Assembly: GCF_032854445.1 (NCBI RefSeq) | Contig: NC_088301.1 | Coordinates: 57,984,512-58,048,511 of the forward strand | From: Liolophura sinensis | Lineage: Eukaryota > Mollusca > Polyplacophora > Chitonida > Chitonidae | DNA length: 64,000 bases | Direction of reading: 5' to 3' | The notes under the pieces: generated by a model | Databases searched by the model: none | What the model was told of the DNA's origin: nothing | Seen by the model: only the letters and a program-made list of their open reading frames with translations | Position numbers and translations under genes: made by a program | Shown: positions 1 to 64,000 of the stretch, one piece after another | How the letters are laid out: each line of letters opens with the position of its first letter | How positions within the stretch are numbered: position 1 is the first letter of the stretch

Positions 1-3000
1 CACTTTGACTTTGAGTGGCTCTGGCTGCCTTATACGATCTTTCCGAACGCCTTGTCTAAGTCCTTTCTTAGGCTATAATAAATTTTCTATTTTTCTTGTT
101 GCGATGGAATTATTTCCCCTCTGTAGCACAAAACTGAGCGCGTGTGTGTGCGTGTTTTTTTTTCTTTCACAAGGCTTGTTGCTCTCTCCTTTTTTCATAA
201 GGGTGTGAATTATATCACCGTTTATACGTATACAGTTGTTGTCAGATCACCGTGGAGACGGAGTGCTATGTAATCCTTTGTCTTTCTGCGATTTCAACAT
301 TGCCGTTTTAGTTTGCATGGTCCTATAAATATGCATATAATCAATTTTTCCCCCATTTTGATCTGCCTATAAACATATTCTCTGTTTGAATCTGGAACCA
401 CGGGAATGTCGTTTCCTTCGAAACTTGTCTGATAATGAAATGCTATATTCAAACTACACAGTTTCTTGTAAAAAGTTGGCAAAATTCTGTATTCCTTGGG
501 CTGAGTTCAACGGATATGTGTGATCAGGTGCCAATTATCACCCTGAAGCCACAGCTTCTGTTCCAGGATCCCATACATGTACATTGGTTTTCTGTGTTTC
601 CCCTGTGTTCTATATTGTCTACACCACATTTATATGTCCAAAAGATAGCTAACTAATAAAGCAACAATAGAAGGAACAGTTCCAGTTGTTAGCAATGAAC
701 AGAGCAAAAAGCCAAGTACCAGATGCGTACCGGCCTTACCTAAGAGACTAATTACAGATTATGTTACCCAACACGAGTGGAGTGGTACATCAATGACTTT
801 GGCATTCACTCATTGCGGGAATAATCAGCAATAATTAGAATGCAGCTTTACTAAAGCTGTGAATATTAAAAGATTCCAAATATGTATTCCAAATCATTTG
901 CGTTAATAAGATCTGTCCCTCTCCGCCTGCTGTGTTTAGTTATGTGAGTAGTAATATACAAAGTAACCTGTAACATCTGCAAATGGTCAAAGCGGGCGTC
1001 CTTATTCTCTCAAAAGTTGTGCCTACGGCACGATTGAACCTCCTTTATAAGAGTCAGACAGGTGCGGTGAAATAAAATATTATAGTCTTACCATATATAT
1101 TACAGGCTTACAACATATATTACAGTTTCACCATATATACTTTTGCCTGCAAAACATTAATATACGTCAGCAGGAAATTTAGCATGTATTCTATTCTATT
1201 GTTTTTCATGATGCTTTGGATACACGGTGGTGTTTGCCATTGGAAAAAAGTAAGCGTTTGACAGCAAACAACAGCTGCGTATATACTTACACAATGGTTG
1301 TTGGTAAAATGACTCACACAATGTTATAGTTATATGCGAAAATCGGAGCGTCACTTGTTCGTTTTGTCTTGGTTAACAGTACGAACACTGCACGTATAAA
1401 CTTTACTTAATTTTCACCACGTGGGCATCAGGTTTACAATACTAAAAGGATATATGTTCAATTTGTTGAGAGCCTGTGAGTGACCGTTTCTGCACAGATA
1501 TTCTAAAACACTATTAGAAATCAATGTTAAGGCATGATCTTCCGGGATTTGACATAATTGTCCTAACCGTGCTTTAGCTGTCTGTGAAAAGTGCTTTTTT
1601 AGCTTAAGGTTTACGCAGCTGCATGCTTATTTCGTTACATATTGAATATCGAAATGAATAATACGTACGTTAAGGAAGAATTGATTCCAGTTTTAACTCT
1701 TACATATAGTTATATACGAGCTACGAACTGTCGAGTGTGGACAGCAAGAGCAAAGAGTATACCACGTCAGGTAATCTTACGTGTAAGTTTAGTTGCATAC
1801 TTTTGCAACTTGTAAGTTATGCCCCTGCTTTTAACATACACACGAAAATCGCAAGTGTTTTATCAACATCTAACTAAGTGCACCCCTTGGCATTAGTCTA
1901 GTGGATTTGGAGCATAGACACCGACACATGTAACTTAAAATCTATCCTGGAACCGAGTATGTAAGGTGAGGGTGCGCTGTTCAGCGGGGGAAATTAAATC
2001 TGACCTTTGATGAAAATGCATAACATAAATACCGATGTAAGTCTCGTATAGGTTGTGCTTCCGTACCTTCTGTGTAGTTACAGCGGCGAAGAACCTACGA
2101 GAGAACATCGAGCATTTAATCGCTCTATATCGTCCTATACCTCGGCCAGACGGCTATAGTATATACAAAGGGACGGCGGCGTTACAATCGAAAAGCAGAT
2201 AGAGGCGATCGCACAATGCCGTTCTATAGAATTTTGAAGAACTTGGCCAAAGCGGTTTAAAGTACGCCTTCAACCTGGGGCTGTCACAGGTGAAGTCAAA
2301 ACGATTATGGCATACATTCAGCCAATGACTTTCGCGAATAAAGCCTACATCTATATAAAATGCGTTGTTAATAAATTTAAATTTCTGTCAGCAGCTGTTG
2401 TAAAGTTCTTTTTGTAAGAAAAATGCCATTCATATTAAAATAGCAAGTTTAGAAAAACAGGAAATGGTCCACTTCAGGTGTCACAATCTGCACAATTTTC
2501 CAGGCCCAGAGAACCCTGTAATATCATACTCAAAGAGTTTCTACATGGCCACTTGGTGTTGAAGTTAAAAGAGGCATAAATGCAGCTGCATGTAAGTTAC
2601 TTCCGATTTCACCTGTGATAACTTACAGCTTTTAACCTTTCGCCCCCATTATATGCCTCCCATCGTATATCAGATAGTACATATGGTGTATATTATCCAA
2701 AACTTTGTCATTATATAAATCCTAGTATACACATGTTTCGTCACCTATATTTCCGGGCATGAAATAAATATCGGCCCATGTCACAGCACAGCAACACATT
2801 CCGATCGTAGATTGATGAAGTGTTGTGATAGATGATTGTGCCGACTGCTGCCTGCATTGGACATCGCGTGGGGGCATACCACCCGTCGGGCAGTTAAAAT
2901 AGTTAGTTATAGATCGAGATCCAGGAAGATTGGGGTAAATAGAAATCGTGATGAGCAAACATCTCCGTGTGCAAGTCAATTTCTTCCGTCGGAGTGAGAG

Positions 3001-3880
3001 ACAGGGTTCAGGCCTATAGGGTTAGGCAACAGGCATTATTAACCTCAAGAGCCAGTAGGCCTGTATAACTGCTTAACTTTTCACTGAACAACCATCATCA
3101 TATAACTTTAAGGCACATCCTTGGTTGGTCTTAAAAGACTTCGCAAAGACACTTTGTCTATAACTGAGTCCATATATCCATCACTCACATCAGTAATTTG
3201 ACATAATAGTACATGAGCAGTAAAAAAATAACTCACCGAGCAGGAAAAAGGGCGGTAACAGATCAGGTAGGCCCTTCATCTCGCGGAGGTCCTTCTTTTA
3301 TCTACTCGCAACATCAGATACTCCACGGCAAATAAACTCGGCACACAGGGAGGCTAACTGAACAGCCGAGGAATGCTCATTTTTGGTAACCCAGTAAGTG
3401 AGTGCACGAGCCAGGACGTTGTGCCTCTCAAGCCGACAGCCGCAGAGCCCTGACTGATAGCTGCGCACGAGACAAACCCCAGCTTAACTTGTACAGATGC
3501 GCCTTTTTGATATACACCCTTGTCTTAGGTGTAAGAGGATAGTGGTCCTTACTTAGACCCAGCCGTGTCTGAAGCGAACAGAGGAGGGCTACTGCTTTTC
3601 TCCCAGCCTCTCCGACAGTCTTTCACAGCGCCCTGGAAACGGAGGCCAGCTTTTAGTCGATTGAAATTCCCATCTACTACAGCACAACAACGCCACGTGC
3701 GGGCTAACTATTAATAGCGTGTCTTGAAAGCTTCAGGGGTGAATTGCCCACTCGGGATCTTCCCGTGATACCTTGCGCAGTGTGGTCAGTGGAGAGTCGA
3801 TAATCAATACGACTTTACTTCACTTTTCGGGAAATTTTGAGGAAAGATTGGAGTAAAATTTGACAAGACCGTGCGAGATG

Positions 3881-3919
3881 TGCTCTGGCTGATGCTCTGG
3901 CTGATGCTCTGGCTGATGC
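3881..3919. repeat. Short 12-bp tandem repeat
   Basis: The 12-base unit TGCTCTGGCTGA occurs three times in direct tandem. It lies in non-coding sequence. Confidence 0.8.
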
Positions 3920-5499
3920 CATTCCGGCCACATCTCTTATAAGCGAGCCTCTCTCACATCAGCTGTTGTCTTTATTGACACAACCTAGGTACACAAACAC
4001 ACTGAGATTCGCTTACACAGAAACAGATGTTCAAAATAATGACACGGCGATACCTATATGTATATGCAGATGGCGCAAATGGGTAGCACTGATTTACGGG
4101 GCCCCTTTCTTCCACCTTCTGTCACTGTGCCTATTTGTACGGCGCCCCATTTCATTACAGCCGAGTTTGCCTCCATGCTGCGCTGCCATAATAACTGTCA
4201 TTATGCCTTATTCACGGATAAACGGTCGTGGGCTAACCCCGTAATCACGGTAAAATTGCGACCAAAATCAGGTGACGATTTAACTGACAAATTAGGTTAC
4301 ATGTATCCCTCTATCCATTTCAACATTTAATGCACACGCATGTTGTCTCTCCGACATCCGCTTATATCGCGCCGTAAGCACGTTTGTAATCTGTGTTACT
4401 GAGTCATTCTACTTTATTGTACATTACCTATACGTTATACAGTTGTATTAATTCATTTTGATATTTTACACTTGCCCATATTACTGAACTAGTATTTTTA
4501 TCTCACCTTCCTTGTAGGGTGTCATCGATGCAATGTGGGAGACTATGTCATGTATATAATAATATCATGACACCTAAACAGTGGTAAAAGAATATTCTTT
4601 GTTGTAGAGAAAAACGTTATGTACAAGGAGCTCAAAGAAACATGATGATTAGTTGCATTCATACAGAAGTCAAGGTTTTATCCGAACAGCTCCAAACAGC
4701 TTCAAATGTGGTATTGGGCAACCCACTATAGCATGGACAGAATTAAGTACTATATATCTAGCTAATACTGTTCTATGCCTGTGTCATGAAGTCCATGTGC
4801 AATGTACAGTATCTTCTTTATATGACCTAAGGGCCTAAGTTTATTCCACTTGAGGTTTATATTATATCGATAATCTAAATGTCCATATTTATTTCCATTA
4901 ACCGAATATTCTAAATTCTATTCGTAACTGTTATAGATTTAATAGATAAAAGTCTAACTTCCATCGACTATTGGGTGTTAAAATGTTTTATTACCAAAGA
5001 TTTCAATGATCAAGAGATATATATCCACAGGCGTGTGGTACATCCCGGTATACGTGGACACCACAGCCTTGTCTCCGTATGACATACTTCCTGTATTACT
5101 AGCCATTACATTTTCATTTTCACAAACATATTAGATATATTCAGGTCGTCAGTGAAAGGAAGCCTAAATTACAGCTAAGATTGGAATAAATTTTAGCCTT
5201 CATCCCAGTTTTGTTTTACGAACATACAACAATGCACCAAAGATATCATTGATAATATGACAAAAACAAATGAACCATATTAGTATGTAAGTACAGGAAG
5301 GCCATTGTAAAAAGGAGCAAGATATTTGTATACATTCATGTAGGTATTTTTTGAATTATAACATTTACCAAGCTGCCTATGGTGTAAGGCTCATCTGCGT
5401 TAACACCAGTAGTGAAGTTTAAGTGTACACATGTTCATCATCTCCTGTGAAAATACCTACAAATGAACCATACCAAGTATGAACATCATGTTCCAGCAA

Positions 5500-5725
5500 T
5501 ATAAAATGCTAAATCATGCACATTAGACCAGAGTCACCACGACACTGTGTATGATATTTGGCAAAAGGTCTCACATGTATAGCCAGTGAAATCTGGCCTC
5601 TTGTCAAATTAGCTCATTTATAGGGCTTTAATATAACTGTTCATGGAAACGTTTAGACAACAGCAAACATAAACTATAGCCCCTATAGCACAATGGTTTA
5701 AGTAGAGTTGTATGGGGGAAATGGT
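5500..5725 (+). repeat. Interspersed repeat, family C copy 1
   Basis: Diverged copy of a repeat also found at about 18090-18290, 20370-20560 and 21690-21960, with a fragment at about 25010-25060. Shared landmarks in order are an ACCAGAG..CACGACAC.GTGT block, GGCAAA.GGTC.CACA, GTGAAAT..GGCCTCTTGTCA, a CTCATTTA..G.TTTA block and AACTGTTCATGGA. No coding capacity was seen. The transposon class is unknown. Confidence 0.6.
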
Positions 5726-7244
5726 GTGAAACAATTTTGTTAGACATCACTTGTTTGGAATTCCTCAAACGCTGAGTACTTACCATGCACTTTTAATAAA
5801 CATTCAAGTCAAAAATACAATGTTTCTATGGTATATATCAAATTATGCTTACATGTGTACATGTAATGTTTTATTGTCGAACTAGGATGTTCTACATGGA
5901 TGTATTGCCTTGTAGTGATCCTTGTTTTTATTATAGCCAGTAAATGTGGCCTAAACAGTTATCAAACCTATATAAACAAACCTATGTAAACAGTTCATTA
6001 TTGTCTGCGTCATACTGAAATATGTTTTGCAATGAACATGTGTTAGAAGGTGGGAACTAACACTTCTTTCTCTCAACAACTGAGCCGGTTCAGAGCACCA
6101 ACCTGACTTGGTGCAGCTAGGTATAATTCTAAATGGTAACTCCTCTTGAGCGGTAGGGTATTATATTTTTTATTTTGAACAAACGATTTCTTGAAACAAA
6201 AAGCGGTCTGGTCTTCGTGTGGTTTTTCACAGGCGAACAGTCAAAACAGTCATAAAACAAAACTGCAAGCAGAGCCACATAACAGAACCATACAGAGACA
6301 AATTATCTCATCCTTAGGAAATTATATAAAACTGGTATGTTCTAGCAAGGATGGAAATTTTTCTCGCTTTACGTTTGTAGCTTTCCTTTCCTGAAGCAAA
6401 TCCAGTAGCCAATTGAAGTGGTGGCCGAAGAAGAAGTGGGATTTTAGAGATTTAGTTTAGCTAAGCAAGTTTTATCTACAAAGGGTGCATAGTTTAGGTG
6501 TGGCCTGGTTGGGTTAGCTAGACTGCCCATGCATATCTGCATGTTTTCTGTTCTGGACTACTTCTCGAGTGTGTGCACTGTAGAGATTCCTCCAGCTCAC
6601 CGTGCACAATATAAACTCATCGTTTTTCATCTGATGAAATATGGTAAGGCTCGTTCTGCTGCCATGTAGTTGACATCTAACTATACATCATCTGACACAC
6701 AAGCACAGAATATATAATTCACTGTTTACATAAGTAAAGATGCTAATTCTTTGATTATGAATATTAGGATAAAAACATAATGAAGTGCTTAAAAATGGTC
6801 TCAATCACAGCAGCGTTTGTTTGGTATACATAAATTAATGTTGAAGCACCAATAGCAGCGTGTAGGCCTATGTGCCTTCGTTCTCGCGACAGACGCGTCT
6901 TTCGACTCGCATCCATCAGATCTCATGCATTACAGCACGCAACGATACTGTCAAGAGATCCGCCGCTTGGCTCTATCATAATCCATCAGCGATCTTAAGG
7001 CTGTCGGCATCCTCGATCTGACAGTTCCTGTGGCTTGCTCGGCATGCTGTCCGCACAAACCTACAGACGTCTTGATGTATGGCAACGCCGGATGTCCGTC
7101 GGCAGCGGGGCGAACCAAGGCTTCCGCGCACAAATGGCCATGACAGAAGTTGTCTCAGTTCGCCTACATAGGCTATAAATTTGTGGATAAGAAGTCAATT
7201 GTGTAATTTTATTATGTGTATATTTGGGATTGGAATTGTGGAGC

Positions 7245-7935
7245 GTTGCAACAGTACTGGTAACATCACTAACTACTGTGATGTTGTTAAACAGTACTAT
7301 CAACTGTAATGTAACTGAACAGTGCTGCCTACTGTGATGTGGATAAACAGTACTGTATACTGTGGTTTAGCTAAACAGTGCTGACTACTGTGATGTGGAT
7401 AAACAGTACTGTATACTGTGGTTTAGCTAAACAGTACTGTCTACTGTGACGTAGATACACAGTACTGGCTATACTGTGATGTCGCTAAACAGTACTGGCT
7501 ATACTGTGACGTTGCTGTGCAGTACTGGCTATACTGCGATATTGCTAAACAGTAATGGTTATGCTGTGATGTTGCTGTACAGCACTGGGTATACTGTGAT
7601 GTTGCTAAACAGTACTTGCTATACCGTGATGTTGCTAAACAGTACTGGCTATACTGTGATGTTGCTGTATTTATTTTGTTTTACGCCGTACTCAAGAGTT
7701 TTTCACGGCGGCCAGCATTATGGTAAGGTGATGTTGCTGTATAGTACTGGCTATACTGTGATGTGACTAAACAGCACTGGCTGTACTTTGATGTTGCTAA
7801 ACAGTACTGGCTATACCTTGATATTGCTGTACAGTACGGGCTACACTGTTATGTTGCTAAAGGGTACTGGCTATACTGTTATGTTGCTGTACAGTACTGG
7901 CCATACTGTGATGTTGCTAAACTGTGGTGTAGATA
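7245..7935. repeat. 30-bp minisatellite
   Basis: Tandem array of a unit close to AAACAGTACTGGCTATACTG followed by TGATGTTGCT (30 bp), diverged at the edges and most regular from about 7460 to 7920. Because 30 is divisible by three, one + strand frame (7476-7766) stays open as a degenerate ten-residue repeat (S-T-G-Y-T-V-M-L-L). I read this as a by-product of unit length, not a gene. The array is interrupted by a SINE-tail fragment at about 7668-7727. Confidence 0.85.
7668..7727 (-). mobile_element. 5'-truncated SINE tail inside the minisatellite
   Basis: Read on the - strand, the sequence matches the 3' part of the SINE at 17012-17285: a GCTGGCCGCCGT block, then CTTGAGTACGGCGTAAAAC and an AAATAAAT-like end. 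It is flanked on both sides by TGATGTTGCTGTAT, which could be a target-site duplication or simply two adjacent repeat units. Confidence 0.75.
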
Positions 7936-10900
7936 AAACAGTACAGTCCAATGTGGGTAGCTAAACGGTGCCATCTATTGTGATGGTGCTGTCCATTTTG
8001 ATGTTGCTGAATGGTGTTGTCTGCTGCGGTGTAGCCACACGTTCAAAAGACACAGTGACGCTTTGAGTCGAGAGTTCAAAATATGGTGGTGTACGTCTGC
8101 TTGCGTGGCATCTGAGAAATAGCGACAAGCCTTATCGAGAATCATACCGAATCTATAAAGAAGGTGGGACTCAATAGTAAAATTTATTAAGATTGATTAA
8201 ACTATATATTTTCAGGTAATGGTGTAAAAAAACACAATTTTGCAGATTTTGATTATATCGCTTAGGAAGAGCAAAGAGCATTCTGCAGAGGTTGATATAT
8301 ACAGAAGCACCTTTTTTAAAAACTTACATCATAGTATCCTTAAGGTTCGTTTGAAGAAATGTCTGGCTTGGAGGAAGAGAATGTTCTATAAATAATCGGT
8401 TCTTGAGATTTTATGAAGGGAGATTTTGCTTCCTCTTGGCGCCGTGATAGCGATCTATTATCGTATGCGCAGTGGATAAAGAACATTGACGATGGCTGTC
8501 TTTACGTTGTCTTTATGATGTTCCGATCTTGTTCAGGCATGTTTTCTTCTCTGGCAGGACGATGAGATAATGATCAACCCGCTAAGAGTTTTAGAGAGCC
8601 TCTTCCACGCACGATACCGAGTTGCCAAGGTAACGAAGATGGCATCCTACACGGGCGGAAACAAGAAATGTATTGATTAATACCTATTATATCTCTACCC
8701 ATGACCGTATCGATCAGGGAAAGGAAGGATTGAGAGAAATGTAGGGTACAGTCAGTGGTTCTTAAGAAAGGTAATTTTCCTGGCCCCTAATAACACGCCA
8801 GCTCCTTCCGCCAGAAATCTTACTGGTGATCGAACGGCACTGTGACCACTTATCCACCCGATACACGAAACAAGACAAAGCACTCGTATTATTCTTTCTT
8901 TGAAGTAGACAGGGCATTGCCAGTAAGCTTCTGTGTTACACTGTATGGACCATAAAAATGCTGGCTGTTTTCGTCTCTTCTTTTCATCTTTCTTTTCAAC
9001 CTTCAGCTCTATAAAGGTTTTCCAGAATGAAAGCTTCTTGTCACTAAGAAAATTGCATCAATAAGCTCGTGATTCCACACACAGACGAGGTCCACTTGCC
9101 CAAGGCCACTTTCTCAATCATGGTGTGGATCGACTTGATTGGATGAAACGGGTCTCCTCTCACATGCCTTTAATTAATGAACAAATTATAGCCATGTATC
9201 CACATACCCCTCTACACTCTATCTCATTGTTTCTCATTGTTAGGTAATCAAAATATGGCCCTTCACAGTACCGCCATAAATAAATCTATAAACTAATCCC
9301 CTTTATTCACCAGACAATTTTATTCCTTAAAATAAATCACTAACTGCATGAGAAACTGCATGAGTACTGCACCAAGATCGTCAACTTTCGGAAAAGAATC
9401 TTGATGCTTATTCGAGGTATATCTGCGTCGTACTTAATAATTCGATCCAGATGCTTCGTATGAACTTGTATATAAGCACTGGCTATTATGATCAGTATTT
9501 AAGCTTATATATGTGCTCGAGTTAAGATCTCTCAACTCCATTTCCAACTGTCATCCGTTTATAGGACACTACAGTCAAAACCGGGCAAGTACAATTCATT
9601 AAACAACTATAAAATACTGTCAGTTCTACCAAAAAGAAAAGCTGCAAGATAAAGATTCAGATAAAAGCTCATTCGCTAATATAAATAAAGACTTATATAT
9701 TTGTTAAACATATTTAATCTTTGTTTTAACATTATGTGAATGCATTGCGAAACAATACTGTCGCTGCTTTCAGAGATAACTTCCCTAAGACAAAGATAAC
9801 AATGTACATGTGCATTCAATTCCAGATCCAAAGGATTACAACTTTGTACAGTACTCTTTAGGTAGATAGAGTCACTGCCGTTTTTTTTTACCCTTTATGT
9901 AAGCATTGGGAATTGTTATATTTTTCATAATTGTATAATGCCGTTTGTGATAATTCAGCATTATGATGATTTCACAACATCAATATCGTCTGTACTAAAT
10001 CTTACAGGTGTATATACTCGTTTTTTGTGTATATTTAGTGTGTGACTGTTGAAATGGATTCACAAACAAAACTATCACTGTAACATTCCACGATGCTTAT
10101 GTAGAGAAGGATAAATTTATAAACTATGTGTCGAAAATGAAGTCGTGGTGATATTTAAACAGATGTGACATGGACAGGGAATGGGCATTCTATGGCGATA
10201 ATGGAAGGCCAATTTCCAAAACGATATCAAACCTAACCACTAAAGAACGGAGATAGTAAATGAAGGCATTAGGCCAGCTTAGTCCAAAGAGATGCCATTT
10301 AGGGCGCTTTCTATCACGTCAGAAAGACACAATCTGCTTGTTATGATCCCCCAAACATTGGCATCTGGTTTCCACAGCAAACAGACCATTCTATTTATAT
10401 CGAAATTGTATCTCCGCCTATTGCGATTGTCCACACACATTTTATGTTAATGTTATTCAACACGATACATCTCCGTTGAATTCCGTATATGCTGTAAACT
10501 CATTTACTGAATGTTATCGTATATGTTCAAACGTTGGACTTGTCTACGCATCTGCAACTGGCTTGTACTATGGTCTTTGTGGAGTCCAAATTTATAAACA
10601 CTTGCACTCCAGGCAATGCTCACCTCCAAGCGAGCATGCCACAAGCATCGTTGTCATAGGTTAAATTCTAAAAGTCAACATTTCAAACCATTAAAAATCG
10701 AGAGATATCAGTGCAGTGAAATGTCGGAAATACGGACTAAGCCTAAACATGTTTGTAGTACTGTTCTTACATCGCAAACCACAGTTCATCTGTTTTCAAG
10801 CGCGAAACTTGCAAAAACAAAATCGTCTTGCCTGAAGGATAACCTGCTCTTAGATGTCTCTAAACAATACCTGAGTTATACAAAACTGAATAAATCAGAT

Positions 10901-13658
10901 ATTTTGCATATGGAGGAGAGTATTCTCCATTAGCACGCTGATAGTGCTCACCATTCTCATAAAGACACACACCAAAACTACTCCAATTTACGCAGTAAAA
11001 TCCGCGATATTAACGTCACCTTCTGACCAATCCAGGTATCACGCTAATCCATTTAGAACTAAGAACATGTTAAAGCGAGTTGTAACATTGTCATGAAGTT
11101 TTTCCATTTAATTTCCAGATCGTTGACACTTAAAAGTCTCTAAAAAGATACTACTTTTCAAAGCTCTTGCATGTGGCGCTCTCTTGGTATGGGCTCAGGT
11201 GAACTACATTTACCTGGCAAACCAATATGTTCTAGTCTGAACGTTACGTCAATAATGACAAAGTCTGCTACATTAGTTTCTTATCTAATGGCTTGTGACG
11301 TAACGGGACTTAGAATAACGACGTTTGGTTTATGTAGCACGATTATAATGAACAACTTCAAACATTTTAGAATTACAGTGCGCGAGAATTTACAGCTATT
11401 CTATTAGCGAGTTAAAAGCCATCCTTTCACTGCTTTGCGTAACCTACTACAAGGGGATAGCTATGGAACTCTGGAGGGATACTTCAGTTGGTTGGTCACC
11501 GCACTGGTCATAAACCATAAGACCAACTCCCCTAGAACATTCCTTGGTTCTTTCCGTTATCATTGAAACCTGCTAACAGTTTCTCTCTGTAACTGTTATG
11601 AATCCGTAATCCGTATATAATTTCTTACCTTATATACTTTCTTAGTTCTTAGTGGTGTTTTGCGATGAACGTTGTCTTGGAAATTGGGCTTGCGACTATT
11701 AATCTGGAATGTCCTTTTGGTTGAAGGCTGGTATACGAACGTCGGTCTCGACATCTAGATCCCCAACACATCGGTGAAAGTGGATGACTAAAACCTGCAA
11801 CCAGTGTACTGTTGTCGAGATACAGTGGCTTCCAACTCAGAACCTTTACCCAGGTTGTTACTTTACATCAGCCTGTATTTGTGCTGGTTTACATAAACAA
11901 AAAGGGTTGCCTTCAAAGATCTGCACACGCCGAACAAAAAGAAAGATCTTTCTCAGTGAAATTCTTAATATTGAACTTATGGTAAATCACTTTTTTCGAC
12001 TATCTGTTTCAAGAAATATGATCTTGCACAAAACCCATGTGTTACTTAAAACTGTGAATATCAGATGTGTTACACAGGCCGTGACTCTGTGCTTTCGTAA
12101 AGATAGAGTGTCGTCATGTCTGATCTATACGTGTGCACAAACAGTGTAAATAAATCAACATGGAGAACACAATTCTGGGACTTTAAAAATGGGAAAAAAC
12201 ATATTCTCTTACCTTTGATTTATCATCGGAACAATATTTATATTTTATCAGAGCAAGCCAATACGTTAACTAAGTATTTAATTAGAACAAAACAGTTACA
12301 TTAATAATGATAAAACTTTCAATAAATATATATGTACTCTTTTTCGAGATGTTTTTCTTTTTTACATATAATTATTGTGTAGAGATTTGTCAACATCTAT
12401 ACGTAAGGAGAATTGCCATAAACATTATTTACAAGCATCGAAACACATTTTTATGTGATAGGCAACTGAAAAAAAGAAAATCTATTTTATAAACATGGCA
12501 CACGAGGGAAGGGCATACTTTTCACTACAAGAAGGGAATTACTGTTTGCCAAGAAACTGGAGAACATTGTAAAGATGTGATTCAGTTGCTGAATGGGCGA
12601 TAATTAGATTACATGAACTCCTATGAGTAGTTTGTAAAGCTGTCGTATGAAGGTCATCCAGAGTAGCCGCCCTTAGTTTATAAAAGCAGAATCGATCCTC
12701 TCGCCATTTTCCGCGGTACCTTGCGAACAGAAACCTGGGAAATATTTGTACAAGCCCTTCAAATTTCGCAAATTAACAGTATCAAGAACTCAAGAAGAAC
12801 ATTATAAAGCTTACTGAAATCTACCGTTCGCCTGATCAAGGATACCTGGTAGCAGTGCTATGAGCTACAGCACAGGGATTGTGGGCTCTGAGATACACAC
12901 GCTATTTAGTTCTGTCTTGTGAAAATAATAATTATCGCAAAAAAATCGATTCATTGCATATCGTTTTCACAATATGTGTGAATAAGTGAATGCGGTAAAA
13001 TGAAAATACCTGTAAGTTGACACAGAAAATGAATTCGTATCCTAAAACGGAAATGAGATAACTTTCACCCTTAAGCTATGCTTTCCTGTTAGATAAACAA
13101 ATGACCAAAGGGAATGTAAGTCATTTAATAAAAGTTAAATCATAGTTACAATTTGGCTGGCGCAGTATTTAAGAAAATGCAAAACTTGAGTTTGAGGAAT
13201 AAACTATATCTGCTTTACTAGAGTATTTAATGCATTTTAAAATGACATCAGATTTATTAGAGGTTTTCATAGATGTTCGTAACAGCTGTTAACAATGCCA
13301 CCAATACCCTCTCTGGCAATAGAGCGCTTATGTGGACAACGAATTTACAACTTACATTATTTGTGAAATTGAGAAAGACGCTAACTCTGGTGTTTTCTTA
13401 AACTACACACACACAACATGACGGTTAGAGCTACGGCTATTGTCATTTGGGCTATTGTCGTAGCCGGTGTCAAACGATAAACCAGCACTACCGCCCTCCT
13501 TAAAACAACAGCACGTGATCAAGGGGTAAACAGCAGTGGGAAACACGGCTGAGAAGTTTTCGAACTTTAGATCGAAGAGACAGAGGACGTTAAGATTGTC
13601 GGGGTACACAGCTCTCTCCTTTCGAATAGTTTCAAGTAATTGTTTCTCGCCAGAGGCA
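7936..13658. other. Non-coding stretch, no gene recognised
   Basis: AT-rich intergenic sequence. Open frames of 60-120 codons at 10476-10933 and 11784-12492 have no recognisable motif. Part of 11540-11790 resembles 30360-30550 (shared blocks near GCGATTATTAATC, TTGGTTGA.GGCTGGTA and ACGAA.GTC), so it probably belongs to an old interspersed repeat. Nothing else can be supported. Confidence 0.55.
11600..11790 (+). repeat. Old interspersed repeat (pair with 30450-30545)
   Basis: Similarity by eye to the stretch around 30450-30545: CGATTATTAATC-like, then GGAA.GTC.TT.TTGGTTGA, then GGCTGGTA..ACGAA.GTC. Divergence is high and the ends are not defined. Confidence 0.4.
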
Positions 13659-13695
13659 ATGGATGACTCGCGTGGATTATTGGTTGTCTTCACAG
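13659..13695 (+). CDS. Secreted-protein gene, exon 1 (start, signal peptide part 1)
   Basis: Encodes residues 1-12 (MDDSRGLLVVFT) plus one base. The donor is ACAG|GTAAGG. The joined codon is G|GG = Gly13, which continues the hydrophobic core into exon 2. The reading frame is open upstream to an ATG at 13536, so the true 5' end is not fixed by sequence alone. Confidence 0.62.
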
Positions 13696-16600
13696 GTAAG
13701 GCTACACACTTAATTAGGCAAACGTCAATTCCCTCCCTATTTTCTTAAGAGCAATTACTTGCCAGTATTGATGGGGTAAACTTAAGATTTGGCTTCGACA
13801 TATGCGACATATGCTGAGTTGCAACTGAATGCCGTTAAACTGGACCCCTTTCATAGTAGCCATTACGTATGTTTAATACGATCAAAATTACACAGGCTGC
13901 ACAATCATTTAGGTTTAAGTGTGTCAAGAAAAACGCATATTACGATCTAAATCGGTTGAGGTTTTCAGAACCTAAATATCTGTATTGCAGCGTTAATCTG
14001 TTCGATTCCTTACTCAAAAACTAATATAGTCAATTAGTTTCTACCAGTTTTCCTAAGCTTTTTGTCTCTATATTGTGGTTAAAGTATATTGTGGCTAAGT
14101 AAACTATTTTTGTGTAACAAAGGGAGTACGGATGGGTACTATCTGCGGCGGTCTATCTACCCAAATTCTGGCCAGTTAGGCAAGTTCAAGAACAAAACAT
14201 GCTTCAGAAAATCAACGAAGGCAGAAGTAAGCGAAGAATTTAATTTTGAAATGTTTGTCGACATTTGTTCAGATTATGGTTATATTTAATACTACAATTC
14301 TACTTTTCATGATCTGTAAAACTGAGTTAATTTAACTTCATCTTCTTTGATCAGTAGTATTACTGTTATACTTAAAGCGTATCTCAGAATATGAAAAGGC
14401 AAATCTAGGCGCCGTAACAGGCATTCGTGTACCAATCGTCAACCATTATGAATGATCTAGGCAAGTAAACGAAACACCAATTTTCAGAAAGATACTAAGA
14501 CTGTGTTGTATTTCTTGTCTTCATGATCATGACTGGCACTGCTAAGAATTTAAGGAAGATCTGTGAACAACTCTAAATGATATTATTGTCTTCATTTTAT
14601 ACAACACAACTTGTTTGTACTCGCTAATAGTTCTACATGAACATACTCCTGTCACCACCAGTTAATATGTATTCATAGATAAGAAGCTTTAATTCTCGGT
14701 ATTTATATGACAATCAGCTTCAACTATACATGAGTAAATGTGACAATAAGGTGATGGTTTACCCATCTAAGGTAGATCAAACCAGATATACGTATACTAG
14801 ACGTCAACCCAAATGGATGTTCCCAGTCAATAATCGCAAGGCCAAATTCCCAAATTACGTTCAGCATAAACCACTAACAAACTAAGAAACAGCGTATGTA
14901 GTATGAAATTATATAAGACGGATTCATGCAAAGAGAAGCAGTGAACAACGTAGACTGTGTTTTTGCTTCATAGAGAACAATTTTTCTTCTCGTCAAAGAG
15001 CAACCTACATACCTGGATCACAATGGTCTTTAATACGAGGGCACCATTGGGATTAAATGAGACGCTTTTGTTTACAACTCATTTTTCCCACCAGAAAAAA
15101 CAACCAAAAACAAATTATTTCGTGAGACGAGAAAGCATGGCATTGTTGTAGCTTAAGGCACTTGATAGGTTTGGCGTTGGATTCAGTTTTAAAAATCAAA
15201 CAATGTTGGGATATCCATTCATCGTCTGGTCAACTACTATTCATACTGGCTGGATCGAAGTAGCCATAGTGCGTAACCCTTAAATGTTTGTATAATACAT
15301 CATTGGGTGTCTTGAGACCGCTGCACTGCTGTGTATGTGGCGTTAGGCAGCTCATACTTGACGTATTGATTGGCTTATGTAAGCTGTAATGGCGTATTGG
15401 GGTTTCCTTTCACCAGATGTATCGGCCGTATGACCGGGAGCAAACTTTAATCTCACACGTTTCCATTGGATCAACTGTTCCTTAACCTGAGTTGTCCGTA
15501 GCGCGGCTGAGATTGCTCTACAGAAATATGAAGTTTATTCAGCACTGACTGTGTATTACCAGTCGACATGGACTACGTGTTCCATGCAATCTGATCATCA
15601 CGAAGGTGTCCTCATCACGGGCCAAATGGCCTCGACACCGGCAAGGCTGCTAGGCTATCAAATCATCAGGTCTCAGAGACAAAAAGTGCTCTGTTAACAG
15701 ACTAGCCGATCAACTTCAACATATTATACCTTCAGAGTTAGATATGCCCTAACGACCCATCATGTGCCTTGTGCTGAATTAATCAAAATCTTATCTCACC
15801 TTCTTTATAAATGTAAGAAGCCTTATATCTCTCTGTTTCGGAGTTGCTGGTTATGATTGTTCTGGAATGATGTTTCGTGCATAGAACATACTTTTTGACT
15901 CTGAAGCTAGTATACAAACACCGAAACTGATACTTTAATAGTAAATAAGATTATCCTCGAAGCATAAATCAGCGTGGCAGGTATTTACTCACCTCAAACA
16001 GGAAATTATATGATTTTTCGTAATACTCGGTTCACGAGACGATCATGACCTTTCCTTCAATTGTCAACGCAACTTAACTGTCCCACCATTCATCACTAAA
16101 GTTCATACATGTAACAACCATAGAGGAACAAATGCAAGAAAAGTTCTTAGGGTTTTGGTGCTCCAGAAAACATCAGACTTGTGTATAACTTCCCAATATA
16201 TATGTTGAATATACAAATGCTGATTATAATTGCGTGTTAACCGTTTAGCTTAGCGACAAATGTTAAGGTAAACCTAGCACTGTCCTCCCCAGCATACGTG
16301 GGTGAAGATATGGTGAATACTAATTACCTGTAAATTTGGCCTGGAAAAGTATCCATTGTCCCTATAGGAGTATATCTTTTATTTTCATCCCAGAGAACGT
16401 AGGTAATATATCGAGTCGACCTGGGTTGTAAATATTCTTACCGATCTGAAACCGGAGAACGTGCTGACGAAAAGTAAAGCAGACGTTCAGGACAGTTAAG
16501 TGGTTCCGCAGGGAGGAGACGTGGAGTTGTGTGATCATGAATCTCTGTGGTCAATCGCCAGTGCTTGTCTCTAGTCGCTTGTATGCTTTGTCCGTGCCAA

Positions 16601-19600
16601 CGTTGGGGCATGTAAGGTGTCCTCCTCAGGTTTACATACGACATTCCTTAGCCGCTTTGTGTTTGCATCCGACGACTCCTTCAGGGCCCTGGGGCCTTAG
16701 CTTTGGAGCAAACACCGCTTTAGAGGCGGGATGAACTCTACAGCTTTGCATATGCCTTCCGTAAAACGCGTGCATCTTTAAGACGGTTTATAACATAAGT
16801 GGACAAAATAAATGCAATAATCAAGACATTTTATGGATAAAACATGTTAGCCATATACTTGAAGTGACCCACCCATGATCTCTTTAAAATCTTCTTGCAT
16901 TGGAATGTGATGTTTCTGTGTTTTCCTAATTCAGCGGTCTTGTTACTTTCATGTAAGATTTACTTCAAACTTAAACATGTAGTTCGAGTTATAATAGTGA
17001 AAAAATTATCCGGGGCCTCCGTAATCGAAGAGTTGGCATGCCAGCGCGGGGCAATGATCCAGGAGCCTGCCACCAATGCGGTCGCTCTCTGTTCAAGTCC
17101 AGCTCATGCTGGCTTCCTGTATGACCGTACGTGGGAAGGTCTGGCAGCAACCTGCGGATAATCGTGGCTTTTCCCCGGGTTTTCTTCCACCAAAATGCTA
17201 GCCGCCGTCGTATGAGTGAAATATTCTTGAGTACGGCATAAAACACCAGTCAAATAAATAAATAAATAAATAAATAAATAAATACTTCTTGTTTAACTTT
17301 TATACAGTCTTAAGTCACTTTCACCAATGGTGATATAATCAGTACTCATGTAATAAAAAACATAGTGTTGGCTGTTTCTCTTTTGATATGTAAGTAAAAA
17401 TATTTAGACAAAGATAAATAAAGCTATACTTTGTAGCCTCGTTTTAGTTCTATGTGATGTCCTCATTGTACATGTAGTTTAGATTTATGTACTGTTTTAT
17501 AATTTTACTCTGTATGGATTTCTCATAGTGAATACATTTGCACATGACCAGTTGTAGCTACAACGATGACACAGGCGCGGTTGGCTTTACGATCCTGGTA
17601 AACAACTGACGCCAGCTCGGGATCTAATATTAAACAAATCTCCTCCATTCTAACACAACTCAGTGCAGTGACTTCTTCATATTTATATGTCTGAGAGAAT
17701 CCTTTGCTTACAAAGCGCCTAGTGTCAATACTGACTGTGGACGGATATGTTCTGGCATGATCATTGTTACATAATGGTGGATGTCCGACTTTCGTGTGTT
17801 TGCAGGATTTATTATCTACATCGGGGAATAAATACGAATATGTGCCTTTGTTGACACAGTTTGGGATTTGATTCATTATTCTGGAGAGAGCTCCATACTA
17901 ATGAAGAGCATTGTATACGGCGTGTACATTCATTCCTTTAAATCCTTGTGTAACGTATATAAGGCTTGATTGTGTAAACAATACGTTAGTCTGGGTTAAA
18001 CTGTGAATGTTTAGTGTGCTCAGCATTTAGTTGTTGTATTTTACATGTTATCGTGAATATGTGTACAAATTTTCAGCGCCTAATACAAATGGACGTACAG
18101 TATGAAGAGTAAAACCAGACCTTACACGATAGTATAGTAGTTAGCAAATGGTCACACGTAACCGATGAAATTCAGCCTCTTGTCAGTTTACCTCATTTAC
18201 GGTTTTATACTAACTATTCATCTAAATGCTTAGATAGATGCAACTTATACGCCCCCTATCTCCTTAACTTGCGCAGAAGTAAGTAAAAATGTTAATATTA
18301 ATGACAGAGATTCACAGTCTGCCTGATGCTTCGTCTTGTGGGTGGCGACGACTCTCCCTAATGCTTCGTCTTGTGGGTGGCGACGACTCTCCCTGATGCG
18401 TTGTCTTGTGGGTCATGACGACTCTTCCTGATGCTTCGTCTTGTGGTCGCGACGACTCTGCCTGATGCTTCGTCTTGTGGGTCGTGACGACTTTGCCTGA
18501 TGTTTCGTCTTGTGGGTCGTGACGACTCTCCCTGATGCGTCGTCTTGTGGGTTGTGACGACTCTCCCTGATGCGTCGTCTTGTGGGTCGTGACGACTCTC
18601 CCTGATGCTTCGTCTTGTTGGTCATGACTTCTCTGCCTGATGCTTCGTCTTGTGGGTCGTGACGACTCTCCCTGATGCGTCGTCTTGTGGGTGGCGACGA
18701 CTCTCCCTAAAAGGAGACAATTAACCATTCATTAAGCACATAAACCTTATTAAGAGTAAAATGGTTAAATCACCAACCACTGTGGCTTTATTTTAATGTT
18801 TCCAGGAGATGACCGTGTGTAGACATCAGTACTGATGTTTTGTAAATAACATTGGAAACGACCCTTTGAAATGTATTATAACTATAGAGCGACATCATAT
18901 CGTACAAAAAGCATATCATACAAAAAAACTTCCTGTCACTGGATATGATTTTCCTTGCAGGGTTTTTCCTTTTATCGTTCGTGAAGGGAGAAGACTGCCC
19001 AGTGGATGCCGTAGTCAGAACTCAGAAGTGCATGTCCACTTTCTTAACTGTGAATTCGACACGCTCTATTGGGGCGCCGTTTTTCGACGTAAAAGATGTG
19101 AGCTCGTATTGCGAGTAAGTATCCAACCTGACTCTTCTAAGATCGACAGGTAAAATACTCTGTTGATGATACATTCTGACAGAAAGTTGTAGAAAGTTTT
19201 TCGATATGTTGAATCTATTCTAAGTTATAGGGCCTAAAACAGCGTTTTCTTGATTTCGTATCCTAACAAACATTTTAATACTCTTAACATGCAGTTAATA
19301 TCTTATTTTCAGATCATTTAGATTTTTTAAAATCTTTGAATTCTACGATTCATTTCAACCTTTCATGGTTTTAAGTCAGGAGGTTAGTTAGGTGGTTTGT
19401 TCGGGATGTATTCGGATTCCTTTGTATCCATAAACATCACTACCGTCATACAAGTGCAATAGTTTAGAGTACATGTAAACCAAACAAAATAAATAACTAC
19501 CTTTTTATATTTTTCTGACTACCTTTGCAAGCCATGTGCTGACAAAAAGTGACACTGTTATACAACCGTTATACCTTGTTTTCATCACAAATCCTTTCCA

Positions 19601-22600
19601 CTTAAATGACCTCGTTTGTCTTGTTTGTTACCATGGAAACATTACTTACAGGCTGTTAGTGAACGGAAATAAAAAAAAATGTCTGGCTTAACAGTAGAAG
19701 TTTTATATCTTCTTCACATAATACTAAAGAACGTCTAACCTATATAATTACAGGTTCCAGATACTTTCACACGAAAACACCATACGACTAGGAAAGATAA
19801 TTTTAAAGGGACTATTATGAGCTAACATGTGTATCATGGGTTAACATGCGCATTATGAGTTTACATGCGCATTATGGGTTAACATGCGCATTATGAATTT
19901 ACATGTGCGTTATGGGTTAACATGCGTGTTATGAGTTTACATGCGCATTATGGGTTAACATGCGCATTATGAGTTTACATGCGCATTATGGGTTAACATG
20001 CGTATTATGAGTTTACATGCGCATTATGGGTTAACATGCGTATTTATGGGTTAGCTCAAGCATTACGTGACACCCAACTGCAGCAAAAAAAAAATAATGT
20101 TAGGTCAGAAAAAATGACTGCACTGCTTGGTTAGGTTAGGCCCTAGCTGTACTGAATAAAACCGTAAATTCATCATAAAAGTAACTTGGTATTATTTTGT
20201 ATCTGCTCATCATAAAATATACTTGGTACATTAAGAGTGAATGATACGAAGCCTGTTGAATAATTTCATGCAAATGGCACGGCTACGAAACTCATGACAA
20301 AATACACAATTCATTATTTGTGGAGTGTACCCACCAAATATAAACACTATATAGTATAAACAGCTAAACCCAGAGTTGCGCCTACAGTGTGATATTTGGA
20401 AAAATGGTCACACCTGTGCGGTGAAAACAATTCTCTTGTCAGTTCCCCCAGTTAAGGTTTTATTTCAACTGTTTATGGACATGCAGATAAATGCTAAAAA
20501 CTAGGATCTTATACACCCCATAAAATGGCCAAAGTAGATTTATGTGAAAAAGCGCAGTGATGGTAATTGTAATTTATCACACGTAAGAATTATTGTAGTA
20601 CACGCTAGAATTACTCAAAATGTTGTATTGTCGATTCACATTTATTAAAGAATAGCATGGAAACAATGCCAAGGGACCATACCTCAGGGTGTTTATTCCA
20701 CCTAAGGAATGCTGGATTAGGCAGGAATGGATTATAAAAAAAAACTTAATCGCACAGGATAGAAGACAAAATTTATGGTGTTCAATTTTAAAGCCTGTGC
20801 ATTGCCAGTAAATATTTGGAACAGGAATAATAGGTTTTGTAGGCGTACGGTTTCTTTTACTCAATTCTGTATTCACCCCCATGCTGAGAAATTCATAACA
20901 GCCATAGTACCGTACTCTTGTAACTCTTGATGTTGAAAGCCTTTTACCAAACTGGCTTTACTGACTACTCCATGTTTATTTTGCAGGGACGGAAGCTTAC
21001 AGAACATGGTAACGTGTACAGAGGATCTTGTGCGAGAATGCGAAGGGTCCCAGGTCATGGAGACACTCTCTCTTATGGTAGATATTAAACAAATGAAGAA
21101 AGGAGTCACAGCCCTCTGCAAGAAAAGCGCCCGTAAGTTTCACAGTCAATCCCGTGCCCATATAAACGGTAAAGCCACGGATGAAAAAAATTCGGAGAAA
21201 CTTGTAGTGTATTTTAAGTCCTGTCTGATCGCCGAAACCCTTTGCATCAATGCATCTAGCATAGCGTGTGAATGTGCGTGTCTCCATATTTGGAACGCAT
21301 TCGGCAACAGCTTTGTTTGTTAATCTTTGTCACATTCAATGTATTTATGAATGCTGTTGACTATTTCTGAGTTCAACCAAACAATGTGTTTGACCAGCTT
21401 ATGATCACTCCTTTAATATTCATTTCTCTTTGACAAAATCAAATTTAGAATGCACAAATATGAGCTTCTCGACGTAGGTTCAAGCTTTTCATATCATATC
21501 ACTTCAAAATGAGATTTTATTTTTAGACAATCCAAGGTCGATGTATTTATGTACATTTCGCACCACTATGATATATACAAACCCTCATAAACATACACAA
21601 GAGTCTGTAAGAATAATATAATTAGAAGATTCCGAATGTAACTGAGACAGAATATATAGGGTATAATATAAAAGACCATGGCACAGAGAGCAAAAGTAGA
21701 ACAGCGACGACAGTGTGATAGCTGGTAAATGATCACACCTATAACTGGTGAAATACGGCTACAGCATAGAGAGCAAAACCAGAGCACCGAGAACAGTGTG
21801 AAAGTCGTACAGTACAGAACCAGAGCAGCGACGACACTCCGATAAGCGTAGAGTACAGAGAGCAAAACCAGAGCAGACGTGAGTGTGATAGCTGGCAAAT
21901 GATGACACGTCAACTTACCTCGGACAATGTTTGATTCAAACTGTTCATGTTTATGTCACACGTGACATTTGTAGATGAATTAATAACCATGAACGTAATA
22001 AGTATAGGCTGTTTTCATTAATATCTGTACAGACAGTCGGTGTGTTACAAGCATGGAAGGTGGGTTAGTTTCTGCAAGGTGCAAAAAAGGATAACACGCT
22101 GGTTTTTGGTATCATCACTCACAGGTATACACATGCTGGTACTCCTACATCAGCCAGACTATCGAGCATAACACCAGGATATCGTTGTGTGAGATGAAGC
22201 TGCAATCAAGAAAACACTGCTAGATTTATAACTTTCAAAATATTTGGATAAACAGGGGTAGGGGGAGGATGATATTATATGATTTTTGATTTTTGCTTTC
22301 GCAAGTCTTGAATTCATCTTCTTCGCACTTTTAAACTATTTGCATAGCTAACTTGTCACGAGTTTTATGGCTGGTTGCAATTCAGTGTCCTCGATTCCAA
22401 GGTGAAACACACAAATGCAGCTGTGGGAAGTTTTTTATGTTCTTGTTTTTTGCTCCTGGACCTGACGAACAATCTTGAGGCCAGAGAGTGAGCCACGTCG
22501 CCGACAAGCCCGACCAGGGGGATTGTAGTAATCGGTTAATACACAGAAGCTTCGGGCAGCCCACTATACATCGTCTCTGGCCTTCCACTGCCAGGCCTCT

Positions 22601-24331
22601 TCAACATTAATCGGGCCACCCAGGCATTGTTTGGACGGTAAACAAATTGAGCACTTAGCTGATAACTTTCTGAGAGGGACGATCAAGTTTTAAGAAAATG
22701 TAAACGAGAATTTAATTCCAAAACCGATGAAATTTTAGTATTTTCGGCGCAAAGTGTGATCAGCTGTGTGCCTGTCTGCTTATGATATTGAAGTGCTTGC
22801 AATAATTGGCCAGTGAACAGGACAGGATAAGCCAATAGACAGCTTCTCTGGCTAGTAAAGGGTGTAGCGCATCTATAAGGAATGTCCTTGGCCAACAGCT
22901 AAGCTACTTTTGGTAAACATCATCTTACGACCAAACCACTGTCCAAATCTTTCATTCTGTAACGTGTGGTATGTACATGATACTCATTTGTGACAATATA
23001 TTTTAGTTTGTGCACATTCTGATAATAGGAACCGTTTGAAAATCAGCCGTGAACTGTTCTTATTTTCCTTATACAAGATGGCCAACATGGGCTTTCCCAC
23101 GTCACAAAATTATCTATAAGCCTTTATGTAGCCGTGGGTTTGTGGTCCCGCGGGAAAGGGCTAATAATAATAGTTGACTTTAGACACAGTGGCTTAATTC
23201 AGTGTATGCCTAAAGCAATTTTATGAGAGAAAAGAAAACTCTGACTTTCTCAGATGGACTTAGTTCACGAAGACACATTTAACGTCACCATGCAGTTCGC
23301 TAGAGGAGATTTAGACAGGTTCAAACATTTGTCCTTGCGTAAATGTTTTCTTCTTGCCGTGGCCCGCTTCAGTGGGCTTTGAAATCCAAACAGAGGCTTT
23401 ACGACCATGAATACAAAGCTGTTGTCTAACATAACGAATAGGTCTAACAGTTGACAACGTTGTGCATTTGTGAAAATGACATCCTGACAATTTGTGGTAG
23501 GGAAATGCAACTGCGAAGCTCCTTCTCTGTCAACAACGACAACGAGATAGGAGAATCCTTAAATTCTAAGCGCTTCTTTCAAAATGTTTCATCTCCCTTA
23601 AATCTACATGTACTTTGTCCCCTGGTAGGGGATGGCGGGAAATACCAACAATCTACGGCCGGAAATATCTTCCACTTGTGGTTCAGCCCAATCACATCTG
23701 TTTCGCCTTTTATCTCCACAATAAGAGGTGTTTGTGGCCTAGACTTTGCGACACTCAGGTGCTTTGCAGAATTGTCCACGTCGGGTCCATGATCGCCTTC
23801 CCACAATAGGTGTGGGAAATATGTTCTCGAATCTGGATCGTGATGGAAATCGTTCAAGCTCTCATAAGACCCTTACTTTCGAACATGTAATGTAGAAGTA
23901 TTAACAAAAGGAAAGACTTTGGTTGGATGCATCTATTACTGGGCTCAAAACGTGTGGACGACATCGATCAAACAAGCATGGATATTACCAAAAAAGATAA
24001 GTTGCGTATCCGTTTCTAAAATAGACTTTGCCCTTAATCGAACAATAATTAATGTGTATATACGAGGAATAGGTAAAGCACTGTAATGAATTATCAGAAA
24101 CATTAACAGCTTGATTAATCCATACTCAGTTTAATAAGATTGTCTTTTGCCATCTCGACACTACCTGTTACTCCCTGTTACTGCAATCCGTACTCAGTTT
24201 AATAAGATTGTCTTTTGCCATCTCGACACTACCTGTTACTGCAATCCATACTCAGTTTAATAAGATTGTCTTTTGCCATCTCGACACTACCTGTTACTGC
24301 AGTAGTGTAACTGATATCCCCATATAGACGT

Positions 24332-24404
<73 letters not shown>

Positions 24405-25588
24405 GCCTGCAACTTCTAACAGCTTTCAGGTGGGGTGTTTAAATGTGCATTTGACGTTGTTATTGTTGTTAAACTCACCACTAAGAACGACACCTGACAA
24501 GTATCGGGACAGACATGATATGCATACAAACTCTTTTTTGATCAACAAGATAAACGGGATTCAGACACGTTGTTCTTAGGCTTTGATAGTGAGGCATGGA
24601 TTTAAGCTTCACAAGTCCAAGTGCTGTTGGGCAGGTCTTTACAAAGCCTGTTTGGCAGAGGTGCATTGGGACATGCTGTGGTGACTTCTCCCTTGTATTT
24701 TCTCAGTGATGGAAGCATCGGCTGTTTGCCTGACGGACCAATCTCACAAGATGTCGACGTGTGCTCAGGCTGAGACCTCCCGCCTGAGGTCAGCGCTTGT
24801 AGAGGCCAAGGGAAACACCACCGCCATGTTGATTACCCAGTGCAAGTAAGCTCACAACTACGAGGCAAACCTAATCCAGAACCACGTAACCCACAAGGAT
24901 AGATTCTGTTTTATTACAACTAACGCCCACTGTCACAAACTGAATGTTTGTACTCAATGTTTGTATAGTGAAAAAATAGTACGTTATGTAATATTAAAGA
25001 CTTACAGCATATAGAGAGTAAAAAGAGATCATCGACGACAGTCACACCAAATGCATAAGGCTTTTTGCTGACAGTTTTACATCCAAAACTTATTTTTAGA
25101 TGTACTAAATGGCGTTGTATTAAAAGATACAAGTAGCAAAGAAATACGCTAAGCAATAAGTTCAAGCAAAACATTACATGTACTTTATTTGCGTGCGGTT
25201 CTGATGTGGAGCTCGCACAAAGACCTTGTTTTATTGAGAGTGATTTATTCTTGTCTTCGCCAGGTTTTTGACGATCATGGTGGAGTGTCAGCGGACTGTG
25301 GTGACAATAGCCTGTGGGCGAGAGATCGCCGACACTTACGCCGATTTCATGTTGGCATTTGTACCACATTCGTGTGATAAAAAACGGGAGGCATTGGCTG
25401 GACAATCATACGACAGTCACGACGTGATCGAGACAAAGATTAGTCCGGATAACTCCGCGAGAAGTCAGTCGACAGAAACGCCACCTGGTGAGGAGGATAC
25501 GCCCACTGGTTCTTCGTCAATATCCCAATCCAGAACTGCCGTCGTCACTCTCTGTTTGTTTGTCTTACTTCCCTTCTTTAAGTGTTAA
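13659..25588 (+). CDS. Secreted 12-cysteine protein with GPI-type C-terminus (5 exons, 266 aa)
   Basis: Assembled from exons 13659-13695, 18961-19114, 20987-21132, 24707-24845 and 25264-25588. All have GT-AG sites and matching phases (1, 2, 1, 2), giving 801 nt ending in TAA. Residues 1-22 form a signal peptide: MDDSRG followed by LLVVFTGFFLLSFV, with cleavage likely before E23-D24-C25. Residues 25 to about 195 hold four modules, each with two cysteines 7-10 residues apart and a third about 18-27 residues later, twelve Cys in all. Sequons NST and NTT are present. A Ser/Thr/Pro/Glu linker follows, then small residues (GSSSISQS) and the hydrophobic end TAVVTLCLFVLLPFFKC, which suggests GPI anchoring. 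I recognise no family and assign no function; a surface adhesion or receptor-like role would be a guess. An upstream in-frame ATG at 13536 exists, but I prefer 13659 because it puts the hydrophobic segment at the N-terminus. Confidence 0.68.
16438..16740. other. GC-richer tract in intron 1, unassigned
   Basis: Overlapping 67-68-codon frames occur on both strands, and base composition is higher in GC than the surroundings. No motif was recognised. It may be a remnant of an old mobile element. Confidence 0.3.
17012..17285 (+). mobile_element. tRNA-derived SINE with (AAAT)n tail
   Basis: The head begins GGGGCCTCCGTAATCGAAG and contains an A-box-like TTGGCATGCCAGCG and a B-box-like GTTCAAGTCC, as in tRNA-derived pol III promoters. 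The body includes CGTACGTGGGAAGGTCTG, the 3' region TTGAGTACGGCATAAAAC, and the tail is a run of AAAT units. It lies in intron 1 of the secreted-protein gene. A related head is cut by the window end at 63933-64000, and a tail fragment sits at 7668-7727. Confidence 0.9.
18090..18290 (+). repeat. Interspersed repeat, family C copy 2
   Basis: Shares with the other copies GAGTAAAACCAGA, TAGCAAATGGTCACAC, GATGAAATTCAGCCTCTTGT and CTCATTTACGGTTTTA. It lies in the same orientation as the copies at 5500, 20370 and 21690. Confidence 0.65.
18322..18715. repeat. 35-bp minisatellite (about 11 copies)
   Basis: The unit is close to TGATGCGTCGTCTTGTGGGT followed by CGTGACGACTCTCCC (35 bp). Copies differ by a few substitutions and small indels. 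The unit contains no stop on the - strand in several frames, so a 138-codon repetitive - strand frame runs through it (18312-18728). I regard that frame as non-genic. Confidence 0.9.
18961..19114 (+). CDS. Secreted-protein gene, exon 2 (signal peptide end, module 1)
   Basis: Acceptor TTCCTTGCAG, donor GCGA|GTAAGT. Encodes the rest of the signal peptide, then C-PVDAVVRTQK-C, an NST sequon and a closing YC: the first three-cysteine module. Phase in 1, out 2. Confidence 0.68.
19812..20058. repeat. 19-bp tandem repeat with 38-bp higher-order period
   Basis: Units ACATGCGCATTATGGGTTA and ACATGCGCATTATGAGTTT (19 bp each) alternate in most of the array, giving a 38-bp higher-order repeat. There are about 12-13 units. 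It lies in intron 2 of the secreted-protein gene. Confidence 0.9.
20370..20560 (+). repeat. Interspersed repeat, family C copy 3
   Basis: Contains ACAGTGTGATATTTGG, AATGGTCACACCTGTGCGGTG, CTCTTGTCAGTT and a CAACTGTTTATGGACATGC block, collinear with copies 1 and 2. Confidence 0.65.
20987..21132 (+). CDS. Secreted-protein gene, exon 3 (module 2)
   Basis: Acceptor TTATTTTGCAG, donor CGCCC|GTAAGT. Encodes EDGSLQNMVT-C-TEDLVRE-C and, after a Met-rich predicted helical stretch, ALC: the second module. Phase in 2, out 1. An open frame continues past the donor to 21323 in another reading and is not used. Confidence 0.7.
21690..21960 (+). repeat. Interspersed repeat, family C, tandem partial copies
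   Basis: Two or three partial copies are in tandem, marked by repeated GAGAGCAAAACCAGAGCA and GTGTGATAGCTGG.AAATGAT.ACAC blocks. They lie in intron 3 of the secreted-protein gene. Confidence 0.65.
23265..23857 (-). other. Two adjacent unidentified - strand frames in intron 3
   Basis: Open frames of 92 codons (23579-23857) and 81 codons (23265-23510) lie next to each other on the - strand, against the host gene. A 113-codon + strand frame overlaps them. I recognise no family. They could be a decayed retrocopy or chance frames in a locally GC-richer patch. Confidence 0.25.
24120..24303. repeat. 58-bp tandem triplication
   Basis: Three nearly identical copies of a 58-bp unit (CTCAGTTTAATAAGATTGTC followed by TTTTGCCATCTCGACACTAC and a short rest). 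The first copy has a 10-bp internal duplication. The low divergence suggests recent origin. The (AT)n tract follows about 30 bp downstream. Confidence 0.92.
24334..24402. repeat. (AT)n microsatellite
   Basis: Uninterrupted AT dinucleotide run of about 69 bases in intron 3 of the secreted-protein gene. Confidence 0.97.
24707..24845 (+). CDS. Secreted-protein gene, exon 4 (module 3)
   Basis: Acceptor CCCTTGTATTTTCTCAG, donor GCAA|GTAAGC. Encodes AV-C-LTDQSHKMST-C-AQAE, an NTT sequon and TQC: the third module. Phase in 1, out 2. Confidence 0.7.
25264..25588 (+). CDS. Secreted-protein gene, exon 5 (module 4, linker, GPI signal)
   Basis: Acceptor TTGTCTTCGCCAG, stop TAA at 25586-25588. Encodes VE-C-QRTVVTIA-C-GREI and PHSC as the fourth module. 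A hydrophilic Ser/Thr/Pro/Glu-rich linker follows, then the hydrophobic end TAVVTLCLFVLLPFFKC. No charged anchor residues follow the hydrophobic run except one Lys, as is usual for GPI signals. Confidence 0.72.
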
Positions 25589-25761
25589 AAGACTTACAGG
25601 TCTTTCCGAAGAATGCTTGTGCCCATGATAAACCATGATTGGTGAACAGCTTCAACATTTGTAGTGGGAATGCCACCAATACAAAGTTGATTGCATTATG
25701 ATCGGAAACCATTGCCTACATTCATCTGCACAGAAGAAACGCATAAACTTGGTAACTGTGC

Positions 25762-25767
25762 ATTAAA
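25762..25767 (+). other. Candidate polyadenylation signal ATTAAA
   Basis: ATTAAA hexamer about 175 bp after the stop codon of the secreted-protein gene. It is the second-commonest animal poly(A) signal; assignment is by position only. Confidence 0.4.
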
Positions 25768-26133
25768 GCCACCGTACGTTATTGAAGCCTGTTATTCTTC
25801 CGGTTGTATAGCAGTGACTGTAAGATGTTCCAGGCTGTTTGTAGTGTCTGCAAGATGAAAACAGTCTGTATAAATGGTGGAATGTGCAAATATCTTTTTT
25901 TCACCTGTATGTAAATCATATGCATTAATGATGCATTACTGATGGGTAAATTTACGCTGTCAGCATCGATTAGAAACAGTATGAATGTAAAATATTCGAT
26001 TTTCGATCAAGGTTGTTGTAAATAATTCTCTTCGCTGCTAACACCATGTAATTCTTTCTAATCTGAATTAGATTAAGAAAAATGTAGTACTAGTATTGAT
26101 TACATAATATGTATTTTAGGCGTTATCGTGTCG

Positions 26134-26248
26134 CAGGGTTCGTTTCACAAAACATATGCCCTTAGTCGCTGCATGGCATTACCCTTGTTACATCACAGTG
26201 GTAGACATGTGCATAACTTTAGGCCTACACACACTTTGTGAAAGGGAT
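26134..26248. mobile_element. Small foldback (MITE-like) element
   Basis: The ends form an imperfect inverted repeat: CGTTTCACAAA near the left end and TTTGTGAAAGGG at the right. The termini resemble those of the elements at 42171 and 61194. There is no coding capacity. Confidence 0.5.
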
Positions 26249-29200
26249 GACGGTATGCTAATATTTTGTCTACAGTTTTCTTTTCCTCTCACAATATCTT
26301 TTTCACAAATTTCCCTGTCCTTTCTTTTCAGATAAAGTTACCATAATGCGGTACACAAAAAATTTCACACTATGAGAACTTCGTGCATTTTAAAGTCCAT
26401 TTGTTTCACCATCTGGCAGATTCACTTTACAATCACTTTATCTATTTTAGTTATTTCTATATATAAATTTAGATTTGCTTTTTCATCTGGATTTATAAAA
26501 AAGCAATTCTTACAATAGTTACAATATACAAGTACTGACATAGGCCTAACCCAAATGCATGCTGTATATTCCAAAGTTAAAATATATCATCTTACCTAGC
26601 TGTATATGTGTGTAATGCATTATCATTATAGCATCATTACGATACATATTCACATGACAGCTGTTTCTGGATTGGGAAGACCTCCACAAACACGACAAAA
26701 CAAAGGTACGCTATGTTGAAATTAAAACAAACAGTCGCTCTAATGTGAGGTGTATATCATTTGAGGTACACTAACAGGGTATCGGATACATGTATGTACG
26801 TGTGTATGTCGCCTGTTTGCTTCTGAGAAGAACTACGCGTTTGTTCGTGGACTACGCTAAAATATTTAGCCAAGTTAGGCTACAGGTTTTAAAGAATCAC
26901 ATAAATAGTCGCACATCTCATACACCAGTCCTGGTGTATATACGCTCTACTAGTAATTGTTGATCCTATAAATGATATGTTTGTATGTGTTACAATGTCG
27001 CTTATACATCATACTATTATACACCATATATGCTCCGTTATCTGTCCTAAACTTAACATGTTCATGTGAACAAAGCAACATAGTCTTCATGAAACCAACG
27101 GGTCATGGGTACTTTATCTATATAATAATATAGTACATAAAAAACGACCGCTTATGAAGTCGTCGCACGTACATAAACACAACCGCGGGGACCATGTCGC
27201 ATTCTTATGTAAAGGGCCTATTACTCTTGTAACTCGACCAAATTATCGAAATAAAACCGAATATTGGATTGTGGTTGATTTTACGAATTGTGTTTTTCTT
27301 AATACACATATTGTTGGCAAAATGGTATATACATCAGTATATGATACACGAACATTACAATTATAAATAAGTGAACTCTTGCCTCGCTGATGTGTGAGTA
27401 ACATAATTCAAGCACCACATTTCCAGGTACATGTATATACATTGAAATGGTTTGTCTCTCATCTGTTGGATGGGAACAGTGAAATGATTAATCAACAAAT
27501 AATGTGTTATCTCACAGCCGTCACGATACATTATTTATTTACTTATTTGCATAAGACGTTATGTGTCTTTCAACCTTATCTATTGAACGGAGTTCAAAGA
27601 CGCGAGGAAGAATATTTCACTATCTGCTTAGATCTATAGGTCGAGAAAACAAAGTATCTGTATAGCCTCCTGACTTATAACAAGGCCAGAGTAGAGGGAG
27701 CTAAATATGAACACGGTGCCTCACTGATCAACGAACCACGCTTAAACCATTTCATCAAGCGATTGCATTGCTTTGTTCTTAGAAGGCTCATACTAACACA
27801 ACATATTCATATTTCTACGTCATAGTTACAAGATATATGCAACAGACTGATCAAGTCCAGTTGCAAATGGATGTTCGATGGAATGAACGCTCCTATATAC
27901 TAAAATGAAGAGTGCGAAAAATTTGTCGCCTAGAAACGAACAGAATTTTCGTGGCCTAAAAATTAACAGAAACAATAGAGGTTACCAAAAACAAACACGG
28001 GTCAACAATAGTGTTTAGGCACCCATATATCTCATGGTTTCATTTAATCGCCGGCTCCTGTGGACCTTTCCCCTCAGAATAACCAAAACAATGAGCAAAG
28101 GTAATCTTATAAAGAACAATACATGTCCAAGAAGGTATTTATTTATTTATATTTAGATATGCACGCCATATTGGTGGAAAACTGCGGTAACGACCACTAG
28201 AGGTTACGACCAATATGGTCCCAGGAACAGTGACTGCGGTTGCATAAAAGTTCTCGATCTTACCAAATTATAACGGATTTGTACACCAGCTGATTTATGT
28301 TTCCCATAGTCGCTACCCTAGAATATCTTTACCCTCTGAGTTATTTTGTATAGAAAAATGAGCGCGATAAAGCAAAAACTGATCGACAAAAGCATAATGT
28401 TTTACATAGAAGTCACATGTTAGTACAGAAAGACGCTCGAATTGTCCAAATTTCGCGCCAGACGATATACACTTTCATGGGGTTTAAACTCTACAGTACT
28501 CAGCCGAATATTTACGTGAAATATACATGGTCTAACGCTTACACTATCGTAGTAAATCGCTTTACAGACGGGCGCAGAATATGCCACAAGCGAATTGTCA
28601 TTCCCAACGAGTCTGTAATATTCGGCACAATATTCGACCGTCCAGGATATAGTCCAAATATAGGCCTACTCTGCAAAACCCATGAATTCGGGAAATTCTT
28701 TATTACTCAACAGTTAGGTTAATGCTTGGTGAGAAGATCATTCTGGAAGTTGGTGTTCAACATGCGAAATGCGGTAAATCATGAGGAACCCCACGGCAAG
28801 ATCTAGGTTTTCTGTGCAGGATTAGATGTTGAACGCATACTTGCGGGGTAGTTGTAAACAATCACCGAAGTATGAAGGGAGTTTTATTTCGGTACACTCA
28901 GAATAAACATGTCAACCACTGTCAAAAGGCACATAAATCACATACAGGCCTACCTGTGCATGAAAGACGGGTAAGATACAAATATAGAAACAGTACTTCG
29001 GCTGCATGACCTATATGACGGTAACTCAACAGCAAACACCTAGACACCAGTATCAAAATCATTTCACGATTCCCAAAACCTAGATATAAAGACATAGAAG
29101 AATCTAAACACACAGTATGTACTTATCTGTGAAGCAGTTTATTTTAATCACGTGATGTTATCAGATAATCGAGCAAATCAGTGCAACGAACCGATTACCG

Positions 29201-30767
29201 GTTAGACACCTGTAAGTGGGTTATCTATTTGAAGGACTGTCGCAAATTCCGGTCAGGTTCCCTCTAGCTTTCCGTTAAAGCCGCGCCAGTATTTGTCATC
29301 AGTATGCACAATGGTCACGTTTTGTTGGCCTGTTCTGTCCCCTCACCTAGACCTCACTGCTCACAGAAAATAAGACAACCTGACCTTTTTTGAAAAAGTT
29401 CCAGGTTTCCGGACATGTTAGACATCTTCTAAGTAGTGCTCCAACAAAACAGGGGGCAAATATTGCCTGGCTCAACATATTGTGCCAACAAACTCAGGAT
29501 CAACATATTTGTAATGTTCCTTGGGTATGAGACGTGAAAACAAATGTTTCAGTTTGAAAAGGTTATGAAATGAACAAATGATCTTCCATCTCGTCTAGAA
29601 GAGTTGCATGTAATCATCATCTGGAATTAAAGGTTCTGGTTATGTCCGATTTCAATACACAAAGTCAGTATTTCAGTGTTTTTCAGCGCTGCAACATGAA
29701 TCATGCTGCTAAATAAAATTTAGAAATAACACAGTGGGAAAGAGTAACAGTGTTCCAAATACAGTATCCATTTGGATATGACACATTAAATTGAACTTTC
29801 CATGTGCAGATAAGCACTGCAAGCAATCATTGTCGCCAGTCCTCATCGATTCTTCAATGAATTTCGGATATCTGTTCTCCATGAATTGAACAAGTACTAA
29901 TTAAAATGTATCTGGGACAGTAGCCTGTCCGTTCTTTTGGTAGACAATATAGTACTCACAGTACTCAAACGTACATGTAACATGGCGAACGTGGCATTCT
30001 GAAGAGATTCTTACTTAGTCTATCCGATTCTGATCAGTTTTATGCGTGGGGAAAACTAGTTGCCCAAAAGATACCACAGAACTTTGCAAAGTACAGAAGC
30101 GCACGCCGCATTGGTTGAAGACAAGTGGCCATCAACGAACGCTAGACTGTGCACACGGGCGTCGTCGACCACTTAATGTCACCATCGTCCGGTACGCAGT
30201 CAGAACGGGGGTAGGCCTAATCCACAAATTCCGTCCAAAGCGTGCATGAATAGTTGAAATCAAAGCGCATCTGAGATACATATTTTATCATCGACAACTC
30301 ATATTCTAGCATGGTACAGGGTTTGAATATTGATTTCACTCAGTCGCCTAGAAGGTACCTTGCATCTTTCCAACATCATTGAAAACTGTTGGCTGTGTCT
30401 CTTTGCATGATTCCGTCCTATTTTCATTCTTCATATACTTTTTGGGTTCTCCAGTGGTTTGTGTTATCGTGCGATTATTAATCCGGAACGTCTTTATTGG
30501 TTGACGGCTGGTACGAATGTCTGCTTCGAGGCATAGATTCCAAAGGTTGAAATGCAAGAACCGCATGCAGTTATACGGCTTCCAAGCAATCTGTACACAC
30601 GGCTTCTAGTGACCACTCTCTAACACTTTTCACAGACCGTTCAAATCTATTAGTTCTGTGCTCTTCTGAAAAGATCCCAGGTTTGTCTAATACAATAAAA
30701 AAAAATACAAAAATAAACGTAATCCATATTGGACAGTAAACTTTCCGAACGACTGAATTGCACGTAA

Positions 30768-32860
30768 CTTGACGTCCTGATCACGAACCTGGTCTTATTT
30801 TTTCACTGTAAGATGTACCTATGTCGCAAATTGCAGTCAAAAATCAAAAAATTTGCAATTTCCCCCATATTTGTAGGTCACGTGACAGAATACTAAAGCA
30901 GCTGTAAAGTTCAAAATTGCTGAGTGGAAGGGACTATATATGTAGTGTATGTACGCTGAAAATCTGTGAGCTGTCTGAATAAATACAGGATATACAGGGC
31001 TTCAAAATTTGACAAAAGGCCAATTAACTAAATTTTTGTACATTAACATGTTATATAATGCATATACTTTATTCGTGGCTAGGATGAATGTAGAAATATT
31101 GCATGTAACCCGACGTAGTTTGACATCCTCATCCCGAATCCGCTCTCATTTTATTTCCTGCGATGTAGATTTTTGTCGCAAATTGCGATCAAAACGCGAA
31201 AAAGCGCAATCTCCCCCATTTTTGCAGGTCACGTGACAGAAGACTGTTACAGTTCTAAACCTGAAAATCGCTGTATATAAAGGGTTGCACATGTACTGTA
31301 TGTATGGTGAAAATTGTTGACCTGTGTCAAAAAACACAGGACATGTACGCTTTTATATAATGTTCAAAGGCAGATTTATCACATTTGGCATATTTACATA
31401 CATATGCTATATATTGTAATACAGCGTATGGGTGGCTACGAAGAATATGTATATGTTCTCTTAATTATCTGGTTTGGACTGAAGTTGCGACTGGGTCATC
31501 CATTGCCATTGCAACCCAATGCTGTGTGTATCTGTGAAAGTCAGCTTTGTTTTGCGCAAACCTTGACTTCTTTACTACACGCTAACCCGGCCTTGGTGGT
31601 TAATTAACACGTTCCCTGGCCCAGGTGTTCTCTTTCTGACAACGGCCGAGCTATTATAGTAAAGCAGTCAGACTGTGCATGGCAGGTCTTGGATTCATAC
31701 GTGGAAATATAAAATTGCTTTTTGCGTTATTTCCTACAAAAAGGCATGCTGAAGGAGGAAGTCTGGGAAGGGATCGCTGTTTCTCACTGGGCATGGTGGA
31801 GCATCACCAAGCTCGCCAATATATTCGCGGGAATACGAATGACCGGCCAACTGCATCAGTGATAAAAGGCGTAAGGTCGCATTGAAAGTTTCAAAGCCGT
31901 GTATCTGATTATGTGTTATTTTCCGCCGATAACTTATACTCTCACCTAATAAAGATATAAGTGTACAGAAAATGTGTATGGAAATTTGAAGTGAAAATTG
32001 TGTGCCTCCTGGACTTAGTGAGATATATAATAGGCTAAATAGTAAGGGAGATCCTGGCAAAATTTTCCCCGACTTGACCTAATTACTGAAGGATTTAAAC
32101 GCTAACCGTCTCCCCGACTGTGTGATGTGACGCAGACGTGTCTCAGGCAGTTGAACGGCGAAGATGATTGACGTCGGGAAATTGACATTAGGCAGATTGC
32201 GCCGGGCTTGTATCGCTCCCGCCGAATTTGTAACGTGATTAAAATTTTCTGAATATTTCAAGTACGCTGCTAGGGGTAGTTGGCTGTTTTGATAACTAAT
32301 CTGATCTTTCCACTTTTCTCTTATGTATAGTTTTATCGCGAATTGCTATTAAAGTCCGAAAAAAGCTGAAAATGGTTCAGTGCAAAGGGCTACATGTGCT
32401 CTGTATGTGTGCGAAAAGTCGTTGAAGTATCTGCATAAATGCGAGAGTTGCAGTGCTTCAAACATTATCCAAAGGTCGATTTACTATATTTGCCACTTTG
32501 AAGTGCCATGTTATATAACGTCTTACAAATGCATTTATGTAACGTTGTTTGACGTCCTGATCATAAATCTGGTCTTTTTTCTTTCCTGCGACGTTTAGTT
32601 TTGCCGCAAATTGCGATCAAATTGGGAAAGCGAAATTATCACCATATTTAGCGGTCACGTGACAGAAAACTGTTACAGCTATAAAACTGAAAGTCACTCA
32701 GTGCAAAGCACTATACATATACTCTATGGATGGTGAAAATCGTTGAGCTGTGTAAAAAAAATGAAAAAAAAAAAAAATGAGGGGACATGCAAGCCTTCAA
32801 ATATTACCCAAAGGTCGGTAGGCTTTCTGATTAAGTTGGTTATGTATCTGTACATGGACA
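30768..32860 (+). repeat. ~350-bp repeat, four diverged direct copies
   Basis: Copies start near 30768, 31111, 32280 and 32550. Shared landmarks in order are GACGTCCTGATC, a TCGCAAATTGCGATCAAA block, TCCCCCAT, GGTCACGTGACAGAA (30876, 31227 and 32653), GTTACAG, a TGTATG.ATGGTGAAAAT block, and CTTCAAA.ATT..CCAAAGG. Copy 3 lacks the middle part with the CACGTG motif. Copies 2 and 3 are separated by about 870 bp of unrelated sequence. Type unknown (old satellite or a tandemly duplicated element). Confidence 0.8.
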
Positions 32861-33443
32861 TCGTTAAGGTAACCCGAAGTGACACTGCATTTCATCGATC
32901 AGTTACATCACAACTTGCATACCCAACAAAATTTTCTTGTACAATACATGTACGTCGATCCATCTAAAGCTTGCAAGTTCATTCACAAATCATCGGCCGA
33001 TTTATGGAGAAAGACGGTTTAAGCTTATCAATTAAATTCAAAATGGCTGCTAAATCTTGCAACTGGCTGAACAGCACAAAACCTCAACAGCGGTTTTATA
33101 TGTTGGCTATTAAGATGCCAATCTCTGGTTGATCTATCTACTGACCATTTTTCAACTTCACACCCAGTGTAGTCTTGAACACGTGTATCAATTTCAAATG
33201 CAATTGGATCAGCAGTTCTGGAGAAGAAGTTTTTTTTTAGATTTCCTACTGCTCCAATATGGCTGAAAAATGGGTTTATACTCCAGTTTTATACTCCAGC
33301 AGATAGCCCAAGCGATTTGGTAATGAACATGTGTAAAAGTTAACAGCTGTGACATGCAGTTTTCTCGCTAAACCAAAAAAAAAAAAAAAAAAAAACAAAC
33401 ACAAGAGACAAACCTCAAACACTATAATATGTGTGTAACATTT

Positions 33444-33449
33444 TTTATT
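33444..33449 (-). other. RRP9 polyadenylation signal AATAAA
   Basis: On the - strand AATAAA lies about 150 nt after the RRP9 stop codon, the usual spacing for a short animal 3' UTR. Confidence 0.7.
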
Positions 33450-33600
33450 GAAAACACACTGATATTCTAACCATGTGACATACGAGTAAATAACCTGTTA
33501 GGAAAGGCATTTTCTCAGATTTTCAAACTGTACCTGTTTAATGGTTTTTCAGGACTTTATGTTGCTTCATGATCTTTGTGGTTAGCAATGATTACTTATG

Positions 33601-33753
33601 CTATGTTTGACCCTTCTTTTTAAGAGGTACAATGCAGATGCTGTTCTTGGCTTCTTTCATCCTCCACCACCGGCCCAGCTTGTGTTCCTGGCCAACACCA
33701 GCCACAAGGAATGATCCATCTGAAGAGAACTGAAGACTGTTCACAAAGCCAGC
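33601..33753 (-). CDS. RRP9: RRP9 exon 14 (C-terminus, stop)
   Basis: Acceptor CATGATTTCAG, then AGFVNSLQFSSDGSFLVAG, then GQEHKLGRWWRMKEAKNS and a lysine-rich end before TAG. This is the last propeller blade and matches the conserved C-terminus of RRP9. Confidence 0.95.
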   Translation of the reverse strand, partial: AGFVNSLQFSSDGSFLVAGVGQEHKLGRWWRMKEAKNSICIVPLKKKGQT

Positions 33754-35911
33754 CTGAAATCATGGACGAAGGAAATACTCTGTTACAGCTCCTTAAAGAT
33801 TCATGATAATTTGTAAGTTTAAAAAGTAGTTTATTTGGTGCCCTAGAATAATTTACTTATGTAATGTCAATGTTTCGAGAGTGATGCTGCTTTGCAAACC
33901 AATCAAGCTTCGAAGGGCCTTGTCTGTCTTACATTATTTAGGGTCTAAGTGAGTGGTGTACGTAGGAATGTGGAGCTGGAATGAGTACTCTTGAAGCTCA
34001 GTCGTGGAGCTAAGTGACCAAACTTTGGTAGTGTCTGGGGCAGTAAATGTACAAGTCACTGACAAAGCCGGAGGCCAAACCAAGGTGAGCTGGCTAGTGA
34101 TCTGAAATGAAACCCTCACCACTCGGCACAAATTGCTCATGTTTTCAATAGAACACTACAGTTTTGATACACTTCTTGCCTAACAAGTTTGTAAGTCTTT
34201 TAAAGTGTATGTCACAACGAATCCACTGACTGCTTCTCTCTCAAAAATCACATGGTTCACATCACATTATAACATGATAGATCCACACACGAACCATACC
34301 AAACAAGAGTTCAGGTTGACACAACATACCCACCAATAAATGCATTTGTTTGAAATGTATAAAAGAATACCAGCAGTATTGTGGTGAGTCTAACCCCTGA
34401 GGGGAATCCTCATGGGTGTTGATGACAGGTATATTGTTACCATGATTATCATGACAATCAAGCAAGCTGAAGTGGACAAATGTCCACCAAATATTAAAAC
34501 TCTGCGTGGAAAACAGTTGGAGTTGTAGCCCATTTCTATTTATATAGTATATATAAGGAAAATGGCTATCTGGTTACCATAACAACTGCGGGAAATGGAT
34601 AAATGTGAGTCGTGACACATCGTCATCCGTGTATCTATGTACCCGCTAAAAATTAAAACTCTGCGTGGAAAACAGTTGGAGTTGTTGAAATCGTATCTAT
34701 CTAGGGACCATCCCCATAAATCGTTTGCATTCATCTAGTGGGTTTTTCTTTTTCTCCGAAAAACTGAACTCTATCTACATCCTTTGGTCGGCCCAGTAGC
34801 AATTACGCTTAACCATCACTGTGTATACCGGCGATCGGCAAAGAAAGTCAACACAAGAAACAAATCCAAAGAAACAACAACAGTGGTTCCACTCGTGAAA
34901 CCTTTCCAAAAGAAAGCTAAGGCCTTGTACTTACATGTTTTCACAAAATATTCCTGAGTCTACAGACACCCAAAATATAGGCCTAAATATGTGGCCGGAC
35001 CATGTATGCCAGAAACTCCTACACGTCTAGGCTGCACCGTACAAGTACACTTGTGCCAGGACAAGCTCCTGCAAGCTTTTGTCTGAATTCTCAAATATTT
35101 GAATTATGCGTCTTGTTTTGCATTTGTTTTCTTAATAATTTCTGAAGTAAATACCTGTACCAATTGTCGTTCAGTCTGTTACATAATAATAAGTTAAATA
35201 ATATTTGACGAACAGATGTCCTCCCTATGAGCCTCTTCACCATCCCTATTTTTGAGAATGGGCATTGATGTGATTCCCCTGCTAAGTTAGGCATGTGGCC
35301 AGTAAAGGGAAGCCTATTCTATATTTGGGCACAATTGTTTCACCCTCGTAGGCATTCTTCAAAAGCTTTAGTCACATGGAAGGCAGCATTATGCAGTGAT
35401 GAAACCACAATTCTTTGACCTCCAATCGCATGTAGACCCCATACAAGAGAGGCTATGGAGACAAGCGGTTGGTAAATTCTAGACACGCCGTGTGGAGAGT
35501 TCCCTGTAATTCATGCTACATAAATAACTCACTGGGTACATAACATTTTGTTCAACAAGCAAACTACAAGGTGACGAAGCTAAAAAAAACAAAAAAAAAA
35601 CAAAAAGAAAACAAACACAGTGTCTAATTTAATTTTACTGAGTTCTCAATGTGCCATGTGGAAAATATTTAGACGGTTAATACAGCTGGGCGGTTTCCTG
35701 ATAGTTTCTGATCACTGAAGCGTGTTGTCGTTGTCGACATTCCCTGCTGTGCTAGCGGAGCTTCTTCTCCAGGCCGGCTCCCACTTTGGCTGTTTCCAAT
35801 AATCCACTCAAAGGAAAAAAAAACGAACAAACTCAACATCCATCATTTGAGTGTTCATTCGTTTTATTCGTTCTAACTGAAGCAAACGATTTATGGGGAC
35901 GGTCCCTTATG

Positions 35912-35955
<44 letters not shown>

Positions 35956-38900
35956 AAACTCTATGAGATAAAGTGTTCGAGTTATAGCCCTGAAACCAAA
36001 TCATATCTATTTTTATAGTACGTATAAGGAAAATGGATATCTGGTTACCCTGACAACTGCAAAAAATTAACAAATGTGAGTTGCAACACATCGTCATATG
36101 TGTATCCATCAAAAATTAAAATTCTATGTGGAAAACTGTTCGAGTTATAGCCTAGACACGAAATCATATCTATTTATATAGTATACATAAGGAAATGGAT
36201 ATCTGTTAAACATGACAACCGCAGAAATGGACAAAAGTGAGTCGCGACACATCGTCATCTGTGTATGTATCCATCAAAAATTATAGCCTGGACACAGATA
36301 TGGATGGACAAAATCCCTATAATACAGTACGATATGCCTAAAGGCAGGTGGTGTATAAAAATCCCCTAAACGAAACAAATGTTGTACTTACCACTGGCAA
36401 TGAAAACACTGGATCCAGGGATCTAAAATCATTGTGGCACTTCCAAAACTTGATGTAGCCATCCTTCGACCCTGCTGAAGAAAATGTAAAAATTGAAGTA
36501 ATCAATATTAAAATTCTCACCTGAAATTCTAGGCTTACAACGAAATGCCCTCTGGCTAAAAACCATTGCATTTTAGGCAAGTACATTACTGGTGTTTTCC
36601 ATTATAATTAACAATGTTGCATAAGTCAATAAGCTTACTTTTGAACAATGTGCACTGTTGGCACAGAACTGCAGAACTTATAAGACTATATCATATATTT
36701 CTGGGTTAAAGCATCACTTTGGGGTCCTTAGAACACATTCGATAGGTAAAAGGTCAATAGTGTGTGTAATGGCTTCCATCCGTTTGAATAACAACCTCAT
36801 CCCCTGCACATTTCTGCAGTGAATTTTTGGTTAACATACATATGTTTCCCTACACAAGAAATAGTCTGACCTTCTCTTATAAGTATGAAGTCATCAACAA
36901 TAAAAACTGAATTCTGTTTTAAAGCAAACTTCTGTGTCATTTAGAGCTCTAGAATTTTAAGCAACTGTCTTCGTAACCATCCTTACTTGCTAAGTTTTTA
37001 TCTATGTTTGTTTACACATGGATATAAAATTTATTATGAGTTGTGAACAGTGGATTGTGTACTACCTGAAGCCAGCAGATCTGTTATCTGGGAATTGTGT
37101 ACTACCTGAAGCCAACAGATCTATGACCTGGGAATTGAGTACTACCTGAAGCCAGCAGATCTATGACCTGGGAATTGTGTACTACCTGAAGCCAGTGGAT
37201 TTGTAAACTGTGGTCTGGTACTACCTGAAAGCAGCAGATCTGTGAATTGGGAATTGTCTACTATTTCAAGCCAGTAGATCTGTTAACTGTGGTTTGTACT
37301 AGCCAGCCACATGTGTGACCTGGGAATTGAGTACTACCTGAAGCCAGCAAATCTATGACCTGGGAATTGTGCACTACCTGAAGACAGCAGATCTGTTATC
37401 TGGGAATTGTGTACAACCTTAAAGTCAGCAGATCTATGACCCTGGAAATTGTGTAGTACCCAAAGCCAACAGATCTGTGACCTGGGAATTGTGTACAACC
37501 TGAAGCCAGCAGATCTATGACCTGGGAATTGTGTACAACCTGAAGCCAGTAGATCTATGGCCTGGGAATTGTGTATTACCTGAAGTCAGCAGATCTATGA
37601 CCTGGGAATTGTGTACTACCTGAAGCCAGCAGAATCTGTGGCCTGGGAATTGTGTACTACCTGAAGCCATGATCCTCTATGATCTGTGGTCGTACTACCT
37701 GAAGGCAGCAGATCTGTGACCTGGGAATTGTGTACTATCTCAAGCCAAGTAGATCTGTGATCTGTGGTCGTACTACCCGAAGGCAGCAGATCTGTGATCA
37801 GGGAATTGTGTACAACCTGAAGCCAGTGACCTGCGAATTGTGTACAACCTGAAGCAGTAGATCTGTGATCTGTGGTCGTACTACCGAAGGCAAGCAGATC
37901 TGTGACGTGGGAATTGTGTACTACCTAAAACAGCAGATCTGTGACGTGGGAATTGCTGTACTACCTAATGTCAGAAGATCTATGATCTGGGAATTGAGTA
38001 CTACCTGAAGCCAGCAGATCTATGACCTGGGAATTGTGTACTACCTGAAGCCAGCAGATCTGTGGCCTGGGAATTGAGTACTACCTGAAGCCAGCAAATC
38101 TATGACCTGGGAATTGTGCACTACCTGAAGACAGCAGATCTGTTATCTGGGAATTGTGTACAACCTAAACTCAGCAGAATCTATGACCTGGGAATTGTGT
38201 AGTACCCAAAGCCAACAGATTTGTGACCTGGGAATGGTGTACAACCTGAAGCCAGCAGATCTATGACCTGGGAATTGTTGTACAACCTGAAGCCAGTAGA
38301 TCTATGGCCTGGAATTGTGTATTACCTGAAAGCCAGCAGATCTATGACCTGGGAATTGTGTACTACCTGAAGGCAGCAGATCTGTGACCTGGGAATTGTG
38401 TACTATCTCAAGCCAGTAGATCTGTGATCTGTGGTCGTACTACCCGAAGGCAGCAGATCTGTGATCTGGGAATTGTGTACAACCTGAAGCCAGTGACCTG
38501 CGAATTGTGTACAACCTGAAGCCAGTAGATCTGTGATCTGTGGTCGTACTACCCGAAGGCAGCAGATCTGTGACGTGGGAATTGTGTACTACCTAAAACA
38601 GCAGATCTATGACCTGCGAATTGTGTACAACCTGAAGCCAGTAGATCTGTGATCTGGTACTACCTGAAGACAACAGATCTGTGATCTGGGAATTGAGTAC
38701 TACCTGAAGCCAGCAGATCTATGACCTGGGAATTGTGTACTACCTGAAACCAGCAGATCTATGACCTGGGAATTGTGTACTACCTGAAACCAGCAGATCT
38801 ATGACCTGGGAATTGAGTACTACCTGAAGCCAGCAGATCTATGAACTGGGAATTGTGTACTACCTGAAGCCAGCAGATCTGTGACCTGGGAATTGTGTAC

Positions 38901-41900
38901 TACCTAATGTCAGAAGATCTATGATCTGGGAATTGAGTACTACCTGAAGCCAGCAAATCTATGACCTGGGAATTGTGTATTACCTGAAGCCAGCAGATCT
39001 GTGACCTGGGAATTGGGTACTACCTGAAGACAGCAGATCTATGACCTGGGAATTGAGTACTACCTGAAGCCAGCAGATCTGTGATCTGGGAATTGCGTAC
39101 AACCTGAAGCCAGTGACCTGCGAATTGTGTACATCCTGAAGCCAGTAGATCTGTGATCTGTGGTCGTACTACCCGAAGGCAGCAGATCTGTGACGTGGGA
39201 ATTGTGTACTACCTAAAACAGCAGATCTATGACCTGCGAATTGTGTACAACCTGAAGCCAGTAGATCTGTGATCTGGTACTACCTGAAGACAGCAGATCT
39301 GTGATCTGGGAATTGTGTACTACCTGAAGACAGTAGATCCGTGAACTGTGGATTGTGTACAACCTGGAGACAGCAGATCTGTTAACTGTGAACTGTGTAC
39401 TACCAGAAGACAGCAGACCTGTGAACTGTGGATTGTGCAATATCTGAAGACAGTAGATCTGTGACCTGGGAATTGAGTACTACCTGAAGCCACAAGATCT
39501 GTGAACTGGAGTGAACACACAGCTGTGATCCAGTTCTCCTGGGAGGCCCCACCAGGCTTAGACGGCTCCCCTGAGTGAGCGTTCTGGACACATATTAGAG
39601 GCTTCTTCTTCATCACACTCCATACACTCAGGGAACTACAAACAAACAGCAATCATGAATTCACTCCATTTGCTTACTTGTTTGAAAAGGCTTTAATGCT
39701 TCAAGGTTCCGTTATATCATGCACTGTATCTATCTCATCTAGAAAAAGGTCAATATACAGACTTCTGTCTAATTGCATGTATCCCCATGAGACTTAATTC
39801 ACAATTTCTGCCAATACAGTCCTTCATTTCACACAGTCAGAAATTTAAGTGCTATCAAGTATGATCTGAGTCCATGCACGTACATAAAATTCATCTGAAC
39901 AATCTTTCATTATATAATGTATGTTATTTTTTTAAATAAAGAATAATAAATAAATTTTATAAGAATAAAACAGTGCACATAATGACTCAAAACAACTAAT
40001 ATCTACAAAATTACTAATATCTTACAAATTTTCAATCATTTATTTATATGAATAAACTAATCTATCTAACTAATATGCTATTCATGAATTTACAATCTGC
40101 TTCACCCAACTAACTTACTTAGTTCTACTTACTTATCATCTGCTCCAGATATGAAATTATTCTCATTGATAAGGGACACACAGTCTACACTTCCCCTAAA
40201 AAATACCAACAACAATATAATATTCAATAAATCAGAAAGTGAGAACACCACATTTTCTCCTGGAAGAGCCATTCACAAAAGCCAAGTGCTGTCAGTGCAT
40301 GTATCCTTGTCATAAGTACTCTTACAACTTATAGTACGCATACTTGTACCTGTCCAATGGACTATAACTGAACTCAGCAAGAACAGATGAGTGAATGTGA
40401 AAAAGTGTACAGGATGGCTACTGCCTCAGTGAAGAAAATGCTAAAGGCTATGTTCACCTTCTGAAATACACAATCTCTCTTTTAATGAGAGTTCATCATT
40501 GGGTAAAAGTTCAAAGAATAAGTGAAAAAATTTAGAGCTCCTTTATTTGGAGTACTCTTGAAGCCCTTACCCATGACCAATAAACACAAGCTGGGACTCC
40601 TCGATCACCTTCCAGATTCTGATACTGTTATCTCGACCACCACAAGTCACGGCACGCTCCCGACTCAAACTGTCTATAGCTGTGATGCAGTACTGGTGAC
40701 CAAATCTTCAAGTAAGAAATGCAAGCGTTTAGGCCAAAAGTCAAACAATTACATGCACATAGTAACATTCACAAGTTTGTGGCCATGTTACAACAGGATA
40801 AACCATGTGACTGAGTGGTGTAATAGATCTTTGGTTTCAAAAAGACGAAAAAGTTACCTGTTAGCCTACAGAGCGGATAATGAAAAGTACTTACAAAGTT
40901 TCAACATAGGCCATTTCATCCAGGTTCCATATTTTCACAGATCTATCGTGTGACGCACTGAAGAGCTGGTGGGAACCTTTCCTGAAAACCAAGCCCTGCA
41001 GCAGCAAAACGTTAATTTCAGAGGTATTTAAATATTTCTCTAAAAATACTGCTATACCAACTATCCATCTATGAATGAAAATAAAAATTTACATACTTGA
41101 CAATTTTTGAGCAATATGAAGGCGAGGTGTCTTTACATTTTTTGTATGTATTCTATGTATTATTATGGCAACATGAGCCTATGGCATCAAACACACACCA
41201 CTGAAGTATCATAATGAAAACACCAGACATGACACCCCACCCAGTCACAATATACTGGCGCCGGACCAACCAGTATTGTTTCCTAGCTCTAATCTCTCAG
41301 AACTTAGTGATAAACAAAGCAGCCACATTTTTTAAAATTTTGGTATGGTTCAATCGGGTTTGATCCTATGTCTCCCGACTTTGAGGTGGACACTCTTACC
41401 ATTAGGCCACCAAAGTGGTTAGCTGCTCAAGAAACTAATATTCATACTCATTAATTTCAAATTTCTACATGAGTAACCAGTTTTCAAGATGAAGAGTTAC
41501 ATGTATGAATGGGATTAACCTCCAGCAACAAGGTTTAGCTTAATGGAATTGATGAAGAAAAGAAAAAGAATCACTCAGTGACATTTTCATACCTCATAAA
41601 ATACATGTTGATAAACTGCTGTTAACAGTCAAGCCAGGAAAACAGAAATATGCCAAAAGCCAAAGAAGAGGCAGAAAGATATTTCCCTCACATGTATCTC
41701 TGTGAGTGAAGACTTACGGAGACTGCATCCCTGTGGCCCCTAAATGAGTGAATTAGATCAAAGGTCTCAGGATTCCAGATGTGAATCAACTTGTTTCTAT
41801 CTCCAGAAGCCTGGAAACAAAATACATCCAACTTGAAGCCAGAATATTTCCGCCTTCCAAAACTTGTCAGTATGAAAGTTTACTGCAGTGGAAAATATTT

Positions 41901-44900
41901 ATTCATGTTCTCTGCAACATTCTTTAATACTGTAATGTAGATACAGTGTATAATATTGTTCATGTGAGGTAAACAATTATCATTTTTCTTTCACATTCAA
42001 AGATAATACAATTTCAACTTCCAGTTCTGTTTGTGTTCTCAATTACAAAAAATAAAACATACAGATATGCTACATACTAAAAATATCTTTTCAAATTAGA
42101 TAACAAGACATACATTGAATTTACATCATGTAAATATGTTTAGACTCGATTTCAATCGAAAATACAGGTTCTGGGCTCAGTTTCACAAAGCTCTCTTAAC
42201 GTTACGAGCTTGTATTTACCATGAAGACGTAATGCCTACAGTACTGGTTGCCGTGGTAGTTGAGTCCTTTGTGAAACTGGGCCCAGACTAATGACTTACC
42301 AAATATTTCCCATCTGAAGATATGGCAATTGCCAGCACATGTGCAGTATGACCTATATGTTTTTTTTCGGTTCCTTTCCGTCCACCCGGAATAATGTGCA
42401 CTTTTTTACCAGTCATTACATTCCCTGTCAAAATGCATGGATAATAGTGATAACTTTTTTTTCCTTTTACAATGAAGAAAGCTGATGTTGTGGAGAAAAC
42501 ACTGCATCTCACCTCAGTACTATTACAGAAAAAAGCAACAACTCAGCAGGCAATCAATATATTTGCGCATTCTATTTCACAAACAATGGTCTTGAATGCA
42601 GCTTTATGCACAATAATATTATTGCCATAATCTTCTGAAAGTAGTTTTCTGAAATTCATTATCTAATAATAAGTTGCAACTTACATTTTATGATAGAGCA
42701 ATCTTTGGAACCACTAAATATATGTTGATTATCAGGGGAGATAACAAGACAAGTGATGGAGAGCTGGTGGCCACGTAACACACGAATATCAGCTGGTGAT
42801 GGAGGTAGGTACTGCAAACAAGGGATAATCACTGTCACATAGAATAGCACATATGGGAGGTAATCGACACAGTAGCAGTACATTGTTGATTAACTCCCTT
42901 GAAGTCTTACAAATGTACTGCATTCAGCAACCAAGCATTAGGTAGACACACAATGTGTAATTCCTGAATCTTTTCACATGACACATTTAAAGAGTGATTT
43001 ATACTCCTTTTTAATCCGATTTTAAAGTAGAACAACATTCGTTGTGTTGGCCAATTTCAGGGATTCACTAAACTTATGATTTTATCAGTCTACATGGAAT
43101 AATCAACTCAGAATAATCCTTGAATAAACATCTTCTTGTAAAGATGAGTAAAGGCTGTAGAATTATACTGGATCAACAGTGAACTAATTTTAATGTGCAC
43201 AATTGTGCAAAACTTTCTAAAACACTGCTACCATACCAAAAACAGATGACCAAAAACAACTCTAAACCACTTTGATGTAATCTGCAACTCAAATAGACTC
43301 CAGGGCATGGTTATTCTTAGTTTCTTAGATAACAAAGCTGAAGATTTCAACTTACATCAGTTGCTACAGATTTGTGTAGTTTTCCTGATTGTTCCAGCTG
43401 TAAATATAAGCAGACAGGGCCTTGAGTATCTCCACTTGAGCAATCAAAACAAAAAACGAACTTAGATAGCAACGCTACATAAGAGCTGGCCTCGTATGAG
43501 ACTTACGAACGCAAAACTTCATGTTAATACATACAATGACAAATATTTATCTTAACATGGATTCTAATACACCAAAGAATGGTGGAGGTCATTTATGGCA
43601 ATTAACACACATGCAGGGCATCAAAAATGGGACATCACCCTCGTGTTATGCTTTACATATATGTACAACTTGAGCCCAATACGGGCAGTACTTGAGACCA
43701 CATTCCCTTCATAATGACTACTATACAAAAGATTTAACTCATAAATTTATGGAACTGTGTGTTATGTATGCAATCCCTGGCGATAATCTTCACGCTGATC
43801 CTCAGTGTACTTGTTATCTGTGACCTTTTCATTTCACAAACTTGGCTTTGTTCCCAGAATATCATGAAGTGTGATTTTTTTGTACAGGAATGTGAATACA
43901 CTGAATCAAGCAGAAGAAACATATACCTTTCAACAGGTAGCATGTATAGAACCATTTACAAGAATAAAAACTTCCTGACTTTAATATAACGTATGTTCAC
44001 ACTATAAGCAAAAATCAGCCCAGAATCTCAACCGAATTTCATATGAATTACATGAGAAATAGATTAAGTGTTAAAACGTATATCTGTTACGTATAATGGC
44101 AGATGGCTCACGGATCCATTTTTTTTGGTCTGGAAAGGAAAATTGAGATGGATTTTCACTCCTGGTCAATCAGCATCGACCTACAAATTTACTTTTTAAC
44201 ATAGTATTGCCTAATGTAAATTTTGATCCTAGTCTTATTATATGTATTATTAGCTAGGCATGAGTCATTGCAGACTCACAATATCCTGTTTTAATCTGTG
44301 AGATATAATATCTCGGCCGATGTCATCTTCCTCTCTTCGTTGAGACTCTGCAACAGAATTATTCAAACATTTCAATACCTTATCAAGACTTTTATTAAAT
44401 ACAATTAGCACTCCATTCCAAAATTTTCTATATGTTCTACTGCCATTTTATTAATTAAACTTTAAAATCACTTTCTCATTTATGATGACTGATAAATTGC
44501 AAAGACTGACTAAAGTTACTTGATGCATCTATGTTGAATATTTCAACTAGAGATTACCATCGGCCTCGAGATCAGCCAAGTACTGTTTAGCCAATCTCAG
44601 TTTCTTCTCCTGGGCTGTTTCTGCTTCGTCCTCAGATGACGTGTAGTGCGTTTGTCGAAGTCTGTCTTCTCCACTGCATAAATAATAAAAGTTTAACAAT
44701 ACAGTAACCCTTACATACATCATTGCACTCCACAGTAAGAATTTCACTTGTAATATCTCTGAGTAAAGAAGTTACTAGAATTTAGAGATATACACGGATA
44801 TCATGTGACAAGTATATATGTAAATAAAGCTTGGATTAATAGTGTACACCCAAGTATTACTTGTCTAATAAATATCAACATAGTGTTTTTACCTGATATC

Positions 44901-47348
44901 CACATCAGAATCACTTTCAATTTCATCGTCATAATTTGCAATTTTCTTCAACTTCTTTGCTGGTAGCTGTTCATCTTCATCTTCACCACCTGACTTCCTT
45001 ATGAGATTTGCAGACTTTGTCAAACTCTGCAAAATAAATGAAATAGCATTTAGAAGCACCTTCAAGACAACAGAGTATCAAGGATCTGACGGAAACATTC
45101 CATTTTTCATATCTAAGTTTAGATTGTTTAGAGTCACAGGGTGGATTTCTTCACTGAAGGTGTTTTCCAAGCTACCGGTAAGTGGGAATTGTAGGGTAAA
45201 AGTCTTTCTAAGCTTTTACAAAGGTGTCAAGTCTGTTATTATTAGCTGAATGTCATAGCATAAGTTTTCAATATATAAGTCTCCTAACATTGATTGACGC
45301 TACATTGATCAGCTATTGGCCTACTCCGATCTGGAATATTCAATCTCACTGCTAAAATTGAAGGATATCACATCTAGTTGCACTTTGGTGTTGACTGTAA
45401 CAATATTACTGGCAATCCAAACATGGCAGTGGACAGGACTCATGGTGATTTGGGATTGTAATCAACAGAATGAACTACATATTGAACATGTATTGGTTAA
45501 TGTAGTCTGTAGAGTGCAGTTCATAACTAGAAGTTAGTAAGAATTCATAACTACGCTATACTGATGTATTGCCTTACACGTATCTCTGACTAGAAAAGTA
45601 ATATGTCAGTATGGCACAGTTACAGGCAGGTTTAACAGACAATGTGCACTGTTGTGTGATGAAAATGTCATCTTATTAGCCACAGATTGTTGTGCTATTT
45701 AGTTCAGTGTGGTTTGGCCACATTTTATTCGGCCAAGGATAGTCCTAGTCCAAGATGGCTCTCAAGTTAGGTTTGGCAGAATTTTGTTTGGCCAGGGATT
45801 TCCCCAACCTATGTCAGAGCAGGCTCCACATAAAAACCTGATGCAGTTACCTGTTCTTGTCAAATATATTGAGGCTGCCAGTACAGGCAATCCCTTTGAG
45901 TATCACCAAGGAACGATCCCTGATCCACTACAATGAACATGTGGTGGACATATGGACAGGTGTTGGTATTTTGCGATTAAAGGCTCTCCTTCTGTCAGGT
46001 ATGAATAATCTTGCTTTTGACAATATCTTGGTTTATACTAAACATAGCTCAGCAATCAAAGGCCCAAAAAATCGTTACCAAACAGTGAATATATAACATA
46101 TATAAAACCATCAGAAATTAAGATTAATATAATTATGTTCAAAGACTAAATGGACTAAAACATGCATATCTCTTGTACTTCTCATATACATGTATAAACT
46201 ATCATGTAAAACAACTCAATGTAGGGCACCAGACCCCACTGGGGATTTTAAAAAAAAAATTTCATATCATTAAACAGCAAACGAAATGCAATTAATATTT
46301 AAACAGTAAACTTTGGATATTAATTTGCCATGGTTGATGTCAGAAATTTCCAAAAATGTGGGTAGTGTGTCCTAAAGGGCTGCACATGGTTTGTTTTTTG
46401 TCATAGTCAGCGTGATTAACTTTAAAATTAAGCAAGTTTGCCATGTTACTGTCTGTGCCATTGTCTTACAAGATAATGCCATATAATTAGACAAAGTTTA
46501 ATTAGTGTATAGCCTTGATATGGTATGTATATCCTTAGCTGTGTTGTGAGCAGTTGCTTATTGAGCAATGCAGATGCGAGAATTTGAGAGAAACAGACTT
46601 CAATGTGTCAGAGGGAGGGTAAGGAACATTCACCACTGTGTCGTCTCTGAAATTAACTAACTTGTTGCAAGACACCCCAAACCGAAAGGGTCCATGGCAA
46701 TCACGTCTATTGATGAGAGATAAACAATTTTGCGAGCCTATAACATAGAAGTTTGTGAGTTATCAAGATGGCAGCCGGAGTAAATTCAACCCGGAAAATA
46801 TCTTTTTGTCCATTTGTGTTATTGCCATGGACTACTTTTTGTAAGGTCTATCCATGAACGGTTAGTTAATTTGTAGGAACATGCAGTTGACATCGACTTA
46901 GGCTTGGGAAGAAATAATGTGCATGTGAACTGCGATAAATGTTCCTTACCCCAACATCTCCGAAACTCTCGCAACTGGAGGCGTTGCTAGATAAGAGTTA
47001 CCTCACTTCGCAACTATGCATGCTCTATGTGATCTGAGGAGTATTTTAATAGGTTGGTTGTTCTGCTGTGTGAAATAGGGACAAAGATATAGCCAGATAC
47101 AGTTATGCACATTTTATGACATTTGTCACACCAGGATACTTAATCAATGGAATGAGCAACTTCAAGAAGCGGTTTCTGACTTCTGATAAATAAACAAAAT
47201 TTATAAATAAATCTTATAAAACCCTACTCGTGTCATCACGACTTTCTAAACAGAATAACAGAAACATTAATCATCATACTTTCTTTCTATCAGTGGCCTT
47301 TGAGATTCTTCGGCCTCTCCCTCTTGTGTTTCGGATGAAGAACGACAT
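33601..47348 (-). CDS. RRP9: RRP9 / U3-55K, WD-repeat protein of the U3 snoRNP (14 exons, 485 aa)
   Basis: Exons on the - strand (high to low): 47348-47280, 45026-44893, 44673-44558, 44347-44280, 43397-43356, 42811-42685, 42424-42300, 41810-41718, 40995-40895, 40705-40571, 40195-40133, 39635-39484, 36471-36392 and 33753-33601. All junctions are GT-AG with matching phase. The total is 1458 nt, close to the roughly 475 residues of vertebrate RRP9. Residues 1-100 are basic then acidic, with AKKLKK as a possible nuclear signal and the family motif ETAQEKKLRLAKQYL. The propeller starts near residue 148 with ADIRVLRGHQLSITCLV and shows HDRSVKIWN, GGRDNSIRIWK and SKDGYIKFWK. The C-terminus has VAGVGQEHKLGRWW, as in the family. 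Known role: binds the U3 snoRNA B/C region in the nucleolus for 18S rRNA processing. Confidence 0.95.
33934..34101 (-). other. Possible alternative last exon of RRP9, or chance frame
   Basis: A - strand frame starts directly after CATTTCAG at 34102 and stays open for 55 codons to TAA at 33934. Its phase (0) equals that of RRP9 exon 13, so splicing to it would replace the normal C-terminal blade with ITSQLTLVWPPALSVTCTF.. and TKVWSLSS... I do not recognise the sequence. No AATAAA was seen close downstream, which argues against it. Confidence 0.25.
34265..34735 (-). mobile_element. Core-repeat element, copy in RRP9 intron 13
   Basis: On the - strand: two units of a roughly 170-bp core (GTTTTCCACGCAGAGTTTTA, GTGTCACGACTCACATTTAT, GGTAACCAGATAGCC) and then a unique 3' part, in - orientation, that matches 55780-55975. 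The shared unique part gives similar frames containing [16 protein letters not shown] and PELLF. Tandem cores plus conserved flanks resemble the non-autonomous rolling-circle elements known from bivalves. That class assignment is an inference. Confidence 0.65.
35915..35948. repeat. (AT)n microsatellite
   Basis: Run of about 15-16 AT units at the edge of the core-repeat element in RRP9 intron 13. Confidence 0.95.
35948..36335 (-). mobile_element. Core-repeat element, second copy in RRP9 intron 13
   Basis: Two to three units of the same roughly 170-bp core: on the + strand AATTAAAA.TCTATG.G, GGAAAATGGATATCTGGTTA and a GAGTTGCAACACATCGTCAT block. It ends near 36330 with the reverse complement of the element's start (TATTATAGGGATTTTGTCCA). 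Confidence 0.65.
36392..36471 (-). CDS. RRP9: RRP9 exon 13
   Basis: Acceptor CTTCAGCAG, donor CCAGTG|GTAAGT. Encodes G-SKDGYIKFWKC and VFSLPV, a WD-blade end. Phase in 1, out 0. An alternative AG three bases upstream would add one codon. Confidence 0.92.
37046..39483. repeat. 40-bp minisatellite in RRP9 intron 12 (about 60 copies)
   Basis: The + strand unit is close to GTACTACCTGAAGCCAGCAG followed by ATCTATGACCTGGGAATTGT (40 bp), repeated with substitutions and small indels for about 2.4 kb. On the - strand each unit contains CTTCAG|GTAGTAC. The array begins exactly at the 3' end of RRP9 exon 12, whose last bases (CACAGATCTTGTGGCTTCAG) and first intron bases (GTAGTACTCAATTCCCAGGT) are themselves a unit. 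A block near 37350-37860 recurs near 38100-38560 in the same order of variants, so the array also grew by larger duplications. Confidence 0.95.
39484..39635 (-). CDS. RRP9: RRP9 exon 12
   Basis: Acceptor TGTTTGTAG, donor GCTTCAG|GTAGTA. Encodes LSVWSVMKKKPL, the loop GEPSKPGGASQENWITAVCS and LQFTDLVAS, collinear with human RRP9 (loop between blades, then a DLVA.GS strand). The 3' end is the template of the intron-12 minisatellite. Frame stays open beyond the donor into the array. Confidence 0.93.
40133..40195 (-). CDS. RRP9: RRP9 exon 11
   Basis: Acceptor GGTATTTTTTAG, donor GATGATAA|GTAAGT. Encodes GGSVDCVSLINENNFISGAD, matching the GSIDCIHLINE..MVSGADD stretch of vertebrate RRP9. Phase in 2, out 2. 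Confidence 0.92.
40571..40705 (-). CDS. RRP9: RRP9 exon 10
   Basis: Acceptor TTTCTTACTTGAAG, donor CATGG|GTAAGG. Encodes FGHQYCITAIDSLSRERAVT, CGGRDNSIRIWKV and EESQLVFIGHG, a full WD unit with family-typical residues. Phase in 2, out 2. Confidence 0.94.
40895..40995 (-). CDS. RRP9: RRP9 exon 9
   Basis: Acceptor TGCTGCTGCAG, donor AACTTT|GTAAGT. Encodes GLVFRKGSHQLFSASHDRSV and KIWNLDEMAYVETL, matching vertebrate GLAFRRGTHQLYSTSHDRSV. Phase in 0, out 2. Confidence 0.95.
41205..41425 (-). mobile_element. tRNA-headed SINE, Meta-type, in RRP9 intron 8
   Basis: On the - strand: a tRNA-like head with A-box-like TGGCCTAATGGTAAGAG and B-box-like GGATCAAACCC, then a body containing CCAGTATATTGTGACTGGGT. 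The body block also occurs in the SINE at 59150-59615 (GTATCAGTATAATGGCTCGG). It resembles the central domain of molluscan SINEs, but the family name is from memory and should be checked. Confidence 0.75.
41718..41810 (-). CDS. RRP9: RRP9 exon 8
   Basis: Acceptor TTGTTTCCAG, donor GTCTCC|GTAAGT. Encodes ASGDRNKLIHIWNPETF and SFRGHRDAVS: WD blade end, then the GH of the next. Phase in 0, out 0. Confidence 0.95.
42171..42286. mobile_element. MITE-like element with CTGGGCYCAGTTTCACAAAG ends
   Basis: Terminal inverted repeats of about 20 bp: CTGGGCTCAGTTTCACAAAG on the left and its near-complement CTTTGTGAAACTGGGCCCAG on the right. There is no coding capacity. Its right end lies about 12 bp inside RRP9 intron 7, right beside the 5' splice site at 42299. 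A relative with the same ends is at 61194-61324. Confidence 0.85.
42300..42424 (-). CDS. RRP9: RRP9 exon 7
   Basis: Acceptor CATTTTGACAG, donor AATATTTG|GTAAGT. Encodes W-NVMTGKKVHIIPGGRKG and HTAHVLAIAISSDGKYL, matching GRKLHVIPRAKKG..SSHVLCMAISSDGKYLAS of vertebrate RRP9. Phase in 1, out 0. Confidence 0.95.
42685..42811 (-). CDS. RRP9: RRP9 exon 6 (first WD blade)
   Basis: Acceptor CCTTGTTTGCAG, donor AAAAT|GTAAGT. Encodes YLPPSPADIRVLRGHQLS and SPDNQHIFSGSKDCSIIK, the most family-specific part of the gene. Phase in 0, out 1; the split codon gives the Trp that ends the blade. Confidence 0.96.
43356..43397 (-). CDS. RRP9: RRP9 exon 5 (42-bp small exon)
   Basis: Acceptor CTTATATTTACAG, donor ACTGAT|GTAAGT. 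Encodes LEQSGKLHKSVATD, matching LEQRGRLQKLVAKE in vertebrates. Phase in 0, out 0. Confidence 0.92.
44280..44347 (-). CDS. RRP9: RRP9 exon 4
   Basis: Acceptor AATTCTGTTGCAG, donor GATATT|GTGAGT. Encodes E-SQRREEDDIGRDII and HRLKQDI, matching the EEDQVAGRLKEDV region. Phase in 1, out 0. Confidence 0.9.
44558..44673 (-). CDS. RRP9: RRP9 exon 3
   Basis: Acceptor TTATTTATGCAG, donor GCCGATG|GTAATC. Encodes GEDRLRQTHYTSSEDEAE and the family motif TAQEKKLRLAKQYLADLEAD. Phase in 2, out 1. Confidence 0.93.
44893..45026 (-). CDS. RRP9: RRP9 exon 2 (acidic N-terminal region)
   Basis: Acceptor TTATTTTGCAG, donor GATATCAG|GTAAAA. Encodes SLTKSANLIRKSGGEDEDEQ, then PAKKLKKIANYDDEIESDSD. Basic then acidic composition as in the RRP9 N-terminus. 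Phase in 0, out 2. Confidence 0.85.
45027..47279. other. RRP9 intron 1
   Basis: 2.25-kb intron. It contains + strand frames of up to 82 codons without recognisable motif. An ATG in good context at about 46756 (+) opens a frame of about 30 codons and is not supported as a gene. Confidence 0.7.
47280..47348 (-). CDS. RRP9: RRP9 exon 1 (start codon)
   Basis: ATG at 47348-47346, encoding MSFFIRNTRGRGRRIS and KATDRKK (23 codons, strongly basic), then donor AGAAA|GTATGA. The phase (0) fits exon 2, and a short basic start is usual for RRP9. The start is chosen because it is the only ATG giving a spliceable basic leader directly below the promoter-like interval. Confidence 0.72.
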
Positions 47349-47700
47349 CCTTTCTAGTATAACTTTCCCAAACACATCCACGTGCAGTTGCTTGCTTGTA
47401 CACGGCGGAAGTGCAGTAAGTTTGTGCGCATACGTTGGTGCGCCGGGTCACGTGAACGGATATGAACCCTTAACGTACAGAACAAGTGGTGGGTAAGTCA
47501 GCAAACATTTACACATTTCCAGGGGTTTATTTTATCTTTATCCAGTGTTTGTTGGAAGGCAGTTGCACAACATTTTGTTACAGACATTTGTGGAATGTAT
47601 GTGCTTAGTGTAAATAAGGAAGATTTTCTGTCGCAATTTACACGTCATTTTAGGACGACGCTCTTGTTTCCCTTTCAACCGCTGATACGACTTCCGCGTG
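47349..47700. promoter_or_regulatory. Putative bidirectional promoter RRP9 / PAK
   Basis: About 410 bp separate the RRP9 ATG from the putative end of the PAK first exon. The interval holds a canonical E-box CACGTG at 47449-47454 (within GGGTCACGTGAAC), about 100 bp upstream of the RRP9 ATG. It also holds ETS-type motifs CGGAAGTG at 47406-47413 and ACTTCCG at 47690-47696. No TATA box was evident. ETS and E-box sites are common in promoters of ribosome-biogenesis genes. Transcription start sites are not known. Confidence 0.6.
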
Positions 47701-47760
47701 TGGTGGTGTTGCTTACCATATAGCTGATATACTTGTTACTGTGCTGGTTGTTGACAAATC
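47690..47760 (+). other. Candidate PAK 5' non-coding exon end
   Basis: Sequence ending TTGTTGACAAATC|GTAAGTATTT has a strong 5' splice site at 47761. A matching acceptor (TTTTATTTTCAG) lies at 54575, 51 bp before the PAK ATG, so a 6.8-kb first intron is likely. The 5' boundary is unknown. Confidence 0.4.
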
Positions 47761-50700
47761 GTAAGTATTTTTAGTAAAGGCCAGAATACCTTAAAATTAC
47801 GTGTGTAAGACACAGATTAATTGTATACGTGTTCCAAGAATTACATTCCAGGCATGAACGTCGGCGAGAATCCCGTTGAATTCTGGCATTGCCAGTATGA
47901 ATGTATGATAAATGTCATTACTACCAGGCCTAAACGGACGTAATGTGGTAACAAGTAACATCATGTTCGTGTTTAGGTGTTAGGCAGTTTGGAGTTTATA
48001 TATAGCAAAATGTTTTTAGTTGGGAATCAGAACTGATGTGCGAGTTATGTTGAGCCTAACAAATTACTTTATAAACGTATTTACAGATATACTTAGGACA
48101 GAGGAAGAGTGAAATTTTACATGTAAATGCCTTTTCAATGTAATACTGAGTTACTGAGTTTTGTATTAGCAGAAATTACACAGGCTTGTAAGGTGATGAA
48201 GTTTATGATGTGACATGTCTGTATTCTATACAGGTATTCAGTTGGAAGTTTACTCATCTGTATTCCATTTGAGCTGGGTTTTGATGAGAATATGTATCAG
48301 TAGCTGTATCTTGACCTGTGGAGGTCATAACCTTAAAGCATCGAAATGACTATTTAAAACCAAGTGTTACCTACATCTACTTATTAAATGTAATGTGACT
48401 GAATGAAATCCTTTTTGAAATAAACCATTATGGGTTACTCTTGAAAGCATAATCATTGATTTTGTGATTCTGTCTATTTGTGCATAAATTTTAACAGATG
48501 GGAAGTGGCAAGACACTCTGGAAGAGATAAGTTGTCAATAAATGTGACTGATGAACAATTTGACCTATATGTAAGTTGGTTGCCATGTTGTCTTTGCCTT
48601 GATAGGTAAATTGACATATCTGGACAGATATGAAAGCTTATCGATTAAAGGAAACAACTCAAAGAAGAACCCCAACGACTTTAATTTCTCACTAAATGTT
48701 CGCCAAACACAATATTTGTGCTATGTTAGTCTGTAAACTGCATTTAAAAAACTATTACCTTAACTAGTTCCATTTAAAAACACCCATTAAAGTTGGACCT
48801 ATTGCTTATCTTGACATCGGAGCCCTGACTGTGTGAAGTCATGCCATGAATACCTGCCGGCATTAGGTATTAAAAAGCCCTGCAAAGCATAGCCAAATTC
48901 GTGCATTAGGCCTATGGACTGTGTGCTTTTTAAGAAGCTCTTGTGTGACTTAATGTATAATTACTGCTGCATGTACACCTCTTAATCAGCATCTTGAAAA
49001 TAATATAAATAAAACAGTTTTATCACAAATATTCTGAAAGATAGGCTAGTGCAGTGGTATTAGATCTGGGAAAAGCGTGTACAGCGTAGCAAGTGGGTGA
49101 TTTGACATATTGCCCATCGGCCGCATAAATAACTCAGATGCGCTCCTGTCAAGATTTGTCTGACACAAATTGCACACCCATCTAATTATGGTAGTGCCTA
49201 TGGAGAATTTGGCACGGTTTTGCAATTAACGGACTATACATTTTTATAGCCAAGTTGAGCGATACGGGTCGTGACACGAGGACCCATGCAGTCGAGCCAG
49301 GCGATTGTGAATTGTACTGACGACAATAGTCTGTCACTCAATGCTGGTGAAACTAACAATCAAGCTAATCGTTTATGTTTTAAAAAAGTATCACCGGCAA
49401 CAATGAACTAGGCTTTGAATTATATTGAATGGAAAAAACGATTGGTAACACATAGAAATTCCTATTTAAAATTTGTCTGGGTTCCCGTTACGAGCTTTGA
49501 GTAACAGCATGTTGTGGTGTAGGTGGGGTGTGGACTGAACTGCAGTGGCTCCCTACAGTTTGTCATAACCTGTTGTTTCAAACATGCAAGTAGCTAAACA
49601 ACTTCTGCTTTCAGCTAGAGAAAATCAGGACGTCTGTTTTTTTGTTTGGCTTTTTGGGGGGATATTATAAGGCTCGTCCTGCGGCCTTTTCTTTTAGAAA
49701 TTCTGCCTGAATTAGCAAGTCTCGTACAACTATGATCGAGTTCACCCCAATCCAAGGGCATGTTTTGTAAATCTGTGGCATTTTTAGGCAATGTATGTAA
49801 CTTCATAGTATCCTGTGTTACTGCAGTTGCAAGCCATACTTGAGCATGGAATACTCTTGAAATTATCTGTAAAAGTGTAGCAGTAGTTTCCTGCTGTCTG
49901 TGTTCTCTCTACACAGAGAAGAGAGAATGTACTGCCTTGATGTCACAAGGTCAATGGTGCCTTGATCGTAGAGGAGTGGATTTTCTGACGTTTGACTAAA
50001 ATCTGTGTTTTTTTTTCTTCCGTTTTTAATGTAAACAATCAGTGGATTCGAGGACATTGAACTATCTGTCTGCAGTTTTGAAGGCTCAGCACTGGAGATC
50101 TACTTTAAGTGACTTCAATCCATGTGTAGCAGAACTTGTGCTTTATACTTGGATTGAAATGATCGTTCAGAATAATATTGAGTACTTAGAATCCTGATGT
50201 TTGGAATTTCATGTTCATCGTTGCAGATCATTTTAGGGGAATGAGACTGTGTTGAATCCAAGACTGTGTATGGCTGATGATGATGATTACGTCATATGAT
50301 CTTTGAAGCTTTTGATCATAACTAACACAGGTTTGAACTATGATTCAAATCTCTGACCATATAATATATAGTAATTTAGGAGGATTTTTAGGCTACAGGT
50401 TAAATCAAAGGGCTTACAAAAGTGAATGTTTTCCATGGCCCTCATTGGGCCTATCAACAGGCCATTAAAAACAGTGGGTACAGATTTTTACAGCTTTTAC
50501 AAAATTACGTGGCTTGTAGTTAAATTGTGTAAAGGGATCCATTAAAATTTCTCTTTGAACGATTGCTACATAGAGCAGCACTTGTTCTTCCTGGTTTCTC
50601 TATACATGTACATCTATATGCCCTAATCGGCATTAAAGGTATGTGACTTTGAATGTGAGATCAGTTCCAGCTGTGGGAAGGGAATTTGTATATTCAAGTA

Positions 50701-51053
50701 TACAAGTCACGGCTTGTATTATTCAGTTCTTGTAGTTGAAAGTATAATGGTAAAATATGCATTGTGGGCAGCGCTAGTGAAAGTGTAGATGTATTAGACA
50801 TTTGTCACTCCCTCCCATTTTTAAGCTTCGTGTAACAACACACTTTATGTAATTGTGATGTTCACAACGTTTCCCTGCTTTCACTGTTCCCCTTGGTAGC
50901 ATACAAAAACTGTTTATAGTGTAAACTTTATATAAGTTTCAAGCTTCAGCTGATAGAGCATACACGTTAAGATTGCCTTTGGAAGGTTTTTCAAATTATA
51001 TTTCGAACAGGTTGTTATGATGATTGATGTATGGTGAACACCGGTATCCATTA
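47761..51053. other. PAK intron 1, left part
   Basis: No supported feature. - strand frames at 49615-49806 and 49863-50057 are short and unrecognised. Confidence 0.6.
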
Positions 51054-52535
51054 CAGGGTGCACACAGTCCTTGAAACTCCTTGAAAGTGCTTGAAAAATA
51101 CAATTTCATTTTCAAGTACTTAAAAGTCCTTAAAAAGGACAAATACTCCTGGAAACTCCTTAAAAATCTTAGTTTGTCCAGAGCTTAAATATTGTCTGCT
51201 GACGGCCGAGTCTGTATATCGGGAGCTCGCAGATAATTTTTCCCATAATCAGGGCTTCCGCTGGCACTCGCCTTTGTCACAAACTTAGAACAATTTTTTG
51301 AAAAGGCGATAAAATTTGAAAAAGTGCGAATGTTTTTGGTGACAAATTTATTTACTTAAGAAAAAATACAAACGTTATACATAATCAACCATGAGAGTTT
51401 TTGGGGGTTTGTAGCAGATTTTCGCAATTTTTCCAATGAAAATAATCCGCTTTCATTTCAAACGGCCTCATGTCGGCGAAACAACAACAACATCACCACA
51501 GTTGTACGGCGATTACTTGACAGAAATCGACAAAGCGGGTTCATCATTGTTGCTAGTTGACTTACATTAAATAAGGCTTGAAATCATTTTTGTTAAATAA
51601 CGAATGAGAATCATGGCATTTTGGGGGATGCCTTTCATCGCCAATTGTAAAAAAAAAAAAAAAAAAAAAAATTATCAAGGGAGATAATTTAAGGTAGCGT
51701 TACACCTGTAAATGAAGTTACCTCCCAGAAAAAAATTTAAACTTTTCTACTTAGTACACTATTTTTATGGGATCCGAAGTAAATTAGATGTTTCAGAATA
51801 TGTGCCGTTACATAAATGTGTAAGCCGTCTTATTTTCTCCTGTCAGACTGTGTTACTCCAATGTACTGATCATAATGTTGCATTTAAATGAACTGAATTT
51901 ACAATTTAATTTCATAACAAATTTTTCTGATAGAGGAAATTACATTTTCCTAGGATCTTAAAGAAAGGTTGAAAAAAGCATGGATTTTTTTTTCTTTTAA
52001 AAAACAAAAAGCATGCTGCCAAGCATTGGTCCATTATTTTGAGGGCAATTCTTCTAAATGTAACCTTTGATAAGCTCCACATAAAGCCAGAAGAGACCAG
52101 ACTGATTCTAGCAGCTACACCAAGGCAGATAGAAACAAATTACAGAAGGAGACCTACAAGAATCCTGGACGCTAAGGAAGTAGGGCTAAAGAAAAATAGT
52201 GTTTACTACAAAATCTGATGAGTAGCGAAAGTGAGTGGATAACAAAAAATACTGACCCAGAGGAAGCCCTGCATAATGATATATGGCGTTTTATTTTTTC
52301 ACTGAGCCCAGGCCGGGCCAAAGAATGGGTCGCATTACAAAGATAAAGGACAGATATTTCTTGCAAAAGCAAGTGTACTATTCAATATACATGCATACAA
52401 ATTAAAGCATCTATAATTCAGACTTAAAATATAGTCTACAATTTGCACCATGATATGCTTAAGTTGGCCTTGAAAATGACAAAAAACTCATGGAAACACC
52501 TTGAATTTCATTTTCAAATACCTGTACGAACCCTG
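51054..52535. mobile_element. Non-autonomous DNA transposon, 1.48 kb, TSD CATTA
   Basis: The left end is CAGGGTGCACACAGTCCTTG; the right end in reverse complement is CAGGGTTCGTACAGGTATTT, agreeing at 11 of the first 14 bases. Both subterminal regions are rich in CCTTGAAA / TTTTCAAG words. A perfect 5-bp duplication CATTA flanks it (51049-51053 and 52536-52540). No frame over about 66 codons lies inside, so it has no transposase. I do not assign a superfamily. It lies in PAK intron 1. Confidence 0.85.
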
Positions 52536-54575
52536 CATTAGGTTAAGGTACCTTGTGTGAAATAGCGGTCAGTATACTGTTAATTGCAAATCGGGTGTCT
52601 GTGAATGTGGGGTTAACATGCTAGCATAGCACAGTGATAGTTTAATCTCAGTATTTAATGTGTAATACTTATCAGTCATAGTATGTTGAGTGTACTTGTA
52701 TACTAACTTAAGCCTCATTTGTGATGAATTGTGTACATATTCATATTTTGTTGGAACTCTATTTGTTTGCCCCTTGCCCCCCCCCCCCCCCCTCCCTTCC
52801 CTCTATTTGCAGTAGGTATTTAAGGTTTGTTATGAATTTTATTATGCTTTATTTCAGTTTACATTGATGCATGTAGGTAGAGATTCAAAGTGTTATTTAC
52901 ACTTCATGGTATGTGGGTCAACCCAAACTCATCTTAGTCTTGGTGATTTCCTTGTTGATGTTTTCAGAGTGTTTTATGTACATACACATATATTGTCATA
53001 TAACACATTTTGAAAAGTACTGGTACTACATGTAGGTAGATCACATCTTTTAAGTTGGTTTGATTTATGTGTAAAATAGGTAAGTAAAGAGGTCAGTTTG
53101 TGTTTGTTCACATTTTAAAGATACTACAGTTATAACAACCACTTTTACCTTTGTGATGTGATTAAACATTTGTAGTACAAATTTTGGGTCAGATATAAGA
53201 AAAATAGATTAAAATGTTGCTTATAGTATAATTATCTTCTACATTTTGGGACCAACCACCTTAAATATGAGTTTTGTTGACAGTTGTCTAGAACATTTTA
53301 CATGTAGTTCATATATGACCATAGGTGTATGTATATGTAGGGGCCTTACTTGGTAGGTGTATCCTGCTTGGGCTTAATAGATCCATATAAGTGTTCCTGT
53401 TACAACCAATAGGCAGAAGGCAGTGGCAAAGGGAAGTAGGAAGTATATGTGCTAGATTCTGTAACTCTGTAAGATCCTGTTTGGCCCATAAGTGATTTCA
53501 TTCCAAGCATGATGAACAGAATAAAAAGTGTTATTTCAGCCTGGTTCTATACACACATAAATGCTCCCTTACATGGTACTTGTATATATAATATGTAGAT
53601 AAATAGTCATACCAGTATAATAGCATGGCATGTGAATGTGCGGGTGGGTCCATTTATGTGTAAGTCCGTTTTGCATGAGAAATGGTTATTGTCCTATCAA
53701 ACAGCATGTGTACGTTTGTTTGTGCACATGGTATGAAGGATAAGCCTGATCTCCAACTGAATGGTATCCATTGCAGGCTTTTGACAGTTTATACAAATGT
53801 TTGTTACATGTATTTGTGCACTTCCCAGTATGACTTACTACCTGGTACATGTATTATATAAACCTTGAGACTTTGAATGCCAGACACCGATGTGTGTTAT
53901 CAGGTGCAATCATACATACATATACATGTACACCTATTTGATTGGATTCATTGTGTGTTAATATGCATGGGAACAAGCTACATGTGTTATAATGTAAATC
54001 TGCCCCCCCCCCCCCCCCCACTGCCCCCCCAAACCCTAAAAAAAAAACAAAAAGCCAAAAAAAAAAAAACCCAAATGATGGTACATGTAGGCTTAAAGTG
54101 ATGCTGATGTCAGCTTGGCTGTAACTGTATTGTGTATTGCTAAGGTTCTTATGATGATTGGATCAATACTCCATAGCATTTGTTTATGATTCACTGTAGG
54201 CAGCTTAAACAGACTGGGATCCGCACCTTGTAGGTACATGTATTTTCTTCTTTTTAATGGTTTATCTATGTTGTTTTACTATAGTGAATGGTTTGATGGC
54301 AGTGTAGACAATGTGTTCTTTTCTAGAATTGTTTAGTTTAACAAAACATGTGGCATAATATTTATGTCAGTTTTATGTTTACATTGAATATATCCATTCT
54401 ATTGATATGACGCCATCCTTTGGTCAGGATTGAATCTGTAAGGGACAGAGGTGATGTTTGAGTATAGCGTAAAGGACCAAGCTGTTAAATGAAGCTATGG
54501 TTTCATTTTATTTGTGTGTACATGTAGCTCTTAATGTGTGCAGTCAATGGAAATTAAGTTTCACTTTTATTTTCA
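52536..54575. other. PAK intron 1, right part
   Basis: Contains a poly-C run at about 52780-52792 and a C-rich plus A-rich tract at about 54003-54070. No gene was seen. Confidence 0.6.
54003..54070. repeat. C-rich / A-rich low-complexity tract
   Basis: About 17 consecutive C, then further C-runs and A-runs, directly adjacent. Confidence 0.9.
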
Positions 54576-54626
54576 GATTTGCCAAACTACAGAGCTACAT
54601 TTGGAAAGTAGTGGGAGGACAGAATC

Positions 54627-54823
54627 ATGCCGCTAAAAGTTTTCAGTAACAAATCTAAGGACAAGAAGAAACTAAAGAATCCTCCTGAGGAAGAATCCAG
54701 TTTGGACATAGGTGCACCCTTTAACTTCAAGCGCAATTTTCATGTTGGCTTTGATCATGAAAAAGGGGAATTCACAGGCCTTCCAGGGCCTTGGCAGGTC
54801 TTGCTGGAAGGATCACGTATCAC
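54627..54823 (+). CDS. PAK: PAK exon with start codon and CRIB
   Basis: Acceptor at 54575, ATG at 54627, donor ATCAC|GTAAGT. Encodes [20 protein letters not shown], then an acidic run, and [19 protein letters not shown] followed by [10 protein letters not shown]. Compared with PAK1 ISLPSDFEHTIHVGF, the first CRIB histidine is Arg36, while His39 is kept. Confidence 0.93.
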
Positions 54824-57800
54824 GTAAGTTCTAACTTAAATAAGGTTTTCACAACGTTTGTTAATACTAAAAACACACCGTTTAGAACACTGATAACATT
54901 CATCACTATGTATTATTTGGAGTATGTGTAATTCTCTGAATACATGTAGAGCTTTTATAAGTATACATGTGTAATGTGTTGTAATAAAAACATCTAAGAT
55001 ATGTTTGCTTTTTATAAGCCCGCACCATTAGGCGGAGTGTATTATGTTATAGAGATTCTGTCTGTCAGTAGTCGTCTCCAGGCTATATCTCCAATTGTTT
55101 TCCACGTAGAGTTTTCATTTTTGGTGGATACATACATACACTGATGACAATGTGTTGCAACTCACATTTGTTCATTTTCGCGGTTGTTATGGTAACCACA
55201 TTGTCATATGGTTCCTTACATATACCATATAAATAGTTATGATTTCGTGTCCATGCTGTCTCCGTCTGTTTTCTGCGTAAGTTTTAATTTGTGGTTTATA
55301 TCTTCATAGACGCGTGACGATGTGTCGTGAGTCACATTAATGCATTTACATGGTTGTTGTGATTACCACATTGCCAATTCCCTATATATACACTGTATTT
55401 ATAGATAAGATTTTGTGTAACTCCAACTGTTTTCCAGCTAGAGTTTTAATTTTTAGTGGATACATACATACACACACAGATGACATTTGACAATTTTTGC
55501 AGTTGTCGTGGTAACCAAATAACAATTTTCCTTATATATACTGCAAAAATATTTACAACTTTGTGTATAACTGTTTTCCACTTAGAGTTTTAATATTTGG
55601 TGAATACGTAGACACACAGATGATGTCTCATGACTCACATTTGTTCATTTTTACAGTTGTCATGTTAACCAAATAGTTGTTTTCCTTAAATATGTGTATA
55701 TATATATATATTTATTTATATACACTGTATAAATAGATATGATTTTGTGTCCGAGCTTCAAATGTTTTCTGCATAGAGTTTTCATTTTTGGAGGACACAT
55801 TTTTCCATTTGCACGGTTGTCATGGTAACCACATACCTATCATCAACACACATGAAGATTCCCCTCAGCCGTTATACTCACAGCAGTGCCACTGGTATTC
55901 TTTTATACATTTCAAACAAATGCATTTGTTTGGTTGTATGTTGTGTTCGCCTGAACTCTTGTTCACATTTTGCTTAGTTAGAAGACATCTGTGTCCAGTT
56001 TTTATTGAAATGCTTTATTGAGGTATAAATTTAGTGTTTGTGATAATGAGAGTATGAAATATTGAGGCTTCATGCATTTGGTATAATATACATGTACGTG
56101 TATGTTAGTAAAAATAGCTACGTGTCTGGATGGACCTTGTGAAGGGAAAACATGTCCATGCATGGTACATTGACAAATTATATTTTTGATAGTCGGTAAT
56201 CTCAAGCTAATGTAAATTTCTCAAATGATCCAGCTGCACACTTGCTGAAATGTAATTTTATCTCACATTAACCTTTATACATGTAGTACATGTGAGTTTA
56301 CGCCTTCACACACACATACACTGTGTATTTTATTTGTAAAGTGGTCACACCTGGATTAAAGTGGTGATTAAAAAATTGGGTAGATTTGTTACAATGTGAC
56401 GGTACATGAGTTCTACACAAACAATTCTATCACTTCAATAATTCAGGTACCGTACCTGCCTTTAAAAACATGTGAAAGCCTATTGTACATTGTATGTCAT
56501 GCGTAACAACAATACTAGGTTAATAATATAACAATACATGTACATGCATGTACTTTGGATCCACGCATAATTTCAGCTTGGTGACAGTTCTGCTTGAAAT
56601 TCCTTTTGACATTTACAGTTGATTATTGTTTTTTTTATAGACCGGCTGCGCTAAAGTTTATGTATTCAGAAATGATAATGTCAGTATACGTGAACATATT
56701 CATTTCATGAAATTTACACAGTTATGCATGAGGTATATGTACATGTCATCATCTGGGAGTATCAGATAATGGTTAATGTTTAATGGCTTGTTTGACTCAT
56801 TTCCAAGAAGTGGTGATATGTACACCTGCCTTATAAAGTGTAGATACTTGTGTACCTATATGCAGACTTGTTTTCAAGATATGCAAAGTTCTCTTAAAAC
56901 TGAGCCCACAACTATTACTTTGGTGATTTACATACATGTATGTGCACATGGAGCACACTTTGCTGAACTCCAGGATGTGGTTTAGAGTGGCATCACTACT
57001 GATCACCGATACATGTAGGTCAGGCCCTGTGTCCCTCAGCAACACATTATCTCACCATATTTAGTTCCAGCTTTTTGAACGTGAGTGGTACATGTATATG
57101 CATCTAACATTTTTAATCTCCATTTAACATTCCTGTAGTGCAAGTAACTGAGTTCAGAGTTGATATACTTATACATATCCAAGTGTAGCACTCAGAGAAA
57201 GCATGTACTTACATACGCAGGTAAAAACACCACATGTAATTGAGTTTAATCAAAGATGAGAAAGGGAGGGAAATGGGTGTTGGAAGTATTAATGGATTCC
57301 CTGCAGCAAACAGTTGTCATTCTGATTGATGTACTGATTGAAATGCTGAGGTGACTAGACAAATCAAATTGAAATTCACTGAGTTATACATGCCAAAAAT
57401 GTAAAAGTGAATTCAAATACATACACATTTGCATTTTATTATTCATGCTTTCAAAGCAAGTACATGTACATGCACACGGTATACATGTATGTAGCTTTAG
57501 CATTTCAGTGTTAGATTAGACTAAAACAATTGAAGTTAGATTTACACTTTTAAATGTGATGTGAAATTCTATTGATTTCAAGCAAGGCTTTTGGGTTGTG
57601 GGTTGTACGTCTTGAAAATGAGATATTTTGACATGTTCTTGTATACTTTGAAACAAAACATTTAATAATGTTAAATAATAATGCATTTAACCTCACTGAG
57701 TAAATAGTTTTCTGATTGTTAGCACAGGGCCTTTGCAAGATACACATAGGACTTCAAATTAAAAGTGTTCAAGTTCTGGAGATGACATTATATCTGTACA

Positions 57801-60800
57801 GGAAAATTAATTATGTAAGTGTGTTTTTATACTCATGATGTGTCTTCTCAACAGAGAGGAAGAGCAGAAGGAGAACCCAAAGGCTGTAATCCAAGCCTTG
57901 CAGACCTTCCAAAGGTCTGTAAAAAAGAAACCAGGTTCCAATAAGTTTATGTTGGTTGGAAAGACTGTTCAGGACCCAGACGAGGACTTGAGTGAAGGGG
58001 AACGCACTGCATCAGGCGATTCAGGACCAACATTTGACGATGAATTGGTGGATAAAGATGTCCCTTCAAGTGCTGCAGGGGCTGCCGGCACAGATTCTTC
58101 ACCGACGGTGTGTCTTTGTTTTGATTTTGATTTTTTTTTTTGTAGGTTAGTGATGTGCATGTACAGTCATTAATCATACACAGGAAAATTCATGTTATCA
58201 TTTAGCGTTAATGGACAATTCATGTAACATGCGCAGGGCTTTCTTGAGCTTGAAAATGTTGGTAAAAAAGCACACCAACTACATGTGCAAATATCGTATA
58301 TGCTGGAAAAAAAAAATACAACTTTAATTGTAAGTAAGGCCATCAGATGAGAATAACAGGAAAAAAGATTACCTGATTCTGTGTGTGATTGGATATTTAA
58401 TTTGTTGAAATCTAACTTTCATCAACTGAAAAGCCTTTGCTGTCTGTAGGAGGATTCCACTGATGCTGCTACAGGTAATGATGACCAGGTGTTTAAACGG
58501 GAAAAACCCAAGGAGAAGAAAAAGCTTACTGATGAGGAAGTGATGGAAGAATTACGTGAGTAGCATTTAAAAGTCTAGGAATTGTTACACTTATACATTG
58601 GGATTAGCAGTAGATATTCATAATCCAGTCATGAGTGAATGACATCTCCTCATGAAGTCTCTCATTATATTTACACAAGTGACACAAGATGTGCAGGTTC
58701 AACCCCAGCCTTTGGAAGAGCATTCCCAAGGATTTGCAGATTCCTCAGTTCACACCCTATGTGTGCCCTGGTTGACTATTAGCTAGCAAGGGTCATGTAG
58801 TTGTTTGTAGAGACTGACATTTGCTGAAGCCCACTGTGTATCGTTCGCCAGTAAGGTGTGAAAGTGTGTATGTCACAAGTGGAAATGCCATCAGAAACTA
58901 CCATTGGGTGGTGGTTTATGAAGAACACTCCAGTTACCTCTTCTCATAACTCTGACCACCATCATGGACAGATTAAGTTCAAAACTCCTAAGTTCGATGT
59001 TATGAAAACAGTTAGATAAATGAACAATTTGTTTATATTTACATTTAACTATAAAAGTTTTTCGTTTTCCCAACTTTTGTTGATGTAAATATGCTCAGTA
59101 GTAATATAATGTGTTACGTACATATATCTGTATACATGGGTTCTGAACCCCTTAGACCGCTTTGGTGGCTTAATGTTTTGAGTGTCCGCCTAAAAAGGTT
59201 TGGAGTGGCGGCAGCACATTGGCAGCAATGAATCCGCTGAAAAATTGCTAAGTACAACTTTAAACTGTAAGTCCGCTTCAGGACCGGTAGATCCAGGATC
59301 AATCCTTGGTCGAGTCACACCTAAGACTTTAAAAGAGGAAGTTGTAACTTCCTCGCTTGGCGTTCAGCATGAAGGGGATAGTGCAACGACTGGTTGACCC
59401 GTATCAGTATAATGGCTCGGGCGGGGCGGCTTACTTGCCTTCGGTAAGTCGTCTCAGTGATGCAGCACTAAATAAAAGAGCGGTGGAAATCTGTCCTGCA
59501 ACAAGGAGGCACATTACACGTACATGCACCCTAATGATTCCTTCGTCGTCATATGACTGAAAAATTGTTGAGTACGACGTTAAACCCCAAGCACTCACTC
59601 ACTTAAACTGTAAGCATTCATTCCTTCTAAATTTCTCACACACAAGACACACCTGGACTGCATATTGCATGAGATTTGTGTTTGTATAACATGGCTATTC
59701 CTGGAATGTTGCGATTCTTGTTGGGTCTGCCATGATATTATATATCTATCTTACTTTGAGACTGAGACTGTGATTTAAATCAAGGCTGTGATAAAGTTAC
59801 AGTTTCCTGAAACATCAAATGTGATAATTATGGTAAATGACCTAAGAATTTGCCTTTTTCTGAGCATATGATTGATCTTGAAAAGATGTTATATTTAAAA
59901 TGATATTTTTGTGGTGTCTTTGCTGGGAAAATGTAAGTTTAAACTCCAAATGTAAATTTTATGATATTTATTTGCCTTGAAAACTATAATTCCTTATCAG
60001 AATTTTAGGTCTTTCACAGTGTATAAGTTGATCTTGTTGAAAAGAGGAGTATTTAAATAGGAAATGAATTGTTTCAATTGTCTTAACACACATTCACACA
60101 GGTAATTTTAGGTGTCAAACAATGAGTCCGTGAGGGATGCTTATTTATTATTGATTTTACTAAACTAAATACATTGTTTTAAAGTTCATAGCTACGTTAT
60201 TTTAACCAATCTGTAAGTGTTGAATTTTATACTTTCTTAAATACTTAAAAAGGAATTTCCATTTTGTCATGTTTTAGGCACGTATCTAAAATTTTAACTC
60301 ACTGTTTGTCAAGCATAAGGTATGTTTCCTCAGTGACAGTCATAACAATGCTGGTGAGGGTTACAACAATATGTTTATTGCTCTAAAAAGTGGAATAAAC
60401 TTATTGAAGGACATGGAGGCAAAAATGTCAAATTCACATATACATTACCAGAATTCCATTGTTTAGAAATATGCAACTTCCCTACAACTAGTCTCCAAAG
60501 CACATTATACATGTTACGTCGTCTGTAAAAGTTTGCCCCACCTGGTGGAGAAATATGCCAAATGCCATATAGGAAATTTTGTACTGAATCACGGGAAATC
60601 TACGATTTCACTAGTAAATCATTGACTATTTTTATGTTTCCAAGCGACTCTAAAACAATTACTATTAATGAGATTTTTGTTCTTTTACAAAACTACATGG
60701 TCATAATTTTTTTAAAATCTTTATGTCGGCATAACCACATTTTCAACACTTTTCCCACCATACATCAGCCGTGTCTCAAGTGTTTGCTGTGCAGTAGAAA

Positions 60801-63579
60801 AAACAAAATACATGGCTGCGCAGATACATCACAATGTGTTAGGGATCGAAGGAAAGTGTAAAGTGCCGTAGAGACTAGCTATAGGGACATTGCATACTTC
60901 TAGGTAATGGACTTTTGACATTAGGGATAATTATGATACTCATAATAACTTTGTGTATTGATTTGCTTACATGTTTTTTAATTCATCATTTTACTTGTTT
61001 ACTAGGACTGTTGGTCACCAACGAAGATCCAAATATAAAGTATAAGATCCAAAAGCAGCTCGGAGCTGGGTAAGTCCATTTATTTATTCTTTTTGCATTT
61101 ATACCATGGCACAAGTACCTAAATTTACACTGTCTTTCAGTGGTCCTTTGCATCTCTGTCTGCATCTTTCAACATTAGCTGGCTGTAGACATCAGGGTCC
61201 AGTTTCATAAAAAAAATTTTATTGTGCATTTGTCTTACAATGTTTTGTTTGTCACTGTTAGTGTACCATGGTCCTATATGTGCGATTATCGTACATGTAC
61301 AACATCTTTGTGAAACTGGGCCCCTGGACTGAACTGAACTGAATTGAACATAGGAGGGCCTTCTGGTTTGGAGCAGATTCCTTTCAACCGATGATGTGAA
61401 GACTTTTCCTCAATAAATCTGGCTTCTCGGTTAAAGGAAACATTATACAGTGCAACCTGGCATTCTGAGGCAATGCTTGTTCTGAATGAGTTCTGTTGCC
61501 AGCTGACTTTGACAAATTGTTAATGCAGCCTCTTGCCACAGCATATCCATTCTGACACGAGTAACTGTTCTCAGTTTTACATACTTGTATGACTGATCAA
61601 TTCGACCAAAATGCTTCAAACTAACTCTTAAAATAACCTCAAAGCCTGACTTATCACCTTTTGCATAAGAAGAAGAAAACAATTAATAATAGTAATAAAA
61701 AAGTACTTGAGGGCCATACAGTTATTTGTTGAACATAATATTAAAATAATGATACAATAAATGTGGAATGAACAAAACCTGTCTTTTTCCATTACAGAAT
61801 CCAGAGACCTCTTGCTTTGTCATGCTGTTGTAAAAACACAGAAAATTACCTCCCTTGAACTGGGCACCTAAAGCCAGAAGCAAATGTTTGCTCCTTAATC
61901 TGTGTTTTTTTTCATGGACTATGTCATAAGTACATCATCACTCTTATAATGATGGCTTGATTGTTTAATATTTGAAAGCACTGGCATTGGGGTATTGTTT
62001 CTTTTCTTTTTCATTTTTTTTTTTTGTTAGCTGTATTTAGTAGAGTTTTTATTTTTGTGTAATACTACTTTCCTTTTGTGTCCAGTGCTTCAGGAAAGGT
62101 TTGCATGGCTACAGACAACATCACTGCAGATGTCGTTGCCATTAAAATGATGGACTTGGACAACCAACCAAAAAAAGAGTTGATAATTACAGAAATCCAA
62201 GTGATGAAGGAGCTGAACCACAAAAATTTGGTGAACTACCGGGATAGCTACTTGGTTGGGAAGGAGCTGTGGGTGGTTATGGAGTTTCTGGATGGGGGCG
62301 CGTTAACAGATGTTGTCACAGAGACCATCATGAATGAAGGTCAGATTGCAGCAGTTTGTCTCGAGTGCCTAGAAGCCTTGAAGTTCCTGCACCAGCAAGA
62401 CATCATCCATCGAGACATTAAAAGTGACAACGTTCTCTTGGGAATGACTGGTCAAGTCAAAGTGACAGACTTTGGATTTTGTGCTCAGTTGTCAGACAGC
62501 CAGAATAAACGTGTAACAATGGTCGGCACACCTTATTGGATGGCTCCAGAAGTGGTAACCAGGTGAGTGACACCTTCAGAGCTCCTTTATTGCAGCCTTC
62601 CTTATACCTATAACAAACTAACACACTTAAGTATTGAAATATTTCACAATAAACATAATCTGTCCTGCTTTTTGAAATGGCTTATTTTGAGGATTTTTTG
62701 AGCTGCTGTTAAACATACATGTACCATAAGGTAATACTTTGCATATGGTTGTGATTTCACTTATTGTATGTGTATTTTAACGGATGGAGTAATAAGAAGT
62801 ATGATATGGTGAAGATAGCACATGTACCAAACAGACGCCTGTGCATGCTTTAGCAGAGCTGCTTGGCATAACAGTAGCATGTTTTATCAGAACACCAAGT
62901 TTCGTGTTTTCTTTTACAGGACTGTTAAGTAGAGTGGCATGTACATTGTACTAGTAGATGTACTACATACATGATACAGACTTACACATCTTACATGCCT
63001 GTAGTTTATTACAAATGGACATGTTAGCATACAGAAAAAGAGACTGGCCCTTCCAATGATACCTATAGATTTTATATTTCAACCTTAAATTTTTTTTTTT
63101 TTTTTGATGGGAGGTGGGGTGTGGCAGGATGAAGTATGAGAACAAGTCACGACTGGGCATGTGCATGAAGTCTAGTTTCTTGTTGCCTCTTCAAAATACG
63201 ATTAAAACTAACAGTTTTTCACATTTGTATTTTTTTTTAAATTTTTCTTTTCTTTATAAACCATCCTTATTTAATTTTTTCTTAACTGATAAGTTCTGAA
63301 ATACGGTATTTAGAAAGATCTTCTTTGTATATACACTGTACAGGCACGTGTGATATGATTCTATATACCAGTGGTACAAGTACATGTATAACTGAAATGT
63401 AATACTTTCTAAACATCTGTCTGTTGGATGGTTGGTTAATTAAACAAAGTCTTAATGGTGTAAGCCTCCATGCCTGTCACTTGCTCAATAGATATTTAAA
63501 TGAGGTACATGTAGTATATCTACATACATGTGTTTTCCAGCGATGTAGAGGAAAATGATGGAATCTCTGTATTAAAAAG
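54627..63579 (+). CDS. PAK: p21-activated kinase, group-I-like (5' part; continues beyond the window)
   Basis: Exons 54627-54823, 57855-58107, 58450-58555, 61006-61069 and 62086-62562, plus a candidate cassette 63541-63579; phases 2, 0, 1, 2, 2 all fit. Cdc42/Rac effector Ser/Thr kinase of cytoskeletal signalling. Residues 1-20 are basic and lack the usual PxxP Nck-binding stretch. CRIB at 28-41 is followed by [12 protein letters not shown] and an autoinhibitory-like part ([15 protein letters not shown]). After a linker and [10 protein letters not shown] comes the kinase: GAGASGKV loop (205-212), VAIK Lys227, Glu243, HRDIKSDN (Asp317), DFG (335-337), activation-loop Thr351 in [20 protein letters not shown] and SDSYLVG-type segments fit group I. 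The short N-terminus may point to an invertebrate second group-I PAK (as in fly Pak3), which is an inference. The last lobe lies outside the window. Confidence 0.94.
55020..55980 (+). mobile_element. Core-repeat element with about five ~170-bp units
   Basis: Starts near GCGGAGTGTATTATGTTATA. It then repeats a core containing TGTTTTCC.C.TAGAGTTTT, a GTGGATACATACATAC block, GATGA.ATGTGT...GACTCACAT, GTTGTCATGGTAACCA and CCTTATATATAC.GTATAAAT about five times. It ends with a unique part (CACATGAAGATTCCCCTCAG, TTCTTTTATACATTTCAAAC) shared with 34265-34460 in the opposite orientation. It lies in the first coding intron of PAK. Confidence 0.8.
57855..58107 (+). CDS. PAK: PAK exon (autoinhibitory region and linker)
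   Basis: Acceptor CTTCTCAACAG, donor CCGACG|GTGTGT. Encodes [34 protein letters not shown] and an acidic Ser-rich linker. The first part matches SEQKKNPQAVLDVLEFY of PAK1. Phase in 2, out 0. Confidence 0.92.
58450..58555 (+). CDS. PAK: PAK exon (linker, TDEE motif)
   Basis: Acceptor TGCTGTCTGTAG, donor GAATTAC|GTGAGT. Encodes [15 protein letters not shown], the basic run [10 protein letters not shown] and [10 protein letters not shown], as in PAK1 KMSDEEILEKL. Phase in 0, out 1. Confidence 0.92.
58556..61005. other. PAK intron between linker and kinase exons
   Basis: 2.45 kb. Contains the SINE at 59150-59615; otherwise only a 99-codon unrecognised frame at 60562-60861. Confidence 0.7.
59150..59615 (+). 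mobile_element. tRNA-headed SINE with CACTCACT tail
   Basis: The head CCGCTTTGGTGGCTTAATG is related to the SINE head at 41425. The body has CTTGGCGTTCAGCATGAAGG, GTATCAGTATAATGGCTCGG and TCTCAGTGATGCAGCACTAA. The 3' end TTGTTGAGTACGACGTTAAA is followed by CACTCACTCACT. Two reading frames of 65-67 codons inside are not genes. The tail motif GAGTACG.CGT.AAAC is shared with the SINE at 17012. Confidence 0.88.
61006..61069 (+). CDS. PAK: PAK exon (start of kinase domain)
   Basis: Acceptor TACTTGTTTACTAG, donor GCTGG|GTAAGT. Encodes [20 protein letters not shown] and G, up to the middle of the glycine loop. Phase in 1, out 2. Confidence 0.92.
61194..61324. mobile_element. MITE-like element, relative of 42171-42286
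   Basis: Left end GGGTCCAGTTTCATAAA, right end CTTTGTGAAACTGGGCCC; about 130 bp, no coding capacity, in a PAK intron. Confidence 0.75.
62086..62562 (+). CDS. PAK: PAK exon (catalytic core)
   Basis: Acceptor TTTTGTGTCCAG, donor ACCAG|GTGAGT. A single 477-bp exon encodes the kinase from the glycine loop to APEVVTR. It includes [53 protein letters not shown] and [16 protein letters not shown]. All catalytic residues expected this far are present. Phase in 2, out 2. Confidence 0.96.
62563..63540. other. PAK intron after the catalytic-core exon
   Basis: No supported feature apart from homopolymer T tracts near 63090. Confidence 0.6.
63541..63579 (+). CDS. PAK: Candidate 39-bp cassette exon of PAK
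   Basis: Acceptor ACATGTGTTTTCCAG and donor AAAAAG|GTAAAT bound 39 bp that are open in the required frame and keep phase 2 on both sides. Inclusion would insert thirteen residues ([12 protein letters not shown] plus the split Arg) just after APEVVT. Skipping leaves VVTR joined directly to the next exon. Canonical PAKs have no insert here (VVTRKAYGPK), so it would be an alternative exon or a false positive. Confidence 0.4.
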
Positions 63580-63932
63580 GTAAATGATTCTTTGTGTTTG
63601 TTGGTATGTTTGTTGTTTGGCGGAGGGTTTACACATTACAGGATTTGTAGGATGGCTGACTACATAGATCAGTGTCATGGTACATCAGTAGTTCTTATAC
63701 ATGTACATTGTTTATCTATATTTGGTCTTACAAGAAATGTCTGCCATCCATTTTACTAAGCATTCTGAATATGAGAGTCTGGCATGGATCAATGTTTTGT
63801 ACATATCTGTATATATATTTGTCCTATATGGTTGTACCTGAGTGTAAATTCCAAACCTCAGAATCTTGGAGGTGCATGTTCCATGTACAGTGTACATGCA
63901 GGCAATAAGTCCTCGGTAGTCTTAAAATAGCA

Positions 63933-64000
63933 GGGGCGTCTGTGTCGGAGGGGGTTAGCATGCCAGCGTGGCGCAGTGACACAGGATGCTCTCCAGTGCA
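63933..64000 (+). mobile_element. SINE head, cut by window end
   Basis: GGGGCGTCTGTGTCGGAGGG followed by GGTTAGCATGCCAGCGTGGCGC: a tRNA-like A-box head related to the SINE at 17012-17285. Confidence 0.8.

Follow-up and report, generated by a model that had tools for sequence, protein, structure and literature searches.

Minisatellites that span exon-intron boundaries have been described in amphioxus as "mirages" (PMC3087553), and the genes that carry them include Adh3, the globin genes BflGb6 and BflGb9, PGBD5 and troponin C (PMC3087553, PMC3902484). According to the accessible text of these two papers, mirages hit both 5' and 3' boundaries, their end units escape homogenization, the data suggest normal splicing, and the repeat units of Adh3 measure 10-72 bp (attributed there to Canestro 2002). 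In human, the CBS gene has a 31-bp VNTR, c.1444_1467+7(16_21), with 16-21 copies (PMC2630376), which the accessible part of another report places at exon 13-intron 13 (PMC1395315). It should be noted that the literature searched, to which subscription papers largely do not belong, yielded mirages of amphioxus only and, as far as its accessible text goes, none of a mollusc.

We analyzed a 64-kb window (the whole stretch of DNA under study) of the chiton Liolophura japonica, in which the minus strand encodes RRP9 (U3-55K); human U3 small nucleolar RNA-interacting protein 2 matches it (E = 1.3e-122). Exons and introns are provisionally numbered here as in an earlier note on this DNA. Exon 12 (39484-39635, 152 nt) ends at the authentic donor CAG|GTAGTAC (39484/39483); intron 12 (36472-39483) is 3012 nt long; and exon 13 (36392-36471) follows the acceptor TTCAGCAG|G, which is of the NAGNAG type. 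The two exons join in frame, as DLVAS-G-SKDGYIKFW.

A tandem array with a unit of about 40 bp begins inside exon 12 and runs through most of intron 12 on the minus strand (37042-39509). Tandem Repeats Finder (TRF) reported 63 copies of 40 bp with 78% matches at 37054-39509, and wrap-around alignment, which extends from 39509 to 37042, gave 63 full units plus a 10-nt final partial one; the 63 include the first unit, which overlaps the exon, and the total with the partial unit is 64. The 40-bp array reported in the earlier note is there, but the range given for it, 37046-39635, takes in the whole of exon 12; the array reaches no further than 39509. The outermost unit is the authentic boundary, composed of the last 26 nt of exon 12 (39509-39484) and 14 nt of intron 12. 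The note had rightly derived the unit from the exon end and the intron start; the proportions are, however, 26 + 14 rather than the proposed 20 or so from each side. Compared to the unit consensus, the exon tail is identical at 23 of 26 nt. A chance origin is ruled out by the TRF copy number together with the counts of CAGGTAGTA, which are far above chance (25 occurrences in the array region versus one elsewhere on the same strand of the window).

The array centre is homogenized, whereas the boundary units are spared, as judged from a single position of the unit: the exon-like T at position 5 is found in 9 of 64 units, eight of which are among the first five or the last seven. At the centre, this position is mostly occupied by G or A. 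The far end (37042-37051) is a partial unit with GTTCACA as its last bases; this 7-mer also lies near the unit start in the exon, and the two copies are in register.

In several respects, the RRP9 array resembles the amphioxus mirages as these are described in the accessible text: its unit spans the exon-intron boundary, the authentic boundary forms its outermost unit, splice signals are present in many, although not all, units, the end units lie outside homogenization (by position 5), and the 40-bp unit falls within the size range of Adh3. In contrast, the two amphioxus globins have few copies of ~150-160-bp units, compared to 63 full units of 40 bp. Other differences are that amphioxus is a chordate and the chiton is a mollusc, and that splicing and length instability have been examined in amphioxus mirages, whereas the RRP9 array is known from the sequence of one assembly. 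The human CBS unit is similarly composite, with 24 nt of exon and 7 nt of intron by its HGVS name in the accessible record (PMC2630376); however, this VNTR is a known polymorphism and has fewer copies. Therefore, the RRP9 array is neither unique nor new in kind, in contrast to the earlier impression that its direction and large number of donors are unusual: amphioxus mirages are alike, and the chiton genome holds several more such arrays. What is new is the chiton genome as a host and the recurrence of junction arrays within one genome.

With a probability of roughly 85%, we consider the array to be a mirage-type minisatellite that was born by duplication of the RRP9 exon/intron junction in L. 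japonica, with splicing at the first donor and a nearly neutral effect. The birth is likely to have involved slippage between an exonic and an intronic GTTCACA, short direct repeats separated by 40 bp; the array would then have been amplified, and its centre homogenized, by block duplication or unequal exchange. Alternatively, the supposed 7-bp seed GTTCACA may be no more than the last copy in truncated form.

The large number of donor copies raises the question of which of them are comparable to the authentic one. The earlier note had placed CTTCAG|GTAGTAC in nearly every unit and counted about 60 functional-looking donors, and both figures turned out to be too high. There are 22 exact copies of CTTCAGGTAGTAC, the authentic donor included, and 45 copies of CTTCAG|GTAGTAC with at most one mismatch; CAG|GT is kept in 40 of the 63 full units. 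The calculated U1 pairing of the authentic donor is -8.9 kcal/mol, a strong score for CAG|GTAGTAC that hinges on bulging of one U1 nucleotide and takes neither U1 modifications nor other factors into account. By this score, 24 downstream GT sites equal the authentic donor and the others are weaker; sites with authentic-level pairing occur at ~9.8 per kb in the array, compared to 0.54 per kb per strand over the remainder of the window.

The three exon-proximal copies (39361-39483, minus strand) are all altered. In the unit at 39469, AT replaces the GT of the donor; the unit at 39429 has CTG|GT (donor at +80, -5.8 kcal/mol); and in the unit at 39389, GTT replaces GTA (donor at +120, -7.3 kcal/mol). 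The nearest downstream competitor that equals the authentic donor is located 160 nt on, where the first exact downstream CTTCAG|GTAGTAC (39317-39329, minus strand) would, if used, lead to a premature stop. Selection against the nearest decoys was considered and rejected because, under random order, the first three copies would all be weaker ones with a probability of 0.22; thus, the weakness of the first three copies is no evidence of selection.

We also followed the reading frame after later donors. Among 51 downstream donor-like copies, defined by a chosen motif that excludes array GT sites such as CTG|GT at +80 and CAG|GTC, 50 lead to a premature stop, and the copy at +120 is the sole one that stays in frame. 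The addition of array-coded residues, which had been expected from use of a later donor, therefore holds for one copy of the 51, and coding use of the array was rejected on the same count. The spliceosome most likely takes the first donor, because it lies directly after the exon and yields the normal 152-nt exon. The extra copies all lie within the intron and would be excised along with it. Most later donors would produce premature-stop transcripts that are probably destroyed, so that leakage would cost slight output and give almost no new protein; presumably, the array persists because it is nearly neutral.

An alternative is that the array serves as a regulatory device, in which decoy donors bind U1 and either divert splicing to premature-stop products, tuning the output of RRP9 (ribosome biogenesis), or shield the long intron from early polyadenylation. 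The high density of sites with authentic-level pairing and the premature stops from nearly all donor-like copies are what such a device would offer. However, the units drift freely, as the CAG|GT count indicates, and junction arrays occur in several unrelated genes, which fits random birth; we regard a regulatory role as improbable.

Intron gain, ongoing or past, is a still slimmer prospect. Under this scenario, the duplicated junction made, or is making, intron 12 or a new exon. AG|GT is present in many units, the accessible text on the amphioxus globins proposes such a route (PMC3087553), and intron gain by tandem genomic duplication, described in the literature as far as we could consult it, likewise copies a stretch with AG|GT. 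Tandem genomic duplication, however, creates a new intron, whereas the RRP9 array multiplies the donor of one intron. Furthermore, ~570 nt of intron 12 lie outside the array, before the exon 13 acceptor, and the intron is not bounded by unit copies at both ends.

The opposite direction, in which an unrelated satellite or transposon-derived repeat overwrote the exon end by gene conversion, is possible in principle, given the 23/26 identity of exon tail and unit, but very improbable. At the exon 12 end, the chiton TDLVASGS aligns with TDLVATGS of human RRP9 (the vertebrate match had been correctly anticipated), so that the exon codes for a conserved stretch, and it departs from the array consensus at three sites. 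A genome BLAST search with the array placed 24 of 24 matches at the RRP9 locus, and a pattern search allowing two mismatches placed 42 of 43 there, with one elsewhere; the backwards-pattern control also gave one match, no fewer than the off-locus count. Thus, neither search found array copies elsewhere in the genome beyond the control level, although the DNA search could miss a match, since it passes over masked sequence and words of very high frequency. A dispersed satellite origin was rejected on these grounds; an unrelated satellite elsewhere, named in the note as one case that would refute a junction origin, did not appear. Because array DNA is found at one locus only, and human RRP9 has the matching stretch, we conclude, in agreement with the note, that the array grew from the junction, from exon to repeat. 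That the assembly collapsed or inflated the repeat deserves almost no weight: long tandem repeats can be mis-sized and read coverage is 14x, but the accessible assembly report gives PacBio HiFi reads with a mean of 8,347 bp, longer than the 2.47-kb array (PMC11068029), and the units can be placed because they differ from one another. The assembly report also gives a heterozygosity of 1.24% and RNA-seq data for five tissues (PRJNA973839).

The chiton genome was also examined for other junction arrays. Of 27 donor arrays that were sampled, 10 have a repeat that includes the tail of the adjacent exon, for example, in SETD6-like and ABCC-like genes. Two arrays with an exon-tail match, L024 and L027, lacked convincing protein-family support, and L018 gave no PDB match and no useful Pfam match, only NCBIfam deoC (E = 0.0023). 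The exon-tail match was absent in the other 17. For 14 of these, we saw no exon with its end at the first donor that we judged worth testing, a group that includes three (L004, L019, L029) with open frames left out of the exon-tail comparison; in L008, L014 and L016, an open frame ends at a donor, but no more than 3 nt of the exon recur in the units, and no protein family was found for L008 and L016. The presence of several junction arrays in one mollusc genome suggests that they are a general product of the birth of minisatellites in animals with many repeats, and each is a natural experiment on how the spliceosome picks among many near-identical donors.

Motif searches showed higher counts than their controls. 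AGGTRAGT repeated three times gave 1485 genome matches versus 644 for the backwards motif, and CAGGTRAGT at 35-37 bp spacing gave 78 versus 5; among the matches listed, grouping by arrays shrinks the AGGTRAGT contrast to 15 versus 9 over the first 13.1 Mb of C1. As a control for the array edges, 14 of 17 listed backwards-motif arrays were taken, and 20 of their 67 edge open frames, covering all 14 arrays, were searched; one frame matched P450 (L050, E = 0.0019), with the match starting ~185 nt away from the edge of the array; another gave a weak match (L046, E = 0.03).

Minisatellite density is ~62 per Mb (5 in a sample of 80 kb and 4 in the 64-kb window); by eye, the edges of the three other window arrays (7272-7922, 18318-18708, 19814-20053) show no obvious exon junction. 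The genome is assumed to hold ~200,000 donors. An excess at junctions is not shown, because random births over this number of donors would also give hundreds of arrays, and random birth may be enough to explain the number of junction arrays. A broader reading is improbable, namely that chiton minisatellites arise preferentially at splice junctions, with mirage arrays numbering in the hundreds across the 5' and 3' splice sites of the genome, and that the U1-binding decoys of these arrays measurably shape how RRP9 and other host genes are spliced and how much they produce, in a manner tunable by copy number.

The acceptor motif TTTYCAGG, repeated three times, gave 551 matches versus 122 for the control. 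Among 12 acceptor-array edges that were read, only L032 and perhaps L033 resemble acceptor junctions; no protein family was found for L033, and L032 is tetraspanin-like, by a Pfam match (E = 0.0026) that falls short of the curated cut-off. Another candidate, L039, was rejected as an acceptor array: it belongs to a YjeF_N gene on the opposite strand, where it is a donor array.

RRP9 is encoded on the minus strand; when its exons are translated, they align to human U3 small nucleolar RNA-interacting protein 2 with an E-value of 1.3e-122. In the exon numbering of the earlier note, exon 12 occupies positions 39635-39484 and intron 12 positions 39483-36472, while exon 13 starts at 36471, directly after TTCAGCAG. 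At the exon 12/13 join, the chiton protein reads TDLVASGSKDG and the human protein TDLVATGSHSS; this comparison bears out, for the coding part, the earlier claim that the exon sequence is ancestral. The acceptor of exon 13 (36471-36479, TTCAGCAG followed by G) is a NAGNAG tandem acceptor, and DLVASAGSKDG is possible beside DLVASGSKDG.

The 40-bp repeat extends from 39509 to 37042 on the minus strand, beginning within exon 12, and comprises 63 full units, including the unit that overlaps the exon, and a 10-nt partial unit; TRF reports 63 copies with 78% matches. The real exon 12/intron 12 junction is the first unit of the array. The homology to the array unit covers 26 exon nucleotides, 23 of them identical, and this score was reached in none of 3,920 draws of random tails with the same two final bases from the other sampled loci of the same genome (p 0.0003, the floor of the test). 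The searches found the array at a single place in the genome assembly (G000): all 24 BLAST matches are at the RRP9 locus, as are 42 of the 43 pattern matches to the unit with at most two mismatches, and the lone other match, on contig C2, is no more than the backwards control of the pattern yields. Of the 64 units, 9 retain the T that the exon has at unit position 5: units 3-5 and 18, four among the last seven, and the unit of the exon itself; the others have G or A. This concentration near the array ends is the trace expected from growth out of the junction followed by homogenisation of the center. The far end of the array stops after GTTCACA, a motif that is also present near the unit start in the exon; slippage between two GTTCACA 7-mers 40 bp apart would be a simple route to the birth of the array.

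We found 22 exact copies of CTTCAGGTAGTAC, including the authentic one, and 45 copies with at most one mismatch; CAG/GT is kept in 40 of the 63 full units. Donors were scored by calculated pairing with the 5' end of U1 from the same genome (locus L001). The authentic donor has a value of -8.9 kcal/mol, ranking fourth among the ten RRP9 donors located and scored (the exon 4 donor was not found), and one U1 nucleotide is bulged in this pairing because the intron starts with GTAGTAC, not GTAAGT. This value is equaled at 24 downstream GT sites, with a density of 9.8 per kb in the array, compared to 0.54 per kb and strand in the remainder of the window. The weakening of copies 2 to 4, which leaves the nearest competitor of equal strength at +160, does not exceed chance (p 0.22). 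A premature stop would follow from use of 50 of the 51 downstream copies that fit a donor-like motif; the single exception, at +120, would insert 40 residues. It should be noted that U1 snRNA genes, including L001 and L002, are arranged in tandem units of ~2 kb at G000:C10:30033968-30140539; among the 41 U1 matches listed, 34 are on C10 (one under the family cut-off), four on C627, two on C7 and one on C6.

The most likely interpretation is that the array is tolerated by splicing. The first donor, directly after exon 12, would be used, with all remaining copies becoming intron, and misused later donors would mostly be silenced through premature stops. This picture agrees with the amphioxus reports, according to which such repeats seem not to disturb splicing (PMC3087553, PMC3902484). 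All four tested features of the amphioxus mirages, i.e., minisatellites with a unit spanning an exon-intron boundary, are found in the RRP9 array, and the human CBS VNTR, judged by its formal name, has the same layout (PMC2630376, PMC1395315). The RRP9 array therefore belongs to an already known kind. Among the publications listed for repeats at exon-intron boundaries, mirages, the gain of introns and the birth of minisatellites, with few subscription papers covered, no mollusc case was named; the listing does include a paper on a gastropod haemocyanin intron.

Junction arrays are a recurrent class in this genome. Three repeated AGGTRAGT motifs gave 1485 matches versus 644 for the backwards motif; among the matches listed (C1 up to 13.1 Mb), we grouped them into 15 arrays, versus 9 for the backwards motif in the same stretch, and took the upstream edges of all 15. 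A stricter donor pattern gave 78 matches versus 5 backwards, falling in 12 arrays, all of which were taken. Upstream edges were inspected in all 27 arrays; 13 were judged to have an open frame ending at the first donor, and exon-tail homology was positive in 10 of these. Junction arrays thus make up 4/15 and 6/12 of the two samples, both of which were picked for consensus donors and are not a genome-wide measure. In the control with the backwards motif (14 arrays), 20 of 67 frames were searched, and none held a conserved exon at the edge of its array. The positive loci include ankyrin (L003, Pfam E 5e-10), Branch glycosyltransferase (L007, Pfam E 1.5e-6), a Fe-hydrogenase-like gene (L015, E 2.7e-13) that we take to be CIAO3, SETD6 (L026, PDB E 1.1e-5), and ABCC3 (L023, PDB E 5.2e-4) with its near copy L022. 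L009, presumably BTAF1 or Mot1, matches HEAT under the curated cut-off (E 7.8e-4) and a PDB 'helicase-like protein' (3.8e-11); L018 matches deoC far under the whole-protein cut-off (E 0.0023), and L024 and L027 are positive without convincing protein-family support.

Junction arrays need no special mechanism beyond random minisatellite birth, although such a mechanism is also possible. Minisatellites (period 15-70, at least 4 copies) occur at ~62 per Mb, i.e., ~38,000 genome-wide with a wide error; the density comes from five in ten 8-kb samples and four in the window. If they arise anywhere, and ~200,000 donors are assumed, hundreds of them would fall on junctions.

The acceptor pattern also led to a YjeF_N gene (L039, G000:C2:25321500-25324000, E 1.7e-9), presumably NAXE or NAXE-like, whose donor array has a 43-bp unit and an exon-tail match of 27/27 nt. 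In L014, a fucosidase-like exon (E 2.7e-4, under the cut-off) is joined to a unit with only 3 exon nt. L022 and L023 lie ~100 kb apart on opposite strands of G000:C3, with near-identical ABCC-like exons and the same junction minisatellite; thus, the array either arose before the duplication or was carried along in it, and a comparison of copy numbers might help to date it. In two arrays on G000:C1 (L032 and L033), the repeat runs up to an acceptor, and an open frame comes next; the frame of L032 is tetraspanin-like (E 0.0026). These arrays suggest 3' splice-site versions of junction arrays. A dispersed repeat-like sequence is shared between 34483-34683 and 36002-36270 of the window (~78% identity over ~150-170 bp, blastn).
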